From Leptolyngbyaceae cyanobacterium M33_DOE_097 (GTDB lineage Bacteria; Cyanobacteriota; Cyanobacteriia; Leptolyngbyales; Leptolyngbyaceae), in assembly GCA_015296075.1 (NCBI GenBank), contig DVDV01000401.1, forward strand, positions 1 through 45,962: a stretch of DNA of 45,962 bases, written 5' to 3'. Shown here piece after piece: positions 1-45,962 of the stretch. Under the pieces are notes generated by a model, which worked only from the letters and a program-made list of their open reading frames with translations, ran no database searches and was not told the origin of the DNA. The position numbers were made by a program, and so were the translations under genes. Within the stretch, counting starts at the first letter, position 1; each line of letters starts with the position of its first letter.

Positions 1-79
1 AAACATTTGTACTGAAGTCAGAGCCTCTAAAGGCTTGTGCGCTCAATTTTATGAACGGCAGAATGGGTATTCCAGCCAT
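1..79 (-). CDS. possible 5' end of a gene leaving the window on the left
   Basis: An ATG on the minus strand at 79-77 opens a frame that stays free of stops to the left edge (26 codons, starting MAGIPILPF). It begins 28 bases downstream of the 15-bp Fur-family-like palindrome at 108-122, a sensible distance for an operator overlapping a promoter. I do not recognise the encoded segment, and no good Shine-Dalgarno sequence precedes the ATG. The stretch is short enough to be open by chance, so this is a suggestion only. Confidence 0.22.
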   Translation of the reverse strand, partial: MAGIPILPFIKLSAQAFRGSDFSTNV

Positions 80-495
80 TGATAGCTGTTCAAAATGAAT
101 ATTTTTGTGAGAATTATTCTCATACTGAGAATTGCTGCGTTATCTGCCAACTCATTGACAAACCCCGTGGAGGCTTGTTCTCGGGTAGAGATTGAGGAGT
201 GGTTTCATGGGGGAAGCGTTGAATCATTCGCATGGGGGCTTTTCCTTAGTGACGAGTGTGAGAGCCGTTTGGCTGATGTCTTAATCATGCTTTGAACCCC
301 CACATGACTCGGTGATTCATCCCTTTGGGAATGTGTGTCTTTCCTCTCTGTAAAAAATGACGGAGAACACGTGCTCATTGTGTTGGGCATCACAAAGCGA
401 AAAGATCCCCGAAATCTGTGAGATTACAGGGATCTTGGCGTTGGACAACTGAGCAAAATGAGGAAAGAACATTGCTCTTGTTTTGCTGCAATCAG
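80..495. other. non-coding interval at the left edge
   Basis: Apart from the palindrome at 108-122 I see no convincing gene. The short frames here lack ribosome binding sites and protein-like composition. A stem-loop lies at 402-436: AAGATCCC (402-409) pairs with GGGATCTT (429-436), and inside it AATCT (413-417) pairs with AGATT (421-425). It sits downstream of the minus-strand gene ending at 496 and may end or stabilise the chlD-operon transcript, but it has no T-tract. Confidence 0.4.
108..122. promoter_or_regulatory. Fur-family-like operator, perfect 7-1-7 palindrome
   Basis: TGAGAATTATTCTCA is a perfect inverted repeat of 7+1+7 bases. It has the TGAnAAT-n-ATTnTCA layout known for Fur, Zur and PerR boxes. 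A further half site TGAGAATT follows at 126-133, 18 bases after the first, so two overlapping dimers could bind. No plus-strand gene starts nearby, so the likely target is a minus-strand gene running out of the window. The motif is read directly; the regulator is inferred. Confidence 0.5.
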
Positions 496-771
496 TTACT
501 TACACGTCAAAACCCCTTCCTGAGTATCCTGATCACCATAGTTTCTGAGTGTCAATGACGGGGTTTGACCTGGATAGCAGCGCATTAAAACGGTGTCGCT
601 ACTACGAGTGACATATAGAACGGAGATAGGTTGACCGTTGAGCTTTGCTTTGACAAGCTGAGGGGGTTGGGGTGCGGTTGCCTCTGCGCTTTGTAGCCAA
701 CCCCAAAAAATTCCTAAGGCTGTAACGACACTCAACAGCACCAGCACTAATGGATTTTGAAATCCGCGCAT
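496..771 (-). CDS. small membrane-anchored hypothetical protein (91 aa)
   Basis: The product starts with MRGF and one hydrophobic stretch (residues about 7-26), which looks like an uncleaved signal anchor or signal peptide. A roughly 60-residue, probably extracytoplasmic domain with two cysteines (C65 and C90) follows. The start is well supported: AGGAG lies a few bases upstream of the ATG. It is 37 bases downstream of chlD on the same strand, so the two are probably co-transcribed. I do not recognise the family. The context gives only a weak hint of a thylakoid or envelope role. Confidence 0.7.
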   Translation of the reverse strand: MRGFQNPLVLVLLSVVTALGIFWGWLQSAEATAPQPPQLVKAKLNGQPISVLYVTRSSDTVLMRCYPGQTPSLTLRNYGDQDTQEGVLTCK

Positions 772-808
772 GAAAATCTCCTCAATGGATTCAACGTTAG
801 ATAACGGG

Positions 809-2863
809 CTAGTTCGTTTTAATGTCGGAGATAGCGCTTCTCGCCACCCCAGCGATCGCCTGGTCGGTTGCTTTTGGCAAGTGGTGGTATTTACCGCCTG
901 CTTGCTTGGCTAGCTCTTTGGCAAATCCGGTTGAAACGAACTTATTTTCGGTATCGATGACTAGCAGTTTGAAGCCCGTCGCTCGAATTTTAGTCGCAAT
1001 GTCGAGCAACTCGCCTTTAATATCCGGTTTTTCGCCTTCAGGGGTTGGTTCACCCAGCGATCGCGAGAGAGGAATGTTACCGCGTCCATCGGTAATGGCG
1101 ACAATCACCACCTGCCCAACATCACCCGACTGCTTGGCATTCATGCCAACGCGAACGGCCTGGGTTAAACCATGCGCTAAGGGTGACCCACCACCACAAG
1201 GCAGGCGATCGAGGCGACGTTTCGCAGCTTCGATCGAGCGGGTAGGTGGCAATAACACCTCCGCTTGCTCGCCCCGAAATGGAATTAGAGATACCTGATC
1301 ACGGCTCTGGTAAGCTTCAGTGAGCAGCCGCATCACTGCCCCTTTGGCGGAGTTCATACGGTTGAGAGCCATGGAGCCAGAGGCATCTACCACAAAGATG
1401 ACCAGCGCCCCAGCTTTACGCGCGAGTCGCTTGGCTCGAATGTCAGATTGCTCAACAAATACGCGCTTGCGACCGGATGTCGTTGCTTGGGCAAGTTCAC
1501 TTGAGCGTTGCTTCCGCGCTCTCTGGTAAGGGGCGGCTGCTCTTAAGGTTGCATCTACGGCAATCCGACGGACTTTGCCACGCGGCAGCATGGGTTTGAT
1601 GTAGCGGCCTCGATCTTCAGACAAGATGAGGGTGCGGCTCCCAGATTTGCCCTGCCGCGTTGCCATCTGAGCGAAGTACAGCACCTCTGGATCGAGAATC
1701 ACCCCTTCTGGGTCGAACACAAACTCTTCAGGGATGCTGGGTGGCTCCGGTTCGTTTTGGTCTTCATCTTCGGGGTCTTCTTTTTCGTCTTCGTCGTCTT
1801 GCTCTTGCTCAGACTGGTCTTGTGGCGGTGGCGGTGGCGGCGGTGGTTGCTGCTCGTCAGGTGGCGGCTCAATAAAGATCGATCGCGGCACAATCACCAA
1901 TTCAACCGCTTTCCGCAGATCGTCAGGCGTAACTTCATTGCGTCCTTCTAATGCTGCATGGGCTTTTGCCACTCGCACGGCAAACAGTTCGGCACGATGC
2001 CCTTGCACGCCCCCCCGCAGGGATTCTGTGACGAGATATTCGATCTGCTCTGGATTAATCCGAACTTCTTTCAGCCATTCTCGCGCCAGAATGATTTGGG
2101 TTTTGAGGTCTTCAATGTCTTCGGCATACTGAGCTAAGAAAGCTTGGGGGGAGTTGGCGTAGTTTGTAGCTTGCTCAACCGCTTGAACGCGATCGTCTAG
2201 CCCCAACACCTGATCTGCCGAAAGGGCGATCGCAATTCGATCCAGCAAATGATTGCGCAGGTCGCCTTCTTCGGGGTTGTAGGTGGCAATCAACAACGGT
2301 TTGCAGGGATGTTGAAAGCTAATGCCTTCGCGCTCAATCAAGTTGCGGCCTTCGGTGAGTGCTGCCAGCAGCAAATTGGCGGTTTGGTCATCCAACAAGT
2401 TCATCTCGTCGATGTACAGCACCCCGCGATGGGCTTCGGCTAACAGCCCAGGCTGAAACACGGTTTCCCCCTGTTTGATGGACTGGCTCACGTCAACTGA
2501 GCCTAGCAACCGATCTTCAGTCACCCCTAGCGGAATCTGCACAAATGGAGCCGGAATGACCTGTGTGGGAATTTCAGTGGCGTTACCCAACCTTTCGAGG
2601 GTGTCGTCATCCCATTCGCCAGGGTCAACCGGATTGCAATTGAGCGACCCTTCGACAATTTCGATGGGGGGTAAGAGTGCATGTACGGCTCGTGCCATCA
2701 CCGATTTAGCAGTTCCTCGCCGACCAGCAATCACAACCCCACCTAGGCCAGGGTCGATCGCCGTGAGGAGGAGTGCCAGTTTAATTGCTTCTTGACCAAC
2801 CACCGCTGCTAAAGGAAAGGCAACGGGAGTGGTGGGGGTACTCAATCCAACCATGAATGCCAT
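809..2863 (-). CDS. chlD: magnesium chelatase subunit D
   Basis: ChlD is one of three subunits (ChlD, ChlH, ChlI) of the ATP-dependent enzyme that inserts Mg2+ into protoporphyrin IX, the first committed step of chlorophyll synthesis. The protein shows the expected order: an N-terminal AAA+ domain ([12 protein letters not shown] near the start and the P-loop-like GRRGTAKS typical of the D subunit), a linker very rich in Pro, Glu, Asp and Gln (plus-strand region about 1730-1875), and a C-terminal von Willebrand A domain with a MIDAS motif DASGS. About 684 residues is normal for ChlD. The frame extends to a TTG at 2893; ATGs at 2863 and 2854 fit homologues better, and I chose 2863. A small membrane protein follows on the same strand. 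Confidence 0.95.
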
Positions 2864-3066
2864 CAAATTGTGCTGCAAATCCCAGCATACCAATAGATTT
2901 AGTCAGAATTGTTGGAAAAGTATCAGCAGATTTTGCCCAAGCTCTGTTTATTAAGGAGATAAGACAAAATCATTTGACCAAAGGAAGCTAAAACGTCAGA
3001 CTCTAGGTAGTTATAAATTTGATTTTAGTCGTCGAGTTTGCTTGAAATAACTCTAGGAGAATCAAT

Positions 3067-3399
3067 TTGACCAGGCTGATCGCGATCGCATCTTTAATAA
3101 TTTCTATTTGGGTCGGTATCTGGGTTGCGCCGGGTTGGGCAGCCGATATCTCAAATGGAGCAAAGGTATTTAATGCCAACTGCTCTGCCTGTCATATTGG
3201 TGGTAGAAATGTCGTAATGGCCAATAAGACTCTTAAAAAAGAAGCTCTTGAGAAGTATGGCATGTACTCTTTAGAGGCAATTAAGACTCAGATAGCGAAG
3301 GGAAAAAATGCCATGCCCGCCTTTGCTAATCGTTTATCAACGAAGCAAATTGAGGATGTTTCGACCTACGTGTTACAGCAGGCCGAAAGCGGTTGGTAG
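3067..3399 (+). CDS. petJ: cytochrome c6 precursor
   Basis: Soluble lumenal c-type cytochrome that carries electrons from cytochrome b6f to photosystem I, an alternative to plastocyanin, and to terminal oxidase. The 110-residue precursor has a signal peptide (residues 1-25, ending PGWA before ADISNG) and a mature part of about 85 residues. The haem motif is C39-S-A-C42-H43 and the axial ligand is M83 in the NAMPAF segment. The reading frame opens with TTG. TAGGAGA lies just upstream, at normal spacing, and no in-frame ATG precedes the signal peptide, so the TTG start is credible. It is divergent from chlD across about 200 bases and is followed by a hairpin terminator. Confidence 0.95.
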   Translation: MTRLIAIASLIISIWVGIWVAPGWAADISNGAKVFNANCSACHIGGRNVVMANKTLKKEALEKYGMYSLEAIKTQIAKGKNAMPAFANRLSTKQIEDVSTYVLQQAESGW

Positions 3400-3477
3400 A
3401 GAATTGGGGTTCGACTCTTTAAAGAATTGGTTGACGAACTCGTCGTGTTAAAACCAGATCTTGACGCTTCTCTACAT

Positions 3478-3506
3478 CAAGGGGGCTTCTCATGAAGCCC
3501 CCCTTT
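3478..3506 (+). terminator. intrinsic terminator after petJ
   Basis: GGGGGCTTC (3481-3489) and GAAGCCCCC (3494-3502) form a 9-bp GC-rich stem with a TCAT loop, followed by CTTTAAAA. It lies about 80 bases after the petJ stop codon. The T-run is short, so termination may be partial. Confidence 0.65.
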
Positions 3507-3648
3507 AAAAATCATTCGTAATGTAGCTGTCAGCCGCGTTGAGCTGATCTCGCTGCGTGCTTTGACAACCATCACAAAACGTAAAGCGTGGTGGTTGTGT
3601 TGCTCTAACCCAATCGGCGATCGCAGCGATTTTAAGCTGACCAGGTAG

Positions 3649-3981
3649 CTACGACTTGTTTAAGCCCAGTCCGTTTTCTTCGGCGTAGCGATTCATAAAC
3701 CGAATAAACCGATCAAAGTCACTCGGTGATCGCATGATGTAGACTGCCTCAATCGCCTCTGGCTGACCGTTGACAAACTTTGCTTTCACTTCACGGGTCG
3801 AGATCTCGCCCTCTTCATCGATCAGGTACATCCCTGTCACTTCAGCGTTATTCGATAAAGCGCTAGGATTTTGGAAGTAGAAGGTTGCGGAACCATTGCT
3901 GCCATCTCGCGATCGCGTGATTCTTACATCTGGCACCACATCTTCGTCTACTCCCCGAGAAAATTGAATACGAGCTGGCAT
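3649..3981 (-). CDS. psb28: photosystem II assembly factor Psb28
   Basis: Psb28 binds the cytoplasmic side of the CP47/RC47 photosystem II assembly intermediate and is absent from mature dimers. The sequence has the family hallmarks: IQFSRG at the N-terminus, [12 protein letters not shown], the central ATFYF...N segment, and the C-terminal [15 protein letters not shown]. Its 110 residues match the usual length. The frame continues upstream to 4023, but the ATG at 3981 fits homologues and has GGAAGGA just before it, so I use that start. Downstream at 3565-3598 an 11-bp inverted repeat (ACAACCATCAC / GTGGTGGTTGT, one G-T pair) may end the transcript. The gene is divergent from the caspase-like gene. 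Confidence 0.93.
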
Positions 3982-4229
3982 AATCCTTCCGTCAGTCCTT
4001 AAGTATGCGATCAAGTCATTCACACCATCATACGGAACAGATGTTACTCAGGTAAACCTCCATTGTGTGAGGAGAGGAATTTCTGTGCCAACTGCGGTTG
4101 AATTCAGTATCCTTACAAAGACGTATCAGATCGTTGTTTGAGCATCATTACCACGATTGGTTGAGACACTCTTACAAATGACGCGGTTCGGCAGCTCAAT
4201 CTCCCATTGCATCGGTAATACCAACTGCC

Positions 4230-6743
4230 ATGAATAAGGTGGCACTGTTAGTCGGGGCGAGTCACTACCAAACAGATTTAGGGTTAGACGATTTAGATCA
4301 AGGTCTGACTGATTTTCATGCAGCTCTGCAACAAACGAACCCACCGTTTGAAAGTTTTTTGCTCTACAACTTGCCGCGGCTCGACTTACAAGAACAGGTA
4401 GAGGCTCTATTTCGGAAGCGCCAACCCGATGATCTGGTGATTTTAGTTTTAACGGGGTATGCCCTAGAAGACAATGGCAACCTCTACTTTTTGCAGACGG
4501 ATAGCCACGCCGACGGCTCTGGCAAAGTGTGGATCAACAGCATGTTATCAGCGGCGTTTTTGCGTGAAGTGATGGATAGCAGTCCGGCTCGCTACCAACT
4601 CGTGATTTTGGATTGTATCTTTCGGCGACATCTCCGGCACACCACAAGCGTTGAGCAGCCAGTCAACTTTCAACAGCTCTTAGGCACCCTGGAACCACAA
4701 GATCGGCTGGGAAACGCAAGCCGACGCAGGGGGCACGATCGCATCGTTTTGACGGCCCATACGTTGACGCACCACGTTCCGCCTGCGTTTCAAACTCCGG
4801 TGTTGTGGGGCTACTTGCAGTATTTGACGGAAGGTTTGCGGCGCGGTTATGCCGATACAAATCGTAATGGCGTGATCACGATTAAGGAGCTGCACAGCTA
4901 TGCTCAGCGCAAATTGCGGCAAGCGGCTCCCAGTTTAGAACCCGTTATGATGGGCACGTCTGCGGCACTGGATATCCCATTAACGCGATTTCCTACAGCG
5001 CGATCGGCGGTGCAATATGCCCACTTGATTGAGCGTATGCAAAGTCAGGCTGAGATTGATCACGAAAATCGCCGCGTGTTAACGGGCCGCGTTTTTTTAG
5101 ACGACATGCAGCGAATTTTTGAGCTATCATCCCAGCAGGCAGAGCAGATTGAATTTGATATTCTCCGCCCCCTTTGGGAGTTTTGGCAGCGATTACGAAT
5201 CTACAGCTACCACCTCTCAAACCTGGCTGCTCAGACCGAGACTTTAGAAGGTATGGAGCAGGCCACGAAGACCTTACAGCAGGCTCTGTATCTGACTGAA
5301 AGGCATACTGCCGTGATTGATGTGGCACCGTTTGTGGAAGAAGAACAGCAAAAGCGTGAAACCTATCAAGAGAACCTGGCTCGCTATGAGCAGGCTTTTT
5401 TAGCAGCCTTGCTGCGACAGTATCCCATTTCTGAGAGCGATCGCGAAGGGTTAAACCAGCTGCAGGCGATCTTGGGTTTGCGGAATGATGATGTTGAGAT
5501 AGCTGAGCGCAACATCCTATCGCGGATTCAGCAGTTGGCACAGGGACGCGCTGATGATGACGTGCCGATCGACCCCATCCCCCCCGAAGAGGTGCCAATT
5601 GAGACGGTTCAGGTGCAACCGCCTGCGAGTGAAACAGTTCCCCCGGCGAACCCCAATCTTGAGCGCATGCTCGAACATCTGGAGCGCACGGCTCTGCAAA
5701 ACGAAGGCACGACGCAAAATGTTGTGATTCAAATGACGCCAGAGACTCCAGTGGCACCCGAAACAACGGTGATTCAAACACCGCCAGGAGTTGAGCCAGA
5801 GCCAGAGCCAATTCCTCCGATTGAGCGAACGCCACGCCATCGTCCCCCCGATCGTCCCTTTGTTGTGGATTGGTTGTTGCCCTTGCTGCTGATTGCGGGG
5901 ATTGCAGGCACCCTGGCGGCGGTACTCTTGCCAAATTTACAAAGTTTGCGCTTACCTCAACTTCCTCAAGGCTCAAGTGTTGCGGCCAATCAAATTAATA
6001 ACCCGAATGAAGCGTTTCGGTTAGGTTTACAAAAGACTTCTACAAACGAATACACCGATGCGATCGCGGCTTACAATCGGGCAATTCAACTCAACCCTGA
6101 ATTTACAGAAGCTTATATCAATCGTGGTTATGTTCACCATCAACTCGGCGACTTGCCGAATGCGATCGCGGACTATGACCGTGCGATTCAACTGGGGGCG
6201 AATACAGCACAAGAAGATATTGCCTTGAGTAATCGCAGTCATGCTTATTTTGATCAGGGTAACTATACTCAGGCATTAACGGATGCTAACACGGTGATTG
6301 CTCGCAACCCAACGATGCCAGAGGCGCTGATCAATCGTGCAAATGCCCAAGTTAAACTGACACCGAGTACACAAACCTACACGGCTGCGATCGCGGACTA
6401 TACGAAGGCGATTAACAGCGCAGCCGAGCGTAGTTTGCCGCAAGAAGTAGCGGCGCGTGCCCATACCAATCGGGGGAATGCGTATTTACTTCTGAATCAG
6501 ATTGAACGGGCACTTGCGGATCAAAATCAAGCTGTTCAGCTTGCGCCAAATTACGCCGATGCTCACTTTAATCTCGGGTTAGCCAATGCTAAAAAAGGTG
6601 ACACGACTGCCGCGATTAACAACCTGACACGAGCGGCTGAGTTGTATGGTCAGCAAAGAAATACAGCGATGCAACAAAGAGCCGAAGCTGAAATCAATAA
6701 ACTGCGTCAGGGACAGCCCAGCACCGCTTTGCCGCCTTCCTAG
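4230..6743 (+). CDS. caspase-fold (orthocaspase-like) protein with lost catalytic dyad, membrane segment and TPR repeats
   Basis: Residues 1 to about 230 form a caspase/peptidase C14-like domain: start NKVALLVGASHY, strand DDLVILVLTGYALEDNG and strand YQLVILDCIF. The family's His (in GHG) is Tyr77 (GYA). The catalytic Cys, normally two residues after the Asp, is Ile130 (D128-C-I). Peptidase activity is therefore doubtful. A perfect 12-residue EF-hand-type loop D209-T-N-R-N-G-V-I-T-I-K-E220 remains, as in many Ca2+-dependent relatives. Next come a helical, probably coiled-coil region (about 270-430), a Pro/Glu-rich linker, one transmembrane segment (about 548-570), and four or five TPR repeats to the C-terminus. 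The likely role is a membrane scaffold or signalling protein. Non-catalytic Tyr-type orthocaspases are known in cyanobacteria. No clear Shine-Dalgarno was seen. Confidence 0.85.
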   Translation: MNKVALLVGASHYQTDLGLDDLDQGLTDFHAALQQTNPPFESFLLYNLPRLDLQEQVEALFRKRQPDDLVILVLTGYALEDNGNLYFLQTDSHADGSGKVWINSMLSAAFLREVMDSSPARYQLVILDCIFRRHLRHTTSVEQPVNFQQLLGTLEPQDRLGNASRRRGHDRIVLTAHTLTHHVPPAFQTPVLWGYLQYLTEGLRRGYADTNRNGVITIKELHSYAQRKLRQAAPSLEPVMMGTSAALDIPLTRFPTARSAVQYAHLIERMQSQAEIDHENRRVLTGRVFLDDMQRIFELSSQQAEQIEFDILRPLWEFWQRLRIYSYHLSNLAAQTETLEGMEQATKTLQQALYLTERHTAVIDVAPFVEEEQQKRETYQENLARYEQAFLAALLRQYPISESDREGLNQLQAILGLRNDDVEIAERNILSRIQQLAQGRADDDVPIDPIPPEEVPIETVQVQPPASETVPPANPNLERMLEHLERTALQNEGTTQNVVIQMTPETPVAPETTVIQTPPGVEPEPEPIPPIERTPRHRPPDRPFVVDWLLPLLLIAGIAGTLAAVLLPNLQSLRLPQLPQGSSVAANQINNPNEAFRLGLQKTSTNEYTDAIAAYNRAIQLNPEFTEAYINRGYVHHQLGDLPNAIADYDRAIQLGANTAQEDIALSNRSHAYFDQGNYTQALTDANTVIARNPTMPEALINRANAQVKLTPSTQTYTAAIADYTKAINSAAERSLPQEVAARAHTNRGNAYLLLNQIERALADQNQAVQLAPNYADAHFNLGLANAKKGDTTAAINNLTRAAELYGQQRNTAMQQRAEAEINKLRQGQPSTALPPS

Positions 6744-6755
6744 GCTTGCTGTTTA

Positions 6756-7973
6756 CTACTGTTTGTCACGTAAAAACGTTTCGACACAGCGAGCAAACAT
6801 CTCAACCCCAATCTGTAAAACGGTTTCATCAAAATCAAACTTGGGATGATGATGAGGATAGGTAAAGTTGAGTTGAGCGTTAGCAGAACCGAGGAAGAAG
6901 TAACATCCCGGCACTTCTTGCAAGAAGAAAGACATATCTTCGCCACCCATTGTCTGGCACTTCGGTACAACGCCAGCAGGGGTTTCCACCACTGCTTCTG
7001 CAACTGAACGGACCAGATCCGCGATCGCGGCATCATTCACCACAGGGGGATAGAGTTGCCAGTAATCCAAGTCGTAGCGCGCTCCGTGGGCTTCACATAT
7101 ACCCCGAATCACTTCTTCCAAGCGCTTGTGAAAGTAGCCCCGGTACTGCGGGTTGAAATATCGAACCGTGCCCCGCATCCGAGCGGTGTCAGCAATCACG
7201 TTTTCAGCCGTGCCTGCGTGTAACTCGCCTACGGTGACGACAGCCGACTCTAGCGGATCGACATTCCGCGCCACAATGCTTTGCAGCATCGTCACGATTT
7301 GAGAGCTAACCAGCACCGAGTCAATCGTTGTTTGGGGAATGGCACCATGCCCGCCTTTGCCCAAAATCGTGCAGCGAAAACATTCAACCGCTGCCATCAA
7401 AGCTCCCGATCGCACGCCAACCGTCCCAACTGGCAAATAATTCCATAGGTGCAAGCCAATAATCGCATCAACATCCGGTTGCTTGAGTACGCCTGCCTCG
7501 ATCATGGGTTTTGCCCCACCTGGCCCTTCTTCCGCGGGTTGGAAGATAATTTTGACGGTGCCTGCGTAATCACGGTGCTGAGATAAGTAGTAAGCAAGGC
7601 CAAGGGCGATCGCGGTGTGACCATCGTGCCCACACGCGTGCATGTGTCCGTCGTGTTGCGACTTGTAGGGCACCTCGTTTTCTTCTTGGATTGGCAGCGC
7701 ATCCATATCAGCTCGAATCGCCAATGTCTTACCGGGTCGATTTCCAGGCAAGATAGCCACAACCCCAGTTTTGGCAATTTCGGTTTGATGCTCAATCTTC
7801 CACTCACTCAGCTTTTGGTGGATGAAAGCGGCTGTGGCTTCTTCGTGAAAACCTAGCTCTGGCTGTTGGTGAAGTTGCCTCCGCCATTGCACAAGGTCAG
7901 GCTGTAAGGCCCGAATGACTGGACGAATGCGGGATAAATCAAGCGTGTGTGGAGTGAGAAGCGTAGAAACCAT
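6756..7973 (-). CDS. M20 family metal-dependent amidohydrolase
   Basis: Belongs to the M20D group (IAA-amino-acid hydrolase / hippurate hydrolase / N-acyl-L-amino-acid amidohydrolase), cytosolic enzymes that hydrolyse N-acylated amino acids with two divalent metal ions. Visible motifs are RRQLHQQPELGFHE near residue 31, the metal-binding HACGHDGH at about 112-119 (C114, H116, H119), QPAEEGPGGA, and the C-terminal MGGEDMSFF. The 405 residues match the family. I start at the ATG at 7973, preceded by AAGGG, rather than at the upstream 8009 codon. The true substrate cannot be read from the sequence. It ends 12 bases from the caspase-like gene (convergent) and is divergent from the acetyltransferase. 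Confidence 0.9.
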   Translation of the reverse strand: MVSTLLTPHTLDLSRIRPVIRALQPDLVQWRRQLHQQPELGFHEEATAAFIHQKLSEWKIEHQTEIAKTGVVAILPGNRPGKTLAIRADMDALPIQEENEVPYKSQHDGHMHACGHDGHTAIALGLAYYLSQHRDYAGTVKIIFQPAEEGPGGAKPMIEAGVLKQPDVDAIIGLHLWNYLPVGTVGVRSGALMAAVECFRCTILGKGGHGAIPQTTIDSVLVSSQIVTMLQSIVARNVDPLESAVVTVGELHAGTAENVIADTARMRGTVRYFNPQYRGYFHKRLEEVIRGICEAHGARYDLDYWQLYPPVVNDAAIADLVRSVAEAVVETPAGVVPKCQTMGGEDMSFFLQEVPGCYFFLGSANAQLNFTYPHHHPKFDFDETVLQIGVEMFARCVETFLRDKQ

Positions 7974-8071
7974 TAGCCCTTTTATATGTTTAGACTTGAC
8001 TGGGAACACTAAAATGCAATAGCAATGTGCCGTTCCACCCTTGATTCTGACACTTACTGCCTAGACTTTCC

Positions 8072-8677
8072 ATGTCCGATCTGTTCTCCCTGCCTTTAGG
8101 ATGCCACCTGCGAGCCGCTCAAGCTGATGACCGACCGATGATTCATAAAATGTTAAGGAATCTTGAACGAGAGCTTTCACCGATGGTTGAAAACTCAGCC
8201 TGGGTCGGTTGGGCGATCGCGTTTGGGGTGATTGCGTTGGCGGGTGGTTATGGGGCGATCGTGCCAGGTCTGCGATCTGCTCTGCGATTGCTGGCAGCGC
8301 CAACCCTGATTGTGGGCGTTGGTGTCACAGCGGCAGTCTACTACACCCTGCAAACAGACTGGAAACGCTACTGGGTGATTGAATTAGAGGGCAAGTTGAT
8401 TGCCTGTGCCAAGCTCAATCGCCAGAGTGACTACTCGGTTTTGTATGACGTGTATGTGAACCCTGTGTGGCGGGGTCGAGGCTTAGGTTCCTACCTCGTA
8501 CAGCATCTGGCACAAGTCGCAACTAAACCACTTTATCTGGCTGCATTACCAGCCCGACTCCCGTTCTATAAACGGCTAGGGTTTGTGACGGTGCCGCCCA
8601 ATCGTCTGCCATTGATGCTGCAATACGACCTTGGCTTACCAACCCGCCCCGGCATTGTGCCGCTGATTCACCTGTAA
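8072..8677 (+). CDS. GNAT acetyltransferase with an inserted transmembrane hairpin
   Basis: The C-terminal half is a clear GNAT core: YDVYVNPVWRGRGLGSYLVQHL carries the acetyl-CoA pyrophosphate-binding motif R134-G-R-G-L-G, and FYKRLGF (165-171) is the usual last element. The first GNAT helix also seems present (IRAAQ-like LRAAQADD at 13-20). Between them lie two strongly hydrophobic segments at about 44-64 and 70-92, predicting a membrane hairpin that would put the acetyltransferase at the membrane with both ends on the same side. The substrate is unknown. It is divergent from the M20 gene across about 100 bases, and no strong ribosome binding site was seen. Confidence 0.85.
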   Translation: MSDLFSLPLGCHLRAAQADDRPMIHKMLRNLERELSPMVENSAWVGWAIAFGVIALAGGYGAIVPGLRSALRLLAAPTLIVGVGVTAAVYYTLQTDWKRYWVIELEGKLIACAKLNRQSDYSVLYDVYVNPVWRGRGLGSYLVQHLAQVATKPLYLAALPARLPFYKRLGFVTVPPNRLPLMLQYDLGLPTRPGIVPLIHL

Positions 8678-9326
8678 ACCTGTAAACCTTGCCGTAGCTT
8701 TCAACGTTTGCCCCTGGCGGCGTAGCCACTGCCAGTACCGATCGCTAGAAAAGGTCAGACTCACGTCCATAGGCGATCGCCTTTGTAACCGTCGCCTCAC
8801 CCCACCCGTACTTTCTGTCCGAGATCGAAGCGTCAAACTTACAACCCGTACCGTTTGGCTAGCTACCCATTCAACACCCACCCACACCACCTTGCGGGGG
8901 TTGTAGGGGAGTAAGGCCCCTACAAGCGGGGGTGCGGGGGGAAGTCCCCCGCTCCGGCGGCTCCGCCGCCCCCAGATCTCCGCTTCACTCCAATCAAAAG
9001 CCCTTTTTTTAGAAAAGTTTTTTCCAACTCCAATACTGCCTAAAGGACTACAGATTTCCTCTTCTGACCCTAGATTAGCCCTGTCCTTAACCCCCGTTTT
9101 CGTCGAAGGTTTCGGCATTGGTGTTAAATGCTTAATGACACAACCCGTTCTGGTTTTTTCAAATCTGACAAAGAATAAAAAAGCAGTCACACGGTTTCAG
9201 CTCAAAAAGTAAACCCTTGAGCCATTCCTCCGCAACTGTTGAAATCAGCACTTGTTGAACCCTGCTGGCTCGCTACACTAAAAGAGAGTTCGATCTTCTT
9301 CTGCCCCTCTGAACTTTTCTTCACCT
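8678..9326. other. 649-base interval without a convincing gene
   Basis: The only long frame, on the minus strand, has a biased Arg/Pro/Gly-rich product typical of reading through GC-rich hairpin DNA, so I do not accept it. The interval holds the hairpin cluster at 8901-8968 and, near its end, the promoter region of uvrB (TACACT at about 9275 could be a -10 element). Confidence 0.5.
8901..8968. repeat. cluster of three GC-rich hairpins
   Basis: Three adjacent inverted repeats lie within 70 bases. TTGTAGGGG (8901-8909) pairs with CCCCTACAA (8917-8925). GCGGGGG (8934-8940) pairs with CCCCCGC (8946-8952). CGGCGG (8955-8960) pairs with CCGCCG (8963-8968). Base composition differs sharply from the surroundings. 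It looks like a small dispersed intergenic repeat of the kind common in filamentous cyanobacteria. Only one copy is in this window, so repetition is not proven here. Confidence 0.55.
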
Positions 9327-11330
9327 ATGGCGCATCAATTTGACATCCAGGCACCCTTTCAGCCAACAGGTGATCAACCCAAGGCCATTAAAGGGTTGAT
9401 TAAAAGCATTAACGCGGGTAACCGCTACCAGACCCTTCTCGGTGCAACCGGAACGGGAAAAACTCACACGATCGCCCGTACGATTGAAAAACTCGGTCGG
9501 CCAACGCTGCTGCTGGCACACAACAAAACCCTGGCAGCCCAGTTATGTAACGAGTTGCGCGAATTCTTCCCAAATAATGCGGTTGAGTACTTCATCAGTT
9601 ATTACGATTACTACCAGCCAGAGGCCTACATTCCCGTTACGGATACCTACATCGCGAAAACAGCCTCGATCAACGATGAGATTGACATGCTGCGCCACTC
9701 TGCCACGCGATCGCTGTTTGAGCGGCGGGATGTGATTGTCGTCGCCTCAATCAGCTGTATTTACGGTTTGGGGATTCCGTCAGAGTATCTCAAGGCTTCA
9801 ATTCCCTTGCGGGTGGGCGAAGAAAAAGACCCGCGCCAAATCATTCGCGATCTGGTCTCGGTGCAGTACACACGCAATGACCTCGATCTCGGACGCGGCA
9901 AGTTTCGTATCAAGGGCGATGTGCTGGAGATTGGGCCAGCCTACGAAGACCGGATTATTCGGGTTGAGTTTTTTGGCGAAGAGATTGAGGCGATCCGCTA
10001 CATTGACCCGGTTACGGGCGGCACGCTGCAAAGTATGGATGCGGTGAACGTTTATCCGGCGCGGCACTTTGTCACCCCAGAGGAGCGGTTGCTTGTCGCC
10101 TGCGATGCGATCGAGGCTGAACTTAAAGATCAACTCAAAGTCCTGGAAAGCGAAGGCAAGCTGCTCGAAGCCCAACGCTTAGAGCAACGCACCCGCTATG
10201 ACCTGGAAGTGTTACGCGAGGTCGGCTTCTGTAATGGCGTTGAAAACTATTCTCGGCATCTCGCAGGGCGAGAAGCAGGTGCCCCACCAGAATGTTTGTT
10301 AGATTACTTCCCGAAAGATTGGTTGCTGGTAATTGACGAGTCTCACGTTACGATTCCTCAGTTACGCGGCATGTATAACGGTGACCAATCGCGCAAGCGG
10401 GTCTTGATTGACCACGGGTTTCGCTTACCCAGCGCCGCTGACAACCGTCCCCTCAAAGCCGAGGAATTTTGGGACAAGGTGAACCAGTGCGTCTTCGTTT
10501 CAGCGACTCCGGGCGACTGGGAAATGGAGATTTCTGAGAAAAATGTGGTTGAGCAGGTGATTCGCCCGACGGGGGTGCTCGACCCGGAAGTGTTTGTGCG
10601 CCCCACTCAAGGTCAGGTTGATGATCTGTTGGGTGAAATTCAAGAACGGGTGCAGCGGCAAGAACGGGTTCTTGTGACCACCTTGACAAAACGGATGGCC
10701 GAAGATTTGACCGAGTACTTTCAAGATCGGGGGGTGCGAGTTCGCTATTTGCACTCTGAGATCAACTCAATTGAACGGATTGAGATTTTGCAAGACCTGC
10801 GCGAAGGCAGCTTTGATGTGTTAGTCGGTGTCAACCTGTTGCGAGAAGGACTTGACTTGCCCGAGGTGTCACTCGTTGCCATTTTAGATGCGGATAAGGA
10901 AGGGTATTTGCGAGCGGTGCGATCGCTAATTCAAACGATTGGTCGGGCGGCTCGTCACATCAACGGGCAAGCGATTCTCTATGCCGACAACATGACAGAC
11001 AGTATGGCGAAAGCGATCTCCGAGACAGAGCGCCGCCGCAAGATCCAGATGGAGTACAACGAAAAACACGGAATTGTGCCCCAACCGATCATCAAAAAGT
11101 CGAGCAACTCGATTCTTTCCTTTTTGGAGGTTTCTCGTCGCCTCAACTCACAGGAATTAGACAAAGCCTATGAGCATTCCGAAGACTTGTCCCTAGAAGA
11201 CATCCCTCAACTGATCACTCAGCTCGAAGCTCAGATGAAAGAATCCGCCAAAAAGCTTGATTTTGAGGAAGCGGCGAAGTACCGCGATCGCATCAAACAT
11301 TTGCGCGATAAACTGCTAGGGCGATCGTAG
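9327..11330 (+). CDS. uvrB: excinuclease ABC subunit B
   Basis: UvrB is the damage-verification helicase-like subunit of nucleotide excision repair. It is loaded by UvrA and recruits UvrC. Seen: Walker A GATGTGKT (39-46), the beta-hairpin segment [12 protein letters not shown] used to probe damaged DNA, the DESH form of the DEAD box (VIDESHV), the helicase C-terminal segment [29 protein letters not shown], and a C-terminal UVR domain ([24 protein letters not shown]) that contacts UvrC. The 667 residues are typical. The start [21 protein letters not shown] fits the family. It is followed on the same strand by a UvrD-type helicase, and the two together form a repair block. Confidence 0.97.
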
Positions 11331-11491
11331 GTTTAGCCAAGCACGGTTAAGTGGATTCAAAGTGCTTAACTCTTGACATCCCCTGGCGTGTGAGCGACCC
11401 AGCCACGTCCGATACTGAGCAGGCAATGGTAGTACACCAATACCTTTACCTGCCGCGATATACTAAGTGACCATGCGTGTCAGCCTTTCCT

Positions 11492-13852
11492 ATGTCTCAA
11501 ACGATTGACTTTCTTAGCAAACTCAACTCTTCTCAACGGCGTGCTGTTGAGCACTACTGTGGGCCTCTATTAGTTGTGGCTGGGGCAGGGTCGGGCAAGA
11601 CACGAGCGCTCACTTTTCGGATTGCCAACCTGGTTTTAACTCACCGCGTCGATCCTGAGAACATTCTGGCGGTGACGTTTACCAACAAAGCGGCCCGTGA
11701 GATGAAAGAGCGGATTGAGAAAATCTTTGCCGAGCAGCAAGCGCAAATAAAACATGGCAAATCGCTGGATCTGTTGCCAGCCGTTGAGCAGACCAAGCTG
11801 CGATCGCAAGCGTATAAGTCTTACACCAAAGACCTTTGGATTGGCACGTTTCACGCGCTTTGTGCCCGCATCCTCCGCTTTGACATTGAGAAGTATGAGG
11901 ATGCGAATGGTCGCAAATGGACGCGTAGTTTCTCGATTTTTGACGAATCAGACGTGCAAAGTCTGGTGAAGGATATTGTGGTCAACCAGCTCAACCTGGA
12001 TGACAAGAAGTTTGACCCGCGCTCAGTCCGTTATGCGATTAGCAATGCTAAGAACCAGGGCTGGTCGCCCGCCGATTTAGAACGGGAGCAACCCAACTAT
12101 CGCGGTCGGGTGATTAGCAACGTCTACGCCATGTATCAAGACGCTCTAGCCGCAAACAATGCGCTTGATTTTGACGACCTGATTCTTAAACCAGTCCAAC
12201 TGTTTCAACAAAACGAGCAGGTGCGGGCTTACTGGCACAACCGTTTCCGCCATGTGCTGGTAGATGAATATCAAGACACAAACCGGACTCAGTACGACTT
12301 GATTCGGCTATTGGTGACGAATGGAGAAGACACCCGCAAGTTTGATAAGTGGGAGTATCGCTCGGTGTTTGTGGTGGGCGATGCGGATCAATCCATTTAC
12401 TCGTTCCGGGCGGCTGACTTCACGATCTTGATGGATTTTCAGACCGATTTTGGCGATCGCCTACCGGATGACGACACCCGCAGCATGGTGAAGTTAGAGG
12501 AAAACTATCGCTCGACTGCAAACATTTTGGAAGCGGCGAACGCGCTGATCGACAACAACACTGAGCGCATTGACAAGGTGCTGAAGCCGACACGCGGCGA
12601 GGGAGAAACGATTGAGCTGCATCGGGCTGAAGATGAGGTGGCCGAAGCCGAGTTTGTTGCCGACCAGATGCAATGGTTGTCGCAAAAGCACCCCGAACTC
12701 GATTGGGGCAAGTTTGCTGTGTTGTATCGCACCAACGCCCAGTCGCGTGCGTTAGAAGAATCGATTCGGCGGCGCAACATCCCTTACAAAATTGTGGGCG
12801 GCTTGCGTTTCTACGATCGCAAAGAAATTAAGGATGTGTTGGCTTATCTACGGGCGATCGCGAATCCGGCTGACACGGTGAGCTTGATGCGGGTGATCAA
12901 CACACCACGGCGCGGCATTGGCAAAACCACTATTGAATCATTGTTAAAAGCGGCGCAAGAGTTAAATCAGCCACTCTGGGAAGTGATTACCGACGACACG
13001 CTGGTGAAAAGCGTGAGTGGTCGCGCGGCTAAAAGTGTGATGAGTTTTGCTCAGATTATTCAACGCTGGCGTGAACAGCTAGAAAATACCCCTGCCAATG
13101 AAATTTTGCAGGGCGTGCTGGATGACACAGGCTACGTCGAAGATCTGAAGGCGCAAAGTACGGATGAAGCCGAAGAACGCTTAGAAAACGTGGGTGAGCT
13201 TTACAACGCGATTCTTCAGTTTCAAGAAGAGAACGCAGATGACCAGAGCCTGACCGGATTTTTGGCCAACGCCTCCCTGTCTTCTGACCTCGACAACCTG
13301 GAAGAAGGCGAGCAAAAAGTTTCGCTGATGACGCTTCACTCCTCAAAAGGATTGGAGTTTCCAATTGTCTTTCTGGTTGGTCTAGAGCAAGGTCTATTCC
13401 CCAACTTTCGATCGCTCGAAGACCCAGCCGCGATCGAAGAAGAACGGCGACTCTGCTATGTGGGTATCACTCGTGCCAAGGATCGCTTGTTCATCTCCTA
13501 TGCGCGGGAACGCAGGCTCTATGGCAATCGGGAACCCGCCAGTGCATCTTTGTTCTTAGCCGAGCTACCGAAAGAGCTATTAAAGAGTAATGTGGCGGGC
13601 GCTTTACCGACCAAGTGGACAACGCCCGCGGGGGAGTTTCGCAAGCGCAACACAACAGAGGGCATGAATCGCCCTGGCACCCATGAGGATGACTGGAATG
13701 TGGGCGATCGCGTCATCCACCCAGCCCACGGAATTGGGCAAATTACTCACATCTTTGGTAAAGGCGACAAGATCTGCTTCGCTGCTAAATTTGCAGGTGT
13801 GACTCAAAAAATTATTGACCCCAAAGTCACCCCAATTCAAAAGGTGGAGTAA
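11492..13852 (+). CDS. pcrA: UvrD/PcrA-type ATP-dependent DNA helicase
   Basis: Superfamily 1A 3'-5' helicase acting in excision repair, mismatch repair and removal of proteins from DNA. Visible: the Q motif (LNSSQRRAV), Walker A AGAGSGKT (30-37), DEYQDTN (motif II), GDADQSIYSFRAAD (motif III), the VSLMTLHSSKGLEFPIVFLVGL segment (motif V), and EERRLCYVGITRAKDRL (motif VI). The C-terminus carries the PcrA-type Tudor-like module (VGDRVIHPAHGIGQI) known to bind RNA polymerase. The frame opens at a GTG at 11477; I prefer the ATG at 11492 (MSQTIDFLSKLN). The gap from uvrB is about 160 bases, so it may have its own promoter. Confidence 0.95.
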   Translation: MSQTIDFLSKLNSSQRRAVEHYCGPLLVVAGAGSGKTRALTFRIANLVLTHRVDPENILAVTFTNKAAREMKERIEKIFAEQQAQIKHGKSLDLLPAVEQTKLRSQAYKSYTKDLWIGTFHALCARILRFDIEKYEDANGRKWTRSFSIFDESDVQSLVKDIVVNQLNLDDKKFDPRSVRYAISNAKNQGWSPADLEREQPNYRGRVISNVYAMYQDALAANNALDFDDLILKPVQLFQQNEQVRAYWHNRFRHVLVDEYQDTNRTQYDLIRLLVTNGEDTRKFDKWEYRSVFVVGDADQSIYSFRAADFTILMDFQTDFGDRLPDDDTRSMVKLEENYRSTANILEAANALIDNNTERIDKVLKPTRGEGETIELHRAEDEVAEAEFVADQMQWLSQKHPELDWGKFAVLYRTNAQSRALEESIRRRNIPYKIVGGLRFYDRKEIKDVLAYLRAIANPADTVSLMRVINTPRRGIGKTTIESLLKAAQELNQPLWEVITDDTLVKSVSGRAAKSVMSFAQIIQRWREQLENTPANEILQGVLDDTGYVEDLKAQSTDEAEERLENVGELYNAILQFQEENADDQSLTGFLANASLSSDLDNLEEGEQKVSLMTLHSSKGLEFPIVFLVGLEQGLFPNFRSLEDPAAIEEERRLCYVGITRAKDRLFISYARERRLYGNREPASASLFLAELPKELLKSNVAGALPTKWTTPAGEFRKRNTTEGMNRPGTHEDDWNVGDRVIHPAHGIGQITHIFGKGDKICFAAKFAGVTQKIIDPKVTPIQKVE

Positions 13853-13905
13853 GCGGGCTAAGGGCAGCAGAAGAGCATGAGAGGCACACAGGCGGTGCTG
13901 CTGCT

Positions 13906-14397
13906 TTACTGGTCGGTCTGACTGTTTTTCTTCTGCTTGGCTTTCGCCATGCGCTTGCGTTGAGCCGCTCGGACTAATGCTTGCTCAACCGGAAAACCCG
14001 CCACAGGCACAACCTGGAATCGGCGTTCTTCTTCGAGCCGTTTGAGTTCGGTGTAATCGACCCAGTGGATGCAGTCAACCGGACAGGTGTCGATCGCCTC
14101 TTGAATCACCTCTTCGGTGTCACCGTCTTGGCGCACAACCCGCGATCGGCCATTGTCTGGCTCCATGTAGAAAGTGTTTCGCGCAACGTGGGCGCAATGC
14201 TTGCAGCCGATGCAGGTAATCTCATCGACATACACCCCTTTCTGCCGAAACACACCACCCAGCTCTGGCTCAAACCCGGAACGCTCAGGGGCATCGCGCA
14301 AAAAGGAGCCTAACTCAGGCTCTAGACCTGAACGAAAGGAGGCTGCCTCCCCCAATTCGTTAGAAGCAGCCTCATGAGAATTTACAAAATCAGACAT
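13906..14397 (-). CDS. bacterial-type ferredoxin with repeated N-terminal motif
   Basis: A small iron-sulfur electron carrier. The central domain has CIGCKHCAHVA and then CPVDCIHWVD, the cysteine pattern of a 4Fe-4S ferredoxin, here with one complete CxxCxxC...CP set plus an extra Cys. Before it a short motif occurs twice: RSGLEPELG and RSGFEPELGG, separated by FLRDAPE-type sequence. After it comes a basic tail (RKRMAKAKQKK). The 163 residues exceed a minimal ferredoxin. The start codon overlaps the stop of the Ycf35 gene (TAATG, sharing base 14397), so the two are translationally coupled, and the electron partner is probably linked to Ycf35 function. Confidence 0.88.
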   Translation of the reverse strand: MSDFVNSHEAASNELGEAASFRSGLEPELGSFLRDAPERSGFEPELGGVFRQKGVYVDEITCIGCKHCAHVARNTFYMEPDNGRSRVVRQDGDTEEVIQEAIDTCPVDCIHWVDYTELKRLEEERRFQVVPVAGFPVEQALVRAAQRKRMAKAKQKKNSQTDQ

Positions 14398-14783
14398 TAC
14401 GCACTCCAGCGTTGCAGCACCAGGCGAATGGAACCATCTGCGTTTTGTTGCTGTTCAGAGACTTGGAAACCCTGCTGAGTCGTCTCGGTCAACACGGTGT
14501 GGTAAGCATACCGTTGAGTGACTTTGCTGAGAAAGCGGTCAACATTCCAGGTTTGCTTCCAATATTGCAGATCAGCAACTAGCTCATATTCAGTGCCGTT
14601 CCACCGGAAGCCGATGTCGTATCCGTTATCTTGCTCAATCGCGACATCTGCCGTTTGAGTTAACCCTTGGTAACCCCGAACTTCACGGGGACCCGACTTC
14701 CAATCAACACCAAGGTCAGTAAGAGCGGCTTGTAAAGAAGTAAGGTTACGAATTTGAGTTTTTATCTGGCTGAAATGGGACAT
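14397..14783 (-). CDS. ycf35: Ycf35-like DUF1257 protein
   Basis: Starts MSHFSQIKTQIRNL, continues with LTDLGVDWK and an RGYQG segment, and ends in a domain with FRWNGTEYELVADLQYW. This is the DUF1257 family, encoded as ycf35 in some algal plastid genomes and widespread in cyanobacteria. Its biochemical function is not established. I use the ATG at 14783; the frame extends to 14810 but homologues begin with MSHFS. It is the middle gene of a DUF2997 - Ycf35 - ferredoxin operon, 39 bases from the former and overlapping the latter by one base. That points to a redox-linked role; the inference rests on gene order only. Confidence 0.88.
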   Translation of the reverse strand: MSHFSQIKTQIRNLTSLQAALTDLGVDWKSGPREVRGYQGLTQTADVAIEQDNGYDIGFRWNGTEYELVADLQYWKQTWNVDRFLSKVTQRYAYHTVLTETTQQGFQVSEQQQNADGSIRLVLQRWSA

Positions 14784-14822
14784 AGCAGTTTTTACACAAT
14801 CAGAGGACAAAAGGAGTAAAAG

Positions 14823-15032
14823 CTACCACTCGCTGTAAGTAGCACGGGTTTGAACAACAGAAGTTTGATGAGCTTCTTGAGCAAAATATTCAGATGTTGA
14901 TTCTTGACTGACGACGCGGCCCAACTGCGCCTCGATCGCGGCTGTCACCTCCGTACACGAAGAACCGACAATGCCAGTCACCTTCTCCTCAACGCGACCA
15001 TCCGGATGAATAATGAACTCTAACGTTTCCAT
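14823..15032 (-). CDS. DUF2997 family small protein
   Basis: A 69-residue protein beginning METLEFIIHPDGRVEEKVTG, which matches the DUF2997 pattern (a short acidic protein with a HPDGRV-type turn and one Cys in GSSCTEVT). It is the first gene of the operon with Ycf35 and a ferredoxin. Function is unknown. The conserved company suggests a partner or substrate of the Ycf35 protein. No strong Shine-Dalgarno was noticed. Confidence 0.82.
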   Translation of the reverse strand: METLEFIIHPDGRVEEKVTGIVGSSCTEVTAAIEAQLGRVVSQESTSEYFAQEAHQTSVVQTRATYSEW

Positions 15033-15484
15033 GCTTTCGCGATCGCTAGTGAACGACGAGATGATACGTCAACCAATTCAACAGTCTCAAAATGATTCTG
15101 ATGCGCCTTACCTGTTTAGCTTACCGAAAGTTGATAAACCTGACAAAATCGTAACAACTTCGTTACGAAAGTATGGAGAGGCTTGGGTGACAACTCAGTT
15201 ATTTGTCAGTTTCGCTTAACTTGCTAAGGCAGTCAAGCTGAGAAGGGCATAGGTTTAATCGTTACAGAACTTTACTAAAGGCGCATGCAGCCCATTTTTC
15301 TTTGAGTCCAGGAGTTATAGGCATCTATTAATAGAGAGATTCAAATGCAATCTTCTAAAACAATCGATGAAAAATAGGGGTGTTACAAATGTCAAACGGT
15401 CGAATCTTAAGAATTTTAGTTGCGTCCTCAGGGTAGGTTTACAGCGATAATAATCTCCTGCTTTTAGATTTGGAACAATTGCAA
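15033..15484. other. divergent intergenic region, 452 bases
   Basis: Separates the minus-strand DUF2997 operon from the plus-strand oxidoreductase and must hold both promoters. It is AT-rich towards the right. I see no gene and no strong hairpin. A 68-codon plus-strand frame overlapping the DUF2997 start has no protein-like features. Confidence 0.5.
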
Positions 15485-16516
15485 ATGGCTCTTACTCAAA
15501 ATCAACCTGTACCTTCTACCACCCTCTCTTCTGTGACTCCTTACCGTGTGGGCGTGCTTGGTTTTGGTGGCTTGGGGCAAGCAGCCGCTCGTGTTCTTTC
15601 CCAAAAGCAAGAGATGCGCTGGGTGGCTGCCGCTGATCACAAGGGTTTTGCGGCTAATCCAAACGGGCTAGATCTAACAAGCTGTGTCGCAACCTATCAA
15701 GCTGAGGGAAGTCTGGGTTACTTAGAGACGGATGGGGCACTCAGCCAGGACAGCATTCCCGCATTAATTCGTTCGGCAACAGTTGATGGCTATTTCCTGG
15801 CCTTGCCCAACTTGCCCAACACCTTCATGGCGTCGGTTGCCCAACAATTTATTGAGTCGGGTTGGCGTGGGGTACTGGTCGATGCAATTAAGCGAACCAG
15901 TGCGGTTGAGCAGTTATTAGCAATGCAAAAAGACTTGGCTGCTGCTGGCATTACCTACATGACAGGCTGTGGTGCCACTCCGGGGTTGTTGACTGCTGCC
16001 GCTGCGATCGCCGCGCAGAGCTACGCCGAGATCCACAATGTCAAGATTACGTTTGGGGTGGGCATTGCTAACTGGGAAGCCTACCGCGCCACAATTCGCG
16101 AAGATATTGGTCATCTGCCTGGCTACACCGTTGAGATGGCACGTGCCATGACGGATGCAGAGGTTGAGGCATTACTGGATCGCACCGACGGGATCCTCAC
16201 CTTAGAGAATATGGAACATGCTGACGACATTATGCTGGAGTTGGCTGGTATCTGCGATCGCGATCGGGTGACAGTCGGTGGGGTCGTTGATACGCGCAAT
16301 CCGAAAAAGCCACTCAGCACCAATGTGCAAGTCACAGGCCGCACCTTTGAAGGCAAGATTTCAACTCATACTTTCACCTTGGGAGATGAGACGAGCATGG
16401 CCGCGAATGTCTGTGGTCCGGCTTTTGGCTATCTCAAAGCCGGGATGGAACTGCATCGGCGTGGCATCTATGGCATTTTTACAGCCGCAGAAGTAATGCC
16501 TAAGTTTGTTCGATAA
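15485..16516 (+). CDS. saccharopine dehydrogenase-like NAD(P)-binding oxidoreductase
   Basis: The N-terminus carries a Rossmann dinucleotide-binding motif ([19 protein letters not shown]). A catalytic or dimerisation domain follows, with the conserved [15 protein letters not shown] and a C-terminal [21 protein letters not shown] segment. It resembles proteins annotated in cyanobacteria as saccharopine dehydrogenase-like oxidoreductases; the actual substrate is not known. I chose the ATG at 15485 (MALTQNQ) over the TTG at 15470. It stands alone on the plus strand and is followed by a terminator-like hairpin. Full length, no damage seen. Confidence 0.8.
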
Positions 16517-16672
16517 GAGGGGCTTGCTTGCCACTTTATGGCTAGAGGAGGAGTTAAAGCAGTAATGCCGCAATTTATGCTTGAGGGCCAAGCTTCTTTG
16601 GGCAAGTTTAAGAAAATGCGTCCTGTTTTCTAAAATTTTTTTAGAGAGCTAATTTGCGACCTAATCGGATGT

Positions 16673-16722
16673 CCGACCTTTGAGAGAAGCCTCTGAGGGG
16701 TCGGGCACCATACTGGTTTTTT
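16673..16722 (+). terminator. probable terminator after the oxidoreductase
   Basis: CCGACC (16673-16678) pairs with GGTCGG (16699-16704), and inside it GAGAG/CTCT adds pairs. A run of six T follows at 16717-16722, 12 bases after the stem. The spacing to the T-run is longer than ideal. Confidence 0.4.
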
Positions 16723-16790
16723 AAACACCTGGGGGATAATTCTTAGTATGGGTTCGTGTATCTACCCTTGTTACGAATTAACTTTACTTC

Positions 16791-18632
16791 ATGGTTGCGC
16801 CACTTCCTTCAGGAACCCTTCTTCGGCAGAAATATGTGATTCAGCAACTGCTGGGTCAAGGAGGTTTTGGACGAACCTACCTGGCAATCGATCAAGAACG
16901 GTTTAATGAACTGTGCGTGATTAAGGAACTCACTATTCCTTATCATGATGAAGCAATGATTGCTAAGTCCAAAGCGCTGTTTCACCGAGAAGCGAGTACT
17001 CTCTATCAAATTGATCATCCTCAAATCCCCCGTTTTTGGGCTGCTTTTGAAGATGAAAATCGGTTCTTCTTAGTGCAAAGTTACATCGAGGGGCAAACCT
17101 ATCGGCAGTTGCTCAGCGATCGCCTCAAGCACGGTCGCACCTTTTCAGAAATGGAGGTGTTGCACCTGCTCAATCAATTGTTGCCAGTGCTGAGCTATAT
17201 CCACAGTTTGAAGGTGGTGCATCGAGACATCACACCCGAAAACATCATTCGCCACATTGCTCAGACAAAAACAACTCCGACCACGCAGCTTCAATCTGAG
17301 ATCCCAGTCCTGATTGATTTTGGCGCGGTTAAAGAAGCAACGAACCACTGGTTTCTTGCCTCAATGACTACTCGGGTTGGGAAGGTTGGCTATGCCCCAC
17401 CGGAGCAACTCCAGACTGGGATGGTAACGCCTAGCAGTGATTTATACTCGCTGGGGGCGACCTGTTTAGTGCTATTAACGGGGCAAGAACCGCGTAAGCT
17501 CATTGACGGTGAAACGCTGAATTGGCGTTGGGATGCGTGCCGTGGCGTCCGAGATGAGGTGATCATGTTGCTGAATCGGATGCTGGCCGTTTATCCGGGC
17601 GATCGCTACCCTGCGGCGGATGCCGTCTTAGCTGATCTACAGCCGTTGCTGGAAACGGTTCACCAACCCGTCAGGCCTGTCATTGCTAAGCCGTCTGTGA
17701 TCGGTTCCAATCGAGCGACGCCCCGCAGGTCAGACCAACGTGTCTCGCAGCCCAAAAGCAGCAATGAACCACCGTCTAAGCAACCTTACTCAGGTCGCCG
17801 TTCATCGCCCTGGCGGTTAGGGGTGATCGCGGCTAGTTTGGCGATCGTAGGGGCAGCTGTTCCCGTGGTTTGGCGACTGCTATCACCGTTGCCAGATAGC
17901 GGCGATGCAGTCTGGATATCAGGTCAGAGAGTTCCCCGCTCTGAAATCTCTCGCATTATTGACTCGCAAACCCCACAAAGTCGAGCAGCGTTGAAGTCTC
18001 GAACGGGGCCAGTGGTTGTGTTACCAGCGCAAGTGTTAGAGATTCCAGCAGAGCGTGTCTCAACCAACGTGCAGGGCAACCTGGCGGAGGGGCAAGCGCA
18101 GCCATATTTGCTGCGCATCAACCAGGGGCAGATTGCAACTGTGAGTTTAGAGGGTGAGCATGTATCGATGAACCTGCTTCGCTCAAACCAGCAGCCAGTG
18201 GATAATGCCGCGACTCAAACCCAAAATTGGACTGGTCAGATCCCTGCGACCGACGATTACACGATTCAGGTGAATGGCAAGGGGCAATACGTACTCGAAG
18301 TGACAGTCACACCGTTTAACCGCCCCAGCCAAGAACAAACGCAGCGGATTCAGCTGACACAGGGACGCAATGGCACAACCGTGACGGGGCAACTCAATGC
18401 CGCTCAGATTCAGCGGTATCTGGTCCGTGCCAAACGGGGACAACTGATGCGCGTCAAACTGTTAGAAGGCAAGGCCCAAATCACAGCGATCGCGCCTTCT
18501 GGTCAGCCAATTAATCAAGAGAAGCCAAACCTGACCGAATGGCAGGGCGCTTTACCTCAAGATGGGGATTATGTGATTGAGTTGACCGCTGAACAGCCTG
18601 AGAGCTATGCCTTGTTAGTAGAAGTGTATTAA
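16791..18632 (+). CDS. Hanks-type Ser/Thr protein kinase with extracytoplasmic C-terminal domains
   Basis: The N-terminal kinase domain (about 15-285) has the glycine loop LGQGGFG (21-27), the ATP-binding lysine K45 in VIKEL, catalytic-loop H144-R-D-I-T-P-E-N151, and D176-F-G178. Thr148 stands where most kinases have Lys; non-Lys residues here occur in other cyanobacterial kinases, so activity is not excluded. The APPEQ motif follows DFG. A basic/Ser-rich linker leads to one transmembrane helix (about 342-364). The outer part holds two beta-rich repeats (beginning NLAEGQAQPYLLR and GQLNAAQIQRYLVR) resembling bacterial pre-peptidase C-terminal domains. This looks like a membrane receptor kinase with an external sensor. 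Confidence 0.88.
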   Translation: MVAPLPSGTLLRQKYVIQQLLGQGGFGRTYLAIDQERFNELCVIKELTIPYHDEAMIAKSKALFHREASTLYQIDHPQIPRFWAAFEDENRFFLVQSYIEGQTYRQLLSDRLKHGRTFSEMEVLHLLNQLLPVLSYIHSLKVVHRDITPENIIRHIAQTKTTPTTQLQSEIPVLIDFGAVKEATNHWFLASMTTRVGKVGYAPPEQLQTGMVTPSSDLYSLGATCLVLLTGQEPRKLIDGETLNWRWDACRGVRDEVIMLLNRMLAVYPGDRYPAADAVLADLQPLLETVHQPVRPVIAKPSVIGSNRATPRRSDQRVSQPKSSNEPPSKQPYSGRRSSPWRLGVIAASLAIVGAAVPVVWRLLSPLPDSGDAVWISGQRVPRSEISRIIDSQTPQSRAALKSRTGPVVVLPAQVLEIPAERVSTNVQGNLAEGQAQPYLLRINQGQIATVSLEGEHVSMNLLRSNQQPVDNAATQTQNWTGQIPATDDYTIQVNGKGQYVLEVTVTPFNRPSQEQTQRIQLTQGRNGTTVTGQLNAAQIQRYLVRAKRGQLMRVKLLEGKAQITAIAPSGQPINQEKPNLTEWQGALPQDGDYVIELTAEQPESYALLVEVY

Positions 18633-18960
18633 CTTGGTTGATTAATTCTTGTTGGTGCGGGTGTTTGCCCCGGATCAGTACGTGATCGTGTTGGCCTCTT
18701 TTTTGGCTGCAAATCCCTCTGAGTCGTAAACAGGCGGTTGAGAGGTTCTACTTGCATGCCCTTATCAAATATATTTGCTACCTATTTTCAAAAGAAGTGA
18801 ACTGCGGTCTTAAGTTTTTACGTTTGCTTTGCAGAAAAATAAGATCACTCACCTTTCATCGTCATCCTCTAGCAGCGCGCTGTCAAGTCTTTTAGTGCCC
18901 TCCAAAAAAGCAGCCGTTTGTCAATAGCAAAGTCTCAAGCTGCGGTTAAGGCTTAAGTGC
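18633..18960. other. intergenic region upstream of the futA promoter
   Basis: No gene or clear RNA recognised. It contains scattered T-runs and the end of the kinase transcript. The futA promoter begins at 18961. Confidence 0.4.
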
Positions 18961-18989
18961 TTGACAAGAGTTCTCAGTTCCACTAACTT
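18961..18989 (+). promoter_or_regulatory. sigma70-type promoter for futA
   Basis: A perfect -35 TTGACA (18961-18966) is followed after 17 bases by TAACTT (18984-18989) as a -10 element. Transcription would start near 18996, giving a leader of about 85 bases before the futA ATG. An AT-rich stretch with the short palindrome TGAATTTCA (19002-19010) overlaps the predicted start and could hold a repressor site. Confidence 0.5.
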
Positions 18990-19016
18990 CCTTATTAGTA
19001 ATGAATTTCAATAACG

Positions 19017-19048
19017 AAGGGGGCGATCGCCTTTCGCTCGCCTTTTTT
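19017..19048 (+). terminator. terminator-like hairpin in the futA leader
   Basis: AAGGGGGCGA (19017-19026) can pair with TCGCCTTTTT (19038-19047), using three G-T pairs. The right arm merges into a run of six T. The structure includes a HIP1 octamer, so an alternative fold exists. It lies between the predicted promoter and the futA start, where it could attenuate transcription. It could also simply end read-through from upstream. Confidence 0.45.
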
Positions 19049-19080
19049 GATGCTTAGGAATAGGAGTCACACTGACAGCA

Positions 19081-20151
19081 ATGAAAATTTCTCGTCGCGT
19101 TTTTCTCGGCTCTGGTGCGGCTACTGCTGCGATCGCCCTCCACGAGTTGACAAAGCAATCCTCCGTCTTTTCTCAATCAAGAGTTCTAAATCTGTATTCG
19201 GCTCGTCACTACGATAGCGACAATGCGCTCTACGAAAGCTTTGAAAAGAAAACAGGCGTTAAAATTCGTCTGATCGAAGCCGAAGCTGACAAGCTAATCG
19301 AACGGATCAAGAGTGAAGGAGCCAATAGCCCTGCGGATGTGCTGATCACGGTCGATGCAGGCCGCTTGGCACGTGCCCAGGAAGCTGGTATTTTGTTGCC
19401 CGTCACCAACTCTGCTATTTTGCGACGAGATATCCCTGCCAATCTGCGGGAGCCAGGGGGACATTGGTTCTCGTTCTCAAAACGGGCACGAGTCATCGTC
19501 TATAACAAAGACAAAGTCAAGCCCAGCGACTTGTCAACCTATGAAGCGTTAGCCACTCCCGCTTGGAAAGGTCGGGTGATTTCTCGCTCCTCCAGCAGTG
19601 TCTATAACCAGTCACTCACAGGCTCGGTTTTAGCTGCACACGGCGAAGACCAGACTGAAGAGTGGATCAAGGGCTTAGTCGCTAACTTTGCCCGCAAACC
19701 CGAAGGGAATGACACAGCCCAGATTAAAGCGGTTGCTGCGGGAGTTGCCGATGTGACATTTGTAAACACCTACTATGTCATTCGCCTTGCCAAGTCAGAC
19801 AAGCCCGAAGACCAGGAAGTGGCTAAGAAAGTTGGCATCTTCTTCCCCAACCAAACAGGCGCAGGGAAGTTAGGTCGCGGAGTCCACGTTAATGTTAGCG
19901 GTGGGGGCGTTGTTAAGACCTCTAAGAATCCCGATTTAGCGGTTAAGTTTCTTGAGCATCTGATTAGCCCTGAAGCGCAAGCCATCTTTGCAGGTAGTAA
20001 CTACGAATATCCTGTGTTGAAGGGGGCAAAGCTAGACGAAACCCTGGCTAGCTATGGCACTAACTTCAAGGAAGATCAAGTCAATGCTTCTATCTTTGGT
20101 AAAAACAACGAAGTCGCATTAAACCTGATGAACCAGGGCGGTTGGGCTTAA
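19081..20151 (+). CDS. futA: Fe(III) ABC transporter substrate-binding protein
   Basis: FutA/IdiA-type periplasmic protein that binds ferric iron and delivers it to the FutBC transporter; related forms also protect photosystem II under iron stress. The N-terminus has a twin-arginine signal (S-R5-R6-V-F-L-G) with a hydrophobic stretch, so export folded by Tat is likely. The mature part starts near VLNLYSARHYDSD, containing the His/Tyr ligand segment, and has NTYYVIRL, the Tyr pair that binds iron. The 356 residues match the family. No permease or ATPase gene is adjacent here. TAGGAG precedes the ATG. A strong terminator follows. Confidence 0.93.
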   Translation: MKISRRVFLGSGAATAAIALHELTKQSSVFSQSRVLNLYSARHYDSDNALYESFEKKTGVKIRLIEAEADKLIERIKSEGANSPADVLITVDAGRLARAQEAGILLPVTNSAILRRDIPANLREPGGHWFSFSKRARVIVYNKDKVKPSDLSTYEALATPAWKGRVISRSSSSVYNQSLTGSVLAAHGEDQTEEWIKGLVANFARKPEGNDTAQIKAVAAGVADVTFVNTYYVIRLAKSDKPEDQEVAKKVGIFFPNQTGAGKLGRGVHVNVSGGGVVKTSKNPDLAVKFLEHLISPEAQAIFAGSNYEYPVLKGAKLDETLASYGTNFKEDQVNASIFGKNNEVALNLMNQGGWA

Positions 20152-20194
20152 TTCAGCTTTAGCTTAATTCTTTTGTAGTAGAGATTCCTGAAAG

Positions 20195-20226
20195 GAGGGG
20201 TATAGCATCTATATCCCTCTATTTTT
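20195..20226 (+). terminator. intrinsic terminator after futA
   Basis: GAGGGGTATA (20195-20204) pairs with TATATCCCTC (20210-20219) with one G-T pair and a 5-base loop, followed by TATTTTT. It lies about 45 bases after the stop codon. Confidence 0.75.
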
Positions 20227-20361
20227 ATATTCTGAACTTCTACCAATCATGTCTTTCGGCTTATATAGGGTCTGTTGAGATCCTAATATCATGGCTTTGA
20301 CATTAAGCACTCAATACGATGTAAGCCAAATAGACTGGGCTTTGTCTTTATCTCTATCAAT

Positions 20362-20466
20362 CTAATAAAAAATAATGGTTGCTAAACTGACTGCCATTCC
20401 AATGATGAGGATTTGGAGCGTAATCACTTCAATTAGAAACTTGATTGGCTGCCAGTTTGAATTCAT
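20362..20466 (-). CDS. 34-residue single-pass membrane micro-protein, coupled to the upstream gene
   Basis: An ATG at 20466-20464 overlaps the TAA stop of the 63-residue gene (TAATG) and opens a 34-codon frame ending in TAG at 20364-20362. The product begins MNSNWQPIKF and continues as an almost unbroken hydrophobic helix (residues about 14-33) ending IIFY. The charge and length resemble the small single-helix subunits of thylakoid complexes, but I do not recognise it as any named one. The one-base overlap argues for real, coupled translation. The chance of an open frame of this length is not negligible, so conservation would decide. Confidence 0.5.
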   Translation of the reverse strand: MNSNWQPIKFLIEVITLQILIIGMAVSLATIIFY

Positions 20467-20657
20467 TAATCTACAACCCTTAATAATCCTTGGCGCAGAC
20501 GGTCAAACACGACACGGATCAACCCCATTTCTTCTGCGTTGTTAGTCGTTAAAGTTAAGAGCAAGCGTTGATCTTGGCGAGTAATTTTGCGAGAAACGAG
20601 GATGTGATCGACAACGTCTTTGAGAGAAGAACAGCTGGTTAAGGTTGGGCTTTCCAT
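20466..20657 (-). CDS. small conserved-looking cyanobacterial protein (63 aa)
   Basis: Starts MESPTLTSCSSLKDVVDHIL and contains SRKITRQDQRLLL and the C-terminal VVFDRLRQGLLRVVD. Predicted to be soluble and mainly helical. Short cyanobacterial proteins of unknown function with a similar ITRxDQ...RVxDxLxxGxxRVVD pattern are familiar to me, but I cannot give a role. It ends with TAA overlapping the ATG of the 34-residue micro-protein. No clear Shine-Dalgarno was seen upstream of 20657. Confidence 0.7.
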   Translation of the reverse strand: MESPTLTSCSSLKDVVDHILVSRKITRQDQRLLLTLTTNNAEEMGLIRVVFDRLRQGLLRVVD

Positions 20658-20962
20658 AGGTGAGTGGGGGAACTCGACACTGTTAGTATCCCGCGATCGC
20701 CCTGGATATTAGGTGACTGATAATGACCAAAAGGTGTGACATTTTCGGCAAAGCTGGGTGAGTGAAGTCACATAACTGAACAACGGCCCAATTGCTGAAC
20801 TTATCTCCAGGAAACAGCGTTACTTGCCGACATCTTAGTTCCCCCTTGCTAAAAATCGGGTGTAGTTTCCAGATATTTTTAGGTTGCCCACTTGTGATCG
20901 CTTTCTTCCAGTCAGACAAAATTCAACTTTCCGATGAGAGCCAAAACCCTTGCTGTCTATCA
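20658..20962. other. intergenic interval, 305 bases
   Basis: Between the 63-residue gene and the M28 peptidase, all on the minus strand. A 78-codon frame exists, but it starts with TTG, has no ribosome binding site and no recognisable composition. The interval probably holds the promoter for the micro-protein pair. Confidence 0.4.
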
Positions 20963-21955
20963 TCAACCCTGGCTCAGCAACCGTGTCAAAGCCTGCACCA
21001 CCTGTTGCGCAGAGCCACTAAAAAAAGTGGGGTTAATCGTGTCAGCCGTATCTGTCGCTCGATGATAGTGAGGATTACGCAGGTAGGACGTATCTGTTAC
21101 CATCACTGCCCCAATGTTTTGTGCCCAAAACGGCGCGTGGTCGCTGCGCAGCACATCGGGCGTTAGCAACCCCTTGTAGGGGATCGGCACCGTCAAAACA
21201 AAGGGTTGATTGGGCAAATTGGCAAACGCCTGGAGCAACTCAGGATGCTCTTGATCGCCAACAACGGCCAGAAAATCGCCGCGATCGCTCAGCATGCTAA
21301 CGGGAATCCCCTCTGGATATTTTTGACAGCCGGGTTGGTTGCAGGTGTAACCTATCATTTCTAAATTGATCACCCCCGCGATCGCTTTCACTCGGTCAGC
21401 TTGGGCAGTAAAGGCAATGCTGCCCAACAAACCCCGCTCCTCCTGGTCAAAAAAGACGATTTCAAGCGTACGGCGCGTCGTTGACGTGGCAAATAAGCGG
21501 GCAATTTCAAGTGCTGCGGCAACCCCTGTCGCGTTGTCATCGGCACCGGGACTGCCTAAAAAGGAGTCGTAATGGGCCACAACGAGAATTTTTTGCGCCG
21601 TGGGATCAGCACCCGGTCGAGTTGCAATCAGATTTACGCCGCTTTTGCCGAAGGCTTGCGTTTGCGTCTGCCAGCCATAACTTTTGAGCGCCTGGGTGAG
21701 ATAGTCTCTCGCTTGTTGGCGATCGCGATCAGTATGGCGCTCAAAGCTCAAAGCTTCTAAATGACGCAGCAGCTCTGGTTGAGACACTTTTGGAGCAATT
21801 GGCATCACCACCGTCGTGGAAGGTGCAGGACTGGGTGTTTGCTGAGCCATTGGCATTGAAAGCTGGGGAGGCAATTCTTGGCAGGCTGAAAAGATTAACA
21901 GCACCGCCAAAAGAACACCTACCATCAGCGATCGCAGGAGTTTACGCGGCATCAT
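20963..21955 (-). CDS. M28 family metallopeptidase, probable lipoprotein
   Basis: The N-terminal signal ends in a lipobox (I-F-S-A-C25), so the protein is probably lipid-anchored outside the cytoplasmic membrane. A Pro/Gln/Ser-rich linker follows, then a zinc-aminopeptidase-type domain: AHYDS and GADDNATG (metal ligands His and Asp), FFDQEERGLLGS (catalytic Glu pair), NLEMIGYT, and the C-terminal His in NPHYHRATDT. It probably trims peptides in the periplasm. I start at the first of two ATGs (21955), which has AAGG six bases upstream. The start lies inside the end of the HD-domain gene (14-base overlap), so the pair is coupled. Confidence 0.88.
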   Translation of the reverse strand: MMPRKLLRSLMVGVLLAVLLIFSACQELPPQLSMPMAQQTPSPAPSTTVVMPIAPKVSQPELLRHLEALSFERHTDRDRQQARDYLTQALKSYGWQTQTQAFGKSGVNLIATRPGADPTAQKILVVAHYDSFLGSPGADDNATGVAAALEIARLFATSTTRRTLEIVFFDQEERGLLGSIAFTAQADRVKAIAGVINLEMIGYTCNQPGCQKYPEGIPVSMLSDRGDFLAVVGDQEHPELLQAFANLPNQPFVLTVPIPYKGLLTPDVLRSDHAPFWAQNIGAVMVTDTSYLRNPHYHRATDTADTINPTFFSGSAQQVVQALTRLLSQG

Positions 21956-22772
21956 GCTCAACCTTGAACACGTTGGCGTAAAGGCTCGCCGTGACCTGCT
22001 GACCTTGTTGCGTCAGAGATAGATATTTCAACGCCGGCAAGATGTAGGGGTAGACACTCTTCCAGAAAAATTGGGCATAGCTGCGCCGCAAATCACCTGG
22101 ATTGCGATATCCCAAAACGCGATTGGTGCCTGTTTCTTCAAACTCATAGAACAGGGCCGAAATTTTTCTTAAGTAGCGAGGATCGCTCATTTGTCCGATC
22201 AGGTCAGAGGCACGCACTAGCCCAGGATAGTTTGTAATATCCTGGTGATCTTCCTTCGCAGGAATGGGAAACCGAGTTAACTCAATATTCTTCTTGATGA
22301 CTTCGGTATCGATCAGTTTGTGCCCATAAAACCGCTCGTCGATAAAGAGTTTGCCGCGATCGACATGGTAAACCGTCAAGGCTGCATCCGTCGCCCCAGG
22401 TGGTAAGCTCACTTTTTCTCCACCTACCCCGGTAGCACAAATATTGCCCCGGTCTTCGCGGCAAACACCCCGCACATAGCCAATATCATGACAGGCCAGC
22501 GAGATAATAAAGTGCAGCCAGTCGTCAGGGCTAACGCCCCCTTCACGAATGTGTTTGCCGCGCAAAACCTCTTGCCCAACAAGCACAACTAAGATTGTGT
22601 GTTCAATATCGTGGTATAACGCATCACTATTGGCGATATTCTCCAATGCCATGCTGCCTGCCCAGGCAATGATATCAGCATAGTCGGCTTTGAGGTTGCC
22701 ATAGGTGCGGTGATACCCGGCTTTAAGCTGTTGCACAAAGGCATCAATCAAAATTTCGGTTGCATTAAACAT
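21942..22772 (-). CDS. HD-domain phosphohydrolase-like protein
   Basis: Contains the HD signature in two parts: Y-H54-D55-I-E-H58 and A-C-H95-D96-I-G-Y, which together bind metal in HD-superfamily phosphohydrolases. The rest is helical. The frame is open to 22790, but a strong GGAGGAGGAAG Shine-Dalgarno lies inside that extension, so the ATG at 22772 (MFNATEIL) is the real start, giving 276 residues. The substrate (nucleotide, cyclic nucleotide or other phosphoester) cannot be read. It overlaps the downstream M28 peptidase gene by 14 bases. Confidence 0.82.
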   Translation of the reverse strand: MFNATEILIDAFVQQLKAGYHRTYGNLKADYADIIAWAGSMALENIANSDALYHDIEHTILVVLVGQEVLRGKHIREGGVSPDDWLHFIISLACHDIGYVRGVCREDRGNICATGVGGEKVSLPPGATDAALTVYHVDRGKLFIDERFYGHKLIDTEVIKKNIELTRFPIPAKEDHQDITNYPGLVRASDLIGQMSDPRYLRKISALFYEFEETGTNRVLGYRNPGDLRRSYAQFFWKSVYPYILPALKYLSLTQQGQQVTASLYANVFKVEHDAA

Positions 22773-22972
22773 AGAGGCTTCCTCCTCCACCGATTAAGGG
22801 GGGTATTGCGGGGTCAGAGCCCACACCTCCTACTATGCCGATTTTGATGGGTGCCAGGGGTGATATTTTCAAGCAAAAACCGTGATTTTTAGAGGGTTTT
22901 AGCGTGATCTTGAGGCGTTTCACATGTGATACTTCTGAGATCGCGCCATTGATCACTGTCACTGACAGAAGG

Positions 22973-23218
22973 CTACACCCTAGAAAGTTCTTGTTCCTGA
23001 AGGGATTGCCAGCCAGCGGCCCAAATCTCCTGATCCTTCAGTAATTTGGCATTGATCCACAAACGCACTTCGGGATCGCAAGCTGCCACAATTTCAGCAA
23101 AAACCCAGTTTCCTTTGTTTTTGCGGTTTACGACTTGAAAGTGGCGCCAGCCATCAATTTTTTGGCAGGCCGTCCATTTTGAGCCAACGAGATGAGGAAA
23201 TTTTTGTTTGCGCGCCAT
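22973..23218 (-). CDS. small Trp-rich protein of the TIGR02450 type
   Basis: An 81-residue protein with the pattern HLVGSKWTA...GWRHF.V, NKGNWVFAEIVAACDPEVRLWINAKLLKD and WAAGW. This fits the small conserved tryptophan-rich family TIGR02450 found in cyanobacteria and proteobacteria. The function is unknown. The N-terminus is basic (MARKQKFP). It stands alone on the minus strand, about 200 bases upstream of the HD gene. Confidence 0.82.
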   Translation of the reverse strand: MARKQKFPHLVGSKWTACQKIDGWRHFQVVNRKNKGNWVFAEIVAACDPEVRLWINAKLLKDQEIWAAGWQSLQEQELSRV

Positions 23219-23606
23219 GATTGAGTCGTTAAAAGTGCAAGATGAAAAATATTACCGGACAGCAATCGTACAACTTATTTGTCACTCACTGTTAATTGGC
23301 GACAAATTCTGATTGCAACCGTCGTAATTCAGAAAAGATAGTGGGTGATTGAGATGAGAGCGAAGCAGTATGCCCGCTTGACTACTTATCCGTTCTTACT
23401 CTCTCTTTATCCGGCCCTTGTTAGGGTTCCCTCATTTTCTCAGATCTACCCATTTGCTGAAGCGCGATCGCGCAATCAAAAAGGTCGCGTCAGAGGATAA
23501 TTCAGAGCAGAAAATTAGCCTTAAACTCTCTTCTCTAAATTGCTCAAAGACCTGGCTCCGAAGTGTTACCCATGTTAGGTTAGGTCTGCCCTTCACGCCC
23601 AGTGCA
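23219..23606. other. intergenic / 5' region of the DUF2993 gene
   Basis: Divergent region between the Trp-rich gene (minus) and the DUF2993 gene (plus). The DUF2993 frame runs upstream to a TTG at 23418, but that extension has no homologue-like sequence or ribosome binding site. It contains one HIP1-like site and a T-rich stretch; nothing else was seen. Confidence 0.4.
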
Positions 23607-24398
23607 ATGGAATTTTTTACCATTTTTGTTGCCAGCCTCATGACACTAATCTCACCAACTGGCACCGTTGCTGATCAAGTTGCACAGCGCACTATCCGAT
23701 CGCAATTTGCCGAAGTTGAAGCGTTACAAGTCCGCATCGATAACGCGCCTGTACACCAGTTTTTGCAAGGTCGCGTCGATCGCATTCGGATTGCTGGCAA
23801 AGGCTTGTTTCCCCTCAAGGAAATTAGGATTGACGAACTGCAAATCGAAACAGACCCGATTGACGTTGATTTTCGCCGCAAGGGCAGAGTGAAACTGGCA
23901 CGCCCACTCAACGTAGCGAGTCGGGTTGTGTTGACCGAAGCGGATCTCAATCGGGCACTCGCGTCTCCAACAGTGACAAACTGGTTGCGACAAGTGGGCA
24001 GTCGGGTGGTTGTCGGCGATCGCAATGCTCGACGTGCCCAGCGGTTTCAATTTCTGACGCCAAAGGTGCAGTTTCAGGGCGATCGCTTGCGCTTTCAAAT
24101 TTCCTTACAAGAGGCGGATGACCCGGCTCGCCTTGATATCAGCGTTGAAACTGGATTAGCCGTTGATAACGGGAGGCAGTTTCGACTCGTTAACCCCCAA
24201 GTGTGGGTAAATGGGGATCCCGTGTCTAAAGAAGTGGTTGAAACCCTGACCAATGGCTTACCTGAGCGGACGAACTTACAAAAGCTAGAAAAGTCTGGCA
24301 TTTTGGCACGGGTGCTGAGGCTACAAATTCAACCGGGCAAACTTCAGCTCGAAACTTTTGCTCAGGTTCAGAGTCTTGACTTCCGTAACAAAGACTAA
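23607..24398 (+). CDS. LmeA-like phospholipid-binding protein (DUF2993)
   Basis: The start MEFFTIFVASLMTLISP gives a signal peptide or anchor. Then come IRSQFAEVEALQVRIDNAP, GRVDRIRIAGKGLFP and ETDPIDVDFRR, and a second half with LTEADLNRALASPTV and RFQISLQE. This is the DUF2993/LmeA family, extracytoplasmic lipid-binding folds distantly like the TULIP/BPI type. The role is probably in envelope lipid handling. I use the ATG at 23607 (264 residues), although it lacks a good Shine-Dalgarno; a TTG at 23418 would add 63 non-conserved residues. PBP1C follows on the same strand after about 160 bases. Confidence 0.8.
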   Translation: MEFFTIFVASLMTLISPTGTVADQVAQRTIRSQFAEVEALQVRIDNAPVHQFLQGRVDRIRIAGKGLFPLKEIRIDELQIETDPIDVDFRRKGRVKLARPLNVASRVVLTEADLNRALASPTVTNWLRQVGSRVVVGDRNARRAQRFQFLTPKVQFQGDRLRFQISLQEADDPARLDISVETGLAVDNGRQFRLVNPQVWVNGDPVSKEVVETLTNGLPERTNLQKLEKSGILARVLRLQIQPGKLQLETFAQVQSLDFRNKD

Positions 24399-24555
24399 AG
24401 CGGCTTGCTGGAATATTGACGAGATTCTAACCCGATCTGGAGTCGCAGAATAGGTCTCTGTAGTTACCCTGGAGTCAGTCACATTTGTTTTAAAGCGGGT
24501 TCTACCCCCCAAAAAAACGGGCTGATCTGTTTTGGTCAGTGGTGGATGAAGACCT

Positions 24556-27021
24556 ATGGGGAAACAGCGGCAGCGTAGCAACACAGGGGCGACCATTTTT
24601 GCTCAACTAACGCATCAATTTCGAGCAGGGATGCGACGGGTTTGGCAGCATCGCGTCATTCGCGCGATCGCCCTGATCCTCGGCGTGTGTCTCATTGTGC
24701 GGGGCTTGCCTTACCTGGTACCGATTCGAGCCAGTGATTTAGCACGAAACCAACAGGCGATCGCGTTTGTAGACCGCAGTGGTCTACCACTTGGCACGAT
24801 TCTAACCAGCGACCAAGAACATGCAGTTTCAGTCCCGCTGAGCCAAATTTCGCCGCACTTTCAAAACGCCATCATTGCCGCTGAAGATGGTCGGTTTTAT
24901 CAGCATGGGGCGTTAGATCTGTGGGCGATCGCCCGCTCTTTAAAGGAAGCGATCGTCGCCAAGCAGGTGATGAGCGGAGCTTCAACCATCACGATGCAAC
25001 TGGCCCGGATGATTGACCCCGCCCCCCGCACTCTGACGGGTAAGCTGCGTGAAATCTGGACTGCCTGGCGATTAGCGGCGGGCATGACCAAACCCGAAAT
25101 CCTTGCGGCCTACAGCAACCGCCTACCGATGGGCAGCAATATTTATGGGATTGAAGCGGCCGCTCGGATCTACTTTGGAGTGCCTGCCAGTGATTTAAGT
25201 GTGGGCCAGGCCAGCCTCTTAGCCGGAGTGCCCAACGATCCTAATCGGCTCAACCCATACACCAGTTGGTTAGCCAGCCGAGAACGACAGACTTATGTGC
25301 TGTCAGAGATGGTTAAGGATGGCTACCTCACACAGACCCAAGCACACCAAGCAGAGCAAGAAACCATTACTTTGCAGCCGCGACAACAGGGTATTTTTGC
25401 CGCACCCCATCTGTTGTTTTGGTTAGCAGGAAAACTCCCCGGCAGCACCACGTCGCTCCGCACGACTTTAGATCGTCCCCTGCAACAGTTTGTCGAAGCG
25501 CAAATGAAGCAGGTGTTAGCCCGATTAGCGCCGCAAAATGTGCAACACGGAGCTGCGATCGTGCTGGATAACCACACGGGCGATGTGCTGGCCTATGTTG
25601 GTTCGCCTGACTATTTTGCTGATGACCAACTGGGGCGCAACGATGGTGTGCAGGCACTCCGCCAACCAGGTTCGGCGTTGAAACCGTTTCTCTATCAACT
25701 GGCGATCGCAAATCGGTCGATTCAGCCCACCACAATTCTGGCGGACGTGCCAACCCGTTACGCGATTCCGGGGGCAAAGTTGTACACGCCAGCCGACTAT
25801 AACGAGAAATTTCAGGGGCCAGTACGGGTGCGGGTAGCTCTGGCGAATTCGCTCAATATTCCGGCGGTGCGAGTGTTAGAGCAAGTTGGAGTTGCCGCTT
25901 TCTTGGAAAGATTACATCAGCTAGGGTTTGCCCATCTTGACCAGTCAGCTGATCACTACGGCTTAGGGTTGGCGTTGGGCAGTGGTGAAGTGAGCCTGTG
26001 GGAAATTGCTCACGCCTATCAAACAATGGCTCGTCAAGGATCCGCGATCGCCCCCTATGTTGCCTGGGCAGAACCTAAAGATTCGGCTTGTCAAGTAACG
26101 GTTGTGCGGTGCGGGGGCGATCGCGCAATTGCCGTTCAGCAAGCCACACAACCAGGCCATTCTGAGTTTTCGGCGGCGAGTTGGGCATTGGTCACAGACA
26201 TGCTCAGTGATCCCTATGCGCGGGCCAAAGCCTTTGGTGTGAATTCTCTCCTCAGCTTGCCATTTCCGGCGGCGGTCAAGACGGGCACTTCTTCGGATTT
26301 TCGCGATACCTGGACAATCGGCTTTACCAAAGACTATACGGTTGCTGTTTGGGTGGGGAATTTTGACGGTTCCCCAATGCGGCAAGTTTCGGGTGTGACA
26401 GGTTCTGCTCCCCTCTGGAACCGGATTATGATCCATTTGCATGAAGGTGAGGAACCCAGTGCTTTTCCGCTGCCTGCTGAGCTGGTCAAACGTCCGATTT
26501 GTGCGATTTCGGGTGCGCGTCCAACTCCGGCTTGCCCAACCGTCGTCGAAGAATATGTGTTTCAAAAAGATTTAGCCGCTTACGAAACCCAGGCAGATCC
26601 GTTCTATCCCATTGTCGCGGATGGCAATGGTGGCACGACTCAGCGTCTGACCTTGCCTGCCGAGTATGCAGAATGGTTAGCGCAACAGCCAGATCAGACG
26701 GGCGATCGCGCGCTCCAGATTCTTTCCCCCCGGAATGGCGATATCTTTTTGCTCGAACCGACTCAAGGTACGCGCAACTCTGCCCAAAAGCTGGAGTTTC
26801 GACTGGTGGCTGCAACTCAGCAACCGATTGAATGGCAGCTCAACGGACGGGCGATCGCGACTCAGGCGCACTCCAGCTTAATGTGGAACCCAAGCCCCGG
26901 CATCTGGACGTTGCAGGTTAAGCAGGGAGATGTAACCGATACGGTACGGTTTGAGGTGAGTTACGCGACCCAACGGCAAGAGCGGCGCGGGTTTTCCTAT
27001 GGGCAGGGGGAAGAGAAGTAG
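24556..27021 (+). CDS. pbpC: bifunctional penicillin-binding protein 1C
   Basis: Class A peptidoglycan synthase: an N-terminal transmembrane anchor (about 35-57), a glycosyltransferase family 51 domain (AAEDGRFYQHGALD with catalytic E110; STITMQLAR), a transpeptidase domain with S373-A-L-K376, S432-L-N434 and K575-T-G-T-S, and a C-terminal 1C-type domain (QILSPRNGDIFLLEP). All active-site residues are present. The 821 residues fit PBP1C. It polymerises or repairs the wall, and in some bacteria works with alpha-2-macroglobulin-like proteins; none is encoded here. It lies downstream of the DUF2993 gene, so the two may share an envelope function. Confidence 0.94.
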   Translation: MGKQRQRSNTGATIFAQLTHQFRAGMRRVWQHRVIRAIALILGVCLIVRGLPYLVPIRASDLARNQQAIAFVDRSGLPLGTILTSDQEHAVSVPLSQISPHFQNAIIAAEDGRFYQHGALDLWAIARSLKEAIVAKQVMSGASTITMQLARMIDPAPRTLTGKLREIWTAWRLAAGMTKPEILAAYSNRLPMGSNIYGIEAAARIYFGVPASDLSVGQASLLAGVPNDPNRLNPYTSWLASRERQTYVLSEMVKDGYLTQTQAHQAEQETITLQPRQQGIFAAPHLLFWLAGKLPGSTTSLRTTLDRPLQQFVEAQMKQVLARLAPQNVQHGAAIVLDNHTGDVLAYVGSPDYFADDQLGRNDGVQALRQPGSALKPFLYQLAIANRSIQPTTILADVPTRYAIPGAKLYTPADYNEKFQGPVRVRVALANSLNIPAVRVLEQVGVAAFLERLHQLGFAHLDQSADHYGLGLALGSGEVSLWEIAHAYQTMARQGSAIAPYVAWAEPKDSACQVTVVRCGGDRAIAVQQATQPGHSEFSAASWALVTDMLSDPYARAKAFGVNSLLSLPFPAAVKTGTSSDFRDTWTIGFTKDYTVAVWVGNFDGSPMRQVSGVTGSAPLWNRIMIHLHEGEEPSAFPLPAELVKRPICAISGARPTPACPTVVEEYVFQKDLAAYETQADPFYPIVADGNGGTTQRLTLPAEYAEWLAQQPDQTGDRALQILSPRNGDIFLLEPTQGTRNSAQKLEFRLVAATQQPIEWQLNGRAIATQAHSSLMWNPSPGIWTLQVKQGDVTDTVRFEVSYATQRQERRGFSYGQGEEK

Positions 27022-27058
27022 AAGGAAAAGATTAGGAGTTGAGTTACTAAGCAGAGGT

Positions 27059-27529
27059 CTAGGTGCGAGCCTGTTTGAGTAACTCGACCATCTCGGTCTG
27101 CTTGTTATCGGCGGCCCAGATCAAGGCTGTCCAGTTGTTTTGGTCTTTAGCGTTGAGGTCTGCGCCATGTTCTAGCAGCAGGGTGGCGGTTGCGATCGCA
27201 CCTTTAGCAGCGGCGGCCATCAGTGCTGTCAGACCAAATTGGGTTGTGGCGTTGAGGTTCGCTCCATTGGCCAGGAGGGCTTGCAAAATTTCGGTTTGGT
27301 TGGCAGCAGCGGCCTCCATCAAGGGTGTCCAACCGTCGGCATCGGTGCCATCAGGGTCTGCACCATGTACTAGAAGCTGGTTAATCGCTGGCAAATTACC
27401 CGTTTCAGCCGCGAAAATCAGGGCAAGCTGACCGTCTGCATCGACTGCGTTGGGGTTACTGCCAGCTTTCAGTTCAGATTCTAAACTTGCTAAATCTTGG
27501 TTTTGGATCGATTGAATCAGCGAACTCAT
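27059..27529 (-). CDS. ankyrin repeat protein
   Basis: Four to five ankyrin repeats cover nearly the whole protein; the pattern G-x-T/A-A-L-x-x-A-A-x-x-G is clear (for example DADGWTPLMEAAAANQTEILQALLANGANLNA). Such proteins bind partner proteins; the partner is unknown. There is no signal peptide. The frame reaches a TTG at 27535; the ATG at 27529 is preferred (about 156 residues). Convergent with pbpC (37-base gap) and divergent from the LpxB-related gene (84-base gap). Confidence 0.9.
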   Translation of the reverse strand: MSSLIQSIQNQDLASLESELKAGSNPNAVDADGQLALIFAAETGNLPAINQLLVHGADPDGTDADGWTPLMEAAAANQTEILQALLANGANLNATTQFGLTALMAAAAKGAIATATLLLEHGADLNAKDQNNWTALIWAADNKQTEMVELLKQART

Positions 27530-27613
27530 ACGCAAAAAAGGGGAATACGAGAATCAAGCCGGATCATACTGGCGGCGATTGTATTGTATCCACACTATGC
27601 AAAAATCGGAGTC

Positions 27614-28867
27614 ATGCAACAGCCGATTGATATTCTCATTTTGTCGAATGGGCCAGGTGAGTTAGCAACCTGGGTCAAGCCTGTAGTGCGTGAGTTGCGT
27701 CAGCAGTTGGGCGACGATCGCACTCAGGTTCGCATCTCTGTGGTGCTATCTCCCTGTGCTAATGCCAGCGGTCGAGAAGCGGCGATCGCACAAAGTTACC
27801 CCGAAGTGGATCGGGTGCAGGCCGCGAGTGATTTCTTTCCCTTTTTGGTGTGGGGCAAAACGGCTGACAATTGGGATTGGCGCAGTCAAGGCGTGGTTTT
27901 GTTTTTAGGCGGTGATCAGTTTTTTCCGGTTGTGATTGGCAAACGGCTGGGCTATCGCACAGTCATTTATGCTGAGTGGGAAGCCCGTTGGCATCGCTGG
28001 GTAGACCACTTTGGTGTGATGAATGACCAGGTAATCAACCATGTTAAGCCGGAGTTGCGGCATAAGTTTGCGGTGGTGGGTGACTTGATGGCCGAGGCAG
28101 GGCAGGTGGCCGATGGTGAGAAAACAGCGCACAATGATGCGCCCCTGATCGGCATTCTTCCCGGTTCTAAAGCGATGAAGCTGGTCTTAGGGATGCCACT
28201 CTTTTTGGCGATCGCGGAGCATATCAAGGCGGCTTATCCCAACGCACGGTTTGCGATTCCGGTTGCACCCGCTCTTTCTTTCGAGGCTCTGGCCGCATAC
28301 GGCAATCCCGCACAGAATGCCATCATTCGCAAGTTCGGCTGGGCAGAGGTTGAGTTGGTCAAACCGACAGGGGCGGATGCCTACCTCAAAACAGGCAAGG
28401 GCTTGCACGTTGACTTGTGGCGCGAGTTTCCAGCTTATGCGCGGTTGTCTGACTGTACTTTTTGTCTGACAACCGTGGGGGCAAATACAGCCGAGTTAGG
28501 CTCTCTGGGGGTGCCAATGTTTGTGATTTTGCCGACGCAGCAGTTAGATGTGATGCGGGCGTGGGATGGCATTCCGGGCCTGCTGGCAAACTTGCCGGGA
28601 GTGGGTTCAACCTTCGCCAAAATGATCAACCGGCGCTTTTTGGCAAAACGAGGCTTATTGGCTTGGCCAAATATTTGGGCAAACAGCGAAATCGTGCCCG
28701 AACTGGTTGGCGAACTCGACCCCAAAGAAGTTGCAGATCAGATCGTGACCTACCTCAACCAACCTAAACAATTGGAAGCCATGAGATCTCGCCTGCGCCA
28801 AGCCAGAGGTACTCCCGGAGCTGCCCAAAAGCTGGTTCATCTGGTCAAACAGGCAGTCTCTCAATGA
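27614..28867 (+). CDS. lipid-A-disaccharide synthase-related protein (TIGR03492 type)
   Basis: A glycosyltransferase-fold protein: the N-terminus has DILILSNGPGELATWVKPV, the middle VVGDLMAE and GILPGSKAMKL, and the C-terminus CLTTVGANTAELGSLGVPM and QQLDVMRAWDG. This pattern is typical of the cyanobacterial LpxB-related family, which is separate from true LpxB, and its reaction is unproven. About 417 residues from the ATG at 27614; the upstream extension to 27497 overlaps the ankyrin gene and is not conserved-looking. It ends 41 bases before the convergent lyase gene. Confidence 0.85.
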   Translation: MQQPIDILILSNGPGELATWVKPVVRELRQQLGDDRTQVRISVVLSPCANASGREAAIAQSYPEVDRVQAASDFFPFLVWGKTADNWDWRSQGVVLFLGGDQFFPVVIGKRLGYRTVIYAEWEARWHRWVDHFGVMNDQVINHVKPELRHKFAVVGDLMAEAGQVADGEKTAHNDAPLIGILPGSKAMKLVLGMPLFLAIAEHIKAAYPNARFAIPVAPALSFEALAAYGNPAQNAIIRKFGWAEVELVKPTGADAYLKTGKGLHVDLWREFPAYARLSDCTFCLTTVGANTAELGSLGVPMFVILPTQQLDVMRAWDGIPGLLANLPGVGSTFAKMINRRFLAKRGLLAWPNIWANSEIVPELVGELDPKEVADQIVTYLNQPKQLEAMRSRLRQARGTPGAAQKLVHLVKQAVSQ

Positions 28868-28908
28868 TCAGAGAATCGATCTGCTTTGTTGAATCCGCCA
28901 TAACAACA

Positions 28909-30138
28909 TCAAGCTACACCAACTGCCGCGATCGCGGCTTCCAATGCGATCGCTACATGCGTCCAATGCGTCCCACCCTGACAGAAGACGACGTAGGGTT
29001 CGCGCAGGGGGCCATCGGCAGAAAACTCAGAGGTGCTGCCATCAATGAAAGTGCCGCCTGCCATCACCAACTCGCTTTCATACCCTGGCATCTCGGCGGG
29101 TATCGGCTCCAGGTAAGACCCAATCGGAGAATGCTGCTGAATCGCCTTGCAAAACGCAATGATTTTCTCAGGGCTACCCAGCTTGATCGCCTGAATCACA
29201 TCACGGCGAGGATCCATCGGTGCTGGATTGACGGGATACCCCAACTGCTCAAACACATAGGCGGTGAGATGGTTTCCCTTCTTCGCTTCCCCGACCATCT
29301 GTGGGGCCAAAAACAAGCCCTGAAACAGCAACCGATTCTGATCGAAGGTTGCCCCCCCGGAACTGCCAATTCCAGGAGCGGTGAGCCGACAGGTTGCCAA
29401 CTCGACCAGATCTTCGCGGCCTGCCACATATCCCCCAGCGGTGGCGATCGTCCCACCTGGATTTTTAATCAATGAACCGGCCATTAAATCAGCTCCGACA
29501 GCTGTTGGTTCTAACGTTTCAACAAACTCGCCATAACAATTATCGACAAAGCAAACTGTATCTGGATTTTGTTGCTTGACCAAATGGATGATTTTTTGGA
29601 TATCTGCGATCGCTAAACTTGACCGCCAGGAATAGCCACAGGAGCGTTGAATCAGCACCATGCGCGTTTCGGGTTTCACAGCAGTTGCTAACAAGTGCCA
29701 GTCCACTGTGTCAGAATGTGAAAGAGCAAGTTCGCGATAACGGATGCCAAAGTCTCTTAAAGAGCCTTGATTACTTCCGCGCTTACCAATCACTTCTTCT
29801 AATGTATCGTAGGGGGAACCAACGACTGCCAATAGCTCGTCACCCGGACGCAGCACCCCATACAGTGCACAGGCGATCGCATGCGTTCCTGAAACAAATT
29901 GCACTCGTACTGCAGCTGCTTCGGCTCCTACAATTTCTGCAAAAACTTGGTCTAAAACTTGCCGCCCCAAATCACTATGCCCATAGCCAGAAACCCCGGC
30001 AAAATGGTGCGTTCCAACCCGGTGATTGCGGAAAGCTGTTAAAACTCGGCTAAGATTCTCCTTGACCTGAGTATCAATACCAGAAAAAATTTGAGATAGT
30101 GCCTGCTCTGCTTGCTCAATTAAGCGATTACTTTCCAT
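28909..30138 (-). CDS. PLP-dependent methionine gamma-lyase family protein (aluminium-resistance type)
   Basis: Fold type I PLP enzyme of the cystathionine beta-lyase / aluminium-resistance family. Features: GYGHSDLGR, FVSGTHAI, VCFVDNCYGEFVE, and the PLP lysine K225 in SLIKNPGG. The C-terminus has AGGTFIDGSTSEFSADGPLREPY. The 409 residues are typical. It probably cleaves sulfur amino acids, but the natural substrate in cyanobacteria is unknown. It is convergent with the LpxB-related gene and divergent from desC. Confidence 0.9.
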   Translation of the reverse strand: MESNRLIEQAEQALSQIFSGIDTQVKENLSRVLTAFRNHRVGTHHFAGVSGYGHSDLGRQVLDQVFAEIVGAEAAAVRVQFVSGTHAIACALYGVLRPGDELLAVVGSPYDTLEEVIGKRGSNQGSLRDFGIRYRELALSHSDTVDWHLLATAVKPETRMVLIQRSCGYSWRSSLAIADIQKIIHLVKQQNPDTVCFVDNCYGEFVETLEPTAVGADLMAGSLIKNPGGTIATAGGYVAGREDLVELATCRLTAPGIGSSGGATFDQNRLLFQGLFLAPQMVGEAKKGNHLTAYVFEQLGYPVNPAPMDPRRDVIQAIKLGSPEKIIAFCKAIQQHSPIGSYLEPIPAEMPGYESELVMAGGTFIDGSTSEFSADGPLREPYVVFCQGGTHWTHVAIALEAAIAAVGVA

Positions 30139-30269
30139 CTGTTGTCGTTTAGGGCGTAGGGCGCATGGGTGCTCACTTAGGTTTCAAGGGTTCTCACTCG
30201 AAACCGCTGACTGAGCGAATGTGTATTGTCGCTTAGAACAGGCACTCTGATCCACATTGAGATGAATGA

Positions 30270-31085
30270 ATGACTACTGCAACCCATAAAACTCTTCCAC
30301 TCGACTGGTCGGTCATAATTTTCATGACCGCAATTCACCTGATTGCCTTGCTGGCATTTTTACCAGGTAACTTTAGTTGGTCGGCTGTATTTTTGGCCCT
30401 GTTTTTACACTGGGTGACAGGCGGCTTGGGGATCACGCTCGGTTGGCACCGTTTGGTGAGTCACCGCAGCTTTCAAACCCCCAAATGGTTAGAGTACCTC
30501 CTGGTATTTTGTGGCACGTTGTCGATGCAGGGAGGCCCAATTTGGTGGGTGGGTTTGCACCGCCATCATCACCTCTACTCTGACCAGAACAATGACCATC
30601 ATGATTCTAATAAAGGTTTCTGGTGGAGCCACATGGGCTGGATGATGCGCGACGTACCTGCCGAACATGAAATCGATCGCTTTACAAAAGATATTGAAAA
30701 CGACCCAGTTTACAAGTTTTTTGATGATTATTTTTTAGGCATTCAGGTTGCGTTGGCTGTCGTGCTTTACCTGATTGGTGGTTGGTCATTTGTACTGTGG
30801 GGCGTTTTTGTGCGTCTGGTTGCGGTTTACCACTGCACCTGGTTAGTTAACAGTGCCACCCACAAGTTTGGCTACCGCACCTATGAGTCAGGCGATCGGT
30901 CTACAAACTGCTGGTGGGTCGCTCTACTGGCTTATGGTGAAGGTTGGCACAATAACCACCATGCGTTTCAATACTCAGCCCGACATGGCTTGAAGTGGTG
31001 GGAAATTGACATGACCTGGATGATGATTCGTCTGTTGCAGATGCTCGGTTTAGCTACCAAAGTGAAGTTGGTTGAATCTAAATAA
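30270..31085 (+). CDS. desC: acyl-lipid delta-9 fatty acid desaturase
   Basis: Thylakoid and plasma-membrane enzyme that puts the first cis double bond into lipid-bound stearoyl chains, using ferredoxin as electron donor. All three histidine boxes are present: HRLVSH (60-65), HRHHH (97-101) and HNNHH (227-231). Four hydrophobic helices surround them. The 271 residues and the start MTTATHKTLPLDWSV fit DesC. Expression of such genes is often raised in the cold; no regulatory motif was identified here. Good terminator downstream. Confidence 0.95.
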   Translation: MTTATHKTLPLDWSVIIFMTAIHLIALLAFLPGNFSWSAVFLALFLHWVTGGLGITLGWHRLVSHRSFQTPKWLEYLLVFCGTLSMQGGPIWWVGLHRHHHLYSDQNNDHHDSNKGFWWSHMGWMMRDVPAEHEIDRFTKDIENDPVYKFFDDYFLGIQVALAVVLYLIGGWSFVLWGVFVRLVAVYHCTWLVNSATHKFGYRTYESGDRSTNCWWVALLAYGEGWHNNHHAFQYSARHGLKWWEIDMTWMMIRLLQMLGLATKVKLVESK

Positions 31086-31131
31086 GTAACTCATTCACAA
31101 CATCCAAAAGTTACTGAAGTAAATGTTTTAG

Positions 31132-31165
31132 CTCCTCAGAATCTTAAAGATTCTGGGGAGTTTTT
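31132..31165 (+). terminator. intrinsic terminator after desC
   Basis: CTCCTCAGAATCT (31132-31144) pairs with AGATTCTGGGGAG (31148-31160) with one G-T pair, followed by five T. A textbook Rho-independent terminator, 46 bases after the stop codon. Confidence 0.9.
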
Positions 31166-31433
31166 GTAGTGGTTTGCATTTGTTCCATGGTGACCGCTTA
31201 GGTGAGTGACAAAGTATCTGAGAAGTGTTGTAGATTCTGGAGGCTTCCCTCAAATTTTCTCCATCGCAGAACTGTAACTTAAAGTCTCTCTTGTGAGAGT
31301 GAAGATCTAGTTTAGGACTGAATTTCTTAACTTTTAAGAGATCCTTTAATACTTGAAAGAGCCTGGAGAAGGTGAATTAATTCAAAGTTTCAATGAATTT
31401 AACAGCAATTGAAGCTGTACCTAAAGGACAAAA

Positions 31434-31559
31434 ATGGGTGAGAGTAAAAGCTATCGTTTTCTTATGGGGTTGCCGTCTTATCAGAGGTTGCTGTTAGCCC
31501 CTTATTTCTTCTTGAAAACGAGCGTATGCTATCCATTTTTGCGCTGGCATAGTCTGTGA
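31434..31559 (+). CDS. possible micro-protein (41 aa)
   Basis: An ATG preceded by CTAAAGGACAAAA (AAAGGA seven or eight bases upstream, a good Shine-Dalgarno) opens 41 codons to TGA. The product starts MGESKSYRFLMG and is rich in aromatic and basic residues (PYFFLKTS, PFLRW). It is not a recognised family. The ribosome binding site is its main support. Confidence 0.28.
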   Translation: MGESKSYRFLMGLPSYQRLLLAPYFFLKTSVCYPFLRWHSL

Positions 31560-31838
31560 TTGGATATAGATATTGATATTGTCTGAACTAAGGAACCTGG
31601 TGATGCGATGAATCGTCTAATCAAATATTCCGATTAACTTTGAGAGCGCCCTTTGTCGAACTCTAGTTTGTTAATCTAAAAGTCCTCTTAAACCTGGTTT
31701 TCTATGCTGATATATAACAAGTTTGAGTTGGGTCTTACCGCATTCAAATAACCAATAGCGCTACTTGCGCTTCGCGCGTCAATATAAGTAGCTGGGTACA
31801 ATTAAACTACGCCGACTGAGGGAATGGAGCGGTTAGCG

Positions 31839-31934
31839 ATGCTGAGTCGAATTTTGTTGAAAGTAGGTTTTTTAGCAATTATCGACAGCCTTTTGGGGAA
31901 ATTGCTAAACCTGCTCTCTAAACAGGGAAATTGA
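31839..31934 (+). CDS. possible amphipathic micro-protein (31 aa)
   Basis: ATG to TGA, with GGAG about ten bases upstream. The product MLSRILLKVGFLAIID... continues with SLLGKLLNLLSKQGN and would be a hydrophobic or amphipathic helix with a positive charge. Such peptides include type I toxins, regulators and small membrane subunits. It lies 158 bases before the glycosyltransferase. Unproven. Confidence 0.28.
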   Translation: MLSRILLKVGFLAIIDSLLGKLLNLLSKQGN

Positions 31935-32092
31935 TCGTGTAATCCACGTTGGCTTAGGGGCTCATCACCTGATTCAATTTACCAAGGAGTGCGCTCAAGG
32001 TAGGGAGGCGTCGTCGTTCTCTCGCAACGACTCAAAGATCGCTCAAACTTCTCCTCTAGCGGCTCTAAGTATGGTTGTTTTGAGGATGTGAA

Positions 32093-33097
32093 ATGACGAT
32101 TGATCGAGAAGTGGGGTCTATCTTCCCCACATTTTCAATTATTCTTGAGACAGAAAACCTAACAAATGCTGACATTCGAGGCTTGGAGCGATCGCTCAAT
32201 TGCTTAGCCCGACAAACCCCTGCACCGACTAACGCTAATGAAGTCTTTTTGATCGATAGTGGTGATACGCCGCGTGAGCTACTCAAGATACTCTGCCAGA
32301 AGTTTGATTGGCTGCAAGTGTTAACGGTGCGACCTGGCACCACGTACTATCAGGCAAAGATGGTAGGCGCTGAGCAGGCAACGGGTGAAGTTATCGTCTA
32401 CTACGACTCTGATTGCTTATATAACGATAATTGGCTCTCCTTAATCCTTCAACCTTTCACCTTGGGGAATGAGATTCAAATTGTGGCAGGCGAGACAATG
32501 ACGCTTGGCAGGGGCCCTTATGGTACCGCAATGTCACTCGTCTACATCTTTCCTCAATTCACCCACGAGACTGAGCTAACAACCACTCGACACTACTTTC
32601 TCAATAACGTTGCGTTTAGACGTGATCTCTTACTGCGTCACCCAATTCCGACCGATTTACCGCTTTACCGGGGCAATTGCGTCGTTCATGCGCATGACTT
32701 GACGCATCAGGGTTACACCATTTGGAAACAACCCCTTGCAAAGACGTTGCATGCTCCTCCAAATGGCTTTTCGCACTTTCTGTGGCGATTTTTGTTAATC
32801 GGTTATGACTACTACTGGCAAAAAGAGATTCTGCGCGATCGCTACACTCCTGCACGTTCTGCGCGAAAGGCTCCGTCAAAGCGTGTGAAGGTTCCGGGTG
32901 CAGAAAGCAAGTTAGGCGTTTTTCGCGATCGTGTCCAGAAAATGCTCATCAACAACCCGCGACATATGTTGTATCTTCCACTAGCGTTACCAATTACGCT
33001 GGTTGCGGCGCTATTGATTTATGTTGGGTATTTAATGACGCAAATGAACCATAAATTCTTGTTGACGACCTACAATCAAATCCTGGGTGAGGCTTAG
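32093..33097 (+). CDS. family 2 glycosyltransferase, membrane-associated
   Basis: The N-terminal GT-A domain starts FSIILETENL and has the metal-binding D105-S-D107 in VYYDSDCLYNDNW. A later segment FLNNVAFRRDLLLRHP fits the acceptor side of the fold. A basic linker leads to one or two C-terminal hydrophobic segments (LYLPLALPITLVAALLIYVGYLM). The enzyme probably adds a sugar to a lipid or polysaccharide at the cytoplasmic membrane; the donor and acceptor are unknown. It is alone on the plus strand with a hairpin terminator about 140 bases after it. Confidence 0.82.
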   Translation: MTIDREVGSIFPTFSIILETENLTNADIRGLERSLNCLARQTPAPTNANEVFLIDSGDTPRELLKILCQKFDWLQVLTVRPGTTYYQAKMVGAEQATGEVIVYYDSDCLYNDNWLSLILQPFTLGNEIQIVAGETMTLGRGPYGTAMSLVYIFPQFTHETELTTTRHYFLNNVAFRRDLLLRHPIPTDLPLYRGNCVVHAHDLTHQGYTIWKQPLAKTLHAPPNGFSHFLWRFLLIGYDYYWQKEILRDRYTPARSARKAPSKRVKVPGAESKLGVFRDRVQKMLINNPRHMLYLPLALPITLVAALLIYVGYLMTQMNHKFLLTTYNQILGEA

Positions 33098-33397
33098 TAG
33101 GAGTTCAACTGGGTGATTTTATACTTGAATGTATGACGACAAGTGACTTGTTGGATTCAGACACAAAGACTGCTCTTCTACATGAATTTGTAAAGTATCA
33201 ACCGCTAGATAACTTCAAACAACTAGGTTAGTCGATCACGGGATGACGGGGGGATATGATGCTCTTGTCATCCTTTTCCTACAAAAGCCGCTTCAAAATT
33301 CAGGTAGGGTTGCTCTATCAAGAGTTGGCTCTCTCTACGCTTCTCTGTCGCTGTCTTTTCAGCCTATTGTAATTACTTGTACGTTATTGCCAAACCG
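33098..33397. other. intergenic interval with terminator
   Basis: Holds the terminator at 33241-33277. A 32-codon frame at 33133-33231 (start MTTSDLLDSDTK) has no ribosome binding site and is not accepted. A TTG start for the following gene at 33377 is less likely than the ATG at 33398. Confidence 0.4.
33241..33277 (+). terminator. hairpin terminator after the glycosyltransferase
   Basis: GGATGAC (33241-33247) pairs with GTCATCC (33267-33273), followed by TTTT. The loop is long (19 bases) but the position is right. Confidence 0.55.
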
Positions 33398-34585
33398 ATG
33401 CCCAATTACCCTTCCATCGTGATTCATCAGAAAAAAATTGATGCTATCAAACGGTTTCACCCCTGGATTTTTTCGGGTGCTTTAAAGACACAACCTGATG
33501 ATTTACCGGATGGCGCTGTTGTCGAAGCCTATAGCCAAGCGGGTGAATATTTGGCAACTGGCTTTTATACAACTGGTAGCATTGCCATTAAAATTCTGTC
33601 GTTTGAGAAAGTTCACGACGTTCGCACCCTGATTGTTGAGCGCATCCAGCAAGCGTATGCCTTACGAGAGCGGCTGGGTTTCACTCAAGAGGGCAGCACC
33701 AACTGCTATCGTCTCGTTAACTCTGAAGGCGATCAACTGCCAGGGTTAATTATCGACTGGTACAATGGCACAGCCGTTTTACAAGCTCACGCGCTGGGCA
33801 TCTATCAACTGCGCGACGCGATTATTGATGGGTTACAACAGGTCTATGGCAGTGACCTAAAAGCCGTGTATGACAAGAGCGCTGCTACGCTTGGTAAAAA
33901 AGCCCGGACTGAAGTACAAAACGAGTATTTGTATGGTGCTAAAACAGAAGGGATTGTTTTAGAAAATGACCACCGTTTTTTAGTCGATTGGGAGACGGGA
34001 CAGAAAACGGGATTTTTCCTTGATCAGCGCGAAAATCGAAAGCTGCTGGGTCATTTTGCAGCCGATAAAAAAGTGCTAAATGCTTTCTGTTACTCAGGCG
34101 GGTTCTCGGTCTATGCGATCGCCGCTAATGCCAAGGTTGTGCATTCGGTTGATAGCTCAACTCGTGCGATCGAAGGGCTAGAAACAAATCTCCAGCTCAA
34201 TCCTGCAACCGACACGCAACACATCACCTACGCAGAAGACGTGTTTACCTTCTTAAAAGACTGCGATAGTGACTATGACGTGATTGTGCTTGATCCGCCT
34301 GCATTTGCCAAAAGCTTATCGGCGCGACATCAAGCGATGCAGGCTTACCGACGCCTCAATTTACAAGCTTTTTCAAAGCTCAAAAAAGGAGGGATTTTAT
34401 TTACCTTCTCTTGTTCTCAGGTTGTTGGTACTGAGCATTTTACTGGGGCTGTTACGGCTGGGGCGATCGATGCAGGCCGAGAAACACGAGTTTTGTATCA
34501 TCTTGATCAACCAGCAGATCACCCAACCAGTATCTATCATCCTGAAGGACGATACTTGAAGGGTCTCGTCTTAGCAGTCAATTAA
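33398..34585 (+). CDS. class I SAM-dependent rRNA methyltransferase, RlmI type
   Basis: The RlmI/YccW family methylates 23S rRNA cytosine (m5C1962 in E. coli). N-terminal PUA domain (IVIHQKKIDAIKRFHPWIFSGAL), an intermediate segment with NCYRLVNSEGDQLPGLIIDWY, the SAM-binding start VLNAFCYSGGFSVYAIA, and the catalytic DPPAFAKS. The Cys in FTFSCSQ is the usual second motif. About 395 residues from the ATG at 33398; the TTG at 33377 adds seven residues with no support. The exact rRNA position in cyanobacteria is assumed from the family. Confidence 0.88.
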   Translation: MPNYPSIVIHQKKIDAIKRFHPWIFSGALKTQPDDLPDGAVVEAYSQAGEYLATGFYTTGSIAIKILSFEKVHDVRTLIVERIQQAYALRERLGFTQEGSTNCYRLVNSEGDQLPGLIIDWYNGTAVLQAHALGIYQLRDAIIDGLQQVYGSDLKAVYDKSAATLGKKARTEVQNEYLYGAKTEGIVLENDHRFLVDWETGQKTGFFLDQRENRKLLGHFAADKKVLNAFCYSGGFSVYAIAANAKVVHSVDSSTRAIEGLETNLQLNPATDTQHITYAEDVFTFLKDCDSDYDVIVLDPPAFAKSLSARHQAMQAYRRLNLQAFSKLKKGGILFTFSCSQVVGTEHFTGAVTAGAIDAGRETRVLYHLDQPADHPTSIYHPEGRYLKGLVLAVN

Positions 34586-34666
34586 CGGTTAAGACGTAAC
34601 CAAGCACCACCCAAACGAGAGAGGGTCCTCAACTCAATTCCCTCAAGCCTGGAGGATGAGGCTCAA

Positions 34667-35176
34667 TTACTGCCGCTTTCTGGTTGAAGGGGTTTTAGCA
34701 GCCGTCTTTGTTGCAGTTGTCTTTTTAGCAGCTGCGCGTGTTGCTGGCGCTGTCGAAGCAGCTTTTGGTCTTCTGCCACGCTTAGGAGCTTCTGCTGGAG
34801 CTGATTCATCTGAAGTGGCTGGAGAGGTGTCAGGCGCGATTTCAGACAGCTCTAATTGCTCAACGGCGTCTTTAGACTTGCTGCTTCGGCGACCCTTGCC
34901 ACTCGTAGAGGAGCGTTTGCCAAGAGGGATGTAGCTCTTTAAGGTAAACGCACTGATTTTCATACCTTGCTTAGTCAGCATCGCTGCCAACTCATCATAG
35001 GTATAACCTTTGCTGAGAGCGTCTTTCAGAGAATCGTGTAGACGACCAACCGCTTCTTTTAACGAAAAATCATCTTTTGCTTTTTCAGGCAGGGTTTGTA
35101 AGAACTCCTTTGCTTGTTCAACTGACTCTGGTGTAACCAGCGTTGCACGGGACTTTCTTGTAGTGCTAGGTGCCAT
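34667..35176 (-). CDS. histone-H1-like, AT-hook-containing protein with helical N-terminal domain
   Basis: Residues 1 to about 85 form a helical domain containing SKGYTYDELAAMLTKQGMKISAFTLKSYIP, which resembles helix-turn-helix segments seen in MobC-like and other small DNA-binding proteins. The C-terminal half is low in complexity: Ser/Lys-rich, then an acidic patch, then K-R-G-R-R-P-K (AT-hook-like) and an Ala/Lys/Thr-rich tail with TKTAAKT repeats, as in bacterial H1-like proteins. It probably binds DNA as a nucleoid protein or regulator. I cannot give a specific target. Convergent with the RlmI-like gene; the long non-coding stretch lies upstream. Confidence 0.75.
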   Translation of the reverse strand: MAPSTTRKSRATLVTPESVEQAKEFLQTLPEKAKDDFSLKEAVGRLHDSLKDALSKGYTYDELAAMLTKQGMKISAFTLKSYIPLGKRSSTSGKGRRSSKSKDAVEQLELSEIAPDTSPATSDESAPAEAPKRGRRPKAASTAPATRAAAKKTTATKTAAKTPSTRKRQ

Positions 35177-35495
35177 TGGTAATTTAATAAAAACAGAACT
35201 TGTTTATTTTAGTCACAAAATTGGTAGATAGAACGCTCTTTTTTTAGTCTGCTGCATTTATTTAAGAAATCTTGCCCTAAATCGTTGGAATCACATACCT
35301 AATGTTTTTCATTTGTTGAGCAAAGTTTCGCAGTCAGATCTTTTGATCACCCCTAACCCACCCTCGCCAGATCAACCAATCTATAACTTCCTCTAGATCC
35401 TTTTCTGTCAGTTGCAAGTGGTGCAAGTACACCCCTAAAAGGTACTTCTAGGATGGTAGAGAGCAAGTTAAAGTATTCACATTTATGGAAATGTT

Positions 35496-35647
35496 ATGAC
35501 AAGCTAACCGTTCTAAGCCGAGTTAGCTTGTCATCGTCTCCTTATTTTGCCCAACTTAGAGGCCGTGAGATTTCAGCCCCCCCCCAGCCGAGCATGGGTT
35601 ACCTGGATGGTTAGCGTCTGCGGCTTCTCAAACTCCCTGGCTCGGCT
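35496..35647. ncRNA. candidate structured RNA or regulatory element
   Basis: ATGACAAGCTAAC (35496-35508) and GTTAGCTTGTCAT (35522-35534) form a perfect 13-bp stem with a 13-base loop. Further on, AGCCGAGC (35586-35593) pairs with GCTCGGCT (35640-35647), an 8-bp GC-rich stem around a 46-base loop. GGGTT (35596-35600) could also pair with AACCC (35649-35653) as a pseudoknot. No known RNA family was recognised (not tmRNA, RNase P or SRP RNA). Strand and transcription are unknown. Confidence 0.35.
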
Positions 35648-35749
35648 CAACCCAGCGCGCACAATAACAGTCCCAAATGCTTGATGACATAGGAGCTGTG
35701 TATGCAAAGCTGCTGCAGGCAACCGCTTCAAGATTTAGATAGGAACACT

Positions 35750-35806
35750 CTAGTAGTTCATCAAAAGAACTGTGCCGGGCCGATAATGACTGAGCTATTG
35801 GTCATT
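35750..35806 (+). repeat. 57-bp dispersed repeat, copy 1
   Basis: Matches the copy at 42401-42457 in 50 of 57 positions by eye, same orientation. The shared core is CTAGTAGTTCA...CAAAAGAACTGTGCCGGG. Within it AGTTC and GAACT form a small stem. After it comes an imperfect tandem of GGTCATT-like units (35800-35828). Confidence 0.75.
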
Positions 35807-36159
35807 AGTTATTGATCATTGGTTATTCATCTTCTCTACCTGGCAAAGTTGGCTTGGCAGACCACTAGCTTGACTAGATAAAACTACTTGCGACTGAAGC
35901 AGAAGGACACGCAGAAATAGACTGTATACCGCGCGTGACACCATCACTGGATCAAAGTCGATGTGGAAATAAGGATAGGAAAAGGGCGCAAAGCAGGTTT
36001 TCGCTGACTTACCCAGGCTTTTGTGAAGCCCATCATCTCGCGATCGCCCGACTTTTCTTAACTCAACCAGTTGACTCAGCAATGCATTCTAAACAGGATT
36101 GCCTAAATACTTTCACCGTATCTTTAGCCCTTTGCCAAAAAATCTTGAGGAGAAAAGAC

Positions 36160-36196
36160 AAAAAAGGCAGCCCATGACGTAGATGTAGCTGCCTTT
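36160..36196 (-). terminator. intrinsic terminator after the DUF1825 gene
   Basis: On the minus strand AAAGGCAGC (36196-36188) pairs with GCTGCCTTT (36171-36163), followed by a T-run (A-run 36160-36165 on the plus strand). It lies about 60 bases after the gene's stop codon. Confidence 0.8.
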
Positions 36197-36258
36197 CTTA
36201 AAAGTAGTGAGTTCATTAAGCTCTATCTCAACATGTCAGACGCTTATCACTCTAGCTG

Positions 36259-36579
36259 TTAACTTTTATCGATTTCAGCTCGCATGCGATCGAGCGTTAC
36301 TTGCATCTGATCAAACATCTGCTGCGGAGTCATACCAAATTGGTTGAGCTGTGTTTTCAGTTGCTCTACTGTCATTTGCGCCATAAAATCTTCAGACAGC
36401 TCAAACCGCTTCATGAACACGCGATAGCGATCCATGATGGCTTCCATCTGTTCAATAAAGATCTTTTTGCCTTCACGGTCAAACTTACCGTAATCCGCTC
36501 CCAGATTAACGAGGTTCTGATAATCTTCAAAGAGCTGCTTGGCCTCTTGTTGTACAATTTCCGAATCAAAAAATCCCAT
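36259..36579 (-). CDS. DUF1825 family protein
   Basis: A 106-residue soluble helical protein starting MGFFDSEIVQQEAKQLFEDYQ, with the central FDREGKKIFIEQMEAIMDRYRVFMKRFELSEDF. This is the cyanobacterial DUF1825 family, of unknown function. It is acidic, with no membrane segment or signal. It is a single gene with a clear terminator behind it. Confidence 0.85.
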   Translation of the reverse strand: MGFFDSEIVQQEAKQLFEDYQNLVNLGADYGKFDREGKKIFIEQMEAIMDRYRVFMKRFELSEDFMAQMTVEQLKTQLNQFGMTPQQMFDQMQVTLDRMRAEIDKS

Positions 36580-36897
36580 GGCTCGCTGCTGAACAAAATT
36601 GCATCTATTTAGAAGGCGATCGCGTCGATGGTTCTCGGCAACGCATAATTGTAATCTTATTCTAGTGAAGCCACCTGCCAGGGTTAAGTAGGGGTTTCAC
36701 TACATAAATTGCCCCGATTCTCCTGCTTCGATCTCCTGACCTCTTGTCCTTTTCCGATACCTGAAGCGACTGCAGCCGTTCTAAATGATTTGTGAAAAGG
36801 GGGAGATGTTCTGCAAAGGTTTTCTTCAGACGCTCTTTCACAATTCAGGCGGATCTCGCTTACCCCCTTTAACCCATCACAATGGAGCAAAAACCGC
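36580..36897. other. divergent intergenic region, 318 bases
   Basis: Between DUF1825 (minus) and cobK (plus). A small stem-loop: TAGTGAA (36663-36669) pairs with TTCACTA (36696-36702). I looked for a cobalamin riboswitch (B12 box) because cobK follows and did not find one. GGAG at 36884-36887 is the cobK Shine-Dalgarno. Confidence 0.45.
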
Positions 36898-37704
36898 GTG
36901 GGCCGCGTTTGGATGATTGGCGGAACTCAAGAAAGTGCAAGCTTAGCGCGATCGCTCGTGCAGGCTAATTTGCCTTGTGTTGTATCAGTCACGACCGATT
37001 CAGCGCGATCGCTTTACCCCAGTTCACTGCTCCTGACCGTTTGGGTTGGGCAACTCACTCAAGCAACAATCACCGCTTTTCTCAGGCAATACGAAATTCA
37101 GGTGATTTTAGACGCCTCGCATCCGTTTGCGGTCGAAATCTCGCAATTCGCGATCGCGGCTGCAACAACGACTGGCATTTCTTACTTGCGCTTTGAGCGT
37201 GCTTCAATCGAGCCAGCACCATTGCCGACCACTGACAGCCAGACCGATGATCAGGATGCGCCTCGGCCTATCGTCTTCAACCATCTTTCAGAGTTGCTAA
37301 AAACACCTCTTCTAACAGGCCAGCACGTTTTGTTGACACTGGGTTATCGCTATTTGCCGTTGTTTCAACCGTGGCAAACCCAGGCAACGCTCTATGCGCG
37401 GATCTTGCCCTCACCCGTCGCGTTGGAAGCCGCGATCGCGTCCGGCTTTACTCCCGATCGCCTGATTGCTCTGCGTCCACCGATCTCGGCTCAACTGGAG
37501 TGCGCCCTCTGGCAACAGTGGAATATTTCGGTCGTCGTGACAAAAGCCTCTGGTGTAGCAGGGGGCGAAGATGTCAAACGCCAAGTGGCCGCAGAGTTAG
37601 GCGTGCAACTGGTGATAATTGACCGTCCACCGATTCAATATCCTGAGCAGGTCAGCGATATTTCAACGGCGATCGCCTTCTGCCAGCAGCACCTCTTAAA
37701 TTAG
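36898..37704 (+). CDS. cobK: precorrin-6A reductase
   Basis: CobK/CbiJ reduces precorrin-6A with NADPH in corrin-ring (vitamin B12) synthesis. Seen: the N-terminal GRVWMIGGTQESASLAR, ILDASHPFAVEIS, LLTLGYRYLPLF, and VVVTKASGVAGGEDVKRQVA near the end. The 268 residues fit. The start is GTG at 36898, with GGAG ten bases upstream; an ATG at 36882 is out of frame. Another B12 gene, cobH, lies 3.8 kb away on the other strand. The pathway genes are scattered, as is common in cyanobacteria. Confidence 0.88.
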   Translation: MGRVWMIGGTQESASLARSLVQANLPCVVSVTTDSARSLYPSSLLLTVWVGQLTQATITAFLRQYEIQVILDASHPFAVEISQFAIAAATTTGISYLRFERASIEPAPLPTTDSQTDDQDAPRPIVFNHLSELLKTPLLTGQHVLLTLGYRYLPLFQPWQTQATLYARILPSPVALEAAIASGFTPDRLIALRPPISAQLECALWQQWNISVVVTKASGVAGGEDVKRQVAAELGVQLVIIDRPPIQYPEQVSDISTAIAFCQQHLLN

Positions 37705-37733
37705 TGGCATTCAGGCAAAGCCAGCTCTCGTTT

Positions 37734-38642
37734 CTATTCTCGCAAGCGAAACTCTACAACCTCTTGCCGCACCGTCACATCCAAATTGCCAAAAAAGTCA
37801 TGCCCTAATAACCCCAACTCCATATGAGGAAGCCCGATCGCCACTTGTTGATTTTCAATTTTGACGCCATCCACTTCCATTGATGTGATGTAACCCACAT
37901 CTAATTGGCTGAAGCCGCTGGGAGTTTGCACTTCAATTTGCTGCACTGGCGTAATAGCCAACGCAGAAGCCATGGCTGGCGTAATCAGCGTGCCACTCGC
38001 CCCCGTATCGACCATCATGGGAAACTCTTGCAGTCCGTTAAATCGCACCATAATCACTGGAATGCCTGAAACCCGCCCCACAATCGGAGCGGTATAAACC
38101 CCCGTTGGGTTTGGGGTCGCAGGGACGGTCACATTTGTGCGAGCCGCCCGCGTCGCAGGTCGAAATGCTGACTGAATACTCGCCCCTAACAGCACGAGCG
38201 TTACAGCCGCAACCGCCGAAATAGCAATTTGATAAGTTCTTTGTGGTGACTTAGGCTGGGTTGCAGCCTTGCTTGGAGCGGTAGCCGACTTGCTTCGTTG
38301 CGGGGTCGCTGGAGCGGTCGCTGGAGCGAGGGACGACTCAGTCGCGTCTCTCAAGATAATTTTTTGGTTCCAGGCAATTTTAGCGGCACTTGCTTGCTTG
38401 GCTTGCAGCTCAATTGTGTGAATTGAAGGAATGGCTAACTTCTTAAAGTTGTGTTCTAGATAGGGAACGAGCTTGATTTGATCGGGAACGTGTGCCGCTT
38501 CGAGCAAAATGCGGAGCATCCCATCTTTGCGAATGACTTTTGCCGCAACCTGGTGGGCCTGGAGTGCCTGGTTTAATAACTGGGCGATCGCGGTTGGGTC
38601 ACCTTGCTGCGCCAGTTTAATCGGAGAGGGAGATGCGCTCAT
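37734..38642 (-). CDS. membrane-anchored retropepsin-like aspartic protease
   Basis: Three parts. Residues 7-95 form a module beginning KLAQQGDPTAIAQLLNQAL and ending AAKIAWNQKIIL, a pattern I associate with the N-termini of other cyanobacterial proteins. Then come a low-complexity Ala/Thr/Pro/Lys linker and one transmembrane helix (about 137-157). The C-terminal domain has the retropepsin signature VDTGASGTLI (D212) and a later LLGHDFFGNLD. Such single-domain aspartic proteases act as dimers. It would face the periplasm or lumen. The substrate is unknown. It is convergent with cobK and divergent from the second kinase. Confidence 0.82.
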   Translation of the reverse strand: MSASPSPIKLAQQGDPTAIAQLLNQALQAHQVAAKVIRKDGMLRILLEAAHVPDQIKLVPYLEHNFKKLAIPSIHTIELQAKQASAAKIAWNQKIILRDATESSLAPATAPATPQRSKSATAPSKAATQPKSPQRTYQIAISAVAAVTLVLLGASIQSAFRPATRAARTNVTVPATPNPTGVYTAPIVGRVSGIPVIMVRFNGLQEFPMMVDTGASGTLITPAMASALAITPVQQIEVQTPSGFSQLDVGYITSMEVDGVKIENQQVAIGLPHMELGLLGHDFFGNLDVTVRQEVVEFRLRE

Positions 38643-39049
38643 AGCTGCGGCTCACGTTTTTGACTGATCAAATTGATGACTTTGCCAAGCTTAACTTATC
38701 CCACTTGCGGGTGCTTCCGCTTTTACACGGTCACGCGGCCTGCGCACCTGGTGTAAGGGTGATCGATCCGATTGCCTGATGAGAGTGACTAATTTGTCTG
38801 TAACTGATTCGCCCATCTTTAAATTGTTTGGCAATGTGACGGGTGATGTACCAACTCAATCTAAAGTGTAAGCGATTTCGAATTAGAAACGTAGCTCAGC
38901 GATTAGGCCCATTTCATCATCCCGTTGAGGTGACGATTGATCATTGAGTTCGGCTACTGACTTCAATTGCAACCGTCCGTTTAATCTAATCCCAGTCAAG
39001 AACGGAGCGAAATCGTTGAGAATAGATGGAATGTGAATTCTTGAAAGCT
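38643..39049. other. divergent intergenic region, 407 bases
   Basis: Contains a hairpin: TTACAC (38723-38728) plus GGT pairs with ACC (38746-38748) plus GTGTAA (38751-38756). No gene was seen. It must hold the promoters of the protease and the second kinase. Confidence 0.4.
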
Positions 39050-40684
39050 ATGACTTCACTGCTCGGAAAAACCTTACAAAGCGGCAAATACTCACTCGAC
39101 CAGGAGCTAGGACGAGGTGGATTTGGCATCACGTTTAAGGCCACTCACCACCTGCTAGGGCAAGCCGTTGTTATCAAAACTCTCAACGAAGAAATTTATC
39201 AAGATTCTAATTATGCTGACTTTCAACGCAAGTTTCAGGATGAAGCGCGGCGGTTAGCCATGTGTCTGCATCCCCACATTGTGCGGGTGAGTGACTTTTT
39301 TACAGAAGATAATCGCGCTTACATGGTGATGGATTACATCGATGGTATGGGGCTGGATGAAGTCGTCTTCCCCAACAATCCGCTACCGGAAGCAACGGCG
39401 ATTCACTATATTCGGCAGGTGGGGGATGCGCTCAAAATCGTTCACCAAAATGGATTGTTGCACCGTGATGTCAAGCCGCAGAACATTATGCTGCGTCAGG
39501 GTCAAAACAATGTTGTGTTGATTGATTTTGGGACGGCTCGCGAGTTTGCCCTTGGCACCACTCAATTTCACACCAGCATGGTTTCTTCGGGTTATGCGCC
39601 GATTGAACAGTATTTCACTGAAGAAAAGCGTACCCCTGCGATGGACGTCTATGGGTTAGCTGCAACGCTGTATAGCCTGGTCACTGCTAAAGCGCCTGTC
39701 GCCTCAATTTTGCGCGATCGCGAACCCCTCATCGAGCCTCGCAACCTCAATCCCAGTTTGAGCGCTGCTACGAATCAGGCTATTGTGCGTGGGATGGCGA
39801 TGGATGCTCAGCACCGTCCCCAATCGGTAGATGAGTGGCTTGCCCTGTTACCCGATGCAGCCAGTGGGGGCACGCCCGTTCCGACTCAGGCCAAAACAGC
39901 AGCAACCGTTGCGCTTGCGTCACAGGCTCCCGTACAGGCTGCCGCACGAATTGAGACACGGCGAGGCGGTGGCAAACAAATTTTGGGTTGGCTGATTGGT
40001 TTATCGGCCTTGACGCTGCTGGGTGTAACGGCAGGGGCGCTCTACCTGCGATCTCGACAAGAACCAGACACCGCTGTCTCTCCCAGTCCCAGCGAAACCG
40101 TAACGCCTTCCCCCGCTCCCACTGAGGAAGCTACGCCGGAACCAGAACCCGTCGCACCCAAGCCCAAACCCTCTCCTTCTCCCAGTCCCGCTCCAGAGGC
40201 AACCACTGCCCCTTTACCTGGCCCAACCCCAGAGCCGGGAGATGCAACGGATGCTCCCGATAATTCTCAAACAGTGGCGGTTGTGCCGGGTATCCCGCCG
40301 GGTACTTCAGAGGTCGAGATTGTAAATCGCCTGGGTGCCCCCACGCGCGAATCTAAGGGATTTTGGCCTAACACTCGGACAGCGCTCTACGAATTGAATC
40401 AAAAAGAGGCAATGCTGGGTTACATCTACGATCGCACAACAAATCGGGTGCGCCAATCAGAAGTGTCGTTTGCGTCGTCAGCCGAACCTCTGCAAATGAA
40501 AGTTGCACTCAATAATATGCTAGACGGACGCGCCAATAGTCGAATTTTGCAAGGGTTAGAGCAGGTGCAGCAGCGGCAGACCAACAAATTTACGTTTGAG
40601 CGCGATAATCTGAAAGGGGTGGTTGAGCGCAACGCTCAAAACCGAATCTATATCGCCGTCTGGGAAGCGGATTTGCACGATTAG
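39050..40684 (+). CDS. Hanks-type Ser/Thr protein kinase (second)
   Basis: The start [26 protein letters not shown] is typical of cyanobacterial kinases; the frame opens at 39026, but the ATG at 39050 is conserved-looking. Catalytic residues are complete: K43 (VVIKTL), H138-R-D140-V-K142-P-Q-N145, and D159-F-G161. [10 protein letters not shown] is the activation-segment end. Then a Lys/Gln linker, one transmembrane helix (about 310-332), a long Pro/Ser/Glu-rich spacer, and a C-terminal domain (from [17 protein letters not shown]) shared by other cyanobacterial kinases. This would be a membrane receptor kinase. A gap of 76 bases precedes the next plus-strand gene. Confidence 0.9.
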
Positions 40685-40760
40685 GCAAATCTTCGTTGGT
40701 AATCCTTAAATGGCGTGCTAGATTGGCGATCGCAACCCTAGTCCTATCTCTTGATTTGCT

Positions 40761-41534
40761 ATGCTGGTTCCCCTGACTCGTGAAACGTTCAACATGCTGG
40801 TGCCGCGCGTAGCAACGGGTGCCCAATTTGTCTACTGTTGGGGCAAGTTTCCTGAGTTGTTGCGGCGGTTGCTGATTTCTGTGGTTGGGGTCGCCATCAT
40901 TTTGCTGTTTGTCAGCAGCCTCTTGGGTGAAAGCTTTGGCTTCTTCCGCTTCTTTTTAGGCATTATTGTGGGCCTCTATTGGCTTTGGGGGCCAGCAGTG
41001 TTGGCCAGCCTGCGTAACATTGAGTGTCGCAAATACTCCTATGCGGGTTTCTGGCGTGGTGAAGTGCTGGATGTTTACATTTCTGATGAAATTGTTAGCA
41101 AAGAAGAAAACGTTAACAAACGGGGCGAACTGGTTGTGGTTGAAGACCGCGAACGTTTCCTCAACTTAGAAGTGGGTGACGAAACGGGCTTTTCGACACA
41201 GTTACAGGTGCCACTACAACGCAACCACCAGGGAATTTTGCCAGGTGATGTAGCGGAGATGCTGGTTCTCTCAAATCGTCGCGATCTGGGCCGCATTGCT
41301 CAGACCTCTGACATTTACATCCCAGCCAACAATATTTGGGTGAGCGACTACCCCTACGTGCAGCGGGACAGCTTTGTTGAAATCAGCCGCCAAATTCGGC
41401 CAGAGGAAGAACCCCGTCGCCGCCGTCGCCGCTCTAACGATGATGAACCCAGACCCCGCTCATCGGGCAGCGATCGCCGGGGTGAAATTGTCAGTCGCAA
41501 GCGATCGCCCCGTCGCCCGCGTTGGGAAGATTAA
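40761..41534 (+). CDS. cyanobacterial membrane protein with arginine-rich tail
   Basis: Two hydrophobic segments (about 34-58 and 60-85) near the N-terminus, then a soluble beta-rich domain (about 95-210) with FWRGEVLDVYISDEIVSKEE, and a basic, disordered C-terminus (RRRRRRSNDDEPRPRSS). Proteins like this are often labelled phosphate ABC transporter permease in cyanobacteria, but I see no permease motif and would not trust that name. Its last four bases overlap the end of cobH (convergent). Confidence 0.7.
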   Translation: MLVPLTRETFNMLVPRVATGAQFVYCWGKFPELLRRLLISVVGVAIILLFVSSLLGESFGFFRFFLGIIVGLYWLWGPAVLASLRNIECRKYSYAGFWRGEVLDVYISDEIVSKEENVNKRGELVVVEDRERFLNLEVGDETGFSTQLQVPLQRNHQGILPGDVAEMLVLSNRRDLGRIAQTSDIYIPANNIWVSDYPYVQRDSFVEISRQIRPEEEPRRRRRRSNDDEPRPRSSGSDRRGEIVSRKRSPRRPRWED

Positions 41535-42160
41535 CCAACTCGATTACGGTCTTGCCCGTAGGCTTGCCACGCCAACTCAACCAGGCCGCTGACGATCGCG
41601 GCAGCAACAACTGCGCCGCCCTTGCGTCCGTTAATCCGAATGTGGGGCACCAGCGAGTCTGCCAGTCGATCTTTCGCGACATCTACATCCACAAAGCCAG
41701 CGGGGGTGCCAATCACGAGGGCAGGTTTGATTTCCTCTGCTTCGATTAACTCGACCAGGGAGGTCAACGCTGTTTGCGCTTGCCCAACCACAAAAATACC
41801 TTCTGGATAGCGACGGGCTAACGTTTCAATGCCCCAGGCCACTTGAGTTTTCTCGCGTTGGGGGCGGGTAATTGCCTCCATGCTGCAATAAACCGGATTC
41901 GCAAACGTGTTTTGAATCGTCGGCGCAATCCCAACTTGCACCATCGGCACATCCACCACGATGGTTGTGCGAGCCGCGAGTGCCGCCGCCCCCGACTGAA
42001 GTGCTAGATCTGAGAACCGAATCAAAGATTTGTAGTCAAAATCGGCGGTGGCATAAATCACTCGGCGCACAATTTCATACTCGGCAGGAGAAAAAGCGTG
42101 TTCGCCTATCTCGCGGTCAATTACAGCTAAGCTTTGTGCATCAGTGACATGCCATTCCAT
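41531..42160 (-). CDS. cobH: precorrin-8X methylmutase
   Basis: CobH/CbiC moves the C-11 methyl group to C-12, turning precorrin-8 into hydrogenobyrinic acid (or the cobalt form). Motifs: IYATADFDYKSLIRFSD, TTIVVDVPMVQVGI, VGQAQTALTSL, and the C-terminal VIGTPAGFVDVDVAKDRLADSLVPHIRINGRKGGA. About 209 residues from the ATG at 42160; the frame extends to 42193. There is no cobalamin riboswitch upstream that I could see. Confidence 0.92.
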   Translation of the reverse strand: MEWHVTDAQSLAVIDREIGEHAFSPAEYEIVRRVIYATADFDYKSLIRFSDLALQSGAAALAARTTIVVDVPMVQVGIAPTIQNTFANPVYCSMEAITRPQREKTQVAWGIETLARRYPEGIFVVGQAQTALTSLVELIEAEEIKPALVIGTPAGFVDVDVAKDRLADSLVPHIRINGRKGGAVVAAAIVSGLVELAWQAYGQDRNRVG

Positions 42161-42486
42161 CACAGTGTTTTCTCTAACCTCGTGCGGCTGCATTGATAGA
42201 TACGCCCAAGTTGAAGCAGCTTTCCATCAACGGGTGGACCAGGAACAAAAGGATAACCGATCTGCAAATGCGATCGCCCCGCAAAACAGGTTATCACCAA
42301 TACTTAACAAGTCAGCATTAAGGTGTTAGATTCGCCTGCGAGTTTCCCTAACCGTTGTACGTCAATTTCAGGTATTTGCACGCTTAATTGCCAACGCAGT
42401 CTAGTAGTTCACCAAAAGAACTGTGCCGGGTTGAGCATGACTCAGCCATTGGTCATTGGGCCTGAGTCCAGGACGCAGCAGCAGTT
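42161..42486. other. intergenic region with repeat copy
   Basis: Between cobH and ruvC (both minus). It contains the 57-bp dispersed repeat at 42401-42457 with a longer inverted repeat around it (GACTCAG at 42439-42445 and CTGAGTC further right). Nothing else was seen. Confidence 0.45.
42401..42457 (+). repeat. 57-bp dispersed repeat, copy 2
   Basis: Same orientation as the copy at 35750-35806 and identical to it at 50 of 57 positions by eye. The differences cluster in the right half. Copy 2 also has GACTCAG...CTGAGTC, which can form a stem that the first copy lacks. Confidence 0.75.
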
Positions 42487-42966
42487 TTAGCCTTCATACT
42501 GAAACCAGGCAGTCAGAGCAACGGCCAAACCATCCGCCGCATCATCCGGTTTAGGAATCGTCGTAAGATTTAACTCACGGGCAACTGCTTCTTGCACGTC
42601 GATCTTTTTGGCATTGCCGTAGCCTGTGAGGGCTTGTTTGATCTGCGCTGGGGTGAACTCAATCAGGGGCATCTGACGTTGGGCTAGAACGAGCAGAACC
42701 ACGCCTCTGGCTTGCGCCACTGAAATTGTATTGCCCATGCGATAGAAAAATAACTTTTCGATCGCCACTAAATCAGGCTGACATTGCTCCAACACAGTGT
42801 GCAAGTCTTCGTAGATCATTTGAAGGCGCTGACCAATCACCATATCTGCCGGAGTTTGCACAACACCGTAGTCACACACCTTAACCCCGTTAGTGGGATG
42901 AACCGCGATCGCCCCAAAACCCAGCGTCGCCAATCCCGGATCTAACCCAAGAATACGTTTCTCCAT
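42487..42966 (-). CDS. ruvC: crossover junction endodeoxyribonuclease RuvC
   Basis: Holliday-junction resolvase acting with RuvAB in recombination and repair. The acidic catalytic set is visible: D9 ([11 protein letters not shown]), E70 ([10 protein letters not shown]), and D142 and D145 ([14 protein letters not shown]). The 159 residues are typical. ruvA and ruvB are not in this window. Good start: [11 protein letters not shown]. An inverted repeat GCTGAG-TGG-CTCAGC lies just upstream of the start at about 42981-42995. Confidence 0.95.
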
Positions 42967-43209
42967 GTCATTCCGTTGCTTTTGCTGAGTGGCTCAGCGT
43001 GGTATCTGTCGATCGCGGGTGCTGCAAATCTAGGGTGCGATTGTCAGTGTGTGAGAAACGGATGTTTTTCTGCGGCGATCGCGTCAGTTCAACCATCTCA
43101 CTTGAGATCTGCACTTCCGATTTACTAGGTGACGTTGAACTTTTAATAACGTCCACCAGTTGAGTAAAAGTGTACTACTTAATTATCTGTGGCACAAAGA
43201 TGTCAGGCC
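42967..43209. other. intergenic region upstream of ruvC
   Basis: A 62-codon minus-strand frame is present but has no ribosome binding site or protein-like features and is not accepted. Contains the small palindrome at about 42981-42995. It lies between ruvC and the end of the peroxiredoxin transcript. Confidence 0.4.
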
Positions 43210-43238
43210 AAAAAAAGAAGGGAGTTGTCCCCCTTCTT
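43210..43238 (-). terminator. intrinsic terminator of the peroxiredoxin transcript
   Basis: On the minus strand AAGAAGGG (43238-43231) pairs with CCCTTCTT (43222-43215) and runs into a T-tract (A-run 43210-43216 on the plus strand). It lies about 145 bases after the peroxiredoxin stop codon. Confidence 0.85.
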
Positions 43239-43383
43239 GCTTGATTCACAATTCAGACATAACCATGTGTATCGGTCGAACCCCTTTTGGTTACGACCAT
43301 GTAGCCATTCGAGTGAAAGTGTGAGCAATGCTTCGAGAAAGCCGCTCACAACTTCTAGTCACAAATCCTTTGCAAAGACGCGA
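43239..43383 (-). other. structured 3' region of the peroxiredoxin transcript
   Basis: Two hairpins: GGTCGAACC (43274-43282) with GGTTACGACC (43289-43298), and GTGAGC (43321-43326) with GCTCAC (43344-43349). No gene was seen. The distance from the stop codon to the terminator is unusually long for a spacer with so much structure; a small RNA could be processed from it. Confidence 0.4.
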
Positions 43384-43980
43384 TTAAACGGCTGCAAAGA
43401 ATTCCTTAGACTTCACAGGGTCAGGATTCATCGTTGCATCACCGGGCTTCCAACCAGCGGGGCAAACTTCATCGGGGTGAGTTTGCACGTACTGAATGGC
43501 TTGCAGAGTGCGGAGGGTTTCATCGACGCTGCGGCCAAAGGCGAGGTTATTGATGGTTGCGTGCTGAATCACACCATCCTTATCAATCAGGAATAGACCT
43601 CTAAGAGCAATGCCTTCTTCGGTAAGCACGTTATAAGCAGTGCTGATTTCTTTCTTGATATCAGAAACCAGGGGATAGTTCAGGTCGCCAACCCCACCGC
43701 TCTTACGGTCGGTTTGAATCCAAGCGAGGTGAGAGAATTCGCTGTCAACCGAGATACCCAAAACTTCGGTGTTCAAGCTCTTGAATTCTTCGTAGCGATC
43801 GCTGAAGGCTGTGATTTCAGTGGGGCAAACAAAGGTGAAGTCCAGCGGGTAGAAGAACAGCACCACATATTTGCCACGGTAGTCAGACAGTTTGATGGTC
43901 TTGAATTCCTGATCGACAACAGCGGTTGCCGTGAAATCGGGGGCAGTTTGCCCAACCCGCAGGCATCCTTCCAAACTCAT
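43384..43980 (-). CDS. 2-Cys peroxiredoxin
   Basis: Thioredoxin-dependent peroxidase of the AhpC/TSA family that removes H2O2 and organic peroxides. Peroxidatic C52 is in FTFVCPTE and resolving C173 in [19 protein letters not shown] and the C-terminal EFF segment match the peroxide-sensitive type that can be over-oxidised. The frame runs to 44058, but AGGAGG at 43991-43996 lies just upstream of the ATG at 43980 ([11 protein letters not shown]), fixing the start and giving 198 residues. It is followed by a structured 3' region and a strong terminator. Confidence 0.95.
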
Positions 43981-44311
43981 GCGATTGTAGCCTCCTAAAT
44001 TAGCGTCTCTAATTGCTGACAAGCGAAACCAAGATTTTGCTTGCAGCCAAGCTGACATCAGTTACGAATTTATCATAGTCATAACGATTTTGAGTAAGCC
44101 GCTAAACGACGGCAGCAGATTCGTCAAATTTGCCTGCAATCCTTGAAGACACCTGGAAACGACAGTTTTTAATTTCTCTAGAAAGCAAGAATTGAAGCAA
44201 GCCGCAAATTGTATGAGCGGGTTTAGCAGACCAATCTATACCCTGCAATAGATTGAACGGCATCCCCTATCAGACATCGAATTGATTTAGCCTATAAGCC
44301 TAAGCTGGCAC
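43981..44311. other. intergenic region upstream of the peroxiredoxin gene
   Basis: The first 20 bases hold the AGGAGG Shine-Dalgarno (43991-43996). The rest is the promoter region and the end of the pentapeptide-gene transcript. No hairpin or second gene was seen. Confidence 0.45.
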
Positions 44312-45088
44312 TTAGAACAGGAACATCGGGAGAAACTGTAAAATCCCACTTAAAACACCCAGCACAGCGATGCCAATCCCATTGCCTGCTTTTTCTGGCT
44401 TGGGAGGTTCTACATTCATTGCTGCAATAAATTCTTGGGCGTACTTAGCGCTTTCAAAATCGCCCTTGGCATTGAAAAGGGCTTCAGCCCTTTGGGCATC
44501 TGCCATTGCCCCTTCGCGATCGCCCGTTTGCAGACGCGAGATGCCGCGCCCTAAATAGGCTGGTGCAAAGTCAGGCACGCGAATTAAAGTTTGGGTGAAG
44601 TTTTCGACCGCACGCGGATGGTTTTTGCGCTGCACTTCTTCGAGTGCCCACCGATAAAAATCTTCGGCTTTGCCCTGCGCTGTAGGCAACCCGATCGCCT
44701 GCTGCAACAATGCGCCTTCTAAGACAGTGCCTTCTAAAGATGCCGCTGTGAGATTCACTTCGCGTAGGTCAGCGTAGGTCAATTGCGCGCCATCGAGTTT
44801 GGCACCAAACAAATTGGCACCATGCAAACTGGCACCAGTCAAGTTGGCTCCTCGCAGGTCGGCACCTTGCAAGTTGGCCCGACTCAAATTGGCACCTTGC
44901 AAGTTGGCCCGACTGAGGTTTGCCCCAGGCAAATTGGCAAAGGTTAAACCCGCCTGACTCAAATCACACTCCACGCACTGACGCGTTGACAATAACTTTT
45001 GGAGGTGATCTTGATTTTCTGCCCGCACTGGAGTTGTAACGCTCAAGCTTGCCAAAAGGGTCAAGAAAATGACAGGTTGCGGTTTCAT
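44312..45088 (-). CDS. secreted pentapeptide-repeat / TPR protein
   Basis: A signal peptide (residues 1-23, ending PVRA) is followed by a short Cys pair (C38 and C41). About 15 pentapeptide repeats of the A(N/D)LxG type (ANLPGANLSRANLQGANLSR) then build a right-handed beta-helix. Next come a TPR-like helical part (YRWALEEVQRKNHPRAVENFTQTL; FAPAYLGRGISRLQTGDREGAMADAQRAEALF) and a final hydrophobic segment (GIGIAVLGVLSGILQFLPMFLF), probably a membrane anchor. It faces the periplasm or lumen. The function is unknown. The DNA repeats in register with the protein repeats (44861-44914). Confidence 0.87.
   Translation of the reverse strand: MKPQPVIFLTLLASLSVTTPVRAENQDHLQKLLSTRQCVECDLSQAGLTFANLPGANLSRANLQGANLSRANLQGADLRGANLTGASLHGANLFGAKLDGAQLTYADLREVNLTAASLEGTVLEGALLQQAIGLPTAQGKAEDFYRWALEEVQRKNHPRAVENFTQTLIRVPDFAPAYLGRGISRLQTGDREGAMADAQRAEALFNAKGDFESAKYAQEFIAAMNVEPPKPEKAGNGIGIAVLGVLSGILQFLPMFLF
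44861..44914. repeat. 30-bp-period tandem duplication in the pentapeptide gene
   Basis: The 24 bases at 44861-44884 recur exactly at 44891-44914 (starting GGCACCTTGCAAGTTGGCCC), a 30-base period equal to two pentapeptides. It indicates recent expansion of the repeat by slippage or unequal recombination. Confidence 0.85.
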
Positions 45089-45171
45089 AGGTTGTGCCAG
45101 AGGAAATTAAGTCAGGACTGAGATTGAAAGCTTGCAGCTATTATGTCTCTAAATCAAATGCTTGTAAGATT

Positions 45172-45188
45172 TTGTGATTTGATCACAA
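45172..45188. promoter_or_regulatory. perfect 17-bp palindrome, operator candidate
   Basis: TTGTGATTTGATCACAA is a 7-3-7 inverted repeat in the divergent region between the pentapeptide gene and the DUF4864 gene. It resembles a CRP-type site (TGTGA...TCACA) but has a 5-base instead of 6-base gap, so a different regulator is more likely. Confidence 0.4.
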
Positions 45189-45309
45189 CAGCGATCGCCC
45201 GATCTGCACCATAAGTTTTCAAAATTTTACAGACGTAACCCAGCGAACAGACTGTAAAGAAGTGTTGCGGTCATAGTAGGGTGGCAAATTGTGATTAAAG
45301 TGCGGTGTT

Positions 45310-45774
45310 ATGAAACAGCTTTTTCGGGCGACGAAGTTGCCACGCAAGTTAACTTACATTTGCCTCAGTTTGTTGTTGTTGACTTTGCCTGTTCGTTCTC
45401 AATCTATGAAAGACACTGACCGCGATCGCCAAGCCATTCGCTCAGTGATTGAGCAGCAGATTCGTGCGTTTCAACAAGATGATGCACGCACCGCTTTTTC
45501 GTTTGCCAGTCCTGAGATTCGCGGTAAGTTTGGCACGCCGGAAGTTTTCATGCAAATGGTGAAGAGTGCTTACCCTGCGGTTTATCGCCCCCGCTCTGTC
45601 ATGTTTGAGCAACTTAAAGAAGTGGATGGCATGGTGGCGCAAGCAGTGCTGCTGCTGGCTCCCGACGGTAATTTAGAGCGAGCCATCTACCTCATGGAAA
45701 AGCAAGTCGATGGCACCTGGAAGATTAATGGCTGTTATTTAGAACCGATTGAAGGTACGGGTGAAATTATTTAA
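45310..45774 (+). CDS. DUF4864 family exported protein
   Basis: A signal peptide (about residues 1-30, with KLTYICLSLLLLTLPVRS) is followed by a domain with DRQAIRSVIEQQIRAFQQDDARTAFSFASPEIRGKFGTPEVFMQMV and YLMEKQVDGTWKINGCYLEP. This is the DUF4864 family, an NTF2-like fold seen in exported proteins of cyanobacteria and proteobacteria. The function is unknown. It is divergent from the pentapeptide gene across the palindrome at 45172. Confidence 0.85.
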   Translation: MKQLFRATKLPRKLTYICLSLLLLTLPVRSQSMKDTDRDRQAIRSVIEQQIRAFQQDDARTAFSFASPEIRGKFGTPEVFMQMVKSAYPAVYRPRSVMFEQLKEVDGMVAQAVLLLAPDGNLERAIYLMEKQVDGTWKINGCYLEPIEGTGEII

Positions 45775-45824
45775 TTCGCTGACATAGCTGTGCGATCGCA
45801 CAGATCAATGTTTGTTTGAGTCTA

Positions 45825-45962
45825 GGGCCTGTTTTAAAACTATAGCCACATCATGATAGAGGCTATAGTCAGCATGGCAAGGTAGTTTTCAGCTTTCTTC
45901 TCATAGCGGGTGGCAATGCGACGGAATTGCTTCAGACGATTGAAACACCGTTCAACCCGGTT
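45825..45962 (-). mobile_element. end of an IS5-type insertion sequence, cut by the window edge
   Basis: GGGCCTGTTTTAAAAC at 45825-45840 looks like the terminal inverted repeat, and the transposase reading frame ends inside it. The rest of the element lies beyond the window. The exact tip and target-site duplication cannot be fixed from one end. Confidence 0.7.
45840..45962 (-). CDS. IS5-family transposase, C-terminal 40 residues
   Basis: Minus-strand frame from the right edge to a TAG at 45842-45840. It reads NRVERCFNRLKQFRRIATRY and continues with EKKAENYLAMLTIASIMMWL. This is the conserved end of the DDE transposase, including the catalytic Glu of VERCF. The gene is partial only because the window stops; no damage is visible in the part shown. 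Confidence 0.88.
   Translation of the reverse strand, partial: NRVERCFNRLKQFRRIATRYEKKAENYLAMLTIASIMMWL

Follow-up and report, generated by a model that had tools for sequence, protein, structure and literature searches.

Gene and domain organization

The window, a stretch of 45,962 nucleotides spanning positions 1 to 45,962 of a contig from Leptolyngbyaceae cyanobacterium M33_DOE_097, carries an ATG-started open reading frame (4230–6743) that encodes a pseudo-orthocaspase of 837 residues with a membrane TPR tail. The reading frame agrees with full-length orthologues, most of which share an aligned start of the pattern MxxxALL, and an antisense ORF at 4993–5976 was discarded as a gene on overlap alone. 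All features lie on the forward strand. From its N-terminus, the protein comprises a p20-like caspase-fold domain (about residues 1–255; 4230–4994), a module of paired long helices (about residues 256–441; 4995–5552), a linker modeled at low confidence, a membrane helix (residues 549–567; 5874–5930), and a TPR domain (about residues 592–828; 6003–6713). The helical module is delimited by the AlphaFold models and by the ORF2 starts of orthologues that are split into two genes, in which the break falls inside the module, at about residues 333–340 in the numbering used here. The first-pass annotation, made from the sequence alone, had placed a coiled coil in this region; helices are indeed present, but in the models they are better called paired long helices. 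The membrane helix is the sole segment of the protein with a mean hydropathy of at least 1.6 and is helical in the model too, whereas the TPR domain is recognized by Pfam TPR_1 (E = 1.6e-30) and modeled with pLDDT values mostly of 90 or above. The succession of a membrane helix and TPRs described in that annotation is thereby confirmed. Among 39 relatives scanned, one (L118:101-1057) gave a weak Pfam Tic110 match in the helical module that follows its caspase domain (residues 244–306, E = 0.0026).

The structure prediction that the first-pass annotation had called for bears out its view that the caspase fold is recognizable. An AlphaFold model of residues 1–457, built from seven sequences, has a mean pLDDT of 71.8 and a pTM of 0.56; its confidence is moderate, with several loops at pLDDT below 50. 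The model superimposes on MALT1 paracaspase with a Z-score of 18.7 and an RMSD of 3.5 Å for 207 aligned residues (about residues 1–254) and on Arabidopsis metacaspase 4 with a Z-score of 17.7, the two matches together covering residues 1–256. Animal caspases match too, and whole caspases align with the model over residues 1–255. At the sequence level, NCBIfam caspase family NF047832 matches residues 4–231 (E = 1.1e-13), at 51.2 bits against a curated cut-off of 140. Pfam Peptidase_C14 has no match in the N-terminal 340 residues at E ≤ 0.01 but matches 16 of the 18 members of the protein's family at that threshold. A sequence search of the PDB with residues 1–267 found nothing at E ≤ 10, and with the family profile, matches at E ≤ 1 were confined to weak stretches in 18 sequences (ubiquilins, MALT1, caspases, and AMFR), of which we regard the ubiquilin and AMFR matches as chance. 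Judged by the predicted structure, the p20 region is a member of the caspase superfamily.

A narrowly distributed family

Searches with a family profile identified orthologues in 18 of 42 genomes of the cyanobacterium's own taxonomic family, at 426–520 bits. None was found in 346 other genomes sampled from the class. The next match scored 332 bits and was a protein with an intact His–Cys (HC) dyad. G028, a nineteenth genome, has no more than the TPR end, located at a contig edge, and is not counted among the 18. A scan of named genomes yielded seven loci: four in Leptolyngbya or Leptolyngbyaceae MAGs, one in Pantanalinema (Leptolyngbyaceae), and two in cyanobacterial MAGs. The combination of a dead caspase domain with a membrane TPR tail, which had been singled out for this gene, is thus confirmed as a feature of the whole family.

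For comparison, we hand-picked 40 nearer relatives among the higher-ranking entries of the family-profile search and a second set of 40 down the ranking of another search, whose profile ends before the loop discussed below; the first profile includes this loop. L143, which has an internal stop, was represented by its best matching piece and left out of A4; the frameshifted L088 was excluded from alignments; and L001–L005, distant caspases of the cyanobacterium's own genome, were dropped from the tree and from the counts. In the tree, the 18 members form one side of a branch with support of 100/100 against the 40 relatives. The protein and its congener G001 sit on a long branch (1.18) within a group (96/98) that also holds the seven split orthologues, and a tree holding all split orthologues together was not rejected (p-AU = 0.497).

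Loss of the catalytic dyad

Alignment of the 18 family members with the 40 nearer relatives supports the earlier claim that both catalytic residues have been replaced. Tyr77 (codon TAT, 4458–4460) stands in the column of the GHG histidine, which is His in all 40 relatives and Tyr in 16 of the 18 members, with His in G035 and G004. Ile130 (codon ATC, 4617–4619) stands in the column of the catalytic Cys, which holds Cys in 38 relatives and Trp in two; among the family members, this column holds Cys in six, Tyr in seven, Ile in two, and Ser, Gln, and His in one each. The comparison of the dyad across orthologues, likewise recommended beforehand, gave YC in six members, YY in five, YI and HY in two each, and YS, YQ, and YH in one each. 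Neither His nor Cys is found in ten of the 18, and both are found in none. Cys129, considered as a nucleophile, adjoins the catalytic column, and its own column is Cys, Ser, or Ala in the relatives, so that it hardly resembles a catalytic Cys that has moved by one position. The protein with its Tyr77/Ile130 pair lacks the dyad of an active orthocaspase and, having both residues substituted, agrees in its dyad with the definition of a pseudo-orthocaspase in PMC6426788, which asks for a p20 domain with at least one dyad residue substituted and for no p10 domain.

The changes extend beyond the dyad. Gly133, which follows the Cys, is present in 40/40 relatives versus 0/18 family members, Arg122 in 40/40 versus 4/18, and Phe135 in 39/40 versus 3/18. 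Conversely, Trp193 (codon TGG, 4806–4808) is found in 17 of the 18 members, whereas Ser occupies this position in 38 of the 40 relatives. In the second set of relatives, the column holds Trp in 0/40, although seven of these 40 have a dyad other than HC; Trp193 therefore marks the family and not dead caspases generally. Scattered losses of the dyad outside the family were seen in L125, L132, L207, L209, L214, L217, L220, L221, and L225 (HW twice, YC three times, and CW, YA, RG, and LR once each), and all of them but L207 and L225, seven of the nine, have a canonical form of the loop discussed below.

One gene or two, and a predicted membrane topology

The family occurs as a single gene in eleven genomes, nine of which have complete copies of about 817–838 residues; those of G039 and G037 are cut by contig edges, at the N-terminus and at the end, respectively. 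In seven genomes, it is encoded by two ORFs that overlap by 4 nt (four genomes) or 11–14 nt (three genomes). Here, ORF1 comprises p20 and the first helices (325–335 residues), and ORF2 comprises the second helices and the TM-TPR half (517–574 residues). Wherever the contig continues, the TM-TPR half follows the p20 half, and the occurrence of the same pair both fused and split points to a joint function.

The neighboring genes vary between genera, and no further operon partner was recognized among the neighbors listed. The divergent neighbor (3652–4023, reverse strand) encodes Psb28 (Pfam PF03912); among the 19 loci compared, the congener G001 alone has a relative of it beside the family gene. 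At nine loci, two oppositely oriented genes follow, and the one member of each that was scanned is a methyltransferase and a Tic22-like protein, respectively.

A hydrophobic segment with a mean hydropathy of 2.0–3.0 precedes the TPRs in all ten fused proteins and all seven ORF2 products in which it was assessed. None of the seven ORF1 products has a segment of at least 1.6, and a second such segment was found only in G001 (1.61), inside p20. Lys and Arg are at least as numerous in the 15 residues before the segment as in the 15 after it in 17 of 17 proteins, and strictly more numerous in 16. This distribution of basic residues suggests an N-in/C-out arrangement, in which p20 would be cytoplasmic and the TPRs would face the periplasm or the thylakoid lumen. 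For the fused forms, the suggestion is weak: the net charges of the N- and C-terminal helix flanks are equal in our protein (1 and 1), and in G001, the C-terminal side is the more positive (0 and 2).

Purifying selection on the dead domain

Close pairs of orthologues allowed dN/dS to be estimated. For the p20 ORF, it is near 0.07 (0.033/0.50) in the split pair G018/G027 and near 0.04 (0.045/1.28) in the split pair G014/G023; over p20 of fused pairs, it is 0.21 (0.139/0.65) for G004/G020, 0.17 (0.225/1.36) for G004/G039, and 0.11 (0.174/1.63) for G017/G026. The split TM-TPR ORFs gave 0.22 (0.166/0.75) and 0.09 (0.196/2.28). These low values indicate that the dead domain is maintained where this is measurable. 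Between our protein and G001, synonymous sites are saturated over p20, so that constraint there is indicated by the intact frame and the conserved motifs. With the dyad intact in no member and p20 nonetheless under purifying selection where measurable, the proposal of a scaffold rather than a protease gains support.

An EF-hand-type loop shared with apparently active relatives

The perfect EF-hand-type loop that had been noted from D209 to E220 is present: residues 209–220 (4854–4889) fit the canonical 12-residue pattern and are flanked by model helices 195–209 and 218–232. Since a slightly looser form of the pattern has no match in 59,964 residues of neighboring ORFs, the match is not a chance one. 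By its loop and flanking helices, the segment is of EF-hand type, but Pfam EF-hand_1 scores the protein at 11.3 bits, under its cut-off of 25.4. The same profile matches eight of 39 relatives versus one of the 18 family members, and EF-hand_5, matched by 15 of 39 relatives at E ≤ 0.01, is absent among the families matched by the 18 members.

From the replacement of the dyad and the preservation of this loop, the first-pass annotation had suggested that the protein responds to Ca2+. The relatives speak against this suggestion. In the nearer set, in which 38 of 40 proteins have the HC dyad, the loop is canonical in 36 (L143 is among the four without it), and all 39 with letters at position 12 have Glu there. 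In the second set, whose profile stops before the loop, it is canonical in 22 of 40 overall and in 17 of the 33 with an HC dyad, as counted with a contiguous pattern, by which L226, with an insert inside the loop, is not canonical. Within the family, in contrast, it is canonical in only seven of the 18 members; position 12 is Asp in six and Ala, Asn, or Lys in five, the closest relative of our protein having Asn. The difference in Glu at position 12 between relatives and family has a Fisher p of 1.7e-7, with relatedness ignored. The loop is therefore no special retention in a dead family and did not come with the loss of catalysis: apparently active relatives usually have it, and it is less conserved where the dyad is gone, so the argument from a lost dyad and a kept loop points the wrong way.

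A scaffold in which Ca2+ at residues 209–220 switches the dead caspase domain, and hence a membrane complex, thus appears unlikely. It would fit the canonical loop between two predicted helices in our protein, the rarity of the pattern in neighboring ORFs, and the invariance of Asp at position 1 and Gly at position 6 in all 18 members. It is at odds with the presence of a single loop that scores below the EF-hand_1 cut-off, with the substitutions at position 12 within the family, and with the frequency of the loop in proteins that keep the dyad. From its distribution, we infer that the loop was inherited as a structural element of this orthocaspase type and is not the conserved function of the family; the copy in our protein may possibly have retained Ca2+ binding.

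A loop of this type, between two helices after the p20 core, is seen in many cyanobacterial HC orthocaspases (among L118–L157 and L187–L226). In the openly accessible main texts searched, no report of it in orthocaspases was found; the only paper returned mentions EF-hand motifs, in its available text, as additional domains in seven archaeal proteins. The characterized orthocaspase MaOC1 is reported to be autocatalytic without Ca2+ (as cited in PMC8283722).

Discussion

That pseudo-orthocaspases exist, a few of them with TPRs or TM helices, is already in print. Tyr at the His position is well described in cyanobacterial pseudo-orthocaspases (PMC6426788, PMC8283722, PMC7889975), and the first-pass annotation was right to mention inactive Tyr-type forms from this phylum. 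In its available text, PMC8283722 gives 16 dyads besides YS and YN, among them YC, YQ, and YH but not YI, and reports pseudo-forms with TPR_1 (one), TPR_16 (one), and TM helices (37). The YS/YN clades of Klemencic et al. 2019 (PMC6426788) resemble our protein in having a p20 fold, Tyr in place of His, a replaced Cys, and presumed inactivity. Our protein differs from them in several respects: its dyad is YI (YI, YY, YC, and others in the family); it has no TAT-like N-terminal extension, since the caspase fold starts at residue 3; and it bears a helical, TM, and TPR tail, whereas those clades are described as having no identifiable C-terminal domains. The alphaproteobacterial FS pseudo-orthocaspases treated in the same paper also carry TPRs C-terminal to a dead p20 domain but have an FS dyad and belong to another phylum, and neither a TM helix nor a fused or split layout is mentioned for them in its available text. 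SyOC (sll0148) of Synechocystis, likened here by its description in PMC7889975, is cyanobacterial and has Tyr at the His position, and its knock-out is reported to alter the oxidative stress response; by the same description, it differs in its YG dyad, and a TPR tail is not mentioned in the text available.

The nearest relatives found are cyanobacterial orthocaspases whose C-terminal domains vary (GUN4, FGE-sulfatase, TPR, and PBP-like); they have a related p20 and, in most cases, the EF-type loop but differ from the family in their mostly HC dyads, the Ser at position 193, and their other tails. One HC relative, L056:259-2364, has C-terminal TPRs, so that such tails also occur on apparently active members. 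The vWA-MoxR and EACC1-caspase systems of Kaur et al. 2020 (PMC7159879) likewise include membrane-associated two-gene layouts with a caspase. Our protein, at 51 bits, is well short of the curated NF047832 threshold for EACC1-caspases, and in the split loci of the family, the caspase gene lies 5′ of the one for the TM protein. In the literature searched, as far as its text was available, we found no account of the Tyr77/Trp193 signature, the narrow distribution, the fused or split organization, or the loop as a feature of the orthocaspase type.

The reading that we consider somewhat more probable than all others together is that of a catalytically dead, membrane-tethered caspase-fold adaptor that acts by binding. 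It builds on what sequence or model provides: the fold, the loss of the dyad, Tyr77 and Trp193, the TM helix, the TPRs, the gene organization, and purifying selection. Scaffold or competitor roles have been proposed for pseudo-orthocaspases (PMC6426788), and peptide-binding or dominant-negative ones for inactive caspase domains (PMC7159879). In such an adaptor, p20 would lie in the cytoplasm and the TPRs on the periplasmic or lumenal side of the membrane. As a guess from the residues themselves, Tyr77, Trp193, and the non-Cys residue at position 130 might modify or block the former active site; that site may still accept a peptide or protein as a ligand but leave it uncleaved. The p20 and TM-TPR halves would be kept together by the paired helices, and the binding of a partner on one side of the membrane could be coupled to that of a partner on the other. 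Members that keep the Cys (six) or the His (two) may retain partial chemistry.

Regulation of an active orthocaspase in the same cell by a decoy or dimer-type mechanism, comparable to cFLIP, is also an improbable alternative. Potential targets exist, since L001, L002, L003, and L005, four caspase homologues encoded in the cyanobacterium's own genome, have both His and Cys motifs; but in this genome and in that of G001, none of the five candidates scored in each is a second match at E ≤ 1e-20. When HC relatives supplied the p20 profile, the pseudo-orthocaspase gene itself was the best match listed for the genome (4.3e-21, with 17 of 25 candidates scored), and Klemencic et al. 2019 (PMC6426788) argue against such a role for prokaryotic pseudo-variants. 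Of these homologues, L002 is associated with GUN4 and L005 with nSTAND1. The genome also holds a homologue without the HC dyad, L004:1336-3564, which has SGYG at the His site and keeps the Cys in LDTC; its N-terminal RR motif is TAT-like by eye, and a similar motif is present in L001 and L003.

Residual or altered chemistry, with a Tyr-Cys site in split members or another nucleophile supporting a weak peptidase or ligase, seems very unlikely. Cys130 is retained in six of the seven split members, and dN/dS is very low in both split pairs measured; yet this Cys is absent in 12 of the 18 members, including the one described here, and the Gly133 invariant among the nearer relatives is lost throughout the family. 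A pseudogene decaying on its way out, as eroding active-site motifs and the long branch of this lineage might suggest, is scarcely credible and largely refuted by nine complete fused genes open over their full length, by the low dN/dS of close pairs, and by 28 invariant columns over the N-terminal 340 residues of the 18 members.

The binding adaptor and the inherited loop can be joined in a bolder picture, which we think has little chance of holding in full: a two-part transmembrane complex built on a dead caspase, in some members of which the loop would sense Ca2+, would relay cytoplasmic Ca2+ or protease signals to a periplasmic or lumenal TPR platform, and the same loop would serve many active orthocaspases of cyanobacteria as a Ca2+ switch. 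Apart from this picture, the presence of an EF-type loop within the caspase fold in many cyanobacterial orthocaspases that appear active offers a concrete Ca2+ hypothesis for this type of enzyme. Cyanobacterial pseudo-caspases are common but little explored, and the family described here is a clean case, in which the dyad is broken in every member seen while the dead domain is still under selection. Its membrane-TPR partner is fused to the caspase domain in some genomes but encoded by a gene of its own in others, so that the question of what the domain works with can be tested.
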